A stretch of 64,000 nt of DNA from Prochlorococcus sp. MIT 0604 (GTDB lineage Bacteria > Cyanobacteriota > Cyanobacteriia > PCC-6307 > Cyanobiaceae): contig NZ_CP007753.1 of assembly GCF_000757845.1 (NCBI RefSeq), positions 496,001-560,000 of the forward strand, written 5' to 3'. Each line of letters starts with the position of its first letter. The stretch's first letter is position 1. The notes under the pieces are model-generated. The model was not told the origin of the DNA and did no database searches. It saw only the letters and a program-made list of their open reading frames with translations. A program made the translations under genes and the position numbers. Below are positions 1 to 64,000 of the stretch, in pieces.

Positions 1-30
1 CAAAGAATATTTAAATAAAATTTACTTCAA

Positions 31-723
31 CTAAAATTCAACACACTTTTGTGCTTTTATTCCTTGTTCTTTAAATGGATGTCTTATTAGTTTCATTTCT
101 GTAACTAGATCAGCGTAATTCATAATTAAATCAGATGCTCCCCTTCCAGTTAAAACAATATGATTTTTTCTATTTTTTAGGCTTTTTAAAAAAGTGATTA
201 TTTCTTCGGGTGCAAGATAACCAAGTTTTGTCGCAATATTAATTTCATCAAGAATGATAAGTTTATAAGATTCGTTTTGTATATATTTTTTGGCTAGTTG
301 CCACGCCTCTTGAACTAATTTTTCATCTCTTATTCTGTCTTGTGTTTCCCAAGTAAATCCCTCTCCTAATGAATGCCAAGATATGTTTGAAGACAAGTTT
401 TTAAGTGCTTTTTCTTCTCCAGTGTTCCAGCCTCCTTTGATAAATTGAATTATTGCTACTTTATAGCCATGCCCAATCGTCCTTAAAGCCATCCCTAAAG
501 ATGCAGTTGTCTTGCCCTTACCATTTCCTGTAAAAACAATAAGTAATCCTTTCTTTGTTTTTCTAATTTGTAGTCTTTCGGCTTGAATATCTTTTCTTTT
601 CTGCATTCTTTTTTTATATGAGCTCTCATCGCTATCCGGTGATAATTTACCTCCCATTCCAAGTTTATTTGCTTGATTATCGAGGTTAAATATTTTCTCT
701 GAAGATGAAGGTTTTTCTTGCAT
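31..723 (-). CDS. cobO: cob(I)yrinic acid a,c-diamide adenosyltransferase
   Basis: This enzyme transfers the adenosyl group of ATP to the cobalt of a corrinoid, a late step of adenosylcobalamin synthesis in the cytoplasm. The P-loop GNGKGKTT is at residues 66-73 and the DEIN Walker-B-like motif is near residue 158, both typical of the CobO/BtuR family. Residues 1-55 are a charged extension longer than in many bacterial CobO proteins. It lies downstream of, and on the same strand as, the recombinase gene, about 35 bp away. The assignment is firm from the P-loop fold and length (230 aa). Confidence 0.95.
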   Translation of the reverse strand: MQEKPSSSEKIFNLDNQANKLGMGGKLSPDSDESSYKKRMQKRKDIQAERLQIRKTKKGLLIVFTGNGKGKTTASLGMALRTIGHGYKVAIIQFIKGGWNTGEEKALKNLSSNISWHSLGEGFTWETQDRIRDEKLVQEAWQLAKKYIQNESYKLIILDEINIATKLGYLAPEEIITFLKSLKNRKNHIVLTGRGASDLIMNYADLVTEMKLIRHPFKEQGIKAQKCVEF

Positions 724-757
724 ATGACCCTTATTTTTATTTAGTTATTATAAATCT

Positions 758-1927
758 TTAAATATTTTTAACTCTTTTAACTTTTAAAAGTGCATTATTT
801 ACTGCTTGTTGTTGATCTCTTTTAGTAATCCAGTGGTGATAAGTTTGAGTATGTAAACTAACCGAATGTCCCATCATTCTGGCAGCCACAGTATCAGGTA
901 AATCATAAAAAATTGTTCTTACTGCCCAAGCATGTCTTAGATCATAAGGTTTTATTTGTAAAGAGTAACGCTTAAACTGGTCTGTAATTTTTTTTCCAAT
1001 ATTCTGTAAGGTTGTTATTTTAAGGTCTCTATTAATATTTGGTAGAAGTTCTGGATTTTCACCCAGTTTTGACAATTCGAACTTTTCCACCCATTCAGGA
1101 TGAAATGGCCAGACTTGATGTTCCCCAGTTTTAGTCGTAGGCAAAACTCTTATAATTTTGTCCCCAAAATTAGAAAGAGAACTTAAATCACAAAAAAATA
1201 CTTCATGATTCCTTAATCCATATGTAGCCATCAGACCAAAAACAAATTTCCAAGACTTGTTTGGGATCGTTTCCCACAGTTTCTCAATTAATTCGTCTTT
1301 AGGTAGATCCCTAAATCCTGCTTTGTTCAGACCATATCCTCTGGCATTTAGTTTCCAATCTTCTGGTAGTTTAATGTCCAAAAATCTAGCCAAAACACTT
1401 AACGAAGTAGCGCATTGTTTTCTACTTCTGGTACCTTCCTTATAACTTTCAAGTGTTTTTTGAAATATTTTTTCTAAAGCTGCATTTTCATAGTCACTGT
1501 AAATATTTAGGATTCTTTTCATATATGGTTTGTAAGAACTTCTCCAAGTAGTTTTTCTAGTGCTGGTTCGAAAATCACTTTTATTTTCTTTAAAAAAAAA
1601 TTCCTCAAATTGATTTAATCTTTTTGGGAATTCAAAACCATCTTTTATTTCCTTTTTATATGGTTTGCCTATCCAATTAATCCAATCAAATTGATTCAAT
1701 TCCAATTGCAAATTGATTAATTGTAATTTTTTTTTGGCCTCCTCTAATCCAGAAATATCAGCTTTTAAACCAAGAGATATTCTTTGAATTTTAAAGTTAT
1801 TGTTATCTTCTTTGGAGGGTAGTGAACCACGAATATTTAATTTCTCTCCTCTTTTCTCAATTTTAAGCTTGCTGCCTTGAGTAGCAAATTTATCATTGAC
1901 ATTATTAATTTCCTGAATTATGTTCAT
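758..1927 (-). CDS. tyrosine recombinase / phage-integrase family protein
   Basis: This 389-residue protein carries the catalytic residues of the tyrosine recombinases: Arg239 in GLRNHEV, the Arg331-His332...Arg337 block (LRHAWAVR), the GH at 353-354 and the nucleophile-position Tyr363 (TYHHW). The set is complete, so it is probably active. The N-terminal 200 residues look like an Arm-binding/SAM-like region. No excisionase, phage structural gene, tRNA or att duplication is visible beside it; neighbours are cobO (same strand) and hemH (divergent). Its base composition matches its surroundings. It may be a resident, domesticated recombinase rather than part of a mobile element; the substrate site is unknown. 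Confidence 0.9.
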   Translation of the reverse strand: MNIIQEINNVNDKFATQGSKLKIEKRGEKLNIRGSLPSKEDNNNFKIQRISLGLKADISGLEEAKKKLQLINLQLELNQFDWINWIGKPYKKEIKDGFEFPKRLNQFEEFFFKENKSDFRTSTRKTTWRSSYKPYMKRILNIYSDYENAALEKIFQKTLESYKEGTRSRKQCATSLSVLARFLDIKLPEDWKLNARGYGLNKAGFRDLPKDELIEKLWETIPNKSWKFVFGLMATYGLRNHEVFFCDLSSLSNFGDKIIRVLPTTKTGEHQVWPFHPEWVEKFELSKLGENPELLPNINRDLKITTLQNIGKKITDQFKRYSLQIKPYDLRHAWAVRTIFYDLPDTVAARMMGHSVSLHTQTYHHWITKRDQQQAVNNALLKVKRVKNI

Positions 1928-1992
1928 TTACTTATATAATTGACCATATAATGACGTTTTTAATGTTGATTTTCAATCTCCATAAACTTTAA

Positions 1993-3168
1993 ATGGATAA
2001 AATAGGCGTCTTACTAATGAATTTAGGAGGGCCTGAACGCATTACTGATGTTGGCCCATTCTTATACAATCTTTTTTCTGATCCAGAAATTATCAGGACC
2101 CCTTTCCCTGTTTTTCAAAAGCCTCTAGCTTGGTTAATTAGCACGCTTAGGAGTACTACTTCACAACAAGCTTACCTTTCCATAGGCGGAGGTTCACCTA
2201 TCAGAAGGATAACTGAACAACAAGCAAGAGAATTACAATCTAAATTAAGGAACAAAGGGTTTAATGCCACTACCTACATCGCCATGAGGTATTGGCATCC
2301 TTTTACCGAATCAGCAATTGCTGATATGAAAGCTGATGGCATAGATCAAGTTGTTGTAATACCCTTGTATCCACATTTTTCAATAAGTACTAGTGGTTCG
2401 AGCTTTAGAGAATTAAAAAAATTGCGAGATTCTGATGATGAATTTAAGAAGGTTCCAATGAGATGTGTAAGGAGTTGGTTCAGTCAATCAGGATATTTAA
2501 AGTCTATGGTTGAATTAATTTCTGAACAAATTTCACTTTGTGAATCACCTTCAAAAGCCCATATATTTTTCACTGCTCATGGAGTCCCTAAGAGTTACGT
2601 AGAGGAAGCTGGAGACCCTTACAAACAACAAATTGAAGATTGTTCTTTATTAATAATTAATGAGTTGGAAAAATGTTTAGGACATAGTAACCCTCATACA
2701 CTTTCTTACCAGAGTAGAGTTGGTCCTGTTGAATGGTTGAAGCCTTATACAGAAGAGGTTTTAGCTGATCTTGGAAGGTCAAATGTTAATGATTTAGTTG
2801 TGGTTCCTATAAGTTTCGTTGGAGAGCATATCGAAACGTTGCAAGAAATTGATATTGAATACAAAGAAATTGCTGAAAAGGCTGGTATTAAAAATTTTCG
2901 GAGAGTTAAGGCTTTAAATACTCATCCTACTTTTATTGAAGGTCTTAGTGATTTAGTTATTTCCTGTTTGGAAGGGCCTCTAGTTAATATAGAGGAGGCT
3001 TCACAGTTGCCTGAAAAAGTTAAACTTTATCCTCAGGAGAAGTGGCAATGGGGTTGGAATAATAGTTCAGAGGTTTGGAACGGAAGGGTTGCCATGATTA
3101 TTTTTCTTGTTCTTTTTATTGAACTTATTTCAGGCTCTGGACCTCTACATAAATTAGGCATCTTATAA
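1993..3168 (+). CDS. hemH: ferrochelatase with C-terminal chlorophyll-binding (Hlip-like) tail
   Basis: Ferrochelatase inserts Fe(II) into protoporphyrin IX, the last step of protoheme synthesis. The N-terminal LMNLGGP, the central FTAHGVP and the [14 protein letters not shown] segments are conserved family motifs around the active-site His and Glu. After the catalytic domain (to about residue 325) there is a linker and one transmembrane helix carrying EVWNGRVAM at 360-368, the ExxxxR chlorophyll-binding signature of the CAB/Hlip family. That tail is characteristic of cyanobacterial and plastid ferrochelatases and suggests thylakoid association and pigment sensing. It is divergent from the recombinase gene with a 65-bp spacer. 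Confidence 0.97.
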
Positions 3169-3305
3169 AGAAAAATTGATATTAATTTGAAATTTTTTAA
3201 ATTTATTAAAAGATTTTTTTGAATACATTTCTGACATTACATTTCTAAATGAGGCAAAAGTATTTAATTGAGATTAATATTTATAGTAAATATTGAATTT
3301 CTTTA

Positions 3306-5069
3306 GTGACCCTTACTTCGAGATCCTTTTCAAAGGGTAGTTCAAAACATGAAAATCCAGTTTGGATAACTGGTGCAGATGCACTAATGGATTCTTTAAA
3401 AATTCATGGAGTAAAAGTTATATTTGGATATCCTGGGGGAGCCATACTACCAATATATGATGCTGTTCATAAGGCAGAACAAGATGGTTGGTTAAAGCAC
3501 TATATGGTTAGGCATGAACAAGGAGGTTCACATGCGGCTGATGGATATGCAAGATCTACTGGTGAAGTAGGAGTATGTTTTGGAACCTCAGGCCCAGGTG
3601 CAACAAATTTGGTTACTGGAATTGCCACTGCGCAAATGGATTCAGTCCCTCTAGTTGTAGTTACAGGTCAAGTCCCAAGACCTGCTATTGGGACAGACGC
3701 TTTTCAAGAAACTGATATTTTTGGCATAACTCTTCCAATAGTGAAACATTCATGGGTAATAAGGGATCCTTCAGATATCGCGAAAGTAGTTTCTGAAGCA
3801 TTTTTTATAGCCTCATCTGGAAGACCTGGTCCTGTTTTAATTGATATACCCAAAGATGTAGGTCAGGAGTTCTTTAATTACCAAAGAGTTTTGCCTGGTG
3901 AGATTATTCCTAAAGGATTTAAAAGGAATGGAGAAATTAATGATTGCGATGTCAAAAAAGTAATTAAATTAGTAGAAGATTCTGAAAGACCTCTTCTATA
4001 CGTAGGAGGTGGGGCAATATCTTCAGGAGCTCATGATGAAATAAAAACTTTTGCAAAGAATTATCAAATACCAGTTACCACAACCTTAATGGGGAAAGGT
4101 GCTTTTGATGAAAAAGATAATTTATCAGTAGGGATGTTAGGAATGCATGGAACTGCTTATGCAAATTTTGCTGTTACAGAATGCGATCTTTTAATTGCTA
4201 TTGGAGCTAGATTCGATGATAGGGTGACAGGAAAATTAGATACTTTTGCACCTAATGCAAAGGTAATTCATATAGATATCGACCCCGCAGAAGTTAATAA
4301 AAATAGACGTGTAGATGTTGCAATTGTTGCTGATGTTTCAAAAGCTGTCTTGAAAATTAATGAACAATCTCTAAAAAACAAATTTACTTGTCAGACGAAA
4401 AACTGGTTAGAAAAAATTGATTTTTGGAAACATAAACACCCCTTATATGACCCGCCTAAAGAAGGAGAAATTTATCCTCAGGAAGTTCTTTTAAAAGTGA
4501 GGGAACTTTCACCAGAAGCTTATATAACTACAGATGTAGGACAACATCAGATGTGGGCTGCTCAATATCTTAGGAATTCTCCAAGAAAATGGATTAGTAG
4601 TGCAGGCTTAGGAACTATGGGTTTTGGATTACCAGCGGCAATTGGAGTAAAAGCAGCCTTACCTAATTCAGATGTAATTTGTATTGCAGGAGATGCAAGT
4701 GTCTTAATGAATATTCAAGAATTGGGAACCTTGTCTCAATATGGTCTAAAGGTGAAATTGATTATTATCAATAATCGCTGGCAAGGGATGGTAAGACAAT
4801 GGCAGGAAAGTTTCTATGATGAAAGATATTCCTCATCTGATATGAGTTGTGGTGAACCAGATTTTGTAAAACTTGCTGAGTCTTTTGGAGTTAAAGGATA
4901 CCTAATTTCTGATAGAAAACAATTACAGAATGAATTAAAAAATGCACTTGATCATGACGGCCCTGCCTTGATTAATATCCTTGTCAGAAGGGGTGAAAAT
5001 TGTTATCCAATGGTTCCGCCTGGTAAAAGTAATGCTCAAATGGTTGGATATGTTAATTGTGAAGACTAA
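3306..5069 (+). CDS. ilvB: acetolactate synthase large (catalytic) subunit
   Basis: The enzyme condenses two pyruvates (or pyruvate and 2-oxobutyrate) in the first common step of branched-chain amino acid synthesis, using ThDP, FAD and Mg. The N-terminal [12 protein letters not shown], the [14 protein letters not shown] segment with the ThDP-activating region, and the GDASVLMN...NN ThDP/Mg motif near residues 454-482 are all present. The length (587 aa) is normal. The start is GTG. The regulatory subunit gene (ilvH) is not in this window, as is usual in cyanobacteria where the two are unlinked. A possible hairpin follows the stop codon directly. Confidence 0.97.
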
Positions 5070-5094
5070 TTTTTAAAATTCGTCATTTTAAAAA
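5070..5094 (+). terminator. hairpin immediately after ilvB stop
   Basis: A perfect 10-bp AT inverted repeat (5070-5079 and 5085-5094, loop TCGTC) begins at the base after the ilvB stop codon. The stem is entirely A/T and is not followed by a T tract on the + strand, so it could end the 3' end of the message or merely be AT-rich chance. Confidence 0.35.
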
Positions 5095-5134
5095 ATTAAC
5101 TTTAGGATAATTTAAAAACTTAGATATTTCTGAA

Positions 5135-5485
5135 TTGAAAAAATTATCAAAAATTTTAATTTTAATCTGCTTGATTGTTCTTAATCCTGTAATAGTAAAC
5201 TCCGCCGAAATTCTTCAAATTAAAAGTTCAAATACTATTTTGGTGGGGGATCAAAATAGAAATTTAACTATTGGATTATTTTGTGTAGATGTAAATGAAA
5301 ATGATGAGATTGAAGCAACTAATCTACTTAAGAGTGAATTCCCAAGGGGGAGCAAAGTGAAAATAAAGCCTTTTGGTTTTAAAGAGAATGTTTTGTTAGC
5401 CAAAGTTTTTAATATTAAAGGTACTAAGGAGATGACGGAATTATTGGTCGCTAAAAACTTAAGTAGTGAAATTTGTCCAAGTTAA
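5135..5485 (+). CDS. small secreted protein with degenerate SNase-like fold
   Basis: This 116-residue protein begins with a clear signal peptide (MKKLSKILILICLIVLNPVIVNSA), so it is probably periplasmic or lumenal. The remainder (ILQIKSSNTILVGDQNRNLTIGLFCVD...) follows the pattern of the staphylococcal-nuclease OB fold (V-x-D-G-D-T-I... V-R-L-x-G-I-D) seen in cyanobacterial nuclease-like proteins, but the catalytic Arg/Asp/Glu residues are not apparent. It starts with TTG. The function is unknown; the fold similarity is inference from the pattern and could be wrong. Confidence 0.7.
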   Translation: MKKLSKILILICLIVLNPVIVNSAEILQIKSSNTILVGDQNRNLTIGLFCVDVNENDEIEATNLLKSEFPRGSKVKIKPFGFKENVLLAKVFNIKGTKEMTELLVAKNLSSEICPS

Positions 5486-5491
5486 TTATCT

Positions 5492-6274
5492 TTAGGAGCA
5501 AATAAGATTCCATTGTCTCGAGATTGTTTTACTCCTTCTCCAGGAATAAAATTCATTATTAAATTTGTATGTGCATATATTTGAGATGTCTATATTTGTA
5601 TGAGGGATGTTCTCATTTAAAAGTTGTCTGTAGGCAGATTTTTTTAGATCAAGTTGATTTAGGTTTTTCTCTCTGAAGTGATTTGAATCACTAAAACAAA
5701 GATCTTTTTTAGTATTAGTCAATTTGACAGTTATGTTTTTGTTTTCGGCCTTTCTATAAAATTCTTTGAGTGTCATTTTATCAACTAGATAATGTTCCTT
5801 AGAAATCGCTGGTCCTATTGCAACAAGTAAGTCATCTCTAGATGTCCCAAAAGTATCGAAAATTTTTATCAGATTTTTTATTATTTTTTTTTCTAAACCT
5901 TTTCTTCCACAATGCAAGGTTGCTACATTTCTTGTCCTTTTATCTGCAAAAAATATTGGCATGCAATCAGCCGTGTAAACCCATAAGTTTTGACTGCATT
6001 TATTGCCAACAAGACCATCTGCATCAGTCTTAGTTCCTTTTTGCGAATGAGATCCAAACACTATCAAATTACTGTGAATTTGATTGGAAACACAATTTGT
6101 AGAATTTTCATTAAAATAATTCCCTAATAATTGAAGAAATTTCTCAGAGCAAGACTTCGTGAAGTATGCATGTTTGAAATTATTTTGACTAAGAATAGGT
6201 GATAAATAATACTCAAATTTTCTGTTTTGAATATAAATTTCATCTTTTGAGAAATATATTTCTTTATAAAGAAT
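5492..6274 (-). CDS. laccase-domain (YfiH/PgeF, COG1496) protein, apparent AUU start
   Basis: This is a YfiH-family laccase-domain protein; members are reported as purine-nucleoside or peptidoglycan-editing enzymes. Family motifs are QIHSN, DADGLV, TADCMPIFF, LHCGRKG (usually HAGWRG) and the C-terminal YSWRRSKTISRQW. The first conventional start is TTG at 6067, but that would remove the conserved QIHSN and HAYFTKS blocks, which read in frame further upstream. No ATG, GTG or TTG exists in that frame between a stop codon at 6304-6306 and 6067. The best start is ATT at 6272-6274, preceded by AGGAG (6283-6287) at ideal spacing, giving 260 aa, the normal family length. The W-to-R change in the HAGWRG motif is unusual. 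Confidence 0.8.
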   Translation of the reverse strand: MLYKEIYFSKDEIYIQNRKFEYYLSPILSQNNFKHAYFTKSCSEKFLQLLGNYFNENSTNCVSNQIHSNLIVFGSHSQKGTKTDADGLVGNKCSQNLWVYTADCMPIFFADKRTRNVATLHCGRKGLEKKIIKNLIKIFDTFGTSRDDLLVAIGPAISKEHYLVDKMTLKEFYRKAENKNITVKLTNTKKDLCFSDSNHFREKNLNQLDLKKSAYRQLLNENIPHTNIDISNICTYKFNNEFYSWRRSKTISRQWNLICS

Positions 6275-6282
6275 AGTTCTTG

Positions 6283-6287
6283 CTCCT
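6283..6287 (-). promoter_or_regulatory. Shine-Dalgarno AGGAG supporting an AUU start
   Basis: AGGAG lies eight bases before the ATT codon at 6274-6272 on the minus strand. It decides the start of the laccase-domain gene because no conventional start codon is available upstream of its conserved N-terminal region. Confidence 0.6.
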
Positions 6288-6296
6288 AAAGCGAAT

Positions 6297-7202
6297 TTAT
6301 GAAATTAATTCAATATCTCTCAAGATCCAGAATCCTGCAAATTTTTCGATATATGGCGTTGACTGTATGGAAATAAATTGATAACCAAAAGAATTTTCTT
6401 TATTGTCTAAAAACTTTGTATTCAAAATATTTGCATCTTTTTCTGGTAAATCAGTAACCAGCCACTTATCATCTTCTGAAGCTTCAAGTATGAGTTGGTT
6501 CTTATTTACGACTAATTTAATAGGTTCTAAACAACTAAACCATGCAGACAGTGCCAAAGATCTATCTTTGCTAAAAAGTCTTAATCCTGGAACCAAGTAA
6601 TTATCATCTAAATCTTGCTGAATTGGGAAAATATCTCCAAATTCCATAGGCCAATTTTCTGCTGATTTTAGTTCGCCAATTGATATTTCAGAGATAGTTA
6701 AAGCATCACCCCTTACTGCTTCTGGTAGAGGTGTAGGAGGGTTTTCCATTTTAGAAGTAAAAGTAGGAGCTAATACACCTCTTACATAACCTTTTTCCTT
6801 TGGATAAATCTCTTTTTCAAGAAATTCGATTCTATCTAATAAATCGTAAGTTCTCCTACTTACAATAGCCTCAATACTTAAGGCCTCCAGAGATTTCCTA
6901 ATAATCGATTTCATTGACGACCTCCAGAATCGAACTATAGAAGGTTTCTCCCACCCTTGTTTTTTTGCTTCACTTATTGCTTCATGTAGAGCCTTTGTGA
7001 GCCACACTGAATTAACTTCATTAGCAGGGCACTTTTTATTCCAAAGAAAAATATCTTCTGTCTTATGACTTTTAGTAGAGCAAATAATTAATTCCCACCT
7101 TTTTTTTCCATTTGATTCAATAATTGGTCTTGAGTAAAAGTCTAATTCCCAATCTGAAATTTTTAATTTAAGACTTGTCTCCTTTTTTTTATTAATGTTC
7201 AT
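6297..7202 (-). CDS. Tab2/Atab2 family RNA-binding protein (DUF1092)
   Basis: The 301-residue protein begins with a WELDFYSRPI...KRWELIIC segment that is diagnostic of the Tab2/Atab2 family. In chloroplasts these proteins are required for translation of psaB and other photosystem mRNAs; the cyanobacterial role is inferred to be similar. No membrane segment or signal peptide is present. The start overlaps the stop of the upstream S1-like gene by four bases (ATGA type), so the two RNA-binding proteins are translationally coupled. Its stop is 22 bp before the AUU codon proposed for the next gene. Confidence 0.9.
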   Translation of the reverse strand: MNINKKKETSLKLKISDWELDFYSRPIIESNGKKRWELIICSTKSHKTEDIFLWNKKCPANEVNSVWLTKALHEAISEAKKQGWEKPSIVRFWRSSMKSIIRKSLEALSIEAIVSRRTYDLLDRIEFLEKEIYPKEKGYVRGVLAPTFTSKMENPPTPLPEAVRGDALTISEISIGELKSAENWPMEFGDIFPIQQDLDDNYLVPGLRLFSKDRSLALSAWFSCLEPIKLVVNKNQLILEASEDDKWLVTDLPEKDANILNTKFLDNKENSFGYQFISIQSTPYIEKFAGFWILRDIELIS

Positions 7203-8404
7203 TTATCTTGTTCTTTTTTATCGAAGAGTGCTTTAGTTTTTAGTGCTCTATCTGTGGCTTCTTGCATAACCTTTTGCTTATCAATAATTAATTCTCCCGC
7301 AGAGTTTTCTAGGAGTGCTGTATTGAGACCAATACGACCTTTCTCGAGGTCTATTTCAGATATTAAAGCTTTTATCATTTCCCCTTCTCTAAAAACTTCT
7401 CTTAAAGAACGAATAGATCCATTTGTTAGTGAGGATTGATGAAGAAGTCCACTAGCTCCTCCTAAATCTATAAAGAAGCCATATGGTTTTACTGCTAAAA
7501 CTTCTCCTTCAATTAATTGACCTAATTCTAAACTTGTAAGTTTAGAGACTAATGATGCTTTCTTTTCAGAGAGAACTAATTTTCTTGATTCTGGATTCAC
7601 CTCAAGAAAAGCTACTTTTAGAGTTTTGCCAACAAAAGATTGATAATCTTGACCATCTTCAAGTTGGGATCTTGGGATGAATCCTCTTAATCCATCTACA
7701 TCACAAGTAAGCCCACCCCTGTTAAATCCATTAACTAAAACGTTAATTAATTCTCCATTTTTTGCAGAACTTGATACTTTCTCCCAACTTTGCCTGAGAA
7801 TTAATGCCCGAGCGCTAACTGTTACCATCCCATCAGCATTTTGTTCTTTGATAACCAAGACTTCCATTTCAAGGCCTATAGAAAACTTTTCTTTAAAGTT
7901 AGTGATGACACCCAAACCACATTCTTTTTTGGGCATATAACCAGGTGCTTTTCCGCCAATGTCAACATATAGCCCATCACTTTCGATTGCTATAACCTTA
8001 CCTGAAATTGTTTCTCCTGTAGCCCCAATTGGCTCATTTGCATTTAAAGCCTCCAAAAAAGCACTTTCACCAAAATCGAATTCATCAACTGTTCTTTCTA
8101 GTTGAAAATCGGTGTTTTGCTCAGAAAAATTAGGGGGTCTATTTAAGTCTTGTTGAGTTATATTTTGTTGAGAAATATCAAAATCCTTCGTGTTTTCATT
8201 ATTATCCTCAATTCTTTTTACTGAATCATTTTTAATGATTTGCGGTTTGATTGGGATATCTTCTTTTTTAATTTCTTCTTGCGAATTGGTTTGATCATTA
8301 TCTATTTTTTGAGTATCTTTCTTGCTTATGTGAAGTACCTGAAGAGGTTTTTTATTGCCCTTTGGTTGGATATTATCTTGGGCATTTTTATTACTGACTC
8401 CCAT
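7199..8404 (-). CDS. ribosomal protein S1 homolog with Asn/Gln-rich N-terminus
   Basis: Three S1 RNA-binding domains can be placed at roughly residues 127-196, 212-277 and 292-360 (for example GETISGKVIAIESDGLYVDIGGKAPGYMP and GQLIEGEVLAVKPYGFFIDLGGASGLLH). The first 110 residues are low-complexity and rich in Lys, Asn, Gln and Asp. The product is 401 aa, shorter than a six-domain S1 and like the second S1 homolog of marine picocyanobacteria (sometimes annotated rps1b/Nbp1). It probably binds mRNA or ribosomes in the cytoplasm. It overlaps the Tab2-like gene, which suggests a joint role in translation. Confidence 0.92.
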   Translation of the reverse strand: MGVSNKNAQDNIQPKGNKKPLQVLHISKKDTQKIDNDQTNSQEEIKKEDIPIKPQIIKNDSVKRIEDNNENTKDFDISQQNITQQDLNRPPNFSEQNTDFQLERTVDEFDFGESAFLEALNANEPIGATGETISGKVIAIESDGLYVDIGGKAPGYMPKKECGLGVITNFKEKFSIGLEMEVLVIKEQNADGMVTVSARALILRQSWEKVSSSAKNGELINVLVNGFNRGGLTCDVDGLRGFIPRSQLEDGQDYQSFVGKTLKVAFLEVNPESRKLVLSEKKASLVSKLTSLELGQLIEGEVLAVKPYGFFIDLGGASGLLHQSSLTNGSIRSLREVFREGEMIKALISEIDLEKGRIGLNTALLENSAGELIIDKQKVMQEATDRALKTKALFDKKEQDK

Positions 8405-8470
8405 TGTAGGTAAAATAAGAATAATTAATTATTAACATACTCTAAATCTTAGTACTCAAAATTAAAATTA

Positions 8471-9265
8471 ATGAACTTTGAATCAATACCTAATAAATTT
8501 GAATATTTAAATTGGCAAGAAATTGAAATTTTTGCAAAAGATAAAAGATCAACAGTGATTTGGCCATTCGGCGCTGTTGAGCAACATGGGCCTCATTTGC
8601 CTCTTGCTACAGATAGTATTTTTGTTGATGAAATTATTAGCGAAGTTTTTAAATTAATCTCTCACGATATTCCATTAAAAAAACTTCCAACACAATATAT
8701 TGGGTTTTCTCCCGAGCATAAGGGGTTTGCCGGAACAATTTCACTTTCCTCAAGTCTAATAACCTCAATGATTAAGGAAGTCGGAGTTCAATTATCTGAA
8801 ATGGGTTTTAAAAGATTAATATTGATTAATGGACATGGAGGTCAAATCTCACTTATAAATACAGCGGCAAGAGAACTAAGGAGTGTAGCACCTGAAATGG
8901 CAGTTTTCCCATGTTTCTTGTGGAGTGGTGTAAGTGGATTAAGTGAATTGTTATCAAAGAGTGAGATTGAGGATGGGCTTCATGCTTCTTTAGCTGAAAC
9001 AAGTTTGATGCTTGCTTTAAAACCAGAATTAGTAGGTGATGAACGTCCAAATGAGGGTAATAAAGTAGAGATCCCTGAAGGTTGGAGTCTTGAGGGCAAT
9101 GCGCCAACTGCTTGGCTTACTGACGACTTAAGTAAATCAGGTGTTATAGGAGATAGTAGAGGAGCAAATGAGTCTTTAGGGAAAAAATTAAAGGAATTAT
9201 TGATTAATCATTGGTTTAAATTGATTATGAATCTGATGCAATCAGATTGGCCAAACAATTCTTGA
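8471..9265 (+). CDS. creatininase family protein
   Basis: The metal-binding pattern of the creatininase/creatinine amidohydrolase superfamily is clear: IWPFGAVEQHGPHLPLATDS near residue 32-51 supplies Glu, His and Asp ligands, and INGHGGQ near residue 120 is the second motif; the Glu of the HASLAETSLML segment is the last ligand. Family members include creatininase, MftE-like peptidases and formamide hydrolases, so the substrate cannot be named. The length (264 aa) is normal. It lies upstream of the alkane genes but is separated from them by a likely promoter, so it need not share their function. Confidence 0.93.
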   Translation: MNFESIPNKFEYLNWQEIEIFAKDKRSTVIWPFGAVEQHGPHLPLATDSIFVDEIISEVFKLISHDIPLKKLPTQYIGFSPEHKGFAGTISLSSSLITSMIKEVGVQLSEMGFKRLILINGHGGQISLINTAARELRSVAPEMAVFPCFLWSGVSGLSELLSKSEIEDGLHASLAETSLMLALKPELVGDERPNEGNKVEIPEGWSLEGNAPTAWLTDDLSKSGVIGDSRGANESLGKKLKELLINHWFKLIMNLMQSDWPNNS

Positions 9266-9331
9266 ATAAGTTTAAGTAAAAAATGTGACTTAACAATTGA
9301 AACTATTTTCATGATATTAAAATAAACTCTC

Positions 9332-9337
9332 TATAAT
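9332..9337 (+). promoter_or_regulatory. consensus -10 element upstream of ado
   Basis: A perfect TATAAT sits 40 bp before the preferred ado start codon, which would give a leader of about 33 nt. No good -35 hexamer is visible at the expected spacing. Confidence 0.5.
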
Positions 9338-9376
9338 CGTGTAATATTCATGCATAATGAGCTAAAGATTACTGAC

Positions 9377-10105
9377 ATGCAAACTCTAGAATCAAATAAA
9401 AAAACTATTGAAGAATCGATTAATCCGATTTCTTTAGATTTACCAGACTTCACTACAGATTCTTATAAGGATGCATACAGCAGAATAAATGCAATTGTTA
9501 TAGAGGGAGAGCAAGAGGCTCATGATAATTACATTTCAATAGCAACTTTAATTCCAAATGAGATAGAGGAATTAACTAAATTGGCGAGAATGGAAATGAA
9601 GCATAAAAAAGGTTTTACTGCATGTGGAAGAAATTTAGGTGTAGTAGCTGATATGGATTTTGCTAAAAAATTCTTTTCTAAATTACATGGTAATTTTCAA
9701 GTTGCTCTTGAAAAAGGAAATTTAACGACATGCCTTTTAATACAAGCTATCTTAATTGAAGCATTTGCAATTTCTGCTTATAACGTCTACATAAGAGTTG
9801 CGGATCCTTTTGCAAAAAAAATAACAGAGGGAGTGGTTAAAGACGAATATCTTCACTTAAATTACGGTCAAGAGTGGCTTAAAGAGAATCTATCAACTTG
9901 TAAAGAGGAATTGATGGAAGCTAATAAGGTTAATCTTCCATTAATTAAAAATATGTTAGATGAAGTAGCAGATGACGCATCAGTTTTAGCTATGGACAGA
10001 GAAGAATTAATGGAAGAATTTATGATTGCTTATCAAGATACATTGATGGAAATAGGTCTAGATAATAGAGAAATTGCAAGAATGGCTATGGCAGCTATTG
10101 TCTAA
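9377..10105 (+). CDS. ado: aldehyde deformylating oxygenase (alkane synthase)
   Basis: This ferritin-like di-iron enzyme converts a C16/C18 fatty aldehyde to a C15/C17 alkane and formate. With the start at ATG 9377 the di-iron ligands fall at Glu45, Glu73, His76, Glu128, Glu157 and His160, which agrees with the numbering known for the Prochlorococcus enzyme. An in-frame ATG at 9350 would leave almost no leader after the TATAAT at 9332, so the later start (242 aa) is preferred. It is followed by aar on the same strand, 108 bp on, forming the two-gene cyanobacterial alkane pathway. Confidence 0.97.
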   Translation: MQTLESNKKTIEESINPISLDLPDFTTDSYKDAYSRINAIVIEGEQEAHDNYISIATLIPNEIEELTKLARMEMKHKKGFTACGRNLGVVADMDFAKKFFSKLHGNFQVALEKGNLTTCLLIQAILIEAFAISAYNVYIRVADPFAKKITEGVVKDEYLHLNYGQEWLKENLSTCKEELMEANKVNLPLIKNMLDEVADDASVLAMDREELMEEFMIAYQDTLMEIGLDNREIARMAMAAIV

Positions 10106-10213
10106 TTACATTTCTAATTAATTAAGCCTTTTAATAATTAATTAAACCTATTTAAGTAGTTACCTCTGTGCTATTGTTCATAACATCGTATAGAAACCAT
10201 TTATAAATTTTAA

Positions 10214-11254
10214 ATGTTTGGGTTAATAGGCCACTCAACAAGTTTTGAAGATGCAAAAAGAAAAGCTTCGATGCTAGGCTTTGATCATATTGCTGATGGT
10301 GACTTAGATGTTTGGTGTACTGCTCCTCCTCAGCTTGTTGAAAATGTAGAAGTTAAAAGTGCAACTGGAATATCTATTGAAGGTTCTTATATAGATTCGT
10401 GCTTTGTTCCTGAAATGCTTTCTAGGTTTAAAACCGCTAGAAGAAAAGTACTAAATGCTATGGAACTAGCCCAGAGAAAAGGGATTAATATTACCGCTTT
10501 GGGAGGATTTACTTCTATTATTTTTGAGAATTTTAATCTTCTACAGCATAAACAAATTAGAAATACTTCATTAGAGTGGGAAAGGTTTACTACTGGCAAT
10601 ACTCATACCGCCTGGGTTATTTGTAAGCAACTAGAAATAAATGCTCCACGCATTGGGATAGACCTAAAAAAAGCAACTGTTGCTGTAATTGGTGCTACAG
10701 GTGATATTGGTAGCGCTGTTTGTAGGTGGCTTATCAATAAAACTGGGATTTCAGAACTTCTTATGGTCGCAAGACAACAAGAACCTCTAGCGCTGTTACA
10801 AAAAGAATTAGATGGTGGCACCATAACAAGTTTGGATGAGGCATTGCCTCAGGCGGACATTGTTGTGTGGGTTGCAAGTATGCCTAAAACTATTGAAATT
10901 GACACTGACAACTTAAAAAAACCATGTTTAATGATTGATGGTGGATACCCCAAAAATCTTGATGAGAAATTTCAGGGTGAAAATATTTATGTTTTAAAAG
11001 GAGGTATAGTAGAGTTTTTCAATGATATTGGTTGGAATATGATGGAACTTGCGGAAATGCAAAACCCTCAGCGAGAGATGTTTGCTTGTTTTGCAGAAGC
11101 AATGATTTTAGAATTTGAAAAGTGTCATACAAACTTTAGTTGGGGAAGAAATAACATTTCCCTTGAAAAGATGGAATTTATTGGAGCAGCTTCTTTAAAG
11201 CATGGTTTTTCCGCCATTGGACTTGATAAGCAGCCTAAAGTATTAACTGTCTAA
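10214..11254 (+). CDS. aar: long-chain acyl-[acyl-carrier-protein] reductase
   Basis: The enzyme reduces fatty acyl-ACP to fatty aldehyde with NADPH and supplies the deformylating oxygenase encoded just upstream. The nucleotide-binding loop GATGDIGS lies at residues 160-167 and the catalytic Cys is most likely Cys292 in EMFACFAE. The length (346 aa) is typical. The stop is three bases before the accA start, so aar and accA are almost certainly co-transcribed, linking alkane synthesis to malonyl-CoA supply. Confidence 0.96.
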
Positions 11255-11257
11255 ATT

Positions 11258-12265
11258 ATGGCTAAACGTTACCTTCTTGATTTTGAAAAGCCTCTTGTTG
11301 AACTTGAGAAGCAGATAGAGCAAATTAAAGAATTAGCTCGAGATTCAGAGGTAGATGTTAGTCAACAGCTTCTACAGCTTGAAACCTTAGCTGCTAGAAG
11401 AAGAGAAGAAATATTTAAATCTCTCACCCCTGCTCAAAAGATTCAGGTAGCTAGACATCCTCAAAGACCAAGTACTTTGGACTTTGTTCAAATGTTTTGT
11501 GATGACTGGATCGAATTACATGGAGACAGAAATGGTGGCGATGATATGGCATTAATTGGGGGGATAGGTTCGATAAATAATAGACCAGTGTTGATGTTAG
11601 GGCATCAAAAAGGAAGGGATACAAAAGAAAATGTAGTAAGAAACTTTGGGATGGCAAAACCAGGAGGTTACAGAAAAGCTCTTAGATTAATGCAGCATGC
11701 AAATAGATTCGCTTTGCCAATTCTTACATTTATTGATACTCCTGGAGCTTATGCTGGTTTAAAAGCTGAAGAACAAGGTCAAGGTGAAGCAATTGCAAGA
11801 AACCTTCGAGAGATGTTTGGATTGAAAGTTCCAATTGTTGCTACTGTCATTGGAGAAGGAGGTTCCGGAGGCGCACTTGGAATAGGTGTCGCCGATAGGT
11901 TACTAATGTTTGAACACAGCGTTTACACGGTTGCTAGTCCAGAAGCATGTGCATCAATTTTGTGGAGAGATGCTGCCAAGGCACCAGAAGCGGCATCAGC
12001 ACTTAAAATTACAGGCAAAGATTTACTTAAATTAGGTATTATAGATGAGGTTTTACAAGAACCTTCTGGGGGGAATAATTGGGCTCCTTTAGATGCTGGT
12101 AATACACTAAAAGAGGCTATTGAGAAACACCTGAATGCTCTACTTCAAATGCCTGAAGACCAATTAATTGAGGAAAGATATAAAAAATTCAGGGTTTTAG
12201 GTAAATTTATCGAAGCTAATAATATTGAAGAGATTTATAGTGAAATCCCCCCAAAAACTGAATAA
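11258..12265 (+). CDS. accA: acetyl-CoA carboxylase carboxyltransferase subunit alpha
   Basis: AccA with AccD transfers carboxylate from biotin to acetyl-CoA to form malonyl-CoA for fatty acid synthesis. The protein has the usual N-terminal [17 protein letters not shown] coiled segment, [10 protein letters not shown], the [11 protein letters not shown] block and the oxyanion-type [12 protein letters not shown] motif. The length (335 aa) is standard. It follows aar by three bases and slightly overlaps or abuts the following SDR gene. Confidence 0.97.
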
Positions 12266-12974
12266 CTTGAAACTAGCTTTTATAACGGGTGCTACGAAAG
12301 GTATTGGTAGATCTACCGCAATTACTTTTGCCAATGCTGGCTGGGATTTAATTTTACTCTCCAGGAATATGGATTTATTGGAGAAACTAAAGAGCGAACT
12401 GTTGACCACTAAATCAAAAATTAACCTAGTAAAATGTGATTTATCTAATCCCCTAGAAATAGAGATTTGTGTTAAAGAGGCAATTGAGAAATATGGATGC
12501 CCTTCAGTATTGATAAATAATGCCGGGTGCGCATTTAATAGCCCTTTAGTCGAAATGGAATTAGGTCAATGGGAACAAACTATTCAAATAAACCTGACAA
12601 GTGTTTTTCAAATTTGTAGTTCAATAATTCCTCAAATGAGAAAAAATGGTGGTTTAGTTATTAATGTTAGTAGTCATGCCTCTTATAATGCATTCCCCCA
12701 ATGGGGAGCTTATTGTGTTTCAAAATCTGCATTAGCTATGTTTACTAAATGCTTGAGGGAGGAGGAGAGATCTAATTCAATAAGAGCTTGCACAATAACT
12801 CTTGGTTCAGTCAATACACCTCTTTGGGACTCCGAATCAATCAATTCTGATTTTGATAGAACTTCTATGCTCTCCTCAAAAGAGGTATCAGAAACTATTC
12901 TCTACATGGCTAATAAACCTCAATCACAATTGATCGAAGACTTGACTTTGATGCCTTCTGGCGGAGCTTTTTAA
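12240..12974 (+). CDS. short-chain dehydrogenase/reductase (SDR) family protein
   Basis: A classical SDR is shown by the [10 protein letters not shown] cofactor loop, the NNAG motif and the catalytic YCVSK, with Ser in NVSSHAS. The substrate is unknown; position after accA in the alkane/fatty-acid cluster makes a lipid or keto-acyl substrate possible but that is inference. Start codon choice is uncertain: TTG 12225, GTG 12240 and TTG 12267 are in frame, the first two overlapping the accA end. GTG is used here; TTG 12267 would place the protein one base after the accA stop with an N-terminus directly at beta strand 1. Confidence 0.9.
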
Positions 12975-13127
12975 ACATTCTGTTTATCTGATTAATCTTA
13001 AATTAGTGATTTTTTTAAGTACTAATAGAACCCGATTGAACAAGAGAATGTGATATAGTATATGAGCAATTAAGCTTTTGGAAGATACAGTTAATTAAGT
13101 TGCATACAATTTTCTGTTTAAAATTTT

Positions 13128-13868
13128 ATGACCTCTACATTACCCAACGATAATATTAGAAACTTTGACGACCAGATTACTAATAAACTAATTTCTGAAA
13201 TTATTAGAGACAGAATTAAGAATTCTGGGACAAGATTTAGTGCTAACGATAATATTGCCGATTTTATTAATCCTGGTGAATTAGAAATTTTAGAAAAAGA
13301 AGTAGCCTCAAGGGTTAAAGACTTACTAAAGTCCCTCGTAATAGATGTTGAGAATGATCATAATACTCAAGAAACTGCTGAAAGAGTTTCAAAAATGTAT
13401 CTAAACGAAGTTTTTAAAGGCAGATATCATGAACAACCCAAAGTTACAAGTTTCCCTAATGATAAGAATCTTGATGAAATTTATACGGTTGGTCCAATTT
13501 CTGTTAGATCTGCATGTTCACATCACTTAGTTCCAATTCTAGGGGAGTGCTGGATAGGTATTAAACCTGGAAATAAAGTGATAGGGCTTTCAAAGTTTGC
13601 GAGAGTTGCTGATTGGGTTTTTTCAAGACCTCATATTCAGGAAGAAGCTGTAATGATTCTTGCAGATGAAATTGAAAAACTATGCGAACCTAAAGGCTTA
13701 GGCATTATCGTAAAAGCCCAACATTATTGTATGAAGTGGAGGGGTGTTAAAGAACCAAATACAAGTATGATTAATTCTGTTGTGAGAGGCGATTTTAGAC
13801 ACGATTTAAGTTTAAAACAAGAATTTTTTGAGCTTGTCAAACAGCAGTCTGCTACAAATAATTACTAA
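13128..13868 (+). CDS. folE: GTP cyclohydrolase I
   Basis: FolE converts GTP to 7,8-dihydroneopterin triphosphate, the first step of folate and pterin synthesis. The zinc and catalytic segment SACSHHLVPILGECWIG, the RLT-type ARVADWVFSRPHIQE block and the C-terminal AQHYCMKWRGV match the family. The 246-aa length includes a 50-residue N-terminal extension. It overlaps the convergent trpF gene by 17 bp at the 3' ends. Confidence 0.97.
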   Translation: MTSTLPNDNIRNFDDQITNKLISEIIRDRIKNSGTRFSANDNIADFINPGELEILEKEVASRVKDLLKSLVIDVENDHNTQETAERVSKMYLNEVFKGRYHEQPKVTSFPNDKNLDEIYTVGPISVRSACSHHLVPILGECWIGIKPGNKVIGLSKFARVADWVFSRPHIQEEAVMILADEIEKLCEPKGLGIIVKAQHYCMKWRGVKEPNTSMINSVVRGDFRHDLSLKQEFFELVKQQSATNNY

Positions 13869-14520
13869 AACTTTTTAACAACTTAAAAAGATCCTCTGTT
13901 TTTTTAATATCTTTTAAACCTGGAGATATTTCAATACTACTCGAAATATCTAAGCCATCTGGTTTGAAGTCAGTAAGGATTTCATTAATCCATTCAATTG
14001 ATATTCCACCTGCCAAAAACCATGGCTTGCTAAATTGCAAATTCTTTAAATAAATAGAATTTATTTTTTTCCCTGAACCTCCATAAGTTTCTTTATTCCA
14101 AGAATCAAGTAGTATCGCATCTACAAAATCTTCAAAAGGTTTTATTTTATCTATATCCTTTTCCGTTTTTATTCTGAAAGCCTTCCATAGGCCAATATAG
14201 GGAATTTTTTTCCTTATTTCTTTGCAATAATCAATATCTTCATCTCCATGTAATTGAATGATAGTTTCACTTGGGTTGCCTAAGAAGTTTTTGATAATTA
14301 AATCTATAGGACAATTTTGCACAACAGTTACTCTATGGATTTTTGGATAAAAGTTTTCTAGGGTTTTAAATATTTTTTTCTTAATTTCAGCTGATACATA
14401 CCTTGGCGACTCTTCAACCGAAATAATGCCAATAGCATTCGCTCCTAATTTGGCGACTTGAAGAGCTTGTTCTTCAGAAGTTAGTCCACAAATTTTGACT
14501 AAAGGATTAGTCTTGGGCAT
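13852..14520 (-). CDS. trpF: phosphoribosylanthranilate isomerase
   Basis: TrpF isomerises N-(5-phosphoribosyl)anthranilate to the carboxyphenylamino deoxyribulose phosphate in tryptophan synthesis. The beta-strand 1 Cys in VKICGLTS, the QLHGDE motif, LLDSWNKETYGGSGK and the C-terminal PWFLAGGIS/GLDISSSIE phosphate-binding loops are visible. ATG 14520 is chosen over the in-frame ATG 14535 because AGGA lies seven bases before it and family members begin near this point. Its end overlaps folE on the opposite strand; trpA lies about 30 kb away in the same window, so the trp genes are dispersed. Confidence 0.95.
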   Translation of the reverse strand: MPKTNPLVKICGLTSEEQALQVAKLGANAIGIISVEESPRYVSAEIKKKIFKTLENFYPKIHRVTVVQNCPIDLIIKNFLGNPSETIIQLHGDEDIDYCKEIRKKIPYIGLWKAFRIKTEKDIDKIKPFEDFVDAILLDSWNKETYGGSGKKINSIYLKNLQFSKPWFLAGGISIEWINEILTDFKPDGLDISSSIEISPGLKDIKKTEDLFKLLKSFSNYL

Positions 14521-14575
14521 ATCATTATCCTGCATGTAAGATTAATATTATTGCTAAATATAGCGGAGATTATTT

Positions 14576-15799
14576 TTGAGAAGTTGGCAAATTTTTAAAA
14601 TATGGGGAATTCCCTTTAAAGTTCATCCCTATTGGTTTGTTATTCTCTTTTTATTCTCATGGAGTATAAGTAATCAGGTCAATTTATCTTCTGGAGATAT
14701 CTACAATAATAAAGAAGCTTGGATTATAGGGTTTTTAACTTCTTTTTTCTTATTATCTTCAATTATTTTTCATGAGGTTTTTCATACTTTTGTTTCACTT
14801 AATCAGGGTGTAAAAATAAAAAAAATTACTTTTTATTTTTTAGGAGCAATTTTACAAATAGATAAGTATTGTCAAACTGCTTTAGGTAATATAAAAATTG
14901 CAATTGTAAGACCTCTTTTATGTTTCGCTACAGCATCTATCTTACTTTTAATTACTAATAACAGTCCATCTCAAGAACAAATAGCAGTCACTGTAATTTC
15001 TAGAGTAGGTATATTTAATTTATTCTTAGGCTTCTTAAATTTGATTCCAATTGGTTCTTTAGATGGAGGGAATTTATTAAAAAGTATTATTTGGCATTTC
15101 TCAGGGAGTAAAAATAAAGGAAGAAATTTCCTCAATAAAGTAAATTTATTATTATCTTTTTTTGTTTTATTTTTTGGGATAATTTGTTTATTTAGATTCA
15201 ACTTTTACTTTGGTTTTATTCTTTCTTTTTTGGGCTTGTTTGGAATTAATTCTTCAAAATCTGAAAGTCAATTTTTTAAAATTGAAAACATACTTAAATT
15301 TAGTAAAGTTTCTGAGATCAAATTAAAACCTTTGAGTAAAATTGAATACGATTCAAATTTCTCAGAATTTAATAAGTTAATAAAAAATAAGAAGGATGCA
15401 TCGGATAAATATTTTTTTGTTACGAATAATGGTAGATGGACCGGTTTTGTTGATGAGAATATTTTAAAGACTGTTTCCTTAAAAAAATGGGAAAGGAACT
15501 TTGTTGGAGATTTTAAGAAACCAATCGATAGTGTTGAAAGTGTATCTTATAACGATAAATTATGGAGAACTATAGAAAGACTTGAAGAAACAAATGAAGG
15601 TTTTTTATTGGTTCTAAATGCTGCAAATATCCCTTTGGGGATAATTGATAGGTCAAAAATTGGAAACTTTGTCTTGAATAAATTAGGTTTTAATTTACCT
15701 TCAGATATTATTAACAAATTAAACTTTAAAAATAATTATCCCTTAGGAATTGAATTGCCGAGAATAATTAATTCAATGAAGCAGAAAGGAGATCTTTAA
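14576..15799 (+). CDS. site-2 protease family (M50) membrane metalloprotease
   Basis: The zinc motif HEVFH near residue 65 within a hydrophobic helix, followed by NLIPIGSLDGGNL near residue 162, is the signature of S2P/SpoIVFB-type intramembrane metalloproteases. There are about five to six membrane segments in the first 220 residues. The C-terminal half resembles paired CBS-like regulatory segments (DKYFFVTNNGRWTGFVDE, GFLLVLNAANIPLGIIDR). Members cleave anti-sigma factors or other membrane proteins; the substrate here is unknown. The start is TTG. It is transcribed divergently from trpF. Confidence 0.9.
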   Translation: MRSWQIFKIWGIPFKVHPYWFVILFLFSWSISNQVNLSSGDIYNNKEAWIIGFLTSFFLLSSIIFHEVFHTFVSLNQGVKIKKITFYFLGAILQIDKYCQTALGNIKIAIVRPLLCFATASILLLITNNSPSQEQIAVTVISRVGIFNLFLGFLNLIPIGSLDGGNLLKSIIWHFSGSKNKGRNFLNKVNLLLSFFVLFFGIICLFRFNFYFGFILSFLGLFGINSSKSESQFFKIENILKFSKVSEIKLKPLSKIEYDSNFSEFNKLIKNKKDASDKYFFVTNNGRWTGFVDENILKTVSLKKWERNFVGDFKKPIDSVESVSYNDKLWRTIERLEETNEGFLLVLNAANIPLGIIDRSKIGNFVLNKLGFNLPSDIINKLNFKNNYPLGIELPRIINSMKQKGDL

Positions 15800-15821
15800 T
15801 AATTCTTGCCATTAAAAATTT

Positions 15822-16550
15822 CTATTCTTTATTATCTATGGCAATATTTTTGAAATTTATATTTGCTTTATTTTCCAGGAATGAATTTCTCAAATGTTGA
15901 ACTATTTCATCATTTGTTAGTTTTAAATTTATTTTTGGTGGAGCTTCTTCTTTGAATAATTTGAACCACAAATCTCTTGAAGGATTTGTTTGAATTTCTC
16001 CATGTTGAAGGAATGCACCTTTTTTACGAAATTGAGCACTACCTATTCTCTTAAACCCATCCTGATCAACTAAATCGGAAATTAATGAAGTCCCAAAACA
16101 ATTCGTTTTAATACTTGATTTTCGTAAATTACCATATTTTAAGTTTAGACCTAATTCTCCAAAACTTTTAATTAACCAATTATTAACCATTTCATAACTT
16201 AAGACTTTATAGTAAGTTTTTTTAAATGTTAATGCATATGTTATGCCTCCTGAATGCAGAACAGCTCCCCCTCCAGAGGGACGTCTAACAATATTAATTT
16301 CCCCATTTGATAATAAATTTTTCCAATGCAGAGGAATTTCCTTTTGGTGAAAGCCAATTGATAGCCAATCCCCAGTCCAGTAGTAGAACCTCAATGTGAG
16401 AACTATTTCGGGATTCGAAATTGTCTGATCTAAAGAATTTAAATCTAAAGCCATTTGATCAAATCCAGGTAAACTATTTGTTGAAAAAATTAAAGCCTGA
16501 TTTTCAATTACCAAAATTAACTTTGTAGTTTTATTTATGATAATTTTCAA
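15822..16550 (-). CDS. lipoate-protein ligase A-like protein
   Basis: The biotin/lipoyl ligase fold is shown by the RRPSGGGAVLHSGGITYAL motif near residues 90-110 and the GSAQFRKKGAFLQHGEI segment with the catalytic-type Lys. Such proteins attach lipoate or octanoate to lipoyl domains, or act as LipM-like transferases. The N-terminal 20 residues before the core are atypical, so a slightly later start is possible. It converges with the site-2 protease gene. Confidence 0.88.
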   Translation of the reverse strand: MKIIINKTTKLILVIENQALIFSTNSLPGFDQMALDLNSLDQTISNPEIVLTLRFYYWTGDWLSIGFHQKEIPLHWKNLLSNGEINIVRRPSGGGAVLHSGGITYALTFKKTYYKVLSYEMVNNWLIKSFGELGLNLKYGNLRKSSIKTNCFGTSLISDLVDQDGFKRIGSAQFRKKGAFLQHGEIQTNPSRDLWFKLFKEEAPPKINLKLTNDEIVQHLRNSFLENKANINFKNIAIDNKE

Positions 16551-16651
16551 TAAATTTTTTCTTTCAATTTGTTAATTACGTAACATCATTTTGTAATAGT
16601 GTTTAAAATCTTCTCTTTTCGGTGGAGAATATAGAAAATAATTTTTTTACC

Positions 16652-16756
16652 ATGGAGCCAACTCAAACAATAAATCTTATTGCATTAAGCCTCATAGTTG
16701 TTATGCATGCAGGAGTTTTAGCACTAAGACTAGGAATTAGTTTAGGTAGGAACTAA
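16652..16756 (+). CDS. psaM: photosystem I reaction centre subunit XII
   Basis: A 34-codon gene encodes [20 protein letters not shown] followed by a short hydrophobic helix ending GISLGRN. This is the single-span PsaM subunit that sits at the trimer interface of photosystem I. The length and the N-terminal consensus match cyanobacterial PsaM. It is the first of a run of + strand photosynthesis-related genes leading to por. Confidence 0.95.
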
Positions 16757-16807
16757 AGTCTATTAGAAAATTTAAAATTTATGAGGTAATAATAAAGTAA
16801 GACTGAA

Positions 16808-17188
16808 TTGATTTATTCAGTAAAATATCAAGTACCTAATTTGTCAAAATCTTTTTATAAAAATAGTATTTTCATCAAAAAATATTTTGGGTCTGTATTT
16901 TTAAAAAGACAACAGAAGCAAGATTATTTTGTATCATTGATTTTTTTAATTATAAAAATTAGCTTTTCCCTTTTAGCAATAATAAGCCTGATTAAGCTTG
17001 GCTATAGTTCTAAAGTAAGGTTGACCAGATTAAGAGAAATTGAAGAATCATTTTTATACGAAAAATATAGATTTAATCTTTTAACAGATAAGTTTGATGA
17101 TTTATTCTCTTCTGAAGGTGAGCAAAGATTTATGAAGGATCAGGATCAAATAATTTCTAGGGACATTATCAGAGTAATATGGCGTTGA
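16808..17188 (+). CDS. conserved hypothetical membrane protein with C-terminal coiled coil
   Basis: This 126-residue protein is not recognised. It has a basic N-terminus, one transmembrane helix at about residues 44-68 (FVSLIFLIIKISFSLLAIIS) and a charged alpha-helical tail (RLTRLREIEESFLYEKYRFN) that looks coiled-coil. The layout resembles small FtsB/FtsL-like or assembly-factor proteins, but no family motif supports either. It starts with TTG and lies between psaM and por on the same strand. Confidence 0.75.
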   Translation: MIYSVKYQVPNLSKSFYKNSIFIKKYFGSVFLKRQQKQDYFVSLIFLIIKISFSLLAIISLIKLGYSSKVRLTRLREIEESFLYEKYRFNLLTDKFDDLFSSEGEQRFMKDQDQIISRDIIRVIWR

Positions 17189-17236
17189 TAAGGATGATCT
17201 TGAATCATTCTACTTTTCATTTTTCAATTAACTTTT

Positions 17237-18247
17237 TTGCTAGTGGGTAAGAACATTAAGGGTTTAGTCCTAATAACAGGAACAACTTCAGGAGTTGGAT
17301 TAAATACTCTAAAACCTCTTTTAAGATTTGGATGGGAGGTTATCGCAGTTAATCGATCAAATAAAAGAGCTATAAAAATAGCTGAGGAATTTTTGACAAA
17401 AGAGGAAGTTGAAAATGTTCACTTTATAGAAATAGATCTTTCTAATTTGAGTGATGTGAGAAAAGGTTGCGATGAAATATTAGAAAGATTTAAGAAGCCA
17501 ATAAATTCTCTTATTTGTAATGCGGCAGTTTATAAACCGAGACTAAAGAGACCTGAAAGGTCTGCTCAGGGGTTTGAAAACTCTATGGCAGTAAATCATT
17601 TTGGGCATTTTCTTATGATAAACCTACTTATGGAAAATATTTTATCTTCTGAACGAGAAATTGTTTTAAATGGCAAGTCAACTGTATTCAAGCCAAGAAT
17701 CACAGTATTAGGGACTGTAACGGCTAATTATTCAGAACTTGGAGGAAGGATTCCCATTCCTGCCCCAGCTGATTTGGGAGATTTATCTGGATTCAAAAAT
17801 GGTTTTTTATCTCCAATAAGTATGGCGAATGGAAAGAAATTTAAACCTGGTAAGGCTTATAAGGATAGTAAACTTTGCAATATGGTGACCGTTCAGGAAT
17901 TATCAAAAAGATATCCTGCAGAGAAAATTATTGTAAATTCTCTGTATCCTGGATGTGTTGCTGATACAAAACTTTTTAGAGATACACCTTGGTTATTTAG
18001 ATTCCTTTTCCCGATATTTCAAAAATTCATAACAAAAGGATATGTTTCACAAAGACTGGCAGGAGAGAGAGTCGCTCAAGTGGCAACTTATAAAGAATTT
18101 GCTAAACCATCAGTTCATTGGAGCTGGGGAAATCGTCAGAAAACTGGTAGAAAAGCTTTTTCTCAAAAGTTGTCAAAAAGAATAATTGATACGAAGACCT
18201 CTCAACAAACATATGATTTAACACGCCAATTGGTTGGATTAGATTAA
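17237..18247 (+). CDS. por: light-dependent protochlorophyllide oxidoreductase
   Basis: LPOR reduces protochlorophyllide to chlorophyllide using light and NADPH. It is an SDR with the TGTTSGVG loop near residues 14-21, CNAAVY, and the catalytic Tyr-Lys pair in AYKDSKLCNM; the ERSAQGFENSMAVNHFGHF and ANYSELGGRIPIPAPADLGDL segments are specific to LPOR. The start could be TTG 17237 or GTG 17243. It converges with chlL, so light-dependent and dark-operative enzymes for the same reaction are adjacent. Confidence 0.97.
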   Translation: MLVGKNIKGLVLITGTTSGVGLNTLKPLLRFGWEVIAVNRSNKRAIKIAEEFLTKEEVENVHFIEIDLSNLSDVRKGCDEILERFKKPINSLICNAAVYKPRLKRPERSAQGFENSMAVNHFGHFLMINLLMENILSSEREIVLNGKSTVFKPRITVLGTVTANYSELGGRIPIPAPADLGDLSGFKNGFLSPISMANGKKFKPGKAYKDSKLCNMVTVQELSKRYPAEKIIVNSLYPGCVADTKLFRDTPWLFRFLFPIFQKFITKGYVSQRLAGERVAQVATYKEFAKPSVHWSWGNRQKTGRKAFSQKLSKRIIDTKTSQQTYDLTRQLVGLD

Positions 18248-18253
18248 TTTAGA

Positions 18254-19141
<888 letters not shown>

Positions 19142-19178
19142 TTAAAGCTTAAAACACATTATTATTTATATTCTTGCA

Positions 19179-19305
19179 GCGAAAATACACATGAAATGTG
19201 TTTCTAAACAAATATGTATTTAATTGTATTAAAAGTGTGAAATATGTTCTTATAACTGAATTTTTAGGATTAAATTTATTAGATTATGAGTGAAAATACT
19301 CATGA
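19179..19305. repeat. two copies of GYGAAAATACWCATGA in the chlL-chlB spacer
   Basis: The spacer holds GCGAAAATACACATGA (19179-19194) and GTGAAAATACTCATGA (19290-19305), identical at 14 of 16 positions and 111 bp apart. Each overlaps a small inverted repeat: ACACAT-GAA-ATGTGT at 19187-19201 and ATGAGT-GAAAAT-ACTCAT at 19286-19303. The arrangement suggests binding sites or stabilising hairpins controlling chlL, which is transcribed on the minus strand. No function is established. Confidence 0.5.
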
Positions 19306-19331
19306 CTTAATTATATTTTATTAGTAAAAAT

Positions 19332-20903
19332 TTAACTGAAATATGCTTTAGCATCGTAAAGAGTTTCATCGCTTATCTCTGGAATTCCTCTCAAGATTGC
19401 GTATTTTTCAGTATTTGTTTTAACTTTACCTCTTACAAAAAATGGAACTTTTGTTAATTCAGCTCTACCAGATTCAGTCCAGATAATTCCTTCTTTACTA
19501 TTTTTTTCTTTTATTTCGTCAGAATTTAAAATTTCTTTTGTGTTTGTCGCTGTATGTCCTAAATGGCTTTGATGACCATCAACAAATTCAAAGTCATGTT
19601 TGAACATATCAATAAGATGCTCTTCTAAGCCCATCATTAGGGGATGTACCCAGTCATCAAAAATTACATTTGCTCCTTCCCATCCCATTTGAGGGCTATA
19701 TCTTGCAGGAACATCTTGAACATGCATTGGAGTACTAATTACTGAGCATGGAATGCCTAGTCTTTTTGCACTATGCCTTTCCATTTGGGTCCCTAAAACT
19801 AGTTCAGGGGCTGCTTTTTTCATGGCATCTTCCACTTCTAGATAATTGTTAGTTATCAGAGCTTCTACATTTAGATCTTTTGCAGTAGCTCTTACTTGCC
19901 TAGCCATCTCCCTACTGTATGTTCCAAGACCAACTACTTCAAAACCCAACTCTTCTTTAGCAATTTTTGCTGCTGCAATTGCATGTGTTCCATCACCAAA
20001 AATAAAAACTCTTTTGCCAGTAAGATAATTTGAGTCAACTGATTTTGAGTACCAAGGAAGTTTTGATTTATTTTCTAATTCTTTTTTATTCGTCAAAGGA
20101 AGATCTAATTTCTCATGAACTTCATTTATAAATTCAATTGTATTTTTTATTCCAATTGGAATATTGTTGGTATATTCCATTCCAAAGTTCCGTTTAAGCC
20201 ATTCACATGATGCTTCCGCAATTTCTGGATAAAGACAAATATTTATTTCAGCATCAATTAGTCTTTCAATATCATCTGGACTAGCACCTAATGGAGCAAC
20301 TACGTTTGTATCTATTCCTTGCTCTGAAAGTATGCGTTGAATTTCGATTACATCATCTCTGCATCTAAATCCTAGTAATGAAGGGCCAAGTATATTAACT
20401 TTTGGTCTCCTACCTAATTCCCTCCATCTAAGGGGATTTATTTTCTCTGAATAGCTTACTTTTTCTTTTAAAAGGGTTCTTGTTAATTGATAAAAGGTTT
20501 CTGAGGCCCCCCAATTTTCTTTCTTGCTATAAGCAGGTAATTCAAGATTCACAATCGGCATATCAAACCCCATCCCTTTCGCAAGAGCTCCAGGTTGGTC
20601 TTGGATAAGTTCTGCTGTACAACTTTCTCCGACTAAAAGAGTTTTGGGTTTGAATCGTTCAACCGCTTCCTTAATATTTTTCTTAACTAATTCAGCGGTA
20701 TCGCCTCCAAGGTCTCTAGCCTGAAAAGTTGTATAAGTTACTGGAGGCCTTTGCCCCCTCCTCTCGATCATGGTAAAGAGAAGATCTGCATATGTATCTC
20801 CTTGGGGGGCATGAAGCACATAATGAATGTCTTTCATTGACGATGCAATTCTCATGGCACCAACATGTGGTGGTCCTTCATACGTCCAAAGAGTTAATTC
20901 CAT
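19332..20903 (-). CDS. chlB: light-independent protochlorophyllide reductase subunit B
   Basis: ChlB with ChlN forms the catalytic component of dark-operative protochlorophyllide reductase. The protein begins [20 protein letters not shown], has the conserved [14 protein letters not shown] and the C-terminal helix (about residues 470-523) that covers the substrate, and is 523 aa, the usual size. It starts five bases after the chlN stop, so the two are co-transcribed. Confidence 0.98.
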
Positions 20904-20908
20904 AGTTT

Positions 20909-22174
<1,266 letters not shown>

Positions 22175-22322
22175 TCAAGAGCTTATATTTCAAGCTTGCA
22201 TAAACTTTTTAATTTAAGAAAGTAATTGATAAGTTCTCTTACAAAATGAACACATTTAAAAAACTTATATGAATGTTTAAATACTTAAATGGGAATTATG
22301 AAAAAAACTTTTTGGGCCTATT

Positions 22323-22691
22323 TTAATTTCTGTAGAAGGAATTTCCTTGACTTGTTTTTGAGATTTTCCAGACATTTCTAGCTATTTTCGTTGCTAATAA
22401 TCCTGCTCTTTCTAACTTAGATTTCCCTGGTTTTGCTCCAATTAAAGCTGTCACTTCTGAAGTGGTTAAAGGTGCTCCAGTATTTATAGCTAATTGCGTT
22501 AACTCCAATCTATCTCTAAGGTTCTTAAGATTTACCTTCTCGATTTTATCTTCTTCTAACCAACTAAAAGATGGGTCTTTCTGAGATAATTTTTGCATCA
22601 AGCTTAGGCTGACTAATCCAAGAGTTTGATCAGGAGTTAATTCTTTTTCAGTGCCAGAAACATTTGGTTCTTTTTTTTGAGAAGTTCCCAT
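22323..22691 (-). CDS. conserved hypothetical protein upstream of chlN
   Basis: A 122-residue soluble protein that I do not recognise. The first 25 residues are polar and probably disordered. The rest is predicted alpha-helical with a conserved-looking APLTTSEVTALIGAKPGKSKLERAGLLATKIARNVWKI segment that could form a winged-helix-like or nucleic-acid binding unit, but no motif proves this. It lies between chlN and the divergent csoS1D gene, so its partner could be either pathway. Confidence 0.7.
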   Translation of the reverse strand: MGTSQKKEPNVSGTEKELTPDQTLGLVSLSLMQKLSQKDPSFSWLEEDKIEKVNLKNLRDRLELTQLAINTGAPLTTSEVTALIGAKPGKSKLERAGLLATKIARNVWKISKTSQGNSFYRN

Positions 22692-22788
22692 AAAAATGCA
22701 TATCTTTTACTTGAAGTTATCGTTTTGTGGGAAGCATGCAAGTAAATTTAATGGAAAAAATGAACCATTATCCGTTATAGTCGCGTGA

Positions 22789-23559
22789 ATGGAACCAACT
22801 TCTAGTTTAAACAGAGGGGAACGAAAGAAAGGGAGTTCTCTTGTCACAGGATCTGAGGTGCAATCTCAGGCTAGTGGTGCAAGCTGTTTTATTACAACTG
22901 ATTCAGAAAAGTCTTTGGTATCTAGACAAGCAAGTCAAGTAGAACAAATTGAGTTAAGAACATATGTTTTTTTAGATTCTCTTCAGCCTCAATTGGCTGC
23001 ATATATGGGAACTGTTAGTAGAGGTTTTTTACCAATCCCTGGAGATTCATGCCTATGGATGGAAGTTTCACCTGGGATGGCCGTTCATAGAGTCACTGAT
23101 ATTGCCTTAAAGGCTAGTAATGTAAGACTTGGACAGATGATCGTTGAAAGAGCATTTGGTTCTCTTGCCCTTTACCATAAAGATCAAAGTACTGTTTTGC
23201 ATTCCGGGGATGTTGTTCTAGATGCTATTGGTAGTGAAGTTAGAAAAAGAACCAAACCTTCAACAAGTTGGACAGAAGTTATTCGAGCTATTACTCCGGA
23301 TCATGCTGTTTTAATAAATAGACAAAACAGGAGTGGATCAATGATTCAATCTGGAATGAGTATGTTTATATTAGAAACTGAACCGGCTGGGTATGTCTTA
23401 AAAGCAGCAAATGAAGCAGAAAAAGCATCAAATATAACTGTTGTTGATGTAAAGGCAGTTGGAGCTTTTGGTAGATTAACTTTAGCAGGGAAAGAAGGAG
23501 ATGTAGAAGAAGCAGCAGCTGCTGCTATAAGAGCAATTGATCAAATTTCAAATTATTGA
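22789..23559 (+). CDS. csoS1D: carboxysome tandem-BMC shell protein CsoS1D
   Basis: CsoS1D is a shell protein made of two fused bacterial-microcompartment domains that forms stacked trimers with a gated large pore. After a disordered N-terminus of about 50 residues, BMC domain 1 spans about 52-152 and domain 2 about 155-256. The pore-region and helix features ([47 protein letters not shown]) occur once in each repeat. It lies one gene (rdgB) upstream of the main cso operon and is therefore probably transcribed separately. Confidence 0.95.
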
Positions 23560-23566
23560 GAATTTT

Positions 23567-24151
23567 TTAATTTAAACCAATTTCTTCTTTTAGATAAGGT
23601 GACATAATTCTGGCAGCTTTACCCCTGCTTCCTAACTTACTTAGTTGTGATTGTGATAGCTCACCGTATACACAGTTAGCTTCTTTTACCCAAAAAACAG
23701 ATTCGAACTCCCCATTTGGATATTTTGGAGTCTTAAGAATTTCTCCCCAGCATATTCCAGTTGTATCCTTCACTAAGTTTCCTGAGGGATCACATAAAAC
23801 CATACAACTTATAAATCTCGCGCTCCTGTAAGGACTATCAGAAAGTTCATTAATTAATTTTTTAATTTTTTCAGCGTTATTTTTGGCATATCGAGCAGAA
23901 TATATGCCTGGTCGACCATCTAAAACATCTACTTCAAGTCCCGAATCGTCAGCTAACGTCCAGGTTTTTGTCTCTAAAGCAGCTGCTTTTGCTTTTAAAA
24001 GTGCATTCTCAAAATATGTGTCTCCAGTCTCTTCGACATTTAAATATTCTGGTTGCTTCTGAACCCTTAAAGACAAAACATCCAGCATTGCCGAAATTTC
24101 AGAAACTTTAGTTTTGTTGCCACTCGCAATAGTTAGGACTGGATGGTTCAA
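23567..24151 (-). CDS. rdgB: non-canonical purine NTP pyrophosphatase (Ham1/RdgB)
   Basis: The enzyme hydrolyses ITP, dITP and XTP to monophosphates and keeps deaminated purines out of nucleic acids. The N-terminal TIASGNKTKVSEI, the ADDSGLEVDVLDGRPGIYSARYA block and the C-terminal SRGKAARI are family hallmarks. The length (194 aa) is normal. Its insertion between csoS1D and csoS1, on the opposite strand, is seen generally in marine picocyanobacteria and is part of the conserved carboxysome neighbourhood. Confidence 0.95.
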   Translation of the reverse strand: MNHPVLTIASGNKTKVSEISAMLDVLSLRVQKQPEYLNVEETGDTYFENALLKAKAAALETKTWTLADDSGLEVDVLDGRPGIYSARYAKNNAEKIKKLINELSDSPYRSARFISCMVLCDPSGNLVKDTTGICWGEILKTPKYPNGEFESVFWVKEANCVYGELSQSQLSKLGSRGKAARIMSPYLKEEIGLN

Positions 24152-24198
24152 AATAATAAATAAATTTATTGAAAATATTATCTTACTTCAAAGCTAGA

Positions 24199-24255
24199 TA
24201 CGGAGACAGGAAAGGTTGAACATTCCACACCTGTGTAGACAGGGCCTGCCTCGTA
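24199..24255 (-). ncRNA. candidate structured RNA element upstream of csoS1
   Basis: The segments TACGGAGACAGG (24199-24210) and CCTGCCTCGTA (24245-24255) form an 11-bp stem with a single bulge, enclosing a perfect CCTGT-GTAG-ACAGG hairpin at 24230-24243. On the minus strand the one imperfect pair is a G-U wobble, on the plus strand an A-C mismatch, so a minus-strand transcript is favoured. The GC content stands out against the AT-rich surroundings. It matches no RNA family I can name, so this is a candidate only. Confidence 0.3.
24216..24229 (+). repeat. direct repeat copy 1, TTGAACATTCCACA
   Basis: The first of two identical 14-bp copies; it lies within the loop of the structured segment upstream of csoS1. 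The second is 231 bp downstream at 24447-24460. Confidence 0.75.
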
Positions 24256-24446
24256 CGGAAATAACATAATGTAAATTTTTTCTTAACACAACAGTATGTT
24301 TTGATGCACTAACTAATTTGCATAAGTATTGACATATCAATAGTACCAAGGGTGATAAGTTTAACTTATGAATGATAGAAAAAACATTAATGGAGATTTT
24401 ATCGAAAACGCTTGACTTATAAGTACTTAATGAAGCATTCTTCGGA

Positions 24447-24460
24447 TTGAACATTCCACA
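24447..24460 (+). repeat. direct repeat copy 2, TTGAACATTCCACA
   Basis: The second exact copy lies 19 bp before the csoS1 start codon, directly after a GAAG-CATT-CTTC mini-hairpin (24432-24443). Its position in the leader suggests a role in csoS1 translation or transcription. Confidence 0.75.
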
Positions 24461-24478
24461 TTTAGTAATTAGTAGACA

Positions 24479-24790
24479 ATGGCTACAGAAACAATGGGTA
24501 TCGCTCTCGGCATGATCGAGACACGCGGACTTGTACCTGCAATCGAAGCAGCTGACGCAATGACAAAGGCTGCAGAAGTGCGCCTTATTGGTCGTGAATT
24601 CGTAGGTGGCGGTTATGTCACAGTATTAGTTAGAGGAGAAACAGGAGCAGTTAACGCAGCTGTAAGAGCTGGTGCTGATGCTTGTGAAAGAGTTGGTGAC
24701 GGTTTAGTCGCAGCTCACATTATTGCTCGTCCTCATAGAGAAGTTGAACCTGCTCTTGGTAACGGTGAATTTCTTGGTCAAAAGGACTAA
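24479..24790 (+). CDS. csoS1: carboxysome major shell hexamer protein CsoS1
   Basis: This 103-residue single BMC domain forms the hexagonal tiles of the alpha-carboxysome shell. The N-terminal METRGLVPAIEAADAMTKAAEVRLIG and VTVLVRGETGAVNAAVRAGADA segments and the IIARPHREVEPAL tail are typical. Only one csoS1 paralog is present, as in Prochlorococcus. Codon and base use is noticeably more GC-rich than in its neighbours, consistent with very high expression. It is the first gene of the main operon; a weak hairpin separates it from cbbL. Confidence 0.98.
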   Translation: MATETMGIALGMIETRGLVPAIEAADAMTKAAEVRLIGREFVGGGYVTVLVRGETGAVNAAVRAGADACERVGDGLVAAHIIARPHREVEPALGNGEFLGQKD

Positions 24791-24798
24791 TAAATAAA

Positions 24799-24818
24799 GC
24801 AAGATTTATAAATTTTGC
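24799..24818 (+). other. hairpin between csoS1 and cbbL
   Basis: GCAAGATT (24799-24806) pairs with AATTTTGC (24811-24818) through eight base pairs including one G-U, with a TATA loop. It lies eight bases after the csoS1 stop and may mark a processing site or protect the csoS1 3' end. Confidence 0.4.
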
Positions 24819-24858
24819 ACAATAATTATTTTCCCTACACAGACCTAAATTTATCCTT

Positions 24859-26274
24859 ATGAGTAAGAAGTATGATGCAGGGGTAAAGGAGTACAGAGAT
24901 ACCTACTGGACTCCAGAATATGTACCCCTAGACACCGATTTACTAGCCTGTTTCAAATGTACAGGTCAAGAAGGTGTCCCCAGAGAAGAAGTTGCAGCAG
25001 CTGTTGCTGCTGAATCTTCAACAGGTACTTGGTCAACAGTTTGGTCCGAGTTACTTACAGATTTAGAATTTTATAAAGGACGTTGTTATCGAATCGAAGA
25101 CGTTCCTGGAGACCCTGAAGCTTTTTATGCTTTTATTGCATATCCTTTAGATCTTTTTGAAGAAGGTTCTATTACAAACGTATTAACATCTCTTGTAGGA
25201 AACGTTTTTGGATTTAAAGCTCTTAGACATCTACGTCTAGAAGATATTAGATTCCCAATCGCTTTCATCAAAACTTGTGGTGGTCCACCAAATGGAATCG
25301 TAGTTGAAAGAGATCGTTTAAACAAATATGGAAGACCTCTACTTGGTTGTACCATTAAACCTAAATTAGGATTATCTGGTAAAAACTATGGCCGAGTTGT
25401 ATATGAGTGCCTTAGAGGTGGTCTCGATTTAACGAAGGATGACGAGAATATAAACTCTCAGCCATTCCAACGTTGGAGAGAAAGATTTGAGTTTGTTGCA
25501 GAAGCAGTTAAGCTTGCTCAGCAGGAAACTGGCGAAGTTAAAGGTCACTACTTAAACTGTACTGCCAACACTCCTGAAGAACTTTACGAAAGAGCTGAAT
25601 TTGCAAAAGAGCTAGATATGCCAATCATCATGCATGATTATATAACTGGCGGTTTTACTGCAAATACTGGATTAGCAAACTGGTGTCGTAAAAATGGCAT
25701 GCTTCTACATATTCATAGAGCGATGCATGCTGTTATTGATAGACATCCAAAACACGGTATCCATTTCAGGGTTCTAGCAAAATGTTTGAGACTCTCCGGA
25801 GGCGATCAACTACATACTGGAACTGTTGTTGGAAAACTAGAAGGTGATCGTCAAACAACTCTTGGTTACATTGACAACTTAAGAGAGTCATTTGTTCCCG
25901 AAGATAGATCAAGAGGTAACTTCTTTGATCAAGATTGGGGTTCAATGCCAGGAGTATTTGCTGTCGCATCAGGTGGTATTCACGTATGGCATATGCCTGC
26001 ACTCCTAGCGATTTTTGGAGATGATTCTTGTCTTCAGTTTGGTGGAGGAACACATGGTCATCCATGGGGTTCAGCTGCTGGAGCTGCAGCCAACAGAGTT
26101 GCTTTAGAAGCTTGCGTAAAAGCACGTAATGCTGGTCGCGAAATCGAAAAAGAGAGTAGAGACATTCTTATGGAAGCTGCTAAACACAGTCCTGAATTAG
26201 CTATCGCTCTTGAAACTTGGAAGGAAATTAAGTTTGAATTTGATACCGTCGACAAACTAGACGTTCAAGGTTAA
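24859..26274 (+). CDS. cbbL: ribulose-bisphosphate carboxylase large subunit, Form IA
   Basis: Rubisco fixes CO2 onto ribulose 1,5-bisphosphate inside the carboxysome. Catalytic motifs are present: [11 protein letters not shown] with the carbamylated Lys and metal ligands, [10 protein letters not shown] with the loop Lys, and [20 protein letters not shown] phosphate loops. The 471-aa length and sequence ([17 protein letters not shown]) are of Form IA, found with alpha-carboxysomes, not the Form IB of beta-cyanobacteria. It is followed by cbbS after 90 bp containing a strong hairpin. Confidence 0.99.
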
Positions 26275-26288
26275 ACCAGATTTCAACA

Positions 26289-26310
26289 TTGAGGAGATTC
26301 TTCTCCTCAA
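26289..26310 (+). other. stable hairpin between cbbL and cbbS
   Basis: A perfect 9-bp inverted repeat, TTGAGGAGA (26289-26297) and TCTCCTCAA (26302-26310) with a TTCT tetraloop, lies 14 bp after the cbbL stop. There is no following T tract, so it is more likely an mRNA stabiliser or processing hairpin than a terminator. Confidence 0.6.
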
Positions 26311-26364
26311 ACTTCTACAAATCTCGTTCTATTACGAGTAATTTCATTCACATTTAAATTAATT

Positions 26365-26706
26365 ATGCCTTTCCAGAGCACAGTAGGCGACTATCAAACA
26401 GTTGCAACCCTGGAAACATTCGGTTTCTTACCACCGATGACCCAGGAGGAAATATACGATCAAATTGCATACATAATTGCTCAAGGCTGGAGTCCTGTTA
26501 TTGAGCATGTTCATCCTAGTGGAAGTATGCAAACTTATTGGTCTTATTGGAAGCTCCCATTCTTTGGGGAAAAAGACCTTAACTTGGTTGTAAGTGAATT
26601 AGAGGCATGTCATAGAGCATACCCTGATCATCATGTAAGAATCATCGGATACGATGCTTACACTCAAAGCCAAGGAACAGCTTTTGTAGTTTTCCAAGGA
26701 CGTTAA
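26365..26706 (+). CDS. cbbS: ribulose-bisphosphate carboxylase small subunit
   Basis: CbbS caps the L8S8 Rubisco holoenzyme. The protein is 113 aa with ETFGFLPPMTQEEIYDQIAYIIAQGWSPVIEH and the YWSYWKLPFFGE segment typical of Form IA small subunits. It sits between hairpins at both ends: one after cbbL and a terminator-like one before csoS2. Confidence 0.99.
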   Translation: MPFQSTVGDYQTVATLETFGFLPPMTQEEIYDQIAYIIAQGWSPVIEHVHPSGSMQTYWSYWKLPFFGEKDLNLVVSELEACHRAYPDHHVRIIGYDAYTQSQGTAFVVFQGR

Positions 26707-26729
26707 ATCTACTTTTATGTAGTAAATAT

Positions 26730-26765
26730 CTTTCTCCAAAAAATATTTTTTGGAGAAAGTTTTTT
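26730..26765 (+). terminator. attenuator/terminator between cbbS and csoS2
   Basis: Bases 26730-26759 form a perfect 30-bp palindrome whose arms start CTTTCTCC and end GGAGAAAG, directly followed by six T (26760-26765). This is a classical intrinsic terminator in a position where downstream carboxysome genes must still be read, so it is probably leaky and lowers csoS2 and later gene transcripts relative to csoS1-cbbLS. Confidence 0.75.
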
Positions 26766-26790
26766 CAAAAGAGTTTCACATTTGAAGATT

Positions 26791-29088
26791 ATGTCAAAAA
26801 AAACCAGTAGAGAGATTGCATTAGAAAGAAGAAAGTCGATGAGTGATAGCGGTAAAAAAGCTGCTGCTTATTCTTCAACTACTAAAGATAGAGTTCGATC
26901 TTCTCAAGATATACAGATTTCTGGTGCCCAGTCTTCTTCATATAATCAAAATATTACTAAACCAGTTACAAAACATATCACAAAAACACAGTTAAGTAGA
27001 AAGTCTTCTTCAACAACTTTATCTAGTAAAGAGTTAGTAATAGAGAGAAGAAAAGCAATGTCTACTCATGGGAAATCAGCAATAACTTCATCCGATAGAA
27101 CTCGTACTGATGTTAAAAAAGAAAGTCCTGTAAACAAAGTTGAAACTTCCATAAGCAAAAATCAGGAAGTTCAAAACTCACATAATACAGAAGTTAAAAC
27201 ATCAAAACCAAACGTTAAAAGAAGAATTAATCAAAAGAGAAAGCCTATTACTAATACAAGTAGAGATATTGTTTTAGCGAGAAGAGAAGCTCAATCCAAG
27301 CATGGTAAATCAGCAACTAAACAAAATAACAGTGCAGCTTCTTTAGCTAGAAGGGGAGACCCAGATTTAAGTAGTAGAGAGATTTCTCAGAGAGTGAGAG
27401 AGCTAAGAAGTAAAACTGGTGCCACAGGCAAAAAGGGTAATGGTAAATGTAGACCATGTGGTCCAAATAAGAATGGAGCCAAACAAAATATTGCAGATGC
27501 TAGCTGGAAAGTTGGTAAAAGTGAAACTGATTCAGGTCAAATAGTTACTGGAACACAAGCTAATAGATCTGTAAAAACTACAGGTAATGAAGCAAGTACA
27601 TGCAGGACTGTAACTGGTACTCAATATATGGGATCAGAAGTAGTTGACCAATTTTGTCAAGATAGACCAAGTTATAAACAACCACTTAGATCTACTGTTA
27701 CCTCTACAACATCAGGTAATAAAGTAACTGGAAATGAAGTCGGTAGATCTGAGAGGGTCACAGGCGATGAGCCTGGGACTTGTAAAAACCTTACAGGAAC
27801 TGAATATGTATCTGCTAATCAATCACAGAAGTATTGTGGTGATGTTCCAAAAAATCCTTCAAAGGTTAAACATAGTACTACAACTGATGGATTAAAAGTA
27901 TCTGGATCACTTCCTGGTAGATCAACCCTGGTTACTGGAGATGAATCAGGTTCTGGACATCAGTTAACTGGAGATCAATATCTTGGCTCAGAGCTAAATC
28001 CAAAAGGTAAATCATTTGAAAAAGTTGGCAGTTACAACACACTTAATGGGAATAATGTAACTGGTACAGGGGTAGGGAGATCAGACCATATGACAGGCAA
28101 TGAACATGGGAGTTGCAAGAATGTAACTGGTGATGAGTACATAGGATCTCAACAATATGAGAAGTTTTGCGGTTCAAAACCAAAACCAGAAGCTAGAAAA
28201 GTAGGTTTAAGCCTTTCTTCAAAGTCAAATTTAATAAGCGGGACTATGACAGGAAGATCAAAAATAGTAACTGGAGATGAACCAGGTTCATGCAAAGTGC
28301 TAACAGGAACACCATACGCAGGCTTAGATCAGATAAATGATAATTGTAGTACAGAGATTTCTGAAGATATGAAATCTCGATCAACAGTTAATTCAGGAAA
28401 TAATTCAAATGCCAGACTTACAGGACAACAACCAGGAATTGGCGGAGTAATGACAGGTGCTAAGAAAGGTGCTTGTAAAAACCTAACAGGGACTCCTTAT
28501 GTTGGCGGAGATCAGTTCTCACAAGCTTGTGATAATCCTCCACATGATACTGCTTATGCGAATCCGGAAAAGTCAGCAGGTAACTCTTGGAACGAATTCT
28601 CTGTTAACTCACCATCAAGAGATAAATATTCTGAAAAAAATACTCAAGGTGTTACGGGTAATGAATATGAAAATGGTTCAAAGGTAACAGGACCTTTTGA
28701 TATGGCAGTTGATAAGGTCACTGGCACTGAAAAATTTAGATTTGAACCGAATAAAAATATTACTTATAAACAAAAAATGGAAATTGAAGAGGCAGACCGT
28801 GCTGCAAAGACACCAGAAAAAAGAGTCGCATCAAGGATTACTGGCGAAGGACAATCAGTAGGAAACGTAACTGGTGATGATTGGGATCGCGGCGATAAGG
28901 TAACAGGTACAGAGGGAGCTTCTTCTAGAAAGCGAAATCCATCAAGAGCAGGATTTATGAGCGCAATGCCCCCTATGGAAGTTAAAAGAAATGAGGAAAC
29001 AGAAAAACCAGATTTCTTGATAACTGGATCAAGTGGAAATACTCGTGAAGGACAACTTGTTACCTTTTCAGGTGGTGCAAGAGGTTAA
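26791..29088 (+). CDS. csoS2: carboxysome scaffold protein CsoS2
   Basis: CsoS2 is a disordered scaffold that links Rubisco to the shell. The N-terminal region has four Rubisco-binding repeats of the form SREIALERRKxMSxxGK (near residues 4, 79, 158 and a shorter one near 198). The middle region holds repeated V/I-T-G motifs with paired Cys (VTGDEPGTCKNLTGTEY and variants). The C-terminal region (from about residue 560) carries further VTG repeats and ends ITGSSGNTREGQLVTFSGGARG, the shell anchor. ATG 26791 is chosen over TTG 26782 because it gives the conserved MSKKTSREIALERRK start. Confidence 0.97.
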   Translation: MSKKTSREIALERRKSMSDSGKKAAAYSSTTKDRVRSSQDIQISGAQSSSYNQNITKPVTKHITKTQLSRKSSSTTLSSKELVIERRKAMSTHGKSAITSSDRTRTDVKKESPVNKVETSISKNQEVQNSHNTEVKTSKPNVKRRINQKRKPITNTSRDIVLARREAQSKHGKSATKQNNSAASLARRGDPDLSSREISQRVRELRSKTGATGKKGNGKCRPCGPNKNGAKQNIADASWKVGKSETDSGQIVTGTQANRSVKTTGNEASTCRTVTGTQYMGSEVVDQFCQDRPSYKQPLRSTVTSTTSGNKVTGNEVGRSERVTGDEPGTCKNLTGTEYVSANQSQKYCGDVPKNPSKVKHSTTTDGLKVSGSLPGRSTLVTGDESGSGHQLTGDQYLGSELNPKGKSFEKVGSYNTLNGNNVTGTGVGRSDHMTGNEHGSCKNVTGDEYIGSQQYEKFCGSKPKPEARKVGLSLSSKSNLISGTMTGRSKIVTGDEPGSCKVLTGTPYAGLDQINDNCSTEISEDMKSRSTVNSGNNSNARLTGQQPGIGGVMTGAKKGACKNLTGTPYVGGDQFSQACDNPPHDTAYANPEKSAGNSWNEFSVNSPSRDKYSEKNTQGVTGNEYENGSKVTGPFDMAVDKVTGTEKFRFEPNKNITYKQKMEIEEADRAAKTPEKRVASRITGEGQSVGNVTGDDWDRGDKVTGTEGASSRKRNPSRAGFMSAMPPMEVKRNEETEKPDFLITGSSGNTREGQLVTFSGGARG

Positions 29089-29095
29089 GTAAATA

Positions 29096-30625
29096 ATGCC
29101 TTTAAGAGGACTGGCTAAAGCCAAGAACTTTACATTGGGGCCAACAGCTCCAATGAAAACTTTTACTGAAAATATCCATATACAAACTAAAGAATCAAAT
29201 AATTTCCGAAATTCTGGAAAGTCTCATAAATTAACCAATAATATCCAAAATGAAAATCTATTTAGCTATGAAAGCAAAATAAAAAGTGATTTTGATGAAA
29301 TTGTTCCAACTCTCAAGGAAATTGCTCGAATTCAACATCACGAAGATTTTATAAATAAGGCTCAGAAAATATCAAGAAAAAATTTGGGGATAGATTTACC
29401 CCTACATATTTTAGATAAATCTTGGGTTAAACCTCTTGATATGAGAGCTTTATATGCATGGTGTGCTTTCAAACAGCATGAGAAACTTAGTGATAATTTT
29501 TTTAAAAATGATCCACTTGAAGGTGCATCTGGAAGTAAGGATGCGGAAGACTTTGAAAAATTTCTTTTAGATTGTGGAATACATTTACTTGATATAACTC
29601 CTTGTTCAGATGGAAGATTAGCCCATTCAGTTGCTTATGTAATGAGAATACCTTTTAGTTCAGTAAGGAGAAGATCCCATGCTGGAGCACTTTTTGATAT
29701 TGAAAATACCGTTAATCGATGGGTAAAAACTGAACATAAAAGATATAGAGAGAATGTTCCTAATGAAGCTCATAAAGATACCAGGTACTTAAAAGTTGTA
29801 ACTTATCATTTTAGTTCAGTAGATCCATTGCATCAGGGATGCGCAGCTCATGGGAGTAATGACGAGTTGGCGGCGGAAGAAGGTAGAAATAAATTATATG
29901 CTTTCAAAGAGGCTGTAGAGAATAGCTTTTGCTGCGGAGCTTCTGTGGATTTAATGTTAATTGGACTTGATACAGACACTGATTCATTAAAATTACATTT
30001 ATCAACTAGCGATGGTGGAATAGATTTAGAAAAAACAATTTCTACATTAGAAATTTATAATTCAACAATAAATTTTTCAAAAGAGGAAGCGGAAAGAGAA
30101 ATTTGTCAGACAATTTCTAAGCAATCGTCAAAAGATAAACTCAGTGGACTGGAAAAGTTTAAGTATAAATTAATTGTCAATAATATTTCTCAAATTGATT
30201 ATGTTAAGAGTTTTCATAATGGTTCTTATGAAGATATTGGACATGCAGAGAGGTTTATTGGAGTAGGTATAGGTTTTAAAGAAGTACATCTCAGAAATTT
30301 AACTTATTTTGCTCATTTAGATACAGTCGAAGAAGGGGCTCCAGATTTAGATGTAGGAGTGAAGATTTTTACTGGATTAAATGTTTCTCAAGATCTACCT
30401 ATTCCGGTAGTAATAAGATTTGATTACTCTGGCAAAGTACCCGGCGCAAAAGAGAGGGCAATAAATGATTGTGAAAGAGTTAATAATGCGATATCAATTA
30501 GATATAAAAATTTAGTTGATCAAGGTTTGTTACATACTTGCTCTACTATTAGAGATAGGGACAAAATTCATTCCGCCCAAATAATTGGAATGTCTTTCGA
30601 TAAAAAAACAGAGGAGGCTCACTAA
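29096..30625 (+). CDS. csoSCA: carboxysomal carbonic anhydrase CsoSCA
   Basis: CsoSCA (formerly CsoS3) is a divergent beta-type carbonic anhydrase that converts bicarbonate to CO2 for Rubisco inside the shell. Residues that fit the zinc site are Cys of DITPCSDGRLAH near residue 166 and His and Cys of VTYHFSSVDPLHQGC near 237-249. The first 60 residues are a polar, probably disordered Rubisco-binding tail. The length (509 aa) is usual. It starts seven bases after the csoS2 stop. Confidence 0.97.
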   Translation: MPLRGLAKAKNFTLGPTAPMKTFTENIHIQTKESNNFRNSGKSHKLTNNIQNENLFSYESKIKSDFDEIVPTLKEIARIQHHEDFINKAQKISRKNLGIDLPLHILDKSWVKPLDMRALYAWCAFKQHEKLSDNFFKNDPLEGASGSKDAEDFEKFLLDCGIHLLDITPCSDGRLAHSVAYVMRIPFSSVRRRSHAGALFDIENTVNRWVKTEHKRYRENVPNEAHKDTRYLKVVTYHFSSVDPLHQGCAAHGSNDELAAEEGRNKLYAFKEAVENSFCCGASVDLMLIGLDTDTDSLKLHLSTSDGGIDLEKTISTLEIYNSTINFSKEEAEREICQTISKQSSKDKLSGLEKFKYKLIVNNISQIDYVKSFHNGSYEDIGHAERFIGVGIGFKEVHLRNLTYFAHLDTVEEGAPDLDVGVKIFTGLNVSQDLPIPVVIRFDYSGKVPGAKERAINDCERVNNAISIRYKNLVDQGLLHTCSTIRDRDKIHSAQIIGMSFDKKTEEAH

Positions 30626-30627
30626 TT

Positions 30628-30876
30628 ATGTTAATTTGCAAGGTTGTAAAACCACTCGTTTCTACTAATAGAATTCCTGGTTTTGAACATAAACATCTGC
30701 AGGTTGTATTAGATGGTTCTTCTAGTAAAGTTGCAGTTGATGCTGTTGGCTGTAAGCCAGGAGATTGGGTTATTTGTGTTGGGAGTTCTGCTGCTAGAGA
30801 AGCCGCGGGAAGTAAATCTTATCCAAGCGATTTAACGATTGTTGGAATTATTGATCATTGGGATCCTGACAAGTAA
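30628..30876 (+). CDS. csoS4A: carboxysome vertex protein CsoS4A
   Basis: This 82-residue BMC-P (EutN/CcmL-type) pentamer closes the vertices of the icosahedral shell. The start MLICKVVKPLVSTNRIPGFEHK and the GDWVICVGSSAAREAAG motif are diagnostic. A strong Shine-Dalgarno AGGAGG (30612-30617) lies inside the end of csoSCA, so the two are coupled. Confidence 0.97.
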   Translation: MLICKVVKPLVSTNRIPGFEHKHLQVVLDGSSSKVAVDAVGCKPGDWVICVGSSAAREAAGSKSYPSDLTIVGIIDHWDPDK

Positions 30877-30897
30877 TAAAAAAGGAGGATATAAATT

Positions 30898-31146
30898 GTG
30901 GAAATTATGAAGGTATTAGGAAGGATGGTATGCACTCAAAGAGTAGCTGGCTTAGGTCATATGAATTTACGAATTTTAGAAAATAATAAAGGAAAGAAAT
31001 TAGTTGCTGTTGATCCTGTTGGAGCAAGAGAAGGTAACTGGGTTTTTACTGCTAGTGGCTCTGCAGCTAGATTTGCATGCCCTAATCCAGAAGTTCAAAC
31101 CGATTTAACAATTGGCGGCATTATTGATTATTGGGAGAGTGACTAA
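30898..31146 (+). CDS. csoS4B: carboxysome vertex protein CsoS4B
   Basis: This is the second BMC-P pentamer, paralogous to CsoS4A (GNWVFTASGSAARFACPNPEVQTDLTIGGIIDYW). It starts with GTG; AGGAGG at 30883-30888 lies nine bases before it and excludes the in-frame ATG at 30907. It ends the shell operon; a small PCD-like gene follows 73 bp later. Confidence 0.96.
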   Translation: MEIMKVLGRMVCTQRVAGLGHMNLRILENNKGKKLVAVDPVGAREGNWVFTASGSAARFACPNPEVQTDLTIGGIIDYWESD

Positions 31147-31219
31147 AAATTTTAACTTCAAAATTTATTGAGAAACTTTGTCAAATGTATAGTGTAATTA
31201 GTATCGAATAAAGAATGTA

Positions 31220-31459
31220 ATGTGGAACGAAAGAGAATCACCTTTGAGGATTGAAAAAAGATTTGAATTTGATCAGTACTCAAAAATTAGTAAATTCATG
31301 GGAGAAATTGAGAAATTATGTAAAGAAAGGGATATCTATCCAAATATCAGTTTCGGTAAGAATTTTGTAAGTCTTTCAATATTTTTAGATAATAAAGAAA
31401 TATCAGACAAGGAAAAAGAATTTTCAATGGATATTGATAAATTTTATTTAGAGGATTAG
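31220..31459 (+). CDS. pterin-carbinolamine-dehydratase-like Rubisco assembly factor (acRAF-type)
   Basis: The 79-residue protein has the alpha-beta layout of pterin-4a-carbinolamine dehydratases (RIEKRFEFDQYSKISKFMGEIEKLCKERDIYPNISFGKNFVSLSIF) but lacks the usual catalytic histidine motif. Proteins of this type next to alpha-carboxysome operons act as Rubisco assembly chaperones (acRAF), and the position after csoS4B supports that role. The function is inferred from homology pattern and context. Confidence 0.8.
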   Translation: MWNERESPLRIEKRFEFDQYSKISKFMGEIEKLCKERDIYPNISFGKNFVSLSIFLDNKEISDKEKEFSMDIDKFYLED

Positions 31460-31465
31460 TCCTTT

Positions 31466-31693
31466 TTAATAATTATTTGGCTTAGCAATATCTCTTTTGA
31501 TTAAAGCCATTAAATATGTTGGTGCTTTATATCTACCAGGTAGACATCTATTTAAAGTTTCAAGATGACCCCAACACACTGTCTTTTCTATATCTTTAAC
31601 TGAGTTTCCTTTTAAGATTAATAGTCTAAGAGCTTTGCAAAATAAAGGATAACCTGCTTCTAGTTCATCTATATTAAGCTTTGCTGCTGACAT
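31466..31693 (-). CDS. small conserved protein, DUF3136-like
   Basis: A 75-residue soluble protein with LNIDELEAGYPLFCKALRLLILKGNSVKDIEKTVCWGHLETLNRCLPGRYKAP, which resembles the DUF3136 family of marine picocyanobacteria. The function is unknown. It converges with the acRAF-like gene, with six bases between stop codons, and is the right-hand boundary of the carboxysome neighbourhood. Confidence 0.85.
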   Translation of the reverse strand: MSAAKLNIDELEAGYPLFCKALRLLILKGNSVKDIEKTVCWGHLETLNRCLPGRYKAPTYLMALIKRDIAKPNNY

Positions 31694-31778
31694 AGATCAA
31701 AGATGAATTATTAAATAATAATCTATACAACAATGGTGCACAATTGGTTCATATTTCAAATTTCTCAATAATTAGAAA

Positions 31779-32171
31779 TTAATCTAGAAATGCGACGCAA
31801 TCTATTTCAACTAAAACTCCTTTTGGTAGAGATGAAACTTCCACACATGCCCTTGCTGGAGGATTCTCAATATTAAAAAAATCACTATAAATTTTATTGA
31901 CAATTTGAAAATTACTTAAGTCCGTTAAGTAAATAGTTGTTTTTATTACATCTTCTATTTTGGCTCCACCAGCTTTAAGAACTTCTGCGAGATTTTTTAA
32001 AACTTGAATAGTTTCCTTCTCTATATCACCTAAACATGTTATTTCATTTAAAGCTGGGTCTATAGCAATTTGACCAGAACAATAGATGAAATCCCCAGCT
32101 TTTATTGCTTGATTATAAGGTCCTACTGGATCTGGAGCATTTGATGTTTTAATTACTTTTTTGGGGGACAT
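31779..32171 (-). CDS. ridA: RidA family reactive-intermediate deaminase
   Basis: RidA hydrolyses reactive enamine/imine products of PLP enzymes such as threonine deaminase. The YNQAIKAGDFIYCSGQIAIDP segment, the Arg of NPPARACVEVSSLPKGVLVEIDC and the 130-aa length are typical. It follows gloB on the minus strand, 24 bp from its stop, so the two are probably co-transcribed. Confidence 0.95.
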   Translation of the reverse strand: MSPKKVIKTSNAPDPVGPYNQAIKAGDFIYCSGQIAIDPALNEITCLGDIEKETIQVLKNLAEVLKAGGAKIEDVIKTTIYLTDLSNFQIVNKIYSDFFNIENPPARACVEVSSLPKGVLVEIDCVAFLD

Positions 32172-32195
32172 TTGTTTAAGAAGTTACCTATCTAT

Positions 32196-32936
32196 TTAAA
32201 CCCATAAATCTTTATTTGCTCTTAAAAAAGTAAATTCTTCTAAATTTTTTGCTCTTAAGAAAAGGTTTATTTTCATCTCTTCATCAAGTAAAAATGGAAT
32301 TGTCAATTCATTAAGAGAAAGTTTTTTTTCAACTTCCGAAAGTTTATTTTTTATATCTTGATCTTCTGGCCTGAGATTCAATGCCCACAATATATTTTCC
32401 TTTGTATATTCATGTGCACAATATATGAGAGTATTTTTTGGTAAAGATTTGATTCTTTCTAGTGAAGAAAACATTTGTTGATAAGTTCCCTCAAAAATTC
32501 TTCCACATCCTCCAGAAAATAATGTGTCACCAATAAAAAGAACAGGATTTTCTCCATTTAAAAAGAAAGCAATATGTGAGCTTGTATGTCCTAATACTTC
32601 AATTATTTTTACTTCTTCACCTAAAATACTCAAAGTTTCTCCATCCTCCACAGATATATTTTGAAAAGGTATTCGCTTTTTTTCTTTGGAAGAAGCAATC
32701 ACTTTTACATTTGGCCATATTTCAATAAGAGTCTTCGTCCCTCCAATATGGTCTGAATGATGATGAGTTTGCAAAATAGCTTCTAAGTGAAAATTGTTTT
32801 CATTTATATATTTAATAACTGGTTCGTGAACAGATGGATCTACAACCACAACGGATTTATCTTTTACCAACAACCAAATGACGTTATCACTTAAAACTCT
32901 AAGTCCGATTATATTTCGAGCTTTATTAAATTCCAT
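32196..32936 (-). CDS. gloB: hydroxyacylglutathione hydrolase (glyoxalase II)
   Basis: Glyoxalase II hydrolyses S-lactoylglutathione to lactate and glutathione in methylglyoxal detoxification. The binuclear metal motif [10 protein letters not shown] near residue 57, [10 protein letters not shown] and [13 protein letters not shown] are diagnostic of the metallo-beta-lactamase fold GloB group. ATG 32936 is chosen because it gives 246 aa, the family size; the open frame continues to 33107 but that extension is antisense to hisG. It is divergent from hisG with a 40-bp spacer. Confidence 0.95.
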
Positions 32937-32976
32937 TGTTAACTTAGAATGAAGAATCCTTGGAAGAAATTGATCT

Positions 32977-33615
32977 ATGTTTACTATAGCTTTACCAAAA
33001 GGAGCTCTGTTAAAAGATTCAATTTCAACTTTTAAAAGAGCTGGGTTAGATTTCTCAGATGCGTTGGACGAAAATAATAGATCATTAACCTTCGAATCAA
33101 ATTGCAAACGGGCAAAAGCTTTATTAGTTAGAAATGGAGATGTTCCTGTATATGTAAGTTATGGTCAGGCTGATTTGGGTATCGTTGGGTATGACGTTTT
33201 ACGAGAATCTGAATTAAAAGTCGCAAAGTTATTAGATTTAGGATTTGGTGGTTGTCATATGTCGTTGGCGGTTAAGAAAAATAGTAATTATTCAAAACCA
33301 ACTGATCTTCCAGCGAATTGTAAAGTAGCAAGTAAATTTATTAAAACAGCAAGATTTTATTTTGAAGAATTAAATATTCCTGTAGAAATAGTTCATTTGA
33401 CAGGATCAGTCGAGCTTGGTCCTATTACAGGTATGGCAGAGGCAATAGTTGATTTAGTTGCAACCGGAAAGACTCTTAAAGAGAATGGTTTAATTAAAAT
33501 AGATGATCTTTATTACTCGACTGCAAGACTAATTGGAAATCCTTTATCTATGAGATTAGATGATAATCATCTCAGAGATACTATTTTATCAATAGAATCA
33601 ACTAATGCTTTATAG
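32977..33615 (+). CDS. hisG: ATP phosphoribosyltransferase, short form
   Basis: HisG starts histidine synthesis by joining ATP and PRPP. The [14 protein letters not shown] start, the [14 protein letters not shown] segment and the PRPP loop [15 protein letters not shown] are family hallmarks. At 212 aa it is the short form that needs the HisZ regulatory subunit, which is not in the window. It starts the + strand run continued 12 bp later by the ABC transporter gene. Confidence 0.97.
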
Positions 33616-33627
33616 AAGATTATCTAA

Positions 33628-35424
33628 ATGTTTTTTAAAGATTTTAGAAGGATTAAAAAGTTAGGTAAATATTTAACTAAAGATAAAAAAACAATCTATC
33701 TAATCTTGATAGTTTTGTTACCTGTTTCTTTCTCTGGAGCAATTCAACCATTATTAGTTGGTCAAGCCATTACTATTCTAAAGAACGAAACTACAGATGT
33801 TTGGCTAAGTAAAACTTTCTTTGGGCAGTCAATAAATGCAATAATCCTAACTTTATTTATAACTGTAATATTCAGATTAGTTCTGCAAGGATACCAAACT
33901 TACAATATCCAAGCAGTGGGACAACGTTTGACAGCAAGAATAAGAAGAGAACTTTTTGATCATTCAATATCTTTATCTCTTAAGTATCACGATAAAATGC
34001 CTGTAGGGAAATTATTAACGAGATTAACAAATGATGTTGATGCTTTAGCCGAGGTTTTTGGTAGTGGGGCAGTTGGAGTCATTGCTGACTTCGTAAGTCT
34101 GATAGTAATTTCTTTGACAATGCTGTCAATTGATCGGGGCCTTGCCATCTTATTACTTTTGACTCAAATCCCAGTTTCATATTTTATTATCTGGCTTCAA
34201 AAACGTTACAGAAGAGCCAATTATCAAGTAAGGGAAGAATTGTCTCAACTAAACTCTGATTTTCAAGAGAATCTTCAAGGTTTAGAAGTCGTTCAGATGT
34301 TTAGAAGAGAGGCTTTTAATAGCAAGAAATTTTTCAAAACTGGAGTTGCTTATAAGAAAGCAGTTAATGGAACAATATTTTATGACAGTAGTATTTCGGC
34401 GTTTATAGAATGGATTTCTCTTGCTGCAGTTTCCTTAGTTTTGGCGGTTGGAGGATATCTCGTTACTTCTGGAAATATTGGTTTAGGAACATTAACAACT
34501 TTTATTTTATATTCTCAAAGACTTTTTGAACCTTTAAGGCAGCTTGCAGAAAGATTTACTCAAATACAAGGAGGTTTAACAGCTGTAGAAAGAATAAACG
34601 AATTATTGGATGAAGAAATACAGATTAAGGACTCTACTTCCGCAAAACATTTTTTAGAAAATGCTAAAAATGTAAATAAAAAATTTAAAGGCAAAATTGA
34701 GTTCAAGAATGTGAATTTTTTCTACAACGCAGGAGAACATATTATAAAGAATTTATCTTTCAAGATTAATCCAGGAGAGCATGTGGCTTTTGTAGGTCCA
34801 ACTGGTTCAGGTAAGACAACCATAATAAGACTATTGTGTAGATTGTATGAACCTCAATCGGGTCAAATTTTAATCGATGATATAGATATCAAAGATATTC
34901 CTATTGCAACTCTTAGAAATATGTTGGGAGTAGTTTTGCAAGATACCTTTATCTTTAGTGGAAATGTCGCAGATAATTTAAAACTGAATTCGAATCTAGA
35001 CAATCTTGAATTAGAAAATCTTTGTTACGAATTAGGGTTAGATAATTTGTTAAAAAAATTACCAGAAGGTTTGAACACCTCACTGAGAGAAAGAGGGGGA
35101 AATCTCTCTTCTGGAGAGAGACAACTTCTTTCCGTAGCTCGAGTAGCGATTAGAAATCCTGTTGTTTTAATAATGGACGAAGCGACAGCGTTTATGGATC
35201 CCTCAACAGAGGCTACTTTGCAGAGGGATCTTGAGAGAATTCTGTCAAAAAGAACAGCATTAGTAATAGCTCACAGATTAGCAACTATTGAAAGTTCTGA
35301 TAGGATTTTAGTCTTGAAAGGGGGATCATTAGTTGAGGAGGGAACACATAGTGAATTAAGACTGAAAAAGGGTGTATATTTTCAGCTTTCTGAGCTTCAA
35401 CAAAAGGGATTCGTGAATTTTTAA
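33628..35424 (+). CDS. ABC-type multidrug/lipid exporter, fused permease and ATPase
   Basis: This half-transporter has six membrane helices in residues 20-310 and an ATPase domain from about 355. Walker A GPTGSGKTT (near 391), Q-loop LQDTFIF, signature NLSSGERQLL and Walker B VLIMDEATAF are all present, so it should hydrolyse ATP and function as a dimer (MdlB/MsbA-like). The substrate cannot be read from the sequence. Its stop overlaps the start of the GNAT gene (TAATG). Confidence 0.94.
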   Translation: MFFKDFRRIKKLGKYLTKDKKTIYLILIVLLPVSFSGAIQPLLVGQAITILKNETTDVWLSKTFFGQSINAIILTLFITVIFRLVLQGYQTYNIQAVGQRLTARIRRELFDHSISLSLKYHDKMPVGKLLTRLTNDVDALAEVFGSGAVGVIADFVSLIVISLTMLSIDRGLAILLLLTQIPVSYFIIWLQKRYRRANYQVREELSQLNSDFQENLQGLEVVQMFRREAFNSKKFFKTGVAYKKAVNGTIFYDSSISAFIEWISLAAVSLVLAVGGYLVTSGNIGLGTLTTFILYSQRLFEPLRQLAERFTQIQGGLTAVERINELLDEEIQIKDSTSAKHFLENAKNVNKKFKGKIEFKNVNFFYNAGEHIIKNLSFKINPGEHVAFVGPTGSGKTTIIRLLCRLYEPQSGQILIDDIDIKDIPIATLRNMLGVVLQDTFIFSGNVADNLKLNSNLDNLELENLCYELGLDNLLKKLPEGLNTSLRERGGNLSSGERQLLSVARVAIRNPVVLIMDEATAFMDPSTEATLQRDLERILSKRTALVIAHRLATIESSDRILVLKGGSLVEEGTHSELRLKKGVYFQLSELQQKGFVNF

Positions 35425-35954
35425 TGATTTTTAGAAACCAAGGATCTTTAATAAAAAAATCAAACAGTTTATCAAAGGACGAGCTGATAGATCTTTATGG
35501 TTTAAATTCTTATGAGTTCACTCAAACAACTAAAGAAGAAATATTTGTATGTAGTAAAAATAAAGATTTAGATCTAATAGAACTTGATCAACTTTTGCAA
35601 ACTGTTGGTTGGAGCAGAAGACCTGTAAGGAGGGTAAAAAGAGCTTTAGATTTCAGTATTTTGGTGGTTGGCTTATGGCGTCATGATGATAAATTTCCCA
35701 GACTAGTTGGATTTGCAAGATGCACTGGCGATGGAATTCTAGAAGCAACAGTTTGGGATGTGGCTATTAACCCTGTTTATCAAGGACTTGGATTGGGGAA
35801 AGAGATAATGAGATATGTCCTAAAAGAATTGAAAAATATTGGCATTTCTAAAGTAACCCTTTTTGCTGATGCTGAAGTGGTTTCATTTTACAAAAGACAA
35901 GGTTGGATTTTAGAACCTAGAGGGTCGAAATGTGCTTTTTGGTATGCAAATTAA
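35424..35954 (+). CDS. GNAT family N-acetyltransferase
   Basis: The acetyl-CoA loop of GNAT enzymes is seen in AINPVYQGLGLGKEIMRYVL (residues 111-130), with the FARCTGDGILEATVWDV strand before and the FYKRQGWI helix after it. The protein is 176 aa and soluble. It is translationally coupled to the ABC exporter by a one-base overlap, and is convergent with the glycosyltransferase gene by one base. The acceptor is unknown; plastid and cyanobacterial members of this group include NSI/GNAT-type protein acetylases. Confidence 0.9.
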   Translation: MIFRNQGSLIKKSNSLSKDELIDLYGLNSYEFTQTTKEEIFVCSKNKDLDLIELDQLLQTVGWSRRPVRRVKRALDFSILVVGLWRHDDKFPRLVGFARCTGDGILEATVWDVAINPVYQGLGLGKEIMRYVLKELKNIGISKVTLFADAEVVSFYKRQGWILEPRGSKCAFWYAN

Positions 35955-36638
35955 TCATTTTTTGTAGTAGTCAGAATATATAGATTTTAACGATTCGCCT
36001 CTTAACCATCTTCTTCTGAAGTGCCAGTTCTTAATTGCTTGGAGAAAAATATTAGTTCTTTCCCATTTCCTTGAACTTATAAAAATAGGAAAATTTAATT
36101 GTTTTAAATCTTTTTTTTGGTTTAATCTCATCAAAAAATCTACATCTTCCATCAAAGGTATATTCCTAAATCCATTATTCTTAAAATAGTTTGTTCTATG
36201 AATTATTAAACCTTGATCACCATACGGTTGTTTAAAAAATTTACTTCTAATATTTACGAGAATTTCGAGGACTCTATAAATTATCTTTTTGTGATTAATT
36301 TTGAATTCAAAATAATAAATAATTTGATTGTTTCCCTTTAAAAATGAGTTTATTTTTTTTAACCAATCATGAGTTAATCTTGTGTCTGCATGTAAAAATA
36401 TAAGCCACTCTCCTATTGAATTTTTAGCTCCAATATCTAATTGGAGCCCTCGATTCCTTTCTTTGGATATAAATACTTTTGCTCCATAAATATTTGCAAT
36501 ATCAATAGTTTTATCTTCACTTCCACAATCAACAATTATGATTTCGCCCTCTTTCTGAATACTTGACAAGTCTGAAAGCAATAATGGCAAATTATTAGCT
36601 TCATTAATAGTTGGAATAATAATTGAGATTTTTGACAA
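35955..36638 (-). CDS. TIGR04283-type arsenosugar glycosyltransferase
   Basis: The family 2 glycosyltransferase fold is shown by SIIIPTINEANNLPLLLSDL, the IVDCGSEDKT nucleotide-binding segment, the DADT-like HADTRL motif and the LMEDVDFLMRL acceptor region. Members of the TIGR04283 family occur beside TIGR04282 proteins, in arsenosugar synthesis loci. It starts at TTG and lies five bases after its partner gene, so the two form a unit. Confidence 0.88.
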   Translation of the reverse strand: MSKISIIIPTINEANNLPLLLSDLSSIQKEGEIIIVDCGSEDKTIDIANIYGAKVFISKERNRGLQLDIGAKNSIGEWLIFLHADTRLTHDWLKKINSFLKGNNQIIYYFEFKINHKKIIYRVLEILVNIRSKFFKQPYGDQGLIIHRTNYFKNNGFRNIPLMEDVDFLMRLNQKKDLKQLNFPIFISSRKWERTNIFLQAIKNWHFRRRWLRGESLKSIYSDYYKK

Positions 36639-36643
36639 GTCGA

Positions 36644-37279
36644 TTACTTTCTATTTTCAATATCAATAATTGTATCTATATCAATTTTTTTATCTAAAAA
36701 CTTATACCTTAATTTTGTTGTAGCAAAATTATCAATTGTATTTTGAAGGACATTTTCTGTACCCCACTTTATGTTGATAAAAGGTAAATATATATGCGAT
36801 GACATAATTTTTTCTGATAAACCAATAAGCCAATATCCTCCATCATTAGATGGTCCTAAAATAAGATCATTTTGTTGAAGCTCTTTGAGAGTATTCAATA
36901 AATCTTGATGGCATAAATCTGGAAGGTCAGTACCAATAAAGATAATATTTTTGATCTTATGTCTTGCACAAAATTTTTTGTTGATAATTATTTGCCGTTT
37001 CATTTTTTCTCCCAAGCAGCCTTTTCCCTGTAAAGTAAATTTTTTGATGCCTAATTCCCTAGTCCATCTTTTACAGTTACCTACCCCCAAACCAGATATA
37101 GCAATAGAAATATCAATTAGTTTATTTTCTTGGAGAAATTTTGCGACTGAAATAGTGTGTTTGGTCATTACACTTTGAACCTTTGCAGAACTACTTTTAC
37201 CTATATCTTTAGATAATCTTGTTTTGCATCTTCCAAAAGCATGCCATTTTGCCATGATAATAAGTAATGCTTTATCCAA
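36644..37279 (-). CDS. TIGR04282-type (DUF2064) arsenosugar glycosyltransferase
   Basis: The 211-residue GT-A-like protein shows ALLIIMAKWHAFGRCKTRLSKDIG, IIFIGTDLPDL and LGPSNDGGYWLIGL, the hallmarks of the DUF2064 family linked to arsenosugar biosynthesis. The frame begins with TTG 37279, which keeps the first beta strand. It is co-transcribed with the TIGR04283-type gene and divergent from dnaA across 164 bp. The arsenosugar role is inferred from the family; no radical-SAM ArsS-like gene is in the window. Confidence 0.88.
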   Translation of the reverse strand: MDKALLIIMAKWHAFGRCKTRLSKDIGKSSSAKVQSVMTKHTISVAKFLQENKLIDISIAISGLGVGNCKRWTRELGIKKFTLQGKGCLGEKMKRQIIINKKFCARHKIKNIIFIGTDLPDLCHQDLLNTLKELQQNDLILGPSNDGGYWLIGLSEKIMSSHIYLPFINIKWGTENVLQNTIDNFATTKLRYKFLDKKIDIDTIIDIENRK

Positions 37280-37415
37280 AAATTTAATGCGATTTAAAAT
37301 AATTATATGCCTATAAAAAATAAAATTTTTTTATAAATTTGTATGAGGCTTTGTTAAGTAATTTTAAATTTGTCGTGATCTTGTGATTTCCTAATGGCCA
37401 ATTATTAAATTCCAA

Positions 37416-37432
37416 CTAGATTAATAATCTAG
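37416..37432. promoter_or_regulatory. palindrome upstream of dnaA
   Basis: CTAGATTA-A-TAATCTAG is a perfect inverted repeat of 8-bp arms, 11 bp before the dnaA start codon. It could be an operator, or overlap the -10 region. No DnaA box (TTATCCACA-type) was seen in the same spacer. Confidence 0.4.
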
Positions 37433-37443
37433 AGAATAAAATT

Positions 37444-38838
37444 TTGCAAGCAATTAATCCTATTTGGGCGGAAGTTCAACAATCACTTCAAAAAACTTTA
37501 AGTAAGCCTTCATTTGAGACATGGATAAGGCCTGCTAAATTTAATTGTTTTGAGAATGGCTTGTTAACTTTAATTGCTCCAAATACATTTTCCAGTGATT
37601 GGTTAAGAAAGAATTATTGTCAAACTATCGAAAAGGCTGCAAAAGAAATATGCGGCCATGATGTAAAAGTTGTTTTTAAATCTGAAACAAATATAAGCAG
37701 CGATTCAACAAATAAAGAGAACCTAGATGATCAGATTGTGAATCATAAAACAAAATCATTTCCTAATAATAGTCTAGATATTTCTTCAAAAAATCGATCC
37801 AAAAATCCCAACGGTCTAAATTTACGCTACGTCTTTAAAAGATTTGTTGTAGGTCCAAATAGTAGGTTGGCTCATGCAGCGGCTTTAGCAGTTGCCGAAT
37901 CACCTGGGAGAGAATTCAATCCACTATTTATTTGTGGTGGAGTAGGTCTCGGTAAAACTCATTTAATGCAAGCAATAGGTCATTATCGAGTAGAAATAGA
38001 TCCAGAAGCAAAAGTTAAATATGTATCTACAGAGACTTTTACTAATGATGTTATTAGCGGTATAAGAAGAGATGGAATGACAGCTATTCGAGACAAATAT
38101 AGAAATGTAGATTTGATTTTAATAGACGATATACAGTTCTTAGAAGGTAAAGAATATACACAGGAAGAGTTCTTTCATACTTTTAACGCTCTTCATGAAT
38201 CAGGAAGTCAAATAGTTATTGCAAGTGATAGACCCCCAAATCAATTATCGGGAATTCAAGAGAGATTAATTTCTAGATTCTCAATGGGTATGACCGCAGA
38301 TATTCAGCCACCTGACCTTGAGACGAGGACAGCTATCCTTCAAAAAAAGGCAGAACAAGAGAGGATGAACCTTCCAAGAGATTTAATTCAATTTATAGCA
38401 GGAAGATTCACTTCGAATATTCGAGAATTGGAAGGGGCATTTACTAGAGCTGTTGCATTTGCATCAATAACTGGCTTGCCAATGACAGTCCAATCTATTG
38501 CTCCAATGCTTGATCCGAATAGTGTAGGAGTAGTTGTCACTCCAAAACAAGTTATTAATAAAGTTTCAGATTTTTTTAAAGTCTCTACCGACGAATTGAT
38601 TAGTTCAAGTAGGAGAAAACCAGTAAGTCAAGCTAGGCAAATAGGTATGTATCTTATGCGACACGGAACAGATCTAAGCCTACCAAGAATTGGAGATGAG
38701 TTTGGGGGCAAAGATCATACAACAGTTATGTATGCTATTGAACAAGTTGAAAAAAAATTGTCTATTGATCCTAATATTGCAAGTCAAGTACAAAAAATAA
38801 GAGATTTACTTCAAATAGATTCAAGAAAAAATTTATAG
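37444..38838 (+). CDS. dnaA: chromosomal replication initiator protein DnaA
   Basis: DnaA is the AAA+ initiator. Domain I covers about residues 1-80, a polar linker about 85-125, the ATPase domain carries Walker [10 protein letters not shown] (near 165) and Walker [11 protein letters not shown], and domain IV ends with [19 protein letters not shown] for DNA binding. The start is TTG and the length 464 aa is usual. It is not beside dnaN or an obvious origin, as is common in Prochlorococcus. Confidence 0.97.
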
Positions 38839-38846
38839 TTTTAATA

Positions 38847-40076
38847 TTAACCAGAGGCAAAATTTCTAGGATCTTGATCATATCTATGCCTAAAAGGTAT
38901 CTTATCTATCTCATTGACATCACTAAGCGATTCAATTTTGTTTAATGATTGTCTTAATAACCTAGCTGAAATAAGTGGCATATCTCTTGGAACTGAGATC
39001 CTATTTTTTAAGTATCTTAATGAGATTCCCGAAAATTTTTCAGGGATTATTACTTCACTTGTGATCATATGGGTTAAAGCTGATCTCAACGATTCCTCAA
39101 AACATTCTTTATTGTACGGGTTTACTTTTAGTAAATTATCTTTATGCTTTATTACTCTTTTAAGAGCAATTATTGCATAATATTTTGAGTCATAATTTTG
39201 GTTTAATTCATAATTACCTAAACCCTCCCCAGTATCTATTAACTTTGAGAAAGTAATCTGTTGTTCATTGTTTTCTTTATAGCATCCTCCCATTTGTGGG
39301 GGTAAATCATGAGAATGAGTATGAAAATCTCCTTGAGTGCCTCTATAAGCACTTTTCCCCTCAAAAAGGGTAAGCCAGTTATCTACATTACGATAACTAG
39401 ACCTTAAATTAAACCCTTTATAGTAGATCAATGATGCATTCATTCTCTCCATATAGGGAATAAAAATTAAATCTCCCACACCAGGCTCTATATCACCCGT
39501 GTTAGAAACTGAGGGATCAACAAACCCTGATTCTGAGCTACTTAAGATTTCATCGAGTTTAGAAATGGATTCTTTAAATCTTTTTTTTCTAAAAGAGTTA
39601 TCTATAAAATTAAAGCTTTCTCGGCAGAGCCAATTACACCAGGATCTGAAAATTTCTCTTTCTAACTTTCGAATTTTGATAAGGTGACTAGATCTAATAA
39701 AAGATCCAAGTGCTCCAAATTCATTTTCTAAAAAAGCTATGATATCGTCGCTTTCTGTTATAACTTGCCCTTTAAATTCAATTGCAGGTAATTTCCCCGA
39801 TCTGACTTTTTCAAGGAACCAACTTTCTTTTTGGCCGTAGCAAAACATATTTATTTTCTCGACTCTGTATGGAATTTTCTTAAATTCAAGCCATAACCAT
39901 ATCTTCTGACAGTAAGGACACCAAGAATGCCTATCCCTATAGAGGGTAACTAATAAATCATTTTCACTATGTCCAAATAATCTTAAGTTTGCGTAGGAAT
40001 TATTTATACCATGGACTCTATCAAGATCTTCAACTTCAAATTTATTTAAATCATCCCAAGTCAAAATCCCATTCAT
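38847..40076 (-). CDS. large glutathione S-transferase family protein
   Basis: An N-terminal thioredoxin-fold domain bears WCPYCQKIWLWLEFKKIPYRVEKI (CPYC motif near residues 53-57), followed by the GST helical domain with the ITESDDIIAFLE motif. The total length, 409 aa, is nearly twice a typical GST, with an extra C-terminal region of about 180 residues of unknown function. Family members with such tails occur in cyanobacteria and plastids. It converges with dnaA (8 bp) and is divergent from glutathione reductase (52 bp). Confidence 0.85.
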   Translation of the reverse strand: MNGILTWDDLNKFEVEDLDRVHGINNSYANLRLFGHSENDLLVTLYRDRHSWCPYCQKIWLWLEFKKIPYRVEKINMFCYGQKESWFLEKVRSGKLPAIEFKGQVITESDDIIAFLENEFGALGSFIRSSHLIKIRKLEREIFRSWCNWLCRESFNFIDNSFRKKRFKESISKLDEILSSSESGFVDPSVSNTGDIEPGVGDLIFIPYMERMNASLIYYKGFNLRSSYRNVDNWLTLFEGKSAYRGTQGDFHTHSHDLPPQMGGCYKENNEQQITFSKLIDTGEGLGNYELNQNYDSKYYAIIALKRVIKHKDNLLKVNPYNKECFEESLRSALTHMITSEVIIPEKFSGISLRYLKNRISVPRDMPLISARLLRQSLNKIESLSDVNEIDKIPFRHRYDQDPRNFASG

Positions 40077-40128
40077 TATTTAAATTAAAGCTATAAACTA
40101 ACGTTATAATAATTGATTAAAAAAAGTC

Positions 40129-41493
40129 TTGGAATTTGAATTTGATTTAATTGTTGTTGGCGCTGGATCTGGAGGACTCGCGGCGGCTAAACGTGCGGCT
40201 AGTTATGGAGCAAAAGTCGCAATCATAGAAGCAAATCAAATAGGAGGAACTTGTGTGATAAGGGGATGCGTGCCTAAGAAATTAATGGTTTATGCAGCTA
40301 AAAGTAAAAAAAATATGGATTCTTCTGAAGGATATGGATTAAAAAATGAAGGTATTAATTTTGAATCAAATATTTTGTTGAAGAATGTTAGAGAGGAGGT
40401 TTCTAGATTGAGTAATTTACATAGAAATTCTTTAAAAAAGTCGAATATAACTATTTTTGAAGGCTTAGGAAGATTTATTACTCAAAATGAATTAGAAATT
40501 ATTTGTTCAAATACAAAAAAAATTAAAAACAAAATAAGTTCAAAAAAAATTCTTATTTCAGTTGGAGGTAAACCAAAGAAATTAAATATTCCCGGGGTAG
40601 ATTTGGCATGGACTAGTGATGATATTTTTGAATTAGAAAAGTTTCCTAAATCAATATTAATAGTAGGAGGTGGATATATTGCTTGTGAATTTGCTTCTAT
40701 TTTCAGAAATTTAGGTACTGAAGTAACTCAATTAATTAGAGGTCAACATTTACTTAATGGTTTTGATGAGGATCTTTCTTCATGCTTAGAGGAATCTCCT
40801 ACTTTTAATGAAATAAATATAATCCCGAATACTCAGTTAAAGTCTATCAAGAGAGTAAATGGGAATCTCGAATCTACCCTAGACTCGGGAGAAAAACGCC
40901 TAACTAATAATATCCTTATTGCTACAGGAAGAGAACCAAATCTTTTGCCTTTAAATTTAGATTTTTTAAATTTAAAGATGGATGGCCAATATTTAGATGT
41001 CGATGAACTTAATCAAACAAGCAACGCAAATATTTTTGCAGTTGGCGATATCATAAATAAGCCAAACTTAACTCCAGTAGCAATAGAACAAGGGAGAGTT
41101 TTTTCGGATAATTTTTTTAATGATCAAAAAAGAAAAGTAAATTATGAATATATCCCTAAGGCCGTTTTTACTATTCCAGAAATTTCAACAGTTGGCTTAA
41201 GTGAGAAAAGAGCTAAAGAGATTTACTCTGAAAAAAATATAAAAATCTTCAAATGTAAATTTACCCCTATGTCTAATACCTTTAAAAAGAATAAATCAAA
41301 ATGTATGTTGAAGATTGTAGTTCATAAGCTAACTGACAAAGTTCTAGGATGTCATATGTTTGGAGAAACATCGTCTGAGATTATTCAAATGGTATCAATT
41401 TCATTAAATGCAGGGATAACAAAAAAAGACTTTGATATTACTATGGCTTTGCATCCAACTATCTCAGAAGAATTTGTGACTATGTATGGATAA
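40129..41493 (+). CDS. gor: glutathione reductase (NADPH)
   Basis: The flavoprotein reduces oxidised glutathione. The FAD motif GAGSGGLAAAKRA, the redox-active CVIRGC (in GGTCVIRGCVPKKLMVYA), the NADPH loop GGGYIACEFA and the C-terminal HPTISEEF with the catalytic His are present. The start is TTG 40129. The GST-family gene is divergently placed 52 bp away, and gloB lies nearby, so glutathione-linked functions cluster in the window. A TATAAT hexamer at 40105-40110 may be the -10 element. Confidence 0.95.
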   Translation: MEFEFDLIVVGAGSGGLAAAKRAASYGAKVAIIEANQIGGTCVIRGCVPKKLMVYAAKSKKNMDSSEGYGLKNEGINFESNILLKNVREEVSRLSNLHRNSLKKSNITIFEGLGRFITQNELEIICSNTKKIKNKISSKKILISVGGKPKKLNIPGVDLAWTSDDIFELEKFPKSILIVGGGYIACEFASIFRNLGTEVTQLIRGQHLLNGFDEDLSSCLEESPTFNEINIIPNTQLKSIKRVNGNLESTLDSGEKRLTNNILIATGREPNLLPLNLDFLNLKMDGQYLDVDELNQTSNANIFAVGDIINKPNLTPVAIEQGRVFSDNFFNDQKRKVNYEYIPKAVFTIPEISTVGLSEKRAKEIYSEKNIKIFKCKFTPMSNTFKKNKSKCMLKIVVHKLTDKVLGCHMFGETSSEIIQMVSISLNAGITKKDFDITMALHPTISEEFVTMYG

Positions 41494-41495
41494 AA

Positions 41496-42575
41496 TTATG
41501 AATTAGAAAATTTTAATTTTTCTTGAAAAATCAGAAATACTATAAGTAATGCAAAATAAATAAATAAACCTATTCTTAATTCAGAAAGGAAGTTAAATTC
41601 ATTTAGGAAAAGTATCTTATCGAGAATGTAGAAAATATAAAGATTAAGCAAAATAAATCCCTCAATTCTTGTGATTTTCCCTTTACTCCAGAAAATTGGT
41701 AAACACGCAAAGGTAGTTAAAACCATAAAAGGCAAGTCAACTTTTATAAGACTCTGTTCAATTACTAAACCTTTAAATCCTGAAAAAATACTGCAACTTC
41801 CAAGGATTAAAAGTTGATTAAGTAAATTACTTCCTATTACATTCCCAATCGCAAGATCTGTTTTGCCTTTAAATGCAGCAATTATTGAAGTGACTAATTC
41901 TGGTAAAGATGTCCCAGTTGCGACGATAGTTAAACCAATAACAATTTCATTTACACCCAAAAGAGTAGCGAGCGTTTGAGAACCATTTACTAAAATATTT
42001 GAACCAAAGCTTAAAAGAAATATTCCCAATATTAACTTTAGTAAAATATTTATTTTCCCTTTATAGTTATCTTTTAATTCTTCTATCTCTGGTTCAGCAT
42101 CTTTTGTCTCCTCTCCTTTTTCATTGATCGTATTGATTTCCCATATTGTATTTAAGATTAAACAAAATATTAGAAATACCCCTGCTTGCAATGTTAATAA
42201 GCCTGTTGATGACATAGCCCAAACTGCACAAGAAATTGCCATTAAAAGGGGCACATCTCTTCTGACTATTCTGCTTTTTACTTTAAGAGGTGTTATCAAT
42301 GAGCTTATGCCCAAAACAACGAGAACATTAAAAATATTGCTTCCAATTACATTGCTTGCCGCAAGCGAATCACTGCCTTTTAAAATTGAACTCAAACTTA
42401 CCAACAACTCAGGAGAGCTTGTTCCAAGAGAAACAACTGTCAAACCAATTACTATTTGAGGTATTCCTAAAATTAAAGATAAAAATATGGCTCCTTGAAT
42501 AAAGAACTCTCCTCCAGCAAAAAGTAGAACTATGCCTAAAAATATTTCTATTATTGGAAATAAAAAATCACTCAT
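41496..42575 (-). CDS. Ca2+/Na+ (K+) : cation antiporter of the CaCA superfamily
   Basis: The protein has about ten hydrophobic helices with two inverted repeats, each carrying the ion-binding motif (SLGTSSPELLVS near residue 48 and ATGTSLPELVTS near 219). It belongs to the YrbG/CaCA group, exchanging Ca2+ for H+ or Na+ across the plasma membrane. The acidic loop around residues 160-172 is cytoplasmic. It converges with gor by two bases. Confidence 0.92.
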   Translation of the reverse strand: MSDFLFPIIEIFLGIVLLFAGGEFFIQGAIFLSLILGIPQIVIGLTVVSLGTSSPELLVSLSSILKGSDSLAASNVIGSNIFNVLVVLGISSLITPLKVKSRIVRRDVPLLMAISCAVWAMSSTGLLTLQAGVFLIFCLILNTIWEINTINEKGEETKDAEPEIEELKDNYKGKINILLKLILGIFLLSFGSNILVNGSQTLATLLGVNEIVIGLTIVATGTSLPELVTSIIAAFKGKTDLAIGNVIGSNLLNQLLILGSCSIFSGFKGLVIEQSLIKVDLPFMVLTTFACLPIFWSKGKITRIEGFILLNLYIFYILDKILFLNEFNFLSELRIGLFIYFALLIVFLIFQEKLKFSNS

Positions 42576-42693
42576 ATTTAGGATTTACTTTAAATAATAA
42601 AAATTTTCATAATTGGTTAATAACTATCCTCGAATATCTATAATTTATTGTCAATTTTAATTTGCTGTTAAAATTGATTAAATAGAAAAAATT

Positions 42694-43743
42694 TTGAAGA
42701 CTTTAAACATAATAAAACCTGATGATTGGCATTTACATTTAAGAGAAGGTCTTGTATTAAAAAATATCATTCATTTTACTTCTGAATATTTTGGAAGAGC
42801 CATCGTTATGCCAAATACTAAAAGTCCCATAACATCAATCAATAGCGCTATTTCTTATAGGAAATCTATTGTTGAAGCGCTACCAGAAAGTTCTAAGTTT
42901 GAACCATTAATGACAATTTATCTTACAGATGACACTGATAAAGGGGAACTAATTAATGGTTTTAAAAATAATGTATTTTTTGCAGCAAAATTATATCCTG
43001 CCAATGCCACAACAAATTCCAGTCATGGAGTTAGGAAAATAGAAAATCTATATAAGATCTTTGAATTAATGCAAGATTCTGGAATGCCTCTTTTAATTCA
43101 TGGAGAAGTGACTGATTCTGAAGTAGATGTATTCGATAGAGAAGAAGTTTTCATAGATAAAGAACTTTCTCAAATAACCAAAAGATTTCCAAAATTAAAA
43201 ATCGTTCTAGAACATATAACCACCTCTTATGCAGTGGATTTTGTGCAAGAAAATAATATTGGGGCTACTATTACTCCGCATCATTTGCATATAAATAGAA
43301 ATGCAATGTTTTTTGGAGGCTTAAATAGTGATTTCTACTGCTTACCAGTTGCTAAGAGGGAAAATAATAGACTCGCTTTAAGGAGAGCGGCAACAAGTGG
43401 GGAAAAATGTTTTTTCTTGGGGACTGACTCTGCTCCACACCTTAGGAAGTGGAAGGCTTTTTGTGGATGTGCAGGCATTTTTAATTCGCCAGTAGCAATA
43501 GAAAGCTACTTAACAGTTTTCGAAGAGGAGGATGCTCTAGATAATTTTGAAAAGTTTGCAAGTTTGAATGGTCCTAATTTTTATAATGTCCCACCAAATA
43601 AAGAAAAATTAAAATTAGTTTCTAGACCTAACAAAATTAAAGAATATATTGATGTCGTTGAAGAAAAAAATATTGTCGGACAAATAAAACCATTTCATGC
43701 AGGTGAAACTTTACAATGGCAAGTAGAAGGAATAGTAAATTAA
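42694..43743 (+). CDS. pyrC: dihydroorotase, class II
   Basis: PyrC cyclises carbamoyl aspartate in pyrimidine synthesis. The metal-binding DDWHLHLREG at residues 8-17, GEVTD, the HHLHINR and FFLGTDSAPH segments are diagnostic. The length (349 aa) is standard for class II enzymes. The start is TTG. It stands alone, followed by tRNA-Leu 99 bp later. Confidence 0.97.
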   Translation: MKTLNIIKPDDWHLHLREGLVLKNIIHFTSEYFGRAIVMPNTKSPITSINSAISYRKSIVEALPESSKFEPLMTIYLTDDTDKGELINGFKNNVFFAAKLYPANATTNSSHGVRKIENLYKIFELMQDSGMPLLIHGEVTDSEVDVFDREEVFIDKELSQITKRFPKLKIVLEHITTSYAVDFVQENNIGATITPHHLHINRNAMFFGGLNSDFYCLPVAKRENNRLALRRAATSGEKCFFLGTDSAPHLRKWKAFCGCAGIFNSPVAIESYLTVFEEEDALDNFEKFASLNGPNFYNVPPNKEKLKLVSRPNKIKEYIDVVEEKNIVGQIKPFHAGETLQWQVEGIVN

Positions 43744-43842
43744 AAAATTAGATTTAATCTGACAATTAAAAGTGTAAATATTCCAATTTTTCTTGGTTAA
43801 ATGGGTTACTTTCAGCTACGATTAGAAAGCGCAAATTCCTTT

Positions 43843-43928
43843 GGGAGTGTGGCGGAATTGGTAGACGCGCCGGACTTAAAATCCGTCGAGCGATTTAGCT
43901 CGTGGGGGTTCAAGTCCCCCCACTCCCA
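43843..43928 (+). tRNA. tRNA-Leu (anticodon UAA)
   Basis: The 86-nt sequence folds as a class II tRNA: acceptor GGGAGTG/CACTCCC, D arm with GGTAGA, an anticodon loop CTTAAAA giving UAA, an eleven-base extra arm (CGAGCGATTTAGCTCG region) and T arm GGGGGTTCAAGTCCCCC. The discriminator is A and CCA is not encoded. The bottom of the anticodon stem has one C-U mismatch. No group I intron interrupts the anticodon loop, unlike many other cyanobacteria. Confidence 0.98.
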
Positions 43929-44002
43929 TTATTTGTTTATTTTTAGTTCTGACGATAACTTCCAATAGTTGTTATGTTTTAACTAAGCAATCATAAATTA
44001 AA

Positions 44003-44236
44003 ATGGAAAGTTTTTTCAATAATTCATTCGCTACTTTAATTGCTTATATCGGAATAATTTCTACCTATTTATTGGTTATCCCATTGTTACTATTTTACTG
44101 GATGAATAATAGATGGAATATTATGGGCAAATTTGAAAGATTAGGAATTTATGGCCTTGTATTTCTTTTCTTTCCAGGTTTAATTTTATTTTCTCCATTT
44201 TTAAATCTCAGACTAAAAGGAAGTGGTAAAGGGTAA
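44003..44236 (+). CDS. ndhL: NAD(P)H-quinone oxidoreductase subunit L (NDH-1L)
   Basis: NdhL is a small membrane subunit of the cyanobacterial NDH-1 complex in thylakoids. The 77-residue protein has two hydrophobic segments ([23 protein letters not shown] and [15 protein letters not shown]) and the [19 protein letters not shown] loop that is diagnostic. It is followed five bases later by the DUF3007 gene and then trpA, a gene order conserved in cyanobacteria. Confidence 0.93.
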
Positions 44237-44240
44237 ATAA

Positions 44241-44561
44241 TTGACTAAAGGTAAAGTTATACAAATAGGTTTATTTATTTCATTAATAGGATTAATTAGT
44301 TATAAATTTGCACCACAAATTGGGATCGACAATTTTACGGCCACTACTCTTTCGAGTTGTATCTTGATTTTGATTGTTATTACTTGGGTAACATCTTATG
44401 TTTATAGAGTTGTAAATGGAAAAATGACTTTTATGGAACAAAGGAAGCGTTATAGAAAAGATTATGAAAAAGTTGTTAGTGATAAACTAGAAACCAAATT
44501 CAACTCATTGTCAAAGGAAGAACAGCAAAAACTAATGGAAGATTTAGAGGAAAATCTATAA
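44241..44561 (+). CDS. DUF3007 family membrane protein
   Basis: The 106-residue protein has two transmembrane helices (about residues 5-25 and 35-55) and a charged tail (YRVVNGKMTFMEQRKRYRKDYEK). The family is almost confined to cyanobacteria and lies downstream of ndhL, so a role with NDH-1 is possible but unproven. The start is TTG. Confidence 0.88.
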   Translation: MTKGKVIQIGLFISLIGLISYKFAPQIGIDNFTATTLSSCILILIVITWVTSYVYRVVNGKMTFMEQRKRYRKDYEKVVSDKLETKFNSLSKEEQQKLMEDLEENL

Positions 44562-44589
44562 ATTTTTCATAGAAAAATATCTAAAAATC

Positions 44590-45429
44590 ATGAAAGAATA
44601 CAAAATGCAAATTACACAAAATGACTCTTTATCTAAGGTAGATGAGACGTTTTGTGAGTTAAAAAAAAATAAAAAATTAGCTTTGATGCCTTTTATAATG
44701 GCTGGGGATCCCAATATTGAAATAACGTCTGAGATCTTATTAAAGTTACAAGAAAATGGAGCTGACCTTATTGAATTAGGGGTCCCTTACAGTGACCCAC
44801 TTGCAGACGGACCTGTTATTCAAGTGGCGGCCTCTCGCGCCTTAAAGTCAGGTACTAATTTAAGAAAAGTAATTAACCTTTTAGAGTCTTTAAAAGGTAA
44901 AATAAATATCCCCATCATCCTTTTTTCTTACTTAAATCCATTACTGAGTTTTGGCTTTGAAAAGTTTTGTGAGATGGCATTTAATGCTGGCGTTTCTGGA
45001 CTAATAGTTCCTGATCTCCCTTTAGAGGAAGCTTATAAATTTTCTAAAATAGTAAGTAATCATTCTATGGACTTGATTTTATTGGTGGCCCCAACTACTC
45101 CTTTTGAAAGAATGAAGCAAATATCCAATCATACCAAAGGCTTTACTTATTTAGTAAGTGTGACAGGTGTCACTGGTGAGAGAAACAAAATGGAAAGTAG
45201 AGTTGAAAATCTTATAGCTAAATTAAAAGAAGTAAATACTAATCCAATTGCGGTTGGTTTTGGAATATCCACCCCTGAACATGTTAGTAGGGTACGTGAG
45301 TGGGGAGCAGATGGAGTAATTATTGGTAGTGCATTTGTAAAACGAATTTCTAGTTCAAGTGAAAAAGATGTAGTTGATCATGTTGGCGAATTTTGTAAAG
45401 ATATGCGTTTAGCAGCTGATAAAAAATAA
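44590..45429 (+). CDS. trpA: tryptophan synthase alpha subunit
   Basis: TrpA cleaves indole-3-glycerol phosphate and passes indole to TrpB. LMPFIMAGDP, the catalytic Glu in DLIELGVPYSDPLADGPVIQ, GLIVPDLPLEEA and the phosphate loops VGFGIST and GADGVIIGSAFV are all present. The length is 279 aa; ATG 44605 is an alternative start. It is part of the ndhL-DUF3007-trpA run. Confidence 0.97.
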   Translation: MKEYKMQITQNDSLSKVDETFCELKKNKKLALMPFIMAGDPNIEITSEILLKLQENGADLIELGVPYSDPLADGPVIQVAASRALKSGTNLRKVINLLESLKGKINIPIILFSYLNPLLSFGFEKFCEMAFNAGVSGLIVPDLPLEEAYKFSKIVSNHSMDLILLVAPTTPFERMKQISNHTKGFTYLVSVTGVTGERNKMESRVENLIAKLKEVNTNPIAVGFGISTPEHVSRVREWGADGVIIGSAFVKRISSSSEKDVVDHVGEFCKDMRLAADKK

Positions 45430-45508
45430 ATACAAAGAGAATATATTGATAAGAAGCTAAATAAGAATTTAAAAATTAAGTATAAAATTTATGTTTCTCT
45501 CTCTAAGA

Positions 45509-45859
45509 TTATTCTGTAGGTAATAATCTTATTTGTTTTTTCCCAAGCTTAATTTCAAATTCATCACCAGCTTTTAAATCTAAAAGTGCTGTATATGCTT
45601 TCCCAATCAATAGATTTCCATTCCCTTGAACTGTCGCAATATAGCTCAGTTTTCTTCCTCCTTTACCAATACCTGCAACTCCAGAGTCACCAAGATTAAC
45701 TCCTTTAGCCTCTAGAAGTGCTTCATAAAATGCTGTAAAATTTAGGCGTTCACCCCCATTTTTCTTGGTGGTAACATATCCACATGCTCGAACAAGCTCA
45801 GACTTACTTACATCACCAAGCTCTTTAACTTTTGAGAGAAGATCACTACCAGTGAGCAT
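45509..45859 (-). CDS. cyAbrB-type transcriptional regulator
   Basis: The 116-residue protein carries the cyanobacterial AbrB-like C-terminal DNA-binding domain (VQGNGNLLIGKAYTALLDLKAGDEFEIKLGKKQIRLLP) preceded by the N-terminal LTGSDLLSKVKELGDVSKSELVRACGYVT region. Such proteins bind DNA broadly and control carbon/nitrogen balance. Its upstream region faces the divergent YciI-like gene. Confidence 0.93.
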   Translation of the reverse strand: MLTGSDLLSKVKELGDVSKSELVRACGYVTTKKNGGERLNFTAFYEALLEAKGVNLGDSGVAGIGKGGRKLSYIATVQGNGNLLIGKAYTALLDLKAGDEFEIKLGKKQIRLLPTE

Positions 45860-45955
45860 AATTAATTAAAAGAAAGTCCATCTAATTAAGATAGCAATTT
45901 GTGTGTAATATATGCAATTATTTAGTATGTATTTATTCTATTATTTATCTTTAAA

Positions 45956-46225
45956 ATGGAAAAGTTTGTAGTTTTTGGAAAGTACTGTGAAGATGCAATC
46001 ATAAAAAGGGCGCCATTTCGCGAACAACATCTTAATAGACTTAAAAAATTAAAAGATCGCGATATTTTAGTTACTTTAGGACCCACAAAATGTACTAAAT
46101 ATTTGTTTGGAATCTTTCAGGCTGAAAATGAAAATCAATTAATAGATTTGATTGAGGAAGATATATATTGGAAAAAAGGTATATGGATTAATTATGATAT
46201 TTATCCCTGGGTTCAAGCTTTTTGA
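45956..46225 (+). CDS. YciI family protein
   Basis: This 89-residue protein has the ferredoxin-like fold pattern of the YciI family (FVVFGKYCEDAIIKRAPFREQHLNRLKKLKDRDILVTLGPT), with His in the REQHL position usually thought catalytic. The function is unknown. It is divergent from cyAbrB; the 214 bp after it is AT-rich with no gene or hairpin of note. Confidence 0.88.
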   Translation: MEKFVVFGKYCEDAIIKRAPFREQHLNRLKKLKDRDILVTLGPTKCTKYLFGIFQAENENQLIDLIEEDIYWKKGIWINYDIYPWVQAF

Positions 46226-46439
46226 ACATAATTCATTATATTTTTAGTGTTTTATATTATTTATAAAAGTAAATTTATTTAAAAAAAAACTTGTAAAAAT
46301 ATTTTTATTAATAATTTAATTTTTGATTATTTATATAAATTAAAGCGATATTTATTAAAAGCTTATTTTTTAAGAGTGATATATTTCTTTGAAATCTTTT
46401 TGTGAATTTAAAAGATTATTTCTTATTAAAATAGAATAA

Positions 46440-46760
46440 TTATTTACTAGCGTCTTGATTTATCTGATTTACTAAAGAGTCGATATCTAATTGATTATAT
46501 GGTGGTGTTTGTTTTGTCTCTGGATAATCATATTTGATATTGTTTAACCAATTTTTTTCAATCCTTATGAGATTCTTTGCAACGTTGAACATCCCGCCTT
46601 TTTTATGTAATTCTTTTATTTTGAGAATAATCTCAGAGGTTCTGCTAGATTTAATATTTAATTCATTTGCTAAATCTTTTTGGTTAAATCCATGAGATTT
46701 CAACCAATCCTTAATGAAGGAGATGAGTTCTTTTTCTTCCTGTTGAGATAATTTGCTCAT
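46440..46760 (-). CDS. small putative helix-turn-helix protein
   Basis: The 106-residue soluble protein shows a helix-turn-helix-like region (residues 13-48: IKDWLKSHGFNQKDLANELNIKSSRTSEIILKIKELHKKGG) similar to XRE-type domains, and a tail rich in polar residues. No partner or target is evident. It starts immediately after the YkvA-like gene's stop codon (TAAATG), so both are translated from one message, and shares a transcript with the sigma factor gene upstream. Confidence 0.8.
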   Translation of the reverse strand: MSKLSQQEEKELISFIKDWLKSHGFNQKDLANELNIKSSRTSEIILKIKELHKKGGMFNVAKNLIRIEKNWLNNIKYDYPETKQTPPYNQLDIDSLVNQINQDASK

Positions 46761-47132
46761 TTAATAAAAAGGGAATAACTTATTAAGCTTGTTCTCTGCT
46801 CTTGCTCTTATTGAAGGAGTCATATATTTGCTCCATATACTAAGTACTGCCGTGAGGGCGACAAAATCATCACTAAAACCAACTATTGGCATAAAGTCAG
46901 GGAAAAGGTCAAATGGCATAATTAAATAAGCTAGGGCAGCCATTAAGGAAACTCTTACTTGGGCTGGAGTAAAAGGATCTAAAGCCATCTCTAAAACTTC
47001 TAATGCAGGTTTAGCAATTGTTCTTCCTGCTCTAATAAGAATTTTGATGATGATATTCTCATCAAGTGTTGAACTTTCTAAAACTTCAGCATCATAAATT
47101 TTTTCTTTGTTTCTGTAATTCTCTTTCATCAC
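46761..47132 (-). CDS. YkvA/DUF1232 family membrane protein
   Basis: The 123-residue protein carries the YkvA motif in two hydrophobic stretches (AALAYLIMPFDLFPDFMPIVGFSDDFVALTAVL, residues 64-97). The family is widespread and of unknown function. It is 34 bp from the sigma factor's stop and abuts the HTH gene, suggesting a three-gene transcript. Confidence 0.9.
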   Translation of the reverse strand: MMKENYRNKEKIYDAEVLESSTLDENIIIKILIRAGRTIAKPALEVLEMALDPFTPAQVRVSLMAALAYLIMPFDLFPDFMPIVGFSDDFVALTAVLSIWSKYMTPSIRARAENKLNKLFPFY

Positions 47133-47166
47133 TTATTTATGAAATTTAGATTTTCTTTTGGAATTT

Positions 47167-48090
47167 TTAGCTAATACTATCAACTAGCCCGTTTTGTAAT
47201 CCTGCTTTTCTAAGTTTTCTTAAGGCTCGTTGAACAACTTGTCGGCAATATTCTCTACTACAACTCATATGTCTCGCAACTTCAGCTAAAGTTCTCCATT
47301 CATTAGAACCGTCTAGACCAAATCTTAGGCTTACTATTTTTCTTTCTTTTTCAGTTAAATTTGCTTTATCTAATAACTTCCAAGCTGAAGCTGTCCTTTC
47401 GGCTAATTCGGCTAATTCCATTGGTGGAGTTTGATCACTTGGAAGAATATCAACTAGCTCAGAGGGATCTGACTTTGATTTGACAGTACCTTGGAGACTA
47501 ACAGTAATGCTTCTCAATTCACATGAGAGGAGCTCATCAACTTCCTCCTTAGTTATTTTCATTTCTTCAGCTAGTTCATCAGTCGTGGGTGCTACTCCCT
47601 TGAGTTGCATAAGCTTTGATTTTGCTGATCTTAATTTTGTGAGTTTTTCATTAATGTTTACTGGTATCCTTATAGTTCTACTTTGAGTTGATAATGCTCT
47701 ATTTAATCCTTGTCTGATCCACCAATAAGCATAGGTGGAAAATCTGTGCCCCCTTGATGGATCGTATTTTTCTACAGCTCTTGTAAGGCCTAATGTCCCC
47801 TCCTGAATCAAGTCCAGCAATTCTAGCCCTTTGCCTTGATATCTCTTTGCAAGGTTGACAACTAGTCTTAAGTTGGCGGTTATCATTTCATTTTTGGCCT
47901 TTTCACCAATTTTGATCTTTTTCCTTTCGGCTTCGGAATATTCACACGCGGGTCCTTTACCACCTGCTTTTTGGCATCTATTAACAAGCACAACCATCTC
48001 TTGGACTTTTCTACCCATAGTGAGTTCTCTCTCTGGCGTCAAAAGTTGATGACGACCTATTTCACCAAGAAAATCGCTTAATGAACTCAC
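47167..48090 (-). CDS. RNA polymerase sigma factor, RpoD-like group 2
   Basis: The 307-residue sigma-70 has region 1.2 (SSLSDFLGEIGRHQLLTPERELTMG), 2.1-2.4 (ANLRLVVNLAKRYQGKGLELLDLIQEGTLGLTRAVEKYDPSRGHRFSTYAYWWIRQGLNRAL), region 3 and 4.2 (RHMSCSREYCRQVVQRALRKLRKAG). It lacks the long region 1.1 of the principal sigma. It contains a Cys insert (CQKAGGKGPACEYSEAER) near residues 38-57. The upstream spacer has an 11-bp tandem repeat. Confidence 0.94.
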   Translation of the reverse strand: MSSLSDFLGEIGRHQLLTPERELTMGRKVQEMVVLVNRCQKAGGKGPACEYSEAERKKIKIGEKAKNEMITANLRLVVNLAKRYQGKGLELLDLIQEGTLGLTRAVEKYDPSRGHRFSTYAYWWIRQGLNRALSTQSRTIRIPVNINEKLTKLRSAKSKLMQLKGVAPTTDELAEEMKITKEEVDELLSCELRSITVSLQGTVKSKSDPSELVDILPSDQTPPMELAELAERTASAWKLLDKANLTEKERKIVSLRFGLDGSNEWRTLAEVARHMSCSREYCRQVVQRALRKLRKAGLQNGLVDSIS

Positions 48091-48149
48091 GATTTACCTC
48101 TTTATTGATATATTCAACTTATAGTTAATTTAGTAATAAGCCATACATG

Positions 48150-48181
48150 TAATAATTAATTAATAATTAATTAATAATTTT
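48150..48181. repeat. 11-bp tandem repeat upstream of the sigma factor
   Basis: TAATAATTAAT is repeated exactly at 48150-48160 and 48161-48171 and partly at 48172-48181. It lies in the 160-bp spacer between the sigma factor start (48090) and hisIE and may be phase-variable or a regulator site; simple AT bias is also possible. Confidence 0.5.
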
Positions 48182-48250
48182 TAATTAGCTAATTAACATT
48201 TTTTTCTTAAACTTTAGAATAAAAAATTTTAAACTCTGAATTTTTATTGG

Positions 48251-48910
48251 TTAATTTTTTCTTCTTGATTCTAGAACAGCAAGAACATCTCTCCACTCAA
48301 TACCTTTGTACATAAGGGCTACTTGCAGATGATAAATTAAATCAGCAGCTTCATTTGAGATTGAATTTTTATCATTATCTTTGCAAGCCATTATAAATTC
48401 AGCAGATTCCTCTCCTATTTTTTTCAAAATAGTGTTACTGCCTTTTTTTAATAAATGATTTGTGTAACTTTTCTCAGAGGGATTTATTGATCTTTCGTTA
48501 ATTGTATTGAATAATTCAGAGCAAATATTTGAGAAGGGAGTTGTGTTTTTCTCTTTTTTATCATTTTGATTAATTTGAATCTCATTGAAAAAACAACTTT
48601 TTTCTCCAGTGTGACATGCGCCTGAACCATTTTGTTCAATCAAGAGAATTAGTGCATCATTATCACAATCGAACCTTATCTTCTTCAGTATTTGGGTACT
48701 TCCACTTGTGGCTCCTTTTCTCCAAATTTCGGATCTTGATCGACTCCAGTAATGAACGTTTTTGGTTTCAAGTGTCATTGTCAAAGATTCTTTGTTCATC
48801 CAAGCAAGCATAAGAATTGATCCGTCAAGCCAATCTTGTGCAATTGCAGGGATTAATCCATAATTATCAAAGCTTAGATCTTCTAACGAGAAATTAGTTG
48901 AAAAAGTCAT
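48251..48910 (-). CDS. hisIE: bifunctional phosphoribosyl-AMP cyclohydrolase / phosphoribosyl-ATP pyrophosphohydrolase
   Basis: The HisI domain (about residues 1-125) has LDGSILMLAWMN, SRSEIWRKGATSG, and the metal ligands in CDNDALILLIEQNGSGACHTGEKSCFF. The HisE domain (about 130-219) has NHLLKKGSNTILKKIGEESAEFIMACKD. These catalyse steps 2 and 3 of histidine synthesis. The bifunctional form is normal in cyanobacteria. It is divergent from the PTPS-like gene across about 60 bp. Confidence 0.96.
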   Translation of the reverse strand: MTFSTNFSLEDLSFDNYGLIPAIAQDWLDGSILMLAWMNKESLTMTLETKNVHYWSRSRSEIWRKGATSGSTQILKKIRFDCDNDALILLIEQNGSGACHTGEKSCFFNEIQINQNDKKEKNTTPFSNICSELFNTINERSINPSEKSYTNHLLKKGSNTILKKIGEESAEFIMACKDNDKNSISNEAADLIYHLQVALMYKGIEWRDVLAVLESRRKN

Positions 48911-48973
48911 TATGTTAGTTATGTTAAATCCTATTCATTGGGTTCTATCAAAAATTATCCTAACAGTTAATTG

Positions 48974-49444
48974 ATGTATATTCATTCTCTGAAATTTTCA
49001 TGCAGCAAAAGTTACGAGGATTTTCCCTGTTCACATAGGCAATGGCGCCATGAAGGCCACTGCAGATTTGTTCATGGATATTCAAGATCATTCACCTTTT
49101 GGTTCACTGCAAAAAAATTAGACCTAAATGGTTTTGTTGTCGATTTTTCAAGTCTAAAACCCCTAGAAAATAGACTAAAGGAGCAATTTGACCATACTTT
49201 TCTAATAAATAAAGATGACCCTTTGCTGAATTACTGGGAAAAATTACATGACTTAGATGCTTTAGATCTGAGAATTATGGATAATGTGGGAATGGAGTTC
49301 ACCTCTGAATTAATTTGGAGATGGGCTAATGAATACTTACAGGATAAAGATGAGGGCAGAACATGTTGTTGGAAAACAGAATCAAAAGAAAATAAATCGA
49401 ATAAAGCAAGTTATGAGGAAATTCCTGATTGGTTCAAATCTTAG
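48974..49444 (+). CDS. 6-pyruvoyl-tetrahydropterin synthase-like (QueD family) protein
   Basis: The zinc ligands of the PTPS/QueD fold are seen in CSHRQWRHEGHCRFVHGYSRSF (about residues 19-40), the FVVDFSSLKPLENRL helix follows, and FDHTFLINKDDP and NVGMEFTSELIWRWANEYL are the later family segments. It could make carboxytetrahydropterin (queuosine) or pyruvoyl-tetrahydropterin (tetrahydrobiopterin-type pterins); the sequence does not decide. ATG 48974 is preferred to the TTG just before it. Confidence 0.9.
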   Translation: MYIHSLKFSCSKSYEDFPCSHRQWRHEGHCRFVHGYSRSFTFWFTAKKLDLNGFVVDFSSLKPLENRLKEQFDHTFLINKDDPLLNYWEKLHDLDALDLRIMDNVGMEFTSELIWRWANEYLQDKDEGRTCCWKTESKENKSNKASYEEIPDWFKS

Positions 49445-49491
49445 ATTAAAGTTGTTAATTTAAAGTAATAAAGGATTCTTTAATTAGATAT

Positions 49492-51852
49492 TTAATCAAC
49501 ATTTATCTCTCCATTAATCATATAAATATTAATCTCGTCTTTATTAAGGTAATGATTATTCAATATATTATTTGAAATTTTTGTCTCAATTTGTTTTTGA
49601 ATAATTCTTTTTAAAGGCCTTGCACCATAGGCATGATCGAAACTATTTTCGACAAGTTGGTTAATTGCTTCATCCGTAATTTTGAATTTTAAGTTTTTTT
49701 TGTTAAGTCTTTTTTCTAAATGTTGAAGCTGGATTTTTGCAATTTCTTTTATGTCATTTAATTCTAAATTATTAAAAATAACTATTTCATCAAGTCGATT
49801 TAAAAACTCAGGCTTGAAAAATTTTTTTATTTCATTATCTACAACTTTTTTAATTTCATTTGTATCTTCTTGTCTAACTGATAAATCATTTATTGATTGA
49901 CTTCCTAAATTACTTGTGAGAACAATGATTGAATTTTTGAAATTAATTGTACGACCTTGACCATCAGTAATGATTCCATCATCAAGAACCTGTAAGAGAA
50001 TATCTAAAATATCTTTGTGAGCTTTCTCTATTTCATCTAGAAGTATTAATGAATAAGGATTTTTGCGTACAGCTTCAGTTAGTTGACCCCCTGATTCGAA
50101 CCCTAAATATCCAGGAGGCGCACCTATAATTTTGCTCACTGAATGTTTTTCCATATATTCAGACATATCCAGTCTTGTAATTGAAGAATTTGAATCGAAT
50201 ATTATTTTAGCTGTTACTTTACTTAGCTCTGTTTTTCCAACACCAGTTGGACCTAAAAAAAGAAAACTAGCTAATGGCTTGCTTGGATCATTTAGACCAG
50301 TCCTTGATCTCTTAATGGAATCTGCAACTGCTCTAATTGCACTATCTTGACCAATAATTTTTTCTTTAAGGACTGACTCTAGGCTCAAGAGTTTATCTTT
50401 TTCTGACTGGTTTAAGTTCTGTACTGGAATAGAGGTCCACTTTGAGACAACTTCTGCAATATCATCAAAAGTTACCTCTTGTCTTAAAAGACTTGTATCT
50501 CCATTTTTTTGAGAATTTACTAGGGACTTACTTTTTTCTTTCAATTTTTTTTGCAAGGAATTTAAAGTTCCAAATTCTAATTCTGCTGCTTTGTTGAGGT
50601 CAAAATTCCTTTTGGCTTGATCTATTTGCAATTGAACAGATTCAATTTCTTCTTTTATGGTGCTAATCTCATCTATTTCATCTTTTTCTTTTTTCCATTG
50701 AGCACCTAATTCTGCCTGTTTATCTTTAAGGGATTTAAGTTCATTATTTATTTTTTTTAATCTTTCTATAGAAAAATCATCCGTTTCTCTTTTTAAAGAT
50801 AATTTTTCCATTTCAAACTGTAGAACTTTTCGATCAATTTCATCAATTTCTTCAGGTTTGGAAGTTATGACCATATTTAATCTTGAGGCTGCTTCGTCGA
50901 TTAGATCTATTGCCTTGTCAGGAAGAAATCTATCGTTAATATATCTTTCGCTAAGGGTTGCAGCTGCAACTAAAGCATTATCAGAAATTCTCACACTATG
51001 ATGAACTTCGTATCTTTCTCTCAATCCTCTTAGAATTGATACAGTATCATCTATTGAAGGAGCATCAACTTTTATCTTTTGAAATCTTCGTTCTAAAGCA
51101 GGATCTTTTTCTATATTTTGTTTATGTTCATTAATAGTTGTAGCACCAATACATCTAAGTTCTCCTCTCGCAAGCATTGGTTTTAATAGGTTGCTTGCAT
51201 CTAAAGAACCTCCACTAGCGCCTGCTCCAACTACCGTATGAATTTCATCAATAAAAAGAATAATCTTACCTTCTGATTCTTTCACTTTCTTTAGTATATT
51301 TTTTATTCTTTCTTCAAATTCTCCACGATATTTTGCTCCAGCTAAAAGTGAACCCATATCTAATGAAATTAGTTTCCTATCTTGAAGCGCAGAAGGTACA
51401 TCGCCATTAATAATTCTTTGAGCTAACCCTTCTACAATGGCTGTTTTGCCAACCCCAGGTTCTCCAATAAGAACTGGATTATTTTTTGTTCTTCTACTCA
51501 ATATTTGAATTGTTCTTCTAATCTCTTCATCCCTACCAATAACAGGGTCTAAAATCCCATCTCGTGCAGATTGAGTTAGATCAATACCATATTTTTCCAA
51601 AGACTCATTAGAACTATTAAATTCATTTTTTACTGCGGGATCTGACTTCATTTTCTTTATAATTTCAAGAAATTCTGGAATACCTTTTTGATTTAAAATT
51701 TGAAATCCATATTTATCATCATAAGTGAAACCGTAAACTAAGTGTTCTGTTGATATCACTACATCATTTAAAGTATTTTTAATATCATTCGCCTTCAAAA
51801 ATACTTTGTGAAGTGTATCACCTATATATAAATTATCTTGTTTATTTCTCAT
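49492..51852 (-). CDS. clpB: ClpB-type AAA+ disaggregase, main frame (N-domain in other frame)
   Basis: The protein is a two-ring Hsp100 chaperone. Walker A of the first ring is GEPGVGKTA with [13 protein letters not shown]; the coiled-coil M domain (about residues 330-450 in this frame), rich in E/K/L, is specific for ClpB; the second ring has [20 protein letters not shown] and the C-terminal [12 protein letters not shown]. The ATG at 51852 gives 786 aa, lacking most of the N-domain. That domain is encoded immediately upstream in another frame, joined across an A8 run, so the complete product would be about 855 aa. Confidence 0.9.
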
Positions 51853-51905
51853 TTTTGCCTTCGCATTTAATGAAGAAATTATTTCCCTCTCAAGATCTTT
51901 TAGAT

Positions 51906-52073
51906 TTACATTATTTTTTTTAAAATCTTTTTTGTAATATTGTCATCTTTAATAAGAGCTAATAATAAATTATCAGAGTCTACATTTTGTTGATAATTTT
52001 TATAAGCAATTTCTTTGGCAAAAATAAAGCAGTTCCAAGCAGAATTTGAGAATTCGCTTGGAACTGTTTTCAT
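51906..52073 (-). CDS. ClpB N-terminal fragment, out of frame with the main body
   Basis: From ATG 52073, 55 codons encode MKTVPSEFSNSAWNCFIFAK and EIAYKNYQQNVDSDNLLLAL, which match the start of the ClpB N-domain (FT-x-K-A-W...A-x-x-I-A...x-H-L-L-L-A-L). Reading ends at TAA 51906-51908. If the frame shifts by -1 at the A8 run (51914-51921) it continues as NNVNLKDLEREIISSLNAKA and joins the main ClpB frame before residue 1 of the long ORF. So the gene is either frameshifted or needs recoding. Confidence 0.8.
   Translation of the reverse strand: MKTVPSEFSNSAWNCFIFAKEIAYKNYQQNVDSDNLLLALIKDDNITKKILKKIM
51914..51921 (-). other. A8 slippery run (-1 frameshift site) in clpB
   Basis: The coding strand reads TTA AAA AAA ATA ATG TAA here. 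A AAA AAA is a canonical -1 slippery heptamer. Slipping back one base gives AAT AAT GTA and restores the ClpB frame. The short run to a stop two codons later is typical of recoding sites, but a missing base in a homopolymer is equally possible. Confidence 0.6.
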
Positions 52074-52144
52074 CAATCAAAATTTTGGTATGACCGTAAT
52101 AAAAATTAAGTCAAAAAGAGTATTTAACTATTTACAATGTTTAT

Positions 52145-52495
52145 CTATTCAACAATAACTTTACCTACCATTCCAGCGCCTCTGTGTGGCTCGCAATAGT
52201 AATCATAAGTTCCAGCATTATCAAATGTTTCTTCCCAAGACTCTCCTGGAGCAAAAGCTAGGTCCGCATGACTTAAATCCTCATGCCCATCAAAAACAGC
52301 ATTGTGAGGGGCAAGTTTATTATTGACGAATTTAACTGTATCACCAGCACTAATGGTTACTGTACTTGGTTCAAATGCAAGCATTCCAGCATCTGTTCCA
52401 AGTTTTACTTCAACAGTCTTAGCTGAAACTGATGAAATACCAAGACCTAGAGTTAAGACTATTGCAAATAACCCTGCAAAGATTGAACGTAACAT
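52145..52495 (-). CDS. petE: plastocyanin
   Basis: Plastocyanin carries electrons from cytochrome b6f to photosystem I in the thylakoid lumen. A signal peptide of about 25 residues precedes the mature copper protein. The copper ligands are visible: His in LAPHNAVFD, and Cys, His and Met in [11 protein letters not shown]. The length is 116 aa. It is transcribed toward clpB, from an upstream spacer of 59 bp after the epimerase gene. Confidence 0.98.
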
Positions 52496-52554
52496 AATAA
52501 AAATTTGCTTATTTATACATATTACAAGGCTTTGGTAACCTAACTGTGAGAATT

Positions 52555-53538
52555 TTAATTGTTATTACAGCTTGGTAACTTTGATAACCTTAAAATATCA
52601 TTCAGTGACTTGGCATAACTTTTAAGTTTAAAAGTCTCAGGATTAGTGATGGGGACATGATTAAAGTCATATTTTTTGATACTGAAGCTATCCCAAGGAG
52701 TAGTTTGGATGGGGAGAATTCTTAATAATATTTTTAGGATTTTTTTTGTAAGCGGTATCGCAAAAAATCTCCTCATATTATGTTTCTTTAAAAGTGTAAT
52801 TATGGCATAATCAATAGAAATGAATTTTTGACCTAGCACAAATTTTCTAAAGCCTTTGTATTGCTCTTCTTTATGATTTTTAATTAGAAACCCGCAAATC
52901 TGGGCGATATCATTTGCGTGTATAAAGTGAAATTTAGAATCGAGTTTTAAAAATCTTGCTAACCAAAGCCATTTCCCAATTTCTTTCAATCCACTAGTTA
53001 AATAACTCACAGGGTATTTACTTTTTTTTCCAAGATTCCCTCCAAAAACCAAGGTAGGGAAGACAGCGAATGTTTTTTCTGCAAATGAGCTTTCTCTAAG
53101 TCTCTGGAAACATTCATATTTTGTTTGAATGTACTCTGTTCCATAAATCAATGATTCCCTCATTAATTCTGTTTGGGTATCAAGAATACTAGCTGTTGAA
53201 AAATAAATAATCTTTTCTAACTTTTCAATATCAAGCATTTCTAGTAATTCTTCAAAAGCTTTAATATTTACTTCATAGGCTCTTTTTGGATCTCCCCAAG
53301 CTGTAGCAGTATGAATTAGGTAATTAATTTGGCTAATTTCCTTTTTATACCTATTGGATTCTCTGATATCGCACACCATTAACTTGACTTTTTTATTTTC
53401 TTGAACAGAAATTGGTAACTTACTTTTGTCTCTTACCATGAGATAAAGCCTGAATTTTGTGTTTTTCAAAAACCAATCAACTAAATATTGGCCAACACAT
53501 CCATTAGCGCCTGTTATTAATAAGTTTTTATATCCCAA
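52555..53538 (-). CDS. NAD-dependent epimerase/dehydratase family protein
   Basis: The extended SDR fold is shown by [16 protein letters not shown] at residues 6-21, the [16 protein letters not shown] segment and the catalytic-type Tyr-Lys ([12 protein letters not shown]). The substrate is unknown. It is eight bases downstream of the hemE stop, so the two are co-transcribed, but no heme-related function follows from the sequence. Confidence 0.88.
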
Positions 53539-53546
53539 GACTTTGA

Positions 53547-54587
53547 CTAGTAAGTGAGTTTTTTCCCATGTTCAAAAAATGTTTGAGCATTTTCTTCTGG
53601 AGTCCCAGGTAAAATCCCATGACCCAAATTAAGAATATATTTCCTGTCTTTGATTTTATTGAAAGTATTATCTATCCTTTCTTTTATTGATTCTTCGTTT
53701 CCGAATAAAATACCAGGGTCAACATTACCTTGAATTCCAATCCCCCTGGGAATTCTTTTACAAGCCTCTTCAATATCTACTGTCCAGTCTAATGAAATTA
53801 TATCTACTCCAGTTTTTGCCATTCTTTCTAAAACACCAGCACTGCCTGAAATGTAAAGAATTATTGGTGTTTCAGGGTACGCCGCTTTTACAATTTCAAC
53901 AACTTTTTTTTGATACGGCCCAGCAAAGACATCGTAATCTTGTGGGCTTAGTTGGCCGGCCCATGAATCAAAAATTTGTACTACTTGCGCTCCAGATTTT
54001 ATTTGATATTTAAGATATTCACCAATAGATTTTGCAAAATGATCAAGAAGTTTATGAAGTAAATCCGGTTCATTAAAAGCCATTGATTTTATTAAAGAAT
54101 AATTTTTACTGCTTTTACCTTCAACTACATATGCAGCAAGCGTCCAAGGTGCGCCAACAAAACCTAAAACTGTTGCCTCATTATTCACATCTTTTTTTAG
54201 TGAAGTAAGAACTTGCCCAACAAAACTTAAACTCTCACTTGGATTTAATTCTTTTAAATTTTCTACCTGGTTAAGAGTTCTTATTGGGTCCTCAATAATT
54301 GGACCTTTACTTTCTATTATTTCAAAATTTATGCCCATCCCTGGAAGAGGTGTGAGAATATCTGAAAAAAGGATCACTCCATCCGGCTTGAAAGCATGAA
54401 AAGGCTGCATTGAAATCTCATATGATAGTTCTGGATTTTCAGACCTCTCTCTAAAGCTTGGGTAACGCTCCCTTAAATCTCTATAGATTTTCATATATCT
54501 TCCTGCTTGCCTCATCATCCATACTGGAGGCCTATTTACTTTTTTACCTAGTGCGGCAGAGAGTAGTAGTGGTAAATCTTGACCCAT
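53547..54587 (-). CDS. hemE: uroporphyrinogen decarboxylase
   Basis: HemE removes four carboxyl groups from uroporphyrinogen III to give coproporphyrinogen III in tetrapyrrole synthesis. The [13 protein letters not shown] start, [14 protein letters not shown] with the catalytic Asp, and [16 protein letters not shown] are family hallmarks. The length is 346 aa. It belongs to the same pathway as hemH and the chlorophyll genes elsewhere in the window. Confidence 0.97.
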
Positions 54588-54703
54588 TTTTCAATTCGAT
54601 ATTTTTAAAAAAATTAAAATCCAACTTAAAAATCTTACAATGTAAAGCAGAGCAAAAGCGTTATATGAACATTTATATGAAGCACTAAGTTAAATGAGCC
54701 TTC

Positions 54704-56968
54704 TTATTTTCTTGATTGATGTTTGAAGATACTCACGCTTAATGGGGGCAAAGCAAGTTCTAGAGCATTTTGATAATCATGAATATTGTAATTTATAGTT
54801 TCTTTACCCCCCATATTTCCTTTGTTACTACCCCCGTATCTAGAGCCATCTGAATTAAATATTTCTTTATAGAATCCTTCCACAGGAACACCTACTTTGT
54901 ATGACCCATGAGTATTAGGTGTAAAGTTAGCAACAACAACAAGCCACTCATTAGTATCGTTTTCTCTTCTCATGAAACTTATAACCGAATTAGATTTGTC
55001 ATTACAATCAATCCATTGGAATCCATAAGGATCAAAGTCATTTTTCCATAATGCAGGTTCATTTTTATAAAGAACGTTTAGGTCATCAATCAAGTTCCTG
55101 ATACCTTTATGAGGCTCAAATTCTAGTAACTCCCATTGCAGATCATCCCAAACATTCCATTCTTGTCTTTGCCCAAATTCCATTCCCATAAATATCGTTT
55201 TTTTACCAGGGTGGGTCCACATATAAGTTAGTAATGCTCGAGTATTTGCATATTTCTTCCAGTCATCGCCAGGCATTTTATGTAAAAGATGACTTTTCCC
55301 GTGAACAACCTCATCATGACTAAGTGCAAGCATAAAGTTCTCTGTATAGTTATATGTGATTGAGAAAGTCACACTATTTTGATGGAATTGCCTAAACCAA
55401 GGATCTATTTCAAAATAATCAAGCATATCGTGCATCCATCCCATATTCCATTTCAAGTTAAACCCGAGCCCTCCCATGTCTGTTGGTTTGGTTACCATTG
55501 GCCAAGTTGTTGATTCTTCTGCAATAGAAAGTGCACCTGGGAAGTGTTGGAAGAGTACATGATTAGCCTGTTGAAGAAATTTAACGGCTTCTATATTTTC
55601 ATTCCCACCATTTTCATTGGGTATCCATTCTCCATCTGGACGTAGATAATCTCTGTAAAGCATTGAAGCTACAGCATCTACTCTTATGCCATCAATATGA
55701 AACTCTTCAAACCAATAAACGAGGTTGGCTACTAAGAAATTTCTTACTTCGTTTCTGCTGTAATTAAATATTAGGGTTCCCCATTCTTTGTGTTCACCTA
55801 TGCGTGAATCTCCATGTTCATAAAGATGACAACCATCAAAAAATGCTAAACCATGCTTATCTTTTGGAAAATGACCAGGCACCCAATCAAGAATTACGCC
55901 TATACCCTCTTCATGACATTTATTTACAAACTCTCTAAATTCATTTGGGGTGCCAAATCTACTTGTTGGTGCATACCAGCCTGTAACTTGGTATCCCCAT
56001 GAACCATCGAAAGGATGTTCAGATATTGGCATTAGTTCAATATGAGTGAATCCTCTATCTTTTACGTAAGGGATGAGTTTCTTGGTTAATTCTGGATAAG
56101 TTAATAATCTGGTTCCAGGTTTTAAATCGGCCGCAGGTACTGGATCTCTTGGTTCACCATTGTCCTCCAGATATTTATTATCTGTTGATTCATGGAGCCA
56201 ACTCCCTAAATGCATTTCATAAACTGAAATTGGCTTGTTAATTTGACTAGAAGAATCTCTATTTGAAATCCAAGAACTATCATTCCAATTAAAGTTTTTC
56301 AATTTTGAAACTATTGAACCATTTTGAGGTCTAATTTCATGAAGGAAACCATATGGGTCAGCTTTCTCATAAATATGACCTTGTTGTGTTCTTATTTCAT
56401 ATTTATATGTGTCGCCAACTTGCATTGTTGGCATGAATAGTTCCCAGATTCCCCCTAATCTTTTTTGCATTGGATGATGTCTCCCATCCCAAGAATTTAT
56501 ATCTCCAATTATCGAGATTGATTTTGCATTTGGAGCCCAAATGCAAAACATGACTCCTCTTTGATTCTTTTCTTCAATGAGATGTGCTCCCATTTTTTCC
56601 CAAATATGATGATGATTGCCTTCTGCAAAAAGATGTCTATCAACTTCTCCCATCCACTCTTCTCTATATGACCAAGGGTCATGTTGTGTATGTGTGAGCC
56701 CTCCTCGTGAAATATTTAGTTCGTAATTATAATTTGGATTTTCAGGCAGGATAGCTTCAAAAAGCCATTTATGGTTTATGCTTTCCGCCTTATAGGAATT
56801 GTTTTTAAAATTTATTTTAACTTCGTCTGCTTCAGGCATCCATACCCTTACAACCCATTGTTCTTCATAAAAATGAGGACCTAATATTTTTAATGGATTA
56901 TCATTGCAACAATTTTCTAGGTTGATAGCTTCTGATTTAATCCAGTCTGCTTGAATTGTCTCGATCAT
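54704..56968 (-). CDS. glgB: 1,4-alpha-glucan branching enzyme
   Basis: GlgB introduces alpha-1,6 branches in glycogen. The N-terminal carbohydrate-binding (CBM48) domains cover about residues 20-220; the GH13 barrel has [17 protein letters not shown], the nucleophile Asp in [13 protein letters not shown], the acid Glu in [10 protein letters not shown], and [12 protein letters not shown]-terminal beta domain ends at residue 754. The size is normal. It is divergent from nothing adjacent: hemE lies downstream, the CocE-like gene upstream. Confidence 0.97.
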
Positions 56969-57024
56969 GACTGGTAGATATTAAGGGTTTATATTATCAA
57001 ATGATTAACCAAAAAAATAATTAT

Positions 57025-58602
57025 TTAAGAAAAAAAAGGGGTCATTTTCATAAATGTTCTTTTAAGGCTAAAACTGAGAGTAATAACTCTATGATTTGCT
57101 GATGGGGCTCCAATATTTCCCTCCTCAAATCCAGGATTAACACCAATAGCGGGATAAGCTGCTGCAGATATAGATAAGCGAAGCTTGCTATCTTTAATCA
57201 AACAAATATTTGTTGGCTGCATTGTTATTTGATAAATGCATTCTTCATTTATTTTGGAGTTTTTAACCCTTAAGAATCCTGTTGAAAATTGATTCGCCTT
57301 TTCATTACCTTCTTCAACTAGAGATAAAGCAAGGCAGATATCAAAATTGGGCTGATCACTTTTTACTTGGATTTCTAAAGTGGGAACTCCTCTTAAATAT
57401 TGATCTTCTTCAAAAGAATTGGTTTGAAAAACACCTACATCCAGGCGTTTATCAATAATACTTCTATTAAACTTTCCTGGATTTGGACCTAAATGACCAC
57501 CGTCAGATGGAGTAGGCCTCCATGGGTCATTAACAATTGTGAACCATCCTGATCCTTTTGAATTTATGGTCAGACTTCCATCTTCAACCTCTATATTTGC
57601 CGTGCCATCGCTTTTGAGTCCAAAAATAAATTCAGGGTGAAATTTATTATCTAATTCTTCCCATTTATTTAATGAAATATTCCATATTTTTTTCTCGTCT
57701 TTAAAATTCTTAGAATTTAATTTTTCATCTAATTTTAAATGTTTATCAAAAAATTTTAATAAAGATTCTTGTGATCCCTCCCACCAATTTAGATGTGTCG
57801 CATTCCCAATAATAATCTCTGGGCTTCCACCAGCGTCTTTAGATTTTTTATAAAGATCAAAGGCACCTTTTAAATGTGGATCCCAAAGTCCTCCAATAAT
57901 TAACATAGGTTGTTTTATCCATGTTGAAATTGGTTTAAATTCTTCAAATGGGCGAGCATTATTTAAATTTTTAAGCCATTCCAAAACAAAGCTATTAGGA
58001 TCATATTTTTTTAAAGTGTCAATTCCTTCCCTTAAATAACTTTTATTTTCTAAGGCTAATCTTATCTTTTCCCACTCAAGTAATTTATTTTCTCTTTTCA
58101 TCTTAAGTGCTGCGATTTGAAGTCCCCATGCAATATTGTTATGCCACCAATATGCTCCTCCATCTGAGCACCAATGATCCTTAATATTCATCCCAGTCAT
58201 TGCTGGAGATAAACAATCGGGCGGCTTTGAATTTAAATCACCAGTTAGTTGAGTAAATCCTTGATATGAAAAACCATATAAGCCAAGTTTCCCATTACAT
58301 TCTTTTAGAGACCTTACCCATTCATGTGTTTCTGTAGTATCGCTAGCTTCTTGAGAAAAACCGTTGAAAATTCCTTCAGAAGAACCCATACCTCTAACAT
58401 CTTGAATTATTACCATATATCCTTTGGAAGCCCACCATTCTGGGTGAGAATAGGTAATAGTTGAAGCTATTTCCCTGCCATATGGTTGTCTCATCAATAA
58501 TGCAGGCCATGGCCCATTATTATTAGGTAACCAAATCCTGGATATAAGTCTTACTCCATCTCTAAGTACTAGAGACTTGTCGAACCATCTTGAACCAGAC
58601 AT
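57025..58602 (-). CDS. CocE/NonD family hydrolase (X-Pro dipeptidyl-peptidase-like)
   Basis: The alpha/beta hydrolase domain includes the serine motif GFSYQGFT (near residue 107), MRQPYGREIASTITYSHPEWW and VQDVRGMGSSEG; a C-terminal jelly-roll domain (from about residue 350) holds the GAPSANHRV-type region. Family members are serine esterases or peptidases such as cocaine esterase and X-Pro dipeptidyl-peptidase; the substrate here is unknown. It is 525 aa and precedes a small secreted protein gene by eight bases. Confidence 0.9.
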   Translation of the reverse strand: MSGSRWFDKSLVLRDGVRLISRIWLPNNNGPWPALLMRQPYGREIASTITYSHPEWWASKGYMVIIQDVRGMGSSEGIFNGFSQEASDTTETHEWVRSLKECNGKLGLYGFSYQGFTQLTGDLNSKPPDCLSPAMTGMNIKDHWCSDGGAYWWHNNIAWGLQIAALKMKRENKLLEWEKIRLALENKSYLREGIDTLKKYDPNSFVLEWLKNLNNARPFEEFKPISTWIKQPMLIIGGLWDPHLKGAFDLYKKSKDAGGSPEIIIGNATHLNWWEGSQESLLKFFDKHLKLDEKLNSKNFKDEKKIWNISLNKWEELDNKFHPEFIFGLKSDGTANIEVEDGSLTINSKGSGWFTIVNDPWRPTPSDGGHLGPNPGKFNRSIIDKRLDVGVFQTNSFEEDQYLRGVPTLEIQVKSDQPNFDICLALSLVEEGNEKANQFSTGFLRVKNSKINEECIYQITMQPTNICLIKDSKLRLSISAAAYPAIGVNPGFEEGNIGAPSANHRVITLSFSLKRTFMKMTPFFS

Positions 58603-58609
58603 TTAGGCT

Positions 58610-58882
58610 TTAGATAATGTCTGGGCAGTGCAGCCCAATGACGTAAATAGAAAAGATCTCTGCGTTAACGGGAGTTAATTTTTTTTTGTTTGATACATAC
58701 TCTATAGCTTTATCTGAACTAGCTGAAATGCCTTTTGAATTAAACTCTCTAAACTTATTACATAAAATCTTAGCTTCGTTTGGATTCTTTTTTACAGTCT
58801 CCAATAAGTTAGATTGACTTAAAACAGGGTATAAAGGGTTGGAAAACAAAAATAAAAAAAATAACAAATGTTTCATTATCAC
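58610..58882 (-). CDS. small secreted hypothetical protein
   Basis: The 90-residue product starts with a signal peptide (MKHLLFFLFLFSNPLYPVLSQ from ATG 58876) and has two Cys in the mature part (ILCNKF and GLHCPDII). It is not recognised. It overlaps no neighbour and lies in the same minus-strand run as the CocE-like and DUF4332-like genes. Confidence 0.75.
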   Translation of the reverse strand: MIMKHLLFFLFLFSNPLYPVLSQSNLLETVKKNPNEAKILCNKFREFNSKGISASSDKAIEYVSNKKKLTPVNAEIFSIYVIGLHCPDII

Positions 58883-58919
58883 TTACTTTTTCTAAATTCT
58901 ACATTAAAAAAATTTTTTA

Positions 58920-59336
58920 TCAAAGATTTCCAATAGATTTGTCGATTTGACTAGCTTTTTTAATCCATTCTTTTAAGAGAGTAAAAGTTCTATCTGTATC
59001 AGTTTTTACTCTAAGATTTCTTTCTAATCTACCAATTTTGCGTTCTAATTCGTAAGGGGTAGATTGTGATAATGATTTAAGAGAAGATATACCGCAATGC
59101 AAAAGTAGATATGCTTGCGGTGGAGAAATTCCAATTTCTTTTTTAAATATAGCTATAGCTCTAATTTTCTTAAGATTATTCAATGTACATAGTGAAGATT
59201 TTCTTTGAATCTCATTTATATCTAAGTCCGAAAGATTACTTAATTTTTCAAAGTCAGTTAGATTATTTTGAATAAAAAAAGATTTCTCATGTCTAAAATT
59301 AATTGGCAAATAATCTAAAAAGGTTTTACTTTCCAT
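58920..59336 (-). CDS. DUF4332-like helical protein
   Basis: The 138-residue protein shows repeated helical HhH-type segments such as GISPPQAYLLLHCGISSLKSLSQSTPYELERKIG, which match the DUF4332 family (helix-hairpin-helix-like). No transmembrane or catalytic motif is seen. Such domains often bind nucleic acid, but the function is unknown. Confidence 0.78.
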   Translation of the reverse strand: MESKTFLDYLPINFRHEKSFFIQNNLTDFEKLSNLSDLDINEIQRKSSLCTLNNLKKIRAIAIFKKEIGISPPQAYLLLHCGISSLKSLSQSTPYELERKIGRLERNLRVKTDTDRTFTLLKEWIKKASQIDKSIGNL

Positions 59337-59346
59337 TTTTTAAAGA

Positions 59347-59790
59347 CTAATTCATTTTGACATTTTTCTGAACTTCTCCTATAACCACTGGTTTACTTAC
59401 ACCCTCTGAAATTTTTTCAAGTTTTCTTATCTTTATTTTTACATTCGCACCAGATCTGCTACCTTTCCTTAAGTTTTCCGATAATTGGTCTAAAGTTGCT
59501 TCAATAGATTCTTCTGGGAAGGCATCATCTGCTTTAGCAATAATCAGATCGAACCCATTGTCATAAACAATTGGAACATATTTTGCACCTTCTATTACAA
59601 CCTTTTCAGAGTAACTTTGTATAAATGCCCAACTACTCAATGAAAGTAATAATGAAAAGATAGTTGCTCCAATTATTCGAAATTTAAAACCAAAATTAAA
59701 TATAAAAGCTGCTATTGTGCAAATGAATAGAAATATTCCAAACAATCCAAAAATTTTGGGTGTGTTCTCTAATAGTTCAAAAAAAGACAT
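59347..59790 (-). CDS. ycf51: Ycf51 family membrane protein
   Basis: Two transmembrane helices (about residues 13-33 and 38-58) precede a domain with KYVPIVYDNGFDLIIAKADDAFPEESIEATLDQLSENL, the pattern of the Ycf51 (DUF2518) family of cyanobacteria and plastids. The function is unknown. It is divergent from the large TamB-like gene across 52 bp and is the last of a minus-strand set. Confidence 0.85.
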   Translation of the reverse strand: MSFFELLENTPKIFGLFGIFLFICTIAAFIFNFGFKFRIIGATIFSLLLSLSSWAFIQSYSEKVVIEGAKYVPIVYDNGFDLIIAKADDAFPEESIEATLDQLSENLRKGSRSGANVKIKIRKLEKISEGVSKPVVIGEVQKNVKMN

Positions 59791-59842
59791 TTAGTGGCTT
59801 TGACCTGATTAATTTCTTATATTTTGTAAGCCTACTCTATTT

Positions 59843-62800
59843 TTGGGCTCTAACTTGAAAAAAATTAGATCTCTAAATTTAAATACTAAGATTTTTTTAG
59901 CAGGGATGCTCTTACCCTTAGGTTTTTTAGGCTCTTTTTTATTAAATAATTTTTTAAAAGAAACTTATAGTTCTAGGAAATTAGAGCTTGAAGAAAGTAT
60001 TGAGAATTTTTTAGATAAAAATATTGATTTAGGTGATTATGTTGGGATTAGATTTTTAGGTATTTCTTTGGGGAATTCAAAAATTAATGATAAAAAAAAT
60101 ATAGATTCTGAAATTAAAGCCAAAAATGTATATGTGGGCATTATGCCTTTTAGATCTTTGCTAAAACAAAAATGGATTGTAAAAATAAGTCCTAATGAAG
60201 CCGCTATAAATATAGATAGAGATTTTTTTAAAAGGGATAAATCTTATAGAAATGATCTAATTACAAAAAAATCACAATCAAACTATGAATTGAATTTTAA
60301 CTTAAATAAATATTCAATTCTAAATCTTAAAAAATCAGGATTTAAAACAAAAGTAAAAGGTAACGTTATTTATAAGTCAAAGAATAGAGAAATTATTGCA
60401 AATGTAAAATCAAATTTTGATGAAAAAGGTTTTTTAAAATTTAAATTTAATACAAAATTAAATAAAGACTTTTTATCTCTTGAGTTATTTTCTAGGGGTT
60501 TAGATCTTGAGAATTCTAACTATATTATTGGGAATAGAAAAATTAGTTTTAAAAAAGGAAATTTTAAATCTAACTTTAAATTTAATAAATTACCAAATGA
60601 AACATCTTGCAAAGGAAGATTTTCTTTTACTAATTTAAAAATAAAATCGGAAGCTTTCTCAGAGAATATAAATTCAGATTCAACTAATTTTGTTTGTAAA
60701 GATAATAATTTAATTGGTAATTCAGAAAAATTAAATTATGGAACGTTAACTTCAAACTTTAATCTAAATGTGCCATTTAATAGAAGTTCTAATAGTATTG
60801 ATCTAAAAGGAAGTATTGGATATATTAATAGCCTCAATCCAGATATCCAATTATTGGGTAATATTCCCTATTGGTTTGATAGAAGAGGTATTAATTTTGG
60901 TGATATAGATACTAGTTTTAAAATAAATAGAACTCAATTATCTAATTTAAATATTTTCCGAAAAAATGATATAAGGGGTTTCATTACTGCTAAAGGAGAA
61001 TTAAAAGGAAAAATTTCTGATCCTGATATTTCGATAAACTTTAATCTTGATTACCCGCACTTTAAAGGTATTCGCATTAGAGAAATATGGGAGGGAGATA
61101 TTAAAAATGAAAATAATAAATTTCTGCTAAATATGAAGAATAGATATTCTCCAATCCCTTCATTTCTCTCAATCAATTTTAATTCTGATCTTAAAATAAA
61201 TAATGCAAATTTTGTAAGAGTTTTTAATTCAAATAAAGGTACTATAGGCATCGTCAAAGAGGGTGATGTTTATAGTTGGAGAGCGGATAATTTTCCTCTT
61301 GATGAACTTGAATTATCTATAGACAAAAATCAATTCGATAGAATTGATGGAATTATTAATGGTAAGGGATCAATTTCGTCAGACCAGTCATATATTGATG
61401 GGCGAATTGCTTGGAGTTTAGGTAAATATGGGAATATTAATCTCGCCAATTCATTATTTGATTTCCGCGTCGAAGATAATTCTTTTTATATAAACTCTTC
61501 ATTGTATCCAATCGATGGAGGAATAATTGAAGTCGAATATAATTCAAGTAAAAATAATCTAATTAATTCAGAATTCAAGGATATAAGCACTAGATGGACT
61601 ATCCTTACCGCTGTTGATATTTTTAACTTTGATAATAAAAAATTTATTCCTTTAAGTAAATCCAATATTTTGGATGATTTGGAAATAAATAAAGAAAATA
61701 AATCATTTAAAGAAAGGATTGATTTTATAAATAACTTTATTGAAAATAGTAATTTGCTAGAGGATAAATTTAATTTGCAAAAATATTTAAATAAATTTAG
61801 AAGTAGATACAATGGAAAAATTACTATTCAGGGCGATAGACCAGCAAATTATAAATTGAATGCAAAATTAAATGGCTATCTCGATGTATCTAAAGACGTC
61901 TATAACAAGAATAAAGAGGAATTTTCTATTGATTTAGAAGGTGGATTATTAACAGGGAAAGGTTCCTTAAAAATTAAAAAATTTCCAATAAGTGCAGCAA
62001 ATATCTTTTTAAATAAACCAAGAGATTTCCTTGGAGGATTAGATATGAATATAGTTTATGATCTTGATATAAAATCTTTTTCTAGCAATATTTTTTCCAA
62101 TGGTTCATCAATTAAAAATAATAAAATAATATTTGATAAAGGACTAGTTAAATTTAATAATTCTATTTTTGATATTGATTTTTCCCTTATAGTAAATGAT
62201 TCTGAAATCCCAATTAATATTGAAGGCTCAATACCTATAAATAAATCTGATAAATTAGATCTAAGATTTATTGGGAATGGAAAATTTATTGAATTAATAG
62301 ATATTTTTGCTGATGAATACTTTACCTTTAAAGAAGGTGATGTAAATCTAAGAGTTATCCTAAAAGGAACCTTAAATAAACCTCTACTAAATGGATTTTT
62401 CGTAGTTAAAGATTCTGAAATTGAATTTTTAAACAATAGAATAAAAGATATTAATAGCACAATAATCTTTGATTTTGACTCTTTAGAGATCAATAATCTA
62501 CAAGCTAATGCTGATGATTCTGGAGAAATTTTTGTAAAAGGTTCTTTGCCTTTTTACAGTCAGAATGATTCTGAGGAGGCAGAAATTAATTTAATAACTA
62601 ATAGATTTACTTTAAAGAAAGGTAATTTTAATTTTTTAATAGATTCAGATCTCGATTTAAGTGGATCATTTGAAAGTCCTGTTTTGGGAGGTTCTCTATC
62701 TTTTAATAATGGATTTATTAATTTTAATAGCACCAATCAAAACAATAAAAATGAAAATAATCTTATAAGAAAAGAGGATAAAAAAGATTGGCCAGAACTT

Positions 62801-63802
62801 TACTGGAATAATAATGAAAATATTGAAATAATTTCAAATGAAACAATCTTGAATTCAGTTCTTTTGGGAGAAACTTTGCCTAATTATTTGGATAATTTGA
62901 GTTTTAATAATCTTAAATTAAAACTTGGTCCAGATTTTAAACTTCAATATTCAGAATTAGTTCAAGCTTATTTAGATACCAGATTAGACCTTAATATAAA
63001 CGGAAAAGTAGGAAAAGATTTAAATGCTAGAGGTCTAATTTATCTTAAAAAAGGTAGAGCTAATCTATATACCACTCCATTTAAACTTGATAAAAATAAA
63101 GACAATTATATTTTATTTGCATCTAGAAGTGGTGTTGTTCCATTTATTAATTTTTCTCTGGTTAGTAAAGTTCCAGATTCTATAATACCTATAAGTCAAA
63201 ATAATCAGGATTCAAACCTCTCAGGTGATCTTGATGTTAATGCTACTTCAAGTGGTTTGGGATCATTTGGGATTGGTAATTCAAGGCTTATCAAAATTGA
63301 AGCATCTTATGAAGGATTTTTAGATCAATTATCATTTGCTGATGAAAATAGAAGAATCCAATTAAGGAGCACGCCAAGTTATAACAGATCACAAATAATT
63401 GGTTTGATTGGAGGTAACTCTGCAAATTTAATTAATAGAGCATTCATTTCTCAACTTAATAATGCTGATGCATTTAGTGAAAGATTTCAGTTATCTCTAT
63501 ATCCAGCGTTAATAGAAAATAATGATTCATTAAATAATATTTTTTCAAATGAAAATTTAGATATAGACAATGATGATCAATCATCTTCTAATGAAGAATT
63601 TTCTTCTCAAGCTTGGGTAGCCGAAATAGGTCTTGATATTACTGATGCGATAAATTTTGCCTTTCAAACTGTTCCAGGTAGAGAAGATATTTCACCTTTA
63701 GGAATTTTGACTTTTCAGGCAAATCCAAACCTAGAATTATTAGGTTCTTTTGATTCCAATGGGGATTGGAAAAGTCAAGTTCAATTATTTTTTAGATATT
63801 AA
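59843..63802 (+). CDS. tamB: TamB/DUF490-type lipid-transfer or translocation protein
   Basis: This 1319-residue protein is the largest in the window. One N-terminal membrane anchor (residues 15-35) is followed by long beta-repeat regions typical of AsmA/TamB-like proteins and the C-terminal DUF490 domain (about residues 950-1319), ending VPGREDISPLGILTFQANPNLELLGSFDSNGDWKSQVQLFFRY. Such proteins span the periplasm and move phospholipids or assist outer-membrane protein assembly. The start is TTG 59843 (TTG 59855 also possible). It is the last complete gene before proA. Confidence 0.88.
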   Translation: MGSNLKKIRSLNLNTKIFLAGMLLPLGFLGSFLLNNFLKETYSSRKLELEESIENFLDKNIDLGDYVGIRFLGISLGNSKINDKKNIDSEIKAKNVYVGIMPFRSLLKQKWIVKISPNEAAINIDRDFFKRDKSYRNDLITKKSQSNYELNFNLNKYSILNLKKSGFKTKVKGNVIYKSKNREIIANVKSNFDEKGFLKFKFNTKLNKDFLSLELFSRGLDLENSNYIIGNRKISFKKGNFKSNFKFNKLPNETSCKGRFSFTNLKIKSEAFSENINSDSTNFVCKDNNLIGNSEKLNYGTLTSNFNLNVPFNRSSNSIDLKGSIGYINSLNPDIQLLGNIPYWFDRRGINFGDIDTSFKINRTQLSNLNIFRKNDIRGFITAKGELKGKISDPDISINFNLDYPHFKGIRIREIWEGDIKNENNKFLLNMKNRYSPIPSFLSINFNSDLKINNANFVRVFNSNKGTIGIVKEGDVYSWRADNFPLDELELSIDKNQFDRIDGIINGKGSISSDQSYIDGRIAWSLGKYGNINLANSLFDFRVEDNSFYINSSLYPIDGGIIEVEYNSSKNNLINSEFKDISTRWTILTAVDIFNFDNKKFIPLSKSNILDDLEINKENKSFKERIDFINNFIENSNLLEDKFNLQKYLNKFRSRYNGKITIQGDRPANYKLNAKLNGYLDVSKDVYNKNKEEFSIDLEGGLLTGKGSLKIKKFPISAANIFLNKPRDFLGGLDMNIVYDLDIKSFSSNIFSNGSSIKNNKIIFDKGLVKFNNSIFDIDFSLIVNDSEIPINIEGSIPINKSDKLDLRFIGNGKFIELIDIFADEYFTFKEGDVNLRVILKGTLNKPLLNGFFVVKDSEIEFLNNRIKDINSTIIFDFDSLEINNLQANADDSGEIFVKGSLPFYSQNDSEEAEINLITNRFTLKKGNFNFLIDSDLDLSGSFESPVLGGSLSFNNGFINFNSTNQNNKNENNLIRKEDKKDWPELYWNNNENIEIISNETILNSVLLGETLPNYLDNLSFNNLKLKLGPDFKLQYSELVQAYLDTRLDLNINGKVGKDLNARGLIYLKKGRANLYTTPFKLDKNKDNYILFASRSGVVPFINFSLVSKVPDSIIPISQNNQDSNLSGDLDVNATSSGLGSFGIGNSRLIKIEASYEGFLDQLSFADENRRIQLRSTPSYNRSQIIGLIGGNSANLINRAFISQLNNADAFSERFQLSLYPALIENNDSLNNIFSNENLDIDNDDQSSSNEEFSSQAWVAEIGLDITDAINFAFQTVPGREDISPLGILTFQANPNLELLGSFDSNGDWKSQVQLFFRY

Positions 63803-63868
63803 TTCAGAAAGAAATTTACTTTAAAGAATCGTTAATTTGAATTATTATTAGATTAACTAAAAAATATT

Positions 63869-64000
63869 ATGGCTAATATCTTTGAAGTCCCACAACCCGG
63901 TAATGATCTTTTAGAAAAAGCTGAGAAAGTTCGTTTTGCGTCAATAAAAATAAGTCAGACTGAAAATCAAAATCGAATTAAAGCCTTAAATTTTATGGCT
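63869..64000 (+). CDS. proA: gamma-glutamyl phosphate reductase, truncated by window end
   Basis: The first 44 codons (MANIFEVPQPGNDLLEKAEKV...) match the N-terminus of ProA, which reduces gamma-glutamyl phosphate in proline synthesis. The gene is cut off by the end of the window, so the catalytic Cys is not seen. It follows the TamB-like gene by 66 bp. Confidence 0.8.
   Translation, partial: MANIFEVPQPGNDLLEKAEKVRFASIKISQTENQNRIKALNFMA

Follow-up and report, generated by a model that had tools for sequence, protein, structure and literature searches.

Probable shortening of ClpB in Prochlorococcus sp. MIT 0604, with a terminator-like hairpin behind petE inside the clpB reading frame

In Prochlorococcus sp. 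MIT 0604, the gene for the chaperone ClpB is divided between two reading frames within its N-domain and, by comparison with its relatives, appears to lack one base, through either recent mutation or assembly error. We propose, as the probable explanation, that this private base loss near codon 55 is tolerated through an internal start codon, ATG142, and that the N-domain has been exposed to loss by the terminator of the upstream gene petE, which would now lie inside clpB.

Results

Frame break in clpB

The genome is a single 1.78-Mb contig, from which we analysed a stretch of 64,000 nt (the window); all features described below lie on its minus strand. The N-domain stub (51909..52073) is an ORF of 55 codons that opens at ATG 52073, matches Pfam Clp_N with 21.9 bits (cut-off 20.7), and closes with a TAA stop at 51908-51906, directly 3' of TTA AAA AAA ATA ATG. 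The ClpB body occupies another frame, with 786 codons from ATG 51852 (49492..51852); this frame, which contains NNVNLKDLEREIISSLNAKA, is already open upstream of the junction. The two frames meet at a run of eight A (51914-51921) in the context TTTT-A8-T. A preliminary description of this DNA had reported a ClpB split at a slippery heptamer, and the split and the register are both borne out: A AAA AAA is correctly placed for a −1 slip, which would restore KKNNVNL, the same as in relatives.

The N region was read in 133 loci, 130 of them from the genus of the window. Clp_N shares one unbroken frame with the body, with at least 74 open codons upstream of codon 75, in 124 of these 130 loci; six are broken, and in the window Clp_N is confined to the 55-aa stub in the other frame. 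Among the 124 intact loci, the longest A run is A9 in 69 and T5A8 in 15, and the rest are variable; the window has T4A8. The T4A8 pattern was matched in 39 of 266 genus genomes, and among the 30 of these 39 places that were read, it falls in clpB only in the window. These comparisons support the single missing base that the preliminary description had offered as its alternative to programmed slippage. The A8 run itself is unremarkable for this genome, in which 110 A/T runs of at least eight occur inside 196 ORFs (224 kb). No match to the tract was obtained among viral contigs.

An assembly or sequencing error, with an unbroken run and a normal full-length clpB in the strain itself, is the strongest competitor of a real mutation, and we give it substantial weight as the less probable of the two. 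Homopolymer indels are a common error type, codons 1-74 of the window differ from the nearest relative by about four changes with no sign of decay, and a single assembly error would give the same window sequence. Against an error, no other private gene-internal frameshift was found in 71-72 syntenic genes (67-69 kb) compared with three relatives, despite the frequency of A/T runs of at least eight; by a by-eye reading of the indel list, the remaining non-triplet indels lie at ORF ends, in upstream start stretches or in compensating groups, or also occur between the relatives. Moreover, seven other genomes also have a broken N-domain, and one of them (G059) carries several lesions that cannot be one error. 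Taken together, these observations suggest that the A8 lesion is rather likely to be a real mutation.

Lesions of the N-domain across the genus

The seven other genomes carry differing lesions in the same N-domain: a +1 followed by a −1 change in G181, an exact 15-bp inversion creating a TGA in G082, a −1 followed by a −2 change in G113, gaps of 1, 3, 1 and 1 bases plus in-frame stops in G059, one nonsense change in G065, and nine stops in the N region of G225, which has a clean body and an unchanged gene order. G204 is counted among the eight lesions with a doubtful assembly, because another HSP100 gene in that assembly is in pieces. Other HSP100 genes are in pieces in both G204 and G206, which are single-contig relatives, and this may mean error-prone sequence. 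G019, in which clpB pieces are rearranged on one contig, was left out of the lesion count.

Known body lesions, among the matches listed, are those of G093 and G037. Without G204, seven of the nine known lesion-bearing genomes are broken in codons 1-141, which make up 16% of the gene (binomial P = 8.4e-5), and with G204 eight of ten (P = 1.7e-5); both values take the body lesions from the matches listed, so that body lesions may be missed. In a quick-method tree built from codons 161-860 of the body DNA in 64 rows (ref, L035, L036 and L280 excluded), the broken rows need eight separate changes, at least seven of which are forced by well-supported branches. On this sequence comparison, the genus appears to contain seven or eight independent breakages of the N-domain. 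A wider-family ortholog search covered 151 genomes; among the matches listed, the orthologs of other genera start at query residue 8 or earlier and have no stops, with G292 and G306 (contig end) as exceptions. A separate second clpB N-domain fragment of 51 codons, 80% identical and with one TGA, was seen at G011:C14:6740-6892, on the same contig as an intact clpB.

Internal start codon

The preliminary description had suggested ATG75 (51850..51852), the first in-frame ATG of the body, as the start of an N-truncated ClpB. ATG142 (51649..51651) is the better candidate. In G113 and G059, the last in-frame stop comes after ATG75, so that codon 75 is lost from the open frame, while ATG142 lies downstream of the last stop in all eight broken frames; in G225, no ATG, GTG or TTG other than ATG142 is left before codon 161. 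ATG142 is found in 169 of 170 loci, copies included, the exception being L037 from another lineage, and in 67 of 67 genus rows, one row being a copy (in the codon set, ref is a copy of L025 and L036 a copy of L270). Codon 142 is also the sole invariant residue between codons 136 and 158. M75 is likewise invariant (66/66), as are most other Met codons of clpB, so that the invariance of ATG142 is by itself weak evidence.

A second line of evidence comes from other cyanobacteria. In an alignment to solved structures, codon 142 corresponds to E. coli M143 and codon 148 to E. coli V149, whose GTG is described as the known start of the short ClpB (PMC6168691); in Salmonella, a profiling signal at Met143 is reported not to be the start, which was Val149 (PMC11005335). 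In other cyanobacterial lineages, codon 148 is GTG in 34 of 40 loci, with 12.5 expected from each gene's own valine codons, and in low-GC genes in 18 of 23, with 2.2 expected, a count reached in none of 200,000 simulations; L037 recurs among the other-lineage loci as L337, so that the distinct counts are 33/39 and 17/22. Among 25 valine columns in the low-GC genes, codon 148 has the top GTG share (18/23), and the next best has 7/22. These codon statistics are uncorrected for relatedness. Since GTG148 exceeds expectation in this way, the internal start looks selected in other cyanobacteria. In the genus of the window, GTG148 occurs in only 1 of 67 rows, and L339, from another genus, has both ATG and GTG, an intermediate. 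It thus seems that in the window's genus the internal start moved six codons upstream, with ATG142 replacing the GTG148 of other cyanobacteria.

Dual-start ClpB is marked by a conserved in-frame start codon in the linker, which is present here as ATG142 in the genus and GTG148 in the others. It is further marked by a Shine-Dalgarno sequence, for which no match was found before ATG142 (median percentile 0.785, n = 64). AGAGG-like sequence precedes codon 148 in many AT-rich other genera. Shine-Dalgarno-independent initiation in Prochlorococcus is discussed in PMC5607370, which also reports internal transcription starts of Prochlorococcus MED4 with possible shortened proteins; in the main text of that paper, the terms Clp and petE are absent. 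A short form is not universal, since A. phagocytophilum is described as making none (PMC11268196).

Initiation at ATG142 would yield a ClpB of 719 aa without the N-domain and with both ATPase modules kept, and losses of the N-domain would be tolerated because the internal start yields this protein. In the window strain, an otherwise ordinary cyanobacterial clpB would be missing a single base from an A/T homopolymer around codon 55, and ribosomes from the first ATG would stop at codon 55. ClpB would then be made mainly as the 719-aa form, with full-length protein at most in traces, from slippage on the A run. The earlier idea that one gene gives two ClpB forms probably holds in substance, and the route is more plausibly internal initiation than the slippage that had been suggested. 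To judge from their reading frames, several lineages may be able to make only shortened ClpB.

Hairpin and T-rich tract at the clpB start

The gene upstream of clpB is petE (52145..52495), which encodes plastocyanin (NCBIfam plastocyanin, 126.8 bits against a cut-off of 87.85) and whose stop lies 71 nt before the clpB ATG in the window. A survey of the junction in 127 loci (124 intact genus loci, the window, L035 and L036) found a colinear petE 59-78 nt upstream of the clpB ATG in 126; in the remaining locus, none was found in the stretch covered.

Codons 3-15 of clpB (52030..52066) form a hairpin of 16 pairs with one bulge (MFE −21.2 kcal/mol, z −5.37). Over its first 54 nt, clpB folds more stably than any of 196 other ORF starts from 224 kb, the best of which reaches −19.4 with a median of −5.5; only 2 of 6411 sense windows are as stable. 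Compared with synonymous recodings, the hairpin ranks in the lowest 5% in 126 of 127 loci; here and for the T-rich tract, the set consists of the 124 intact genus loci together with L035, L036 and L037, of which L037 belongs to another lineage. Across 101 distinct sequences, 98.1% of cells are paired and 26 cells are changed on both sides, compared with 6.1 in shuffles, and the covariation score is reached by none of 500 shuffles and by no slid control. Two coarser measures separate less well: at least as many pairs with two-sided changes (three) arise in 72 of 500 shuffles, one slid control has more (four), and the pair-type count is attained in 66 of 500 shuffles. All of these folding statistics are uncorrected for relatedness.

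The hairpin is followed by a T-rich tract, TTTATTTTT (52020..52028), which in the genus takes the form TTTTATTTTT, with T in 96-100% of the 127 loci at eight of the nine T positions and in 69% at the last. A stable stem followed by a T-tract, as in an intrinsic terminator, is thus present, and it outranks every other terminator-like site at the petE-clpB junction in each of the 126 loci with petE in view. A standard terminator scan, whose rules exclude a bulged stem, gave no site at the clpB start, and Rfam gave no match in 51400-52600. We regard the element as intrinsic-terminator-like, lying inside clpB codons 3-18, and termination at it as a prediction from its form. In G082 (L297/L135), the inverted segment is the loop between the hairpin arms (clpB codons 7-11; window equivalent 52041-52055), a spot able to flip because inverted repeats flank it.

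In other lineages, petE stands in the same order in 25 of 32 loci, with a gap of 145-1800 nt, and 22 of these 25 have a terminator-like site of −10 kcal/mol or below between petE and clpB (it is lacking in L332, L342 and L351), with the terminator-like T-tract 40-117 nt after petE. The simplest account is a contraction of the intergenic region, to about 66 nt, that brought the petE terminator into the clpB reading frame, where it would now occupy codons 3-18. Because it sits there, the N-domain would be exposed to loss, and the full-length message would probably be attenuated. At the start of clpB in G225, no 54-nt window folds below −10 kcal/mol, and a weak hairpin is visible by eye; the absence of a strong one argues against the hairpin being strictly required.

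It is also conceivable, though unlikely, that the hairpin acts not as a terminator but as a thermometer-like translational regulator of the first ATG. Its position within the ribosome landing zone fits such a role, and clpB is a heat-shock gene. A stem of about −21 kcal/mol would, however, probably be too stable to melt at growth temperatures, and both the conserved T-tract behind it and its distance behind petE, which matches that of the intergenic terminator-like sites of other genera, speak against a thermometer. Within the terminator reading, we entertain as a tentative and rather doubtful extension that the petE terminator in clpB works as an isoform switch, in which readthrough would give full-length ClpB, and termination combined with a promoter in the N-domain would give the short form from ATG142. 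A promoter scan, with 10 sites against 6.0 (sd 2.5) expected, was of no help here. If true, such a switch would couple the composition of the ClpB ring to transcription of the plastocyanin gene and would make the N-domain an optional part, discarded repeatedly by lineages.

Identity and selection of the ClpB body

Both AAA modules and the middle domain are intact in the body. Pfam finds AAA, AAA_lid_9, AAA_2 and ClpB_D2-small, the two AAA modules in the ClpB order, and the best-matching relatives of solved structure include ClpB of T. thermophilus and E. coli, with alignments that extend through the middle domain. TIGR03346 is the best NCBIfam family; the window body scores 1159 bits and an intact relative 1187, both below the curated cut-off of 1232. 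On domain order and best match, the predicted protein is a divergent ClpB that fails the curated TIGR03346 test. With genus ClpB at 1159-1187 bits against 1232, automatic annotation may misname it. The genus also has a second ClpB-like HSP100, represented by G000:C1:224802-227558 (L315:803-3559), with 918 aa and a weak Clp_N match; it scores 880 bits against the ClpB equivalog cut-off of 1232, and similar-sized genes recur in the genus.

Over codons 161-860, omega is 0.07-0.11 in six broken lineages compared with their nearest intact relatives, 0.05-0.09 in G225, which has no near relative, and 0.04-0.15 in 12 intact pairs. These values indicate that the motor domains of the broken lineages are under strong purifying selection. 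Codons 1-74 give 0.09-0.30 in ten intact pairs and 0.45 and 0.91 in two close pairs with few changes; among the broken lineages, some values are raised (0.62, 0.91 and one without synonymous change) and others are 0.18-0.23. In G225, nonsynonymous divergence reaches 0.70-1.18 in codons 1-74 compared with 0.14-0.16 in the body. Codons 75-141 (0.21-1.83 in intact pairs, 0.45-2.54 in six broken lineages) appear weakly constrained even in intact pairs. Most genomes retain an intact N-domain in which codons 1-74 are under selection, so that full-length ClpB would still be used there.

These data bear on whether clpB is dying in the genus, with the N-domain lesions as early steps of whole-gene loss, which we hold to be very unlikely. 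Such a course would agree with the body lesions of G093 and G037 and with seven genomes that are at least 88% complete and have no ortholog among the matches listed (G144, G010, G063, G126, G133, G232 and G264). Against it stand the equally low body omega of broken and intact lineages and the clean body that G225 keeps after decay of its N-domain. In addition, of ten genomes without clpB, nine are also without a close petE match and one has petE at a contig end, which suggests assembly gaps. The nine with neither a clpB ortholog among the matches listed nor a close petE are G144, G010, G063, G126, G133, G264, G062, G020 and G205, and their lack of both genes would be explained by assembly gaps at a single place or by loss of the entire stretch from petE to clpB.

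Discussion

Clarke and Eriksson (2000) reportedly described a short form of ClpB1 in the cyanobacterium Synechococcus PCC 7942. Dual-start ClpB is already known from E. coli, Salmonella and M. tuberculosis, where a single gene likewise carries an internal start codon in the linker that follows the N-domain (PMC6168691, PMC11005335). Our proposal departs from these systems in that GTG148 is gone from the window's genus (1/67) and ATG142 is fixed, and in that several lineages would have a shortened form only.

A programmed −1 frameshift or transcriptional slippage at the A8 run, which would give a regulated pair of stub and full-length protein, is a further reading; the preliminary description, which had raised such slippage, itself named a continuous frame in relatives as refuting it. 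In its favour are the slippery heptamer in register and the stop close behind, and some leak at the A run is plausible given that RNA polymerase slippage is reported as efficient in vivo at runs of 9 A or T (PMC5009743). As in dnaX-type frameshifting and poly(A) slippage (Thermus dnaX, Buchnera, Blochmannia; PMC5009743), an A run marks the frame break. In contrast to those systems, the arrangement is not conserved, the relatives carrying one frame at 124 of 130 genus loci, and no stimulatory structure of dnaX type was found: the RNA fold downstream of A8 is weak (z −1.73, with 15 of 200 shuffles equally stable) and of low frequency, in a calculation that covered pseudoknot-free folds. With A/T runs of at least eight ordinary in this genome and no evident use for the stub, programmed slippage is highly improbable.

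Mycoplasma ClpB is not known to carry an N-domain. The losses described here differ in being repeated and recent, within one free-living genus, and in leaving remains that are still readable. Mycoplasma is named as an exception to the two ClpB isoforms in PMC6168691, which also presents the role of the N-domain as disputed and the reason for conservation of the internal start as unclear. ORF-internal 3' ends are likewise already known, having been described for E. coli (PMC7815308), and ORF-internal terminators and attenuators similarly combine a hairpin with a T-tract inside an ORF. The element described here differs from these in that it seems to belong to the upstream gene petE as its terminator, which the clpB frame came to overlap after intergenic shrinkage. 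Among the top-ranked, mostly open literature results, we found no report of N-domain loss in Prochlorococcus clpB, nor of a start-codon shift or a petE terminator within it.

If a private base loss tolerated through ATG142 is the correct explanation, the genus offers a natural repeat of the N-domain deletion experiment, in which intact and broken sister lineages can be compared. The statistics on start codons suggest that the internal start is itself under selection. Finally, a petE terminator within clpB would show genome shrinkage pushing the signals of one gene into the protein code of its neighbour and thereby altering the product.
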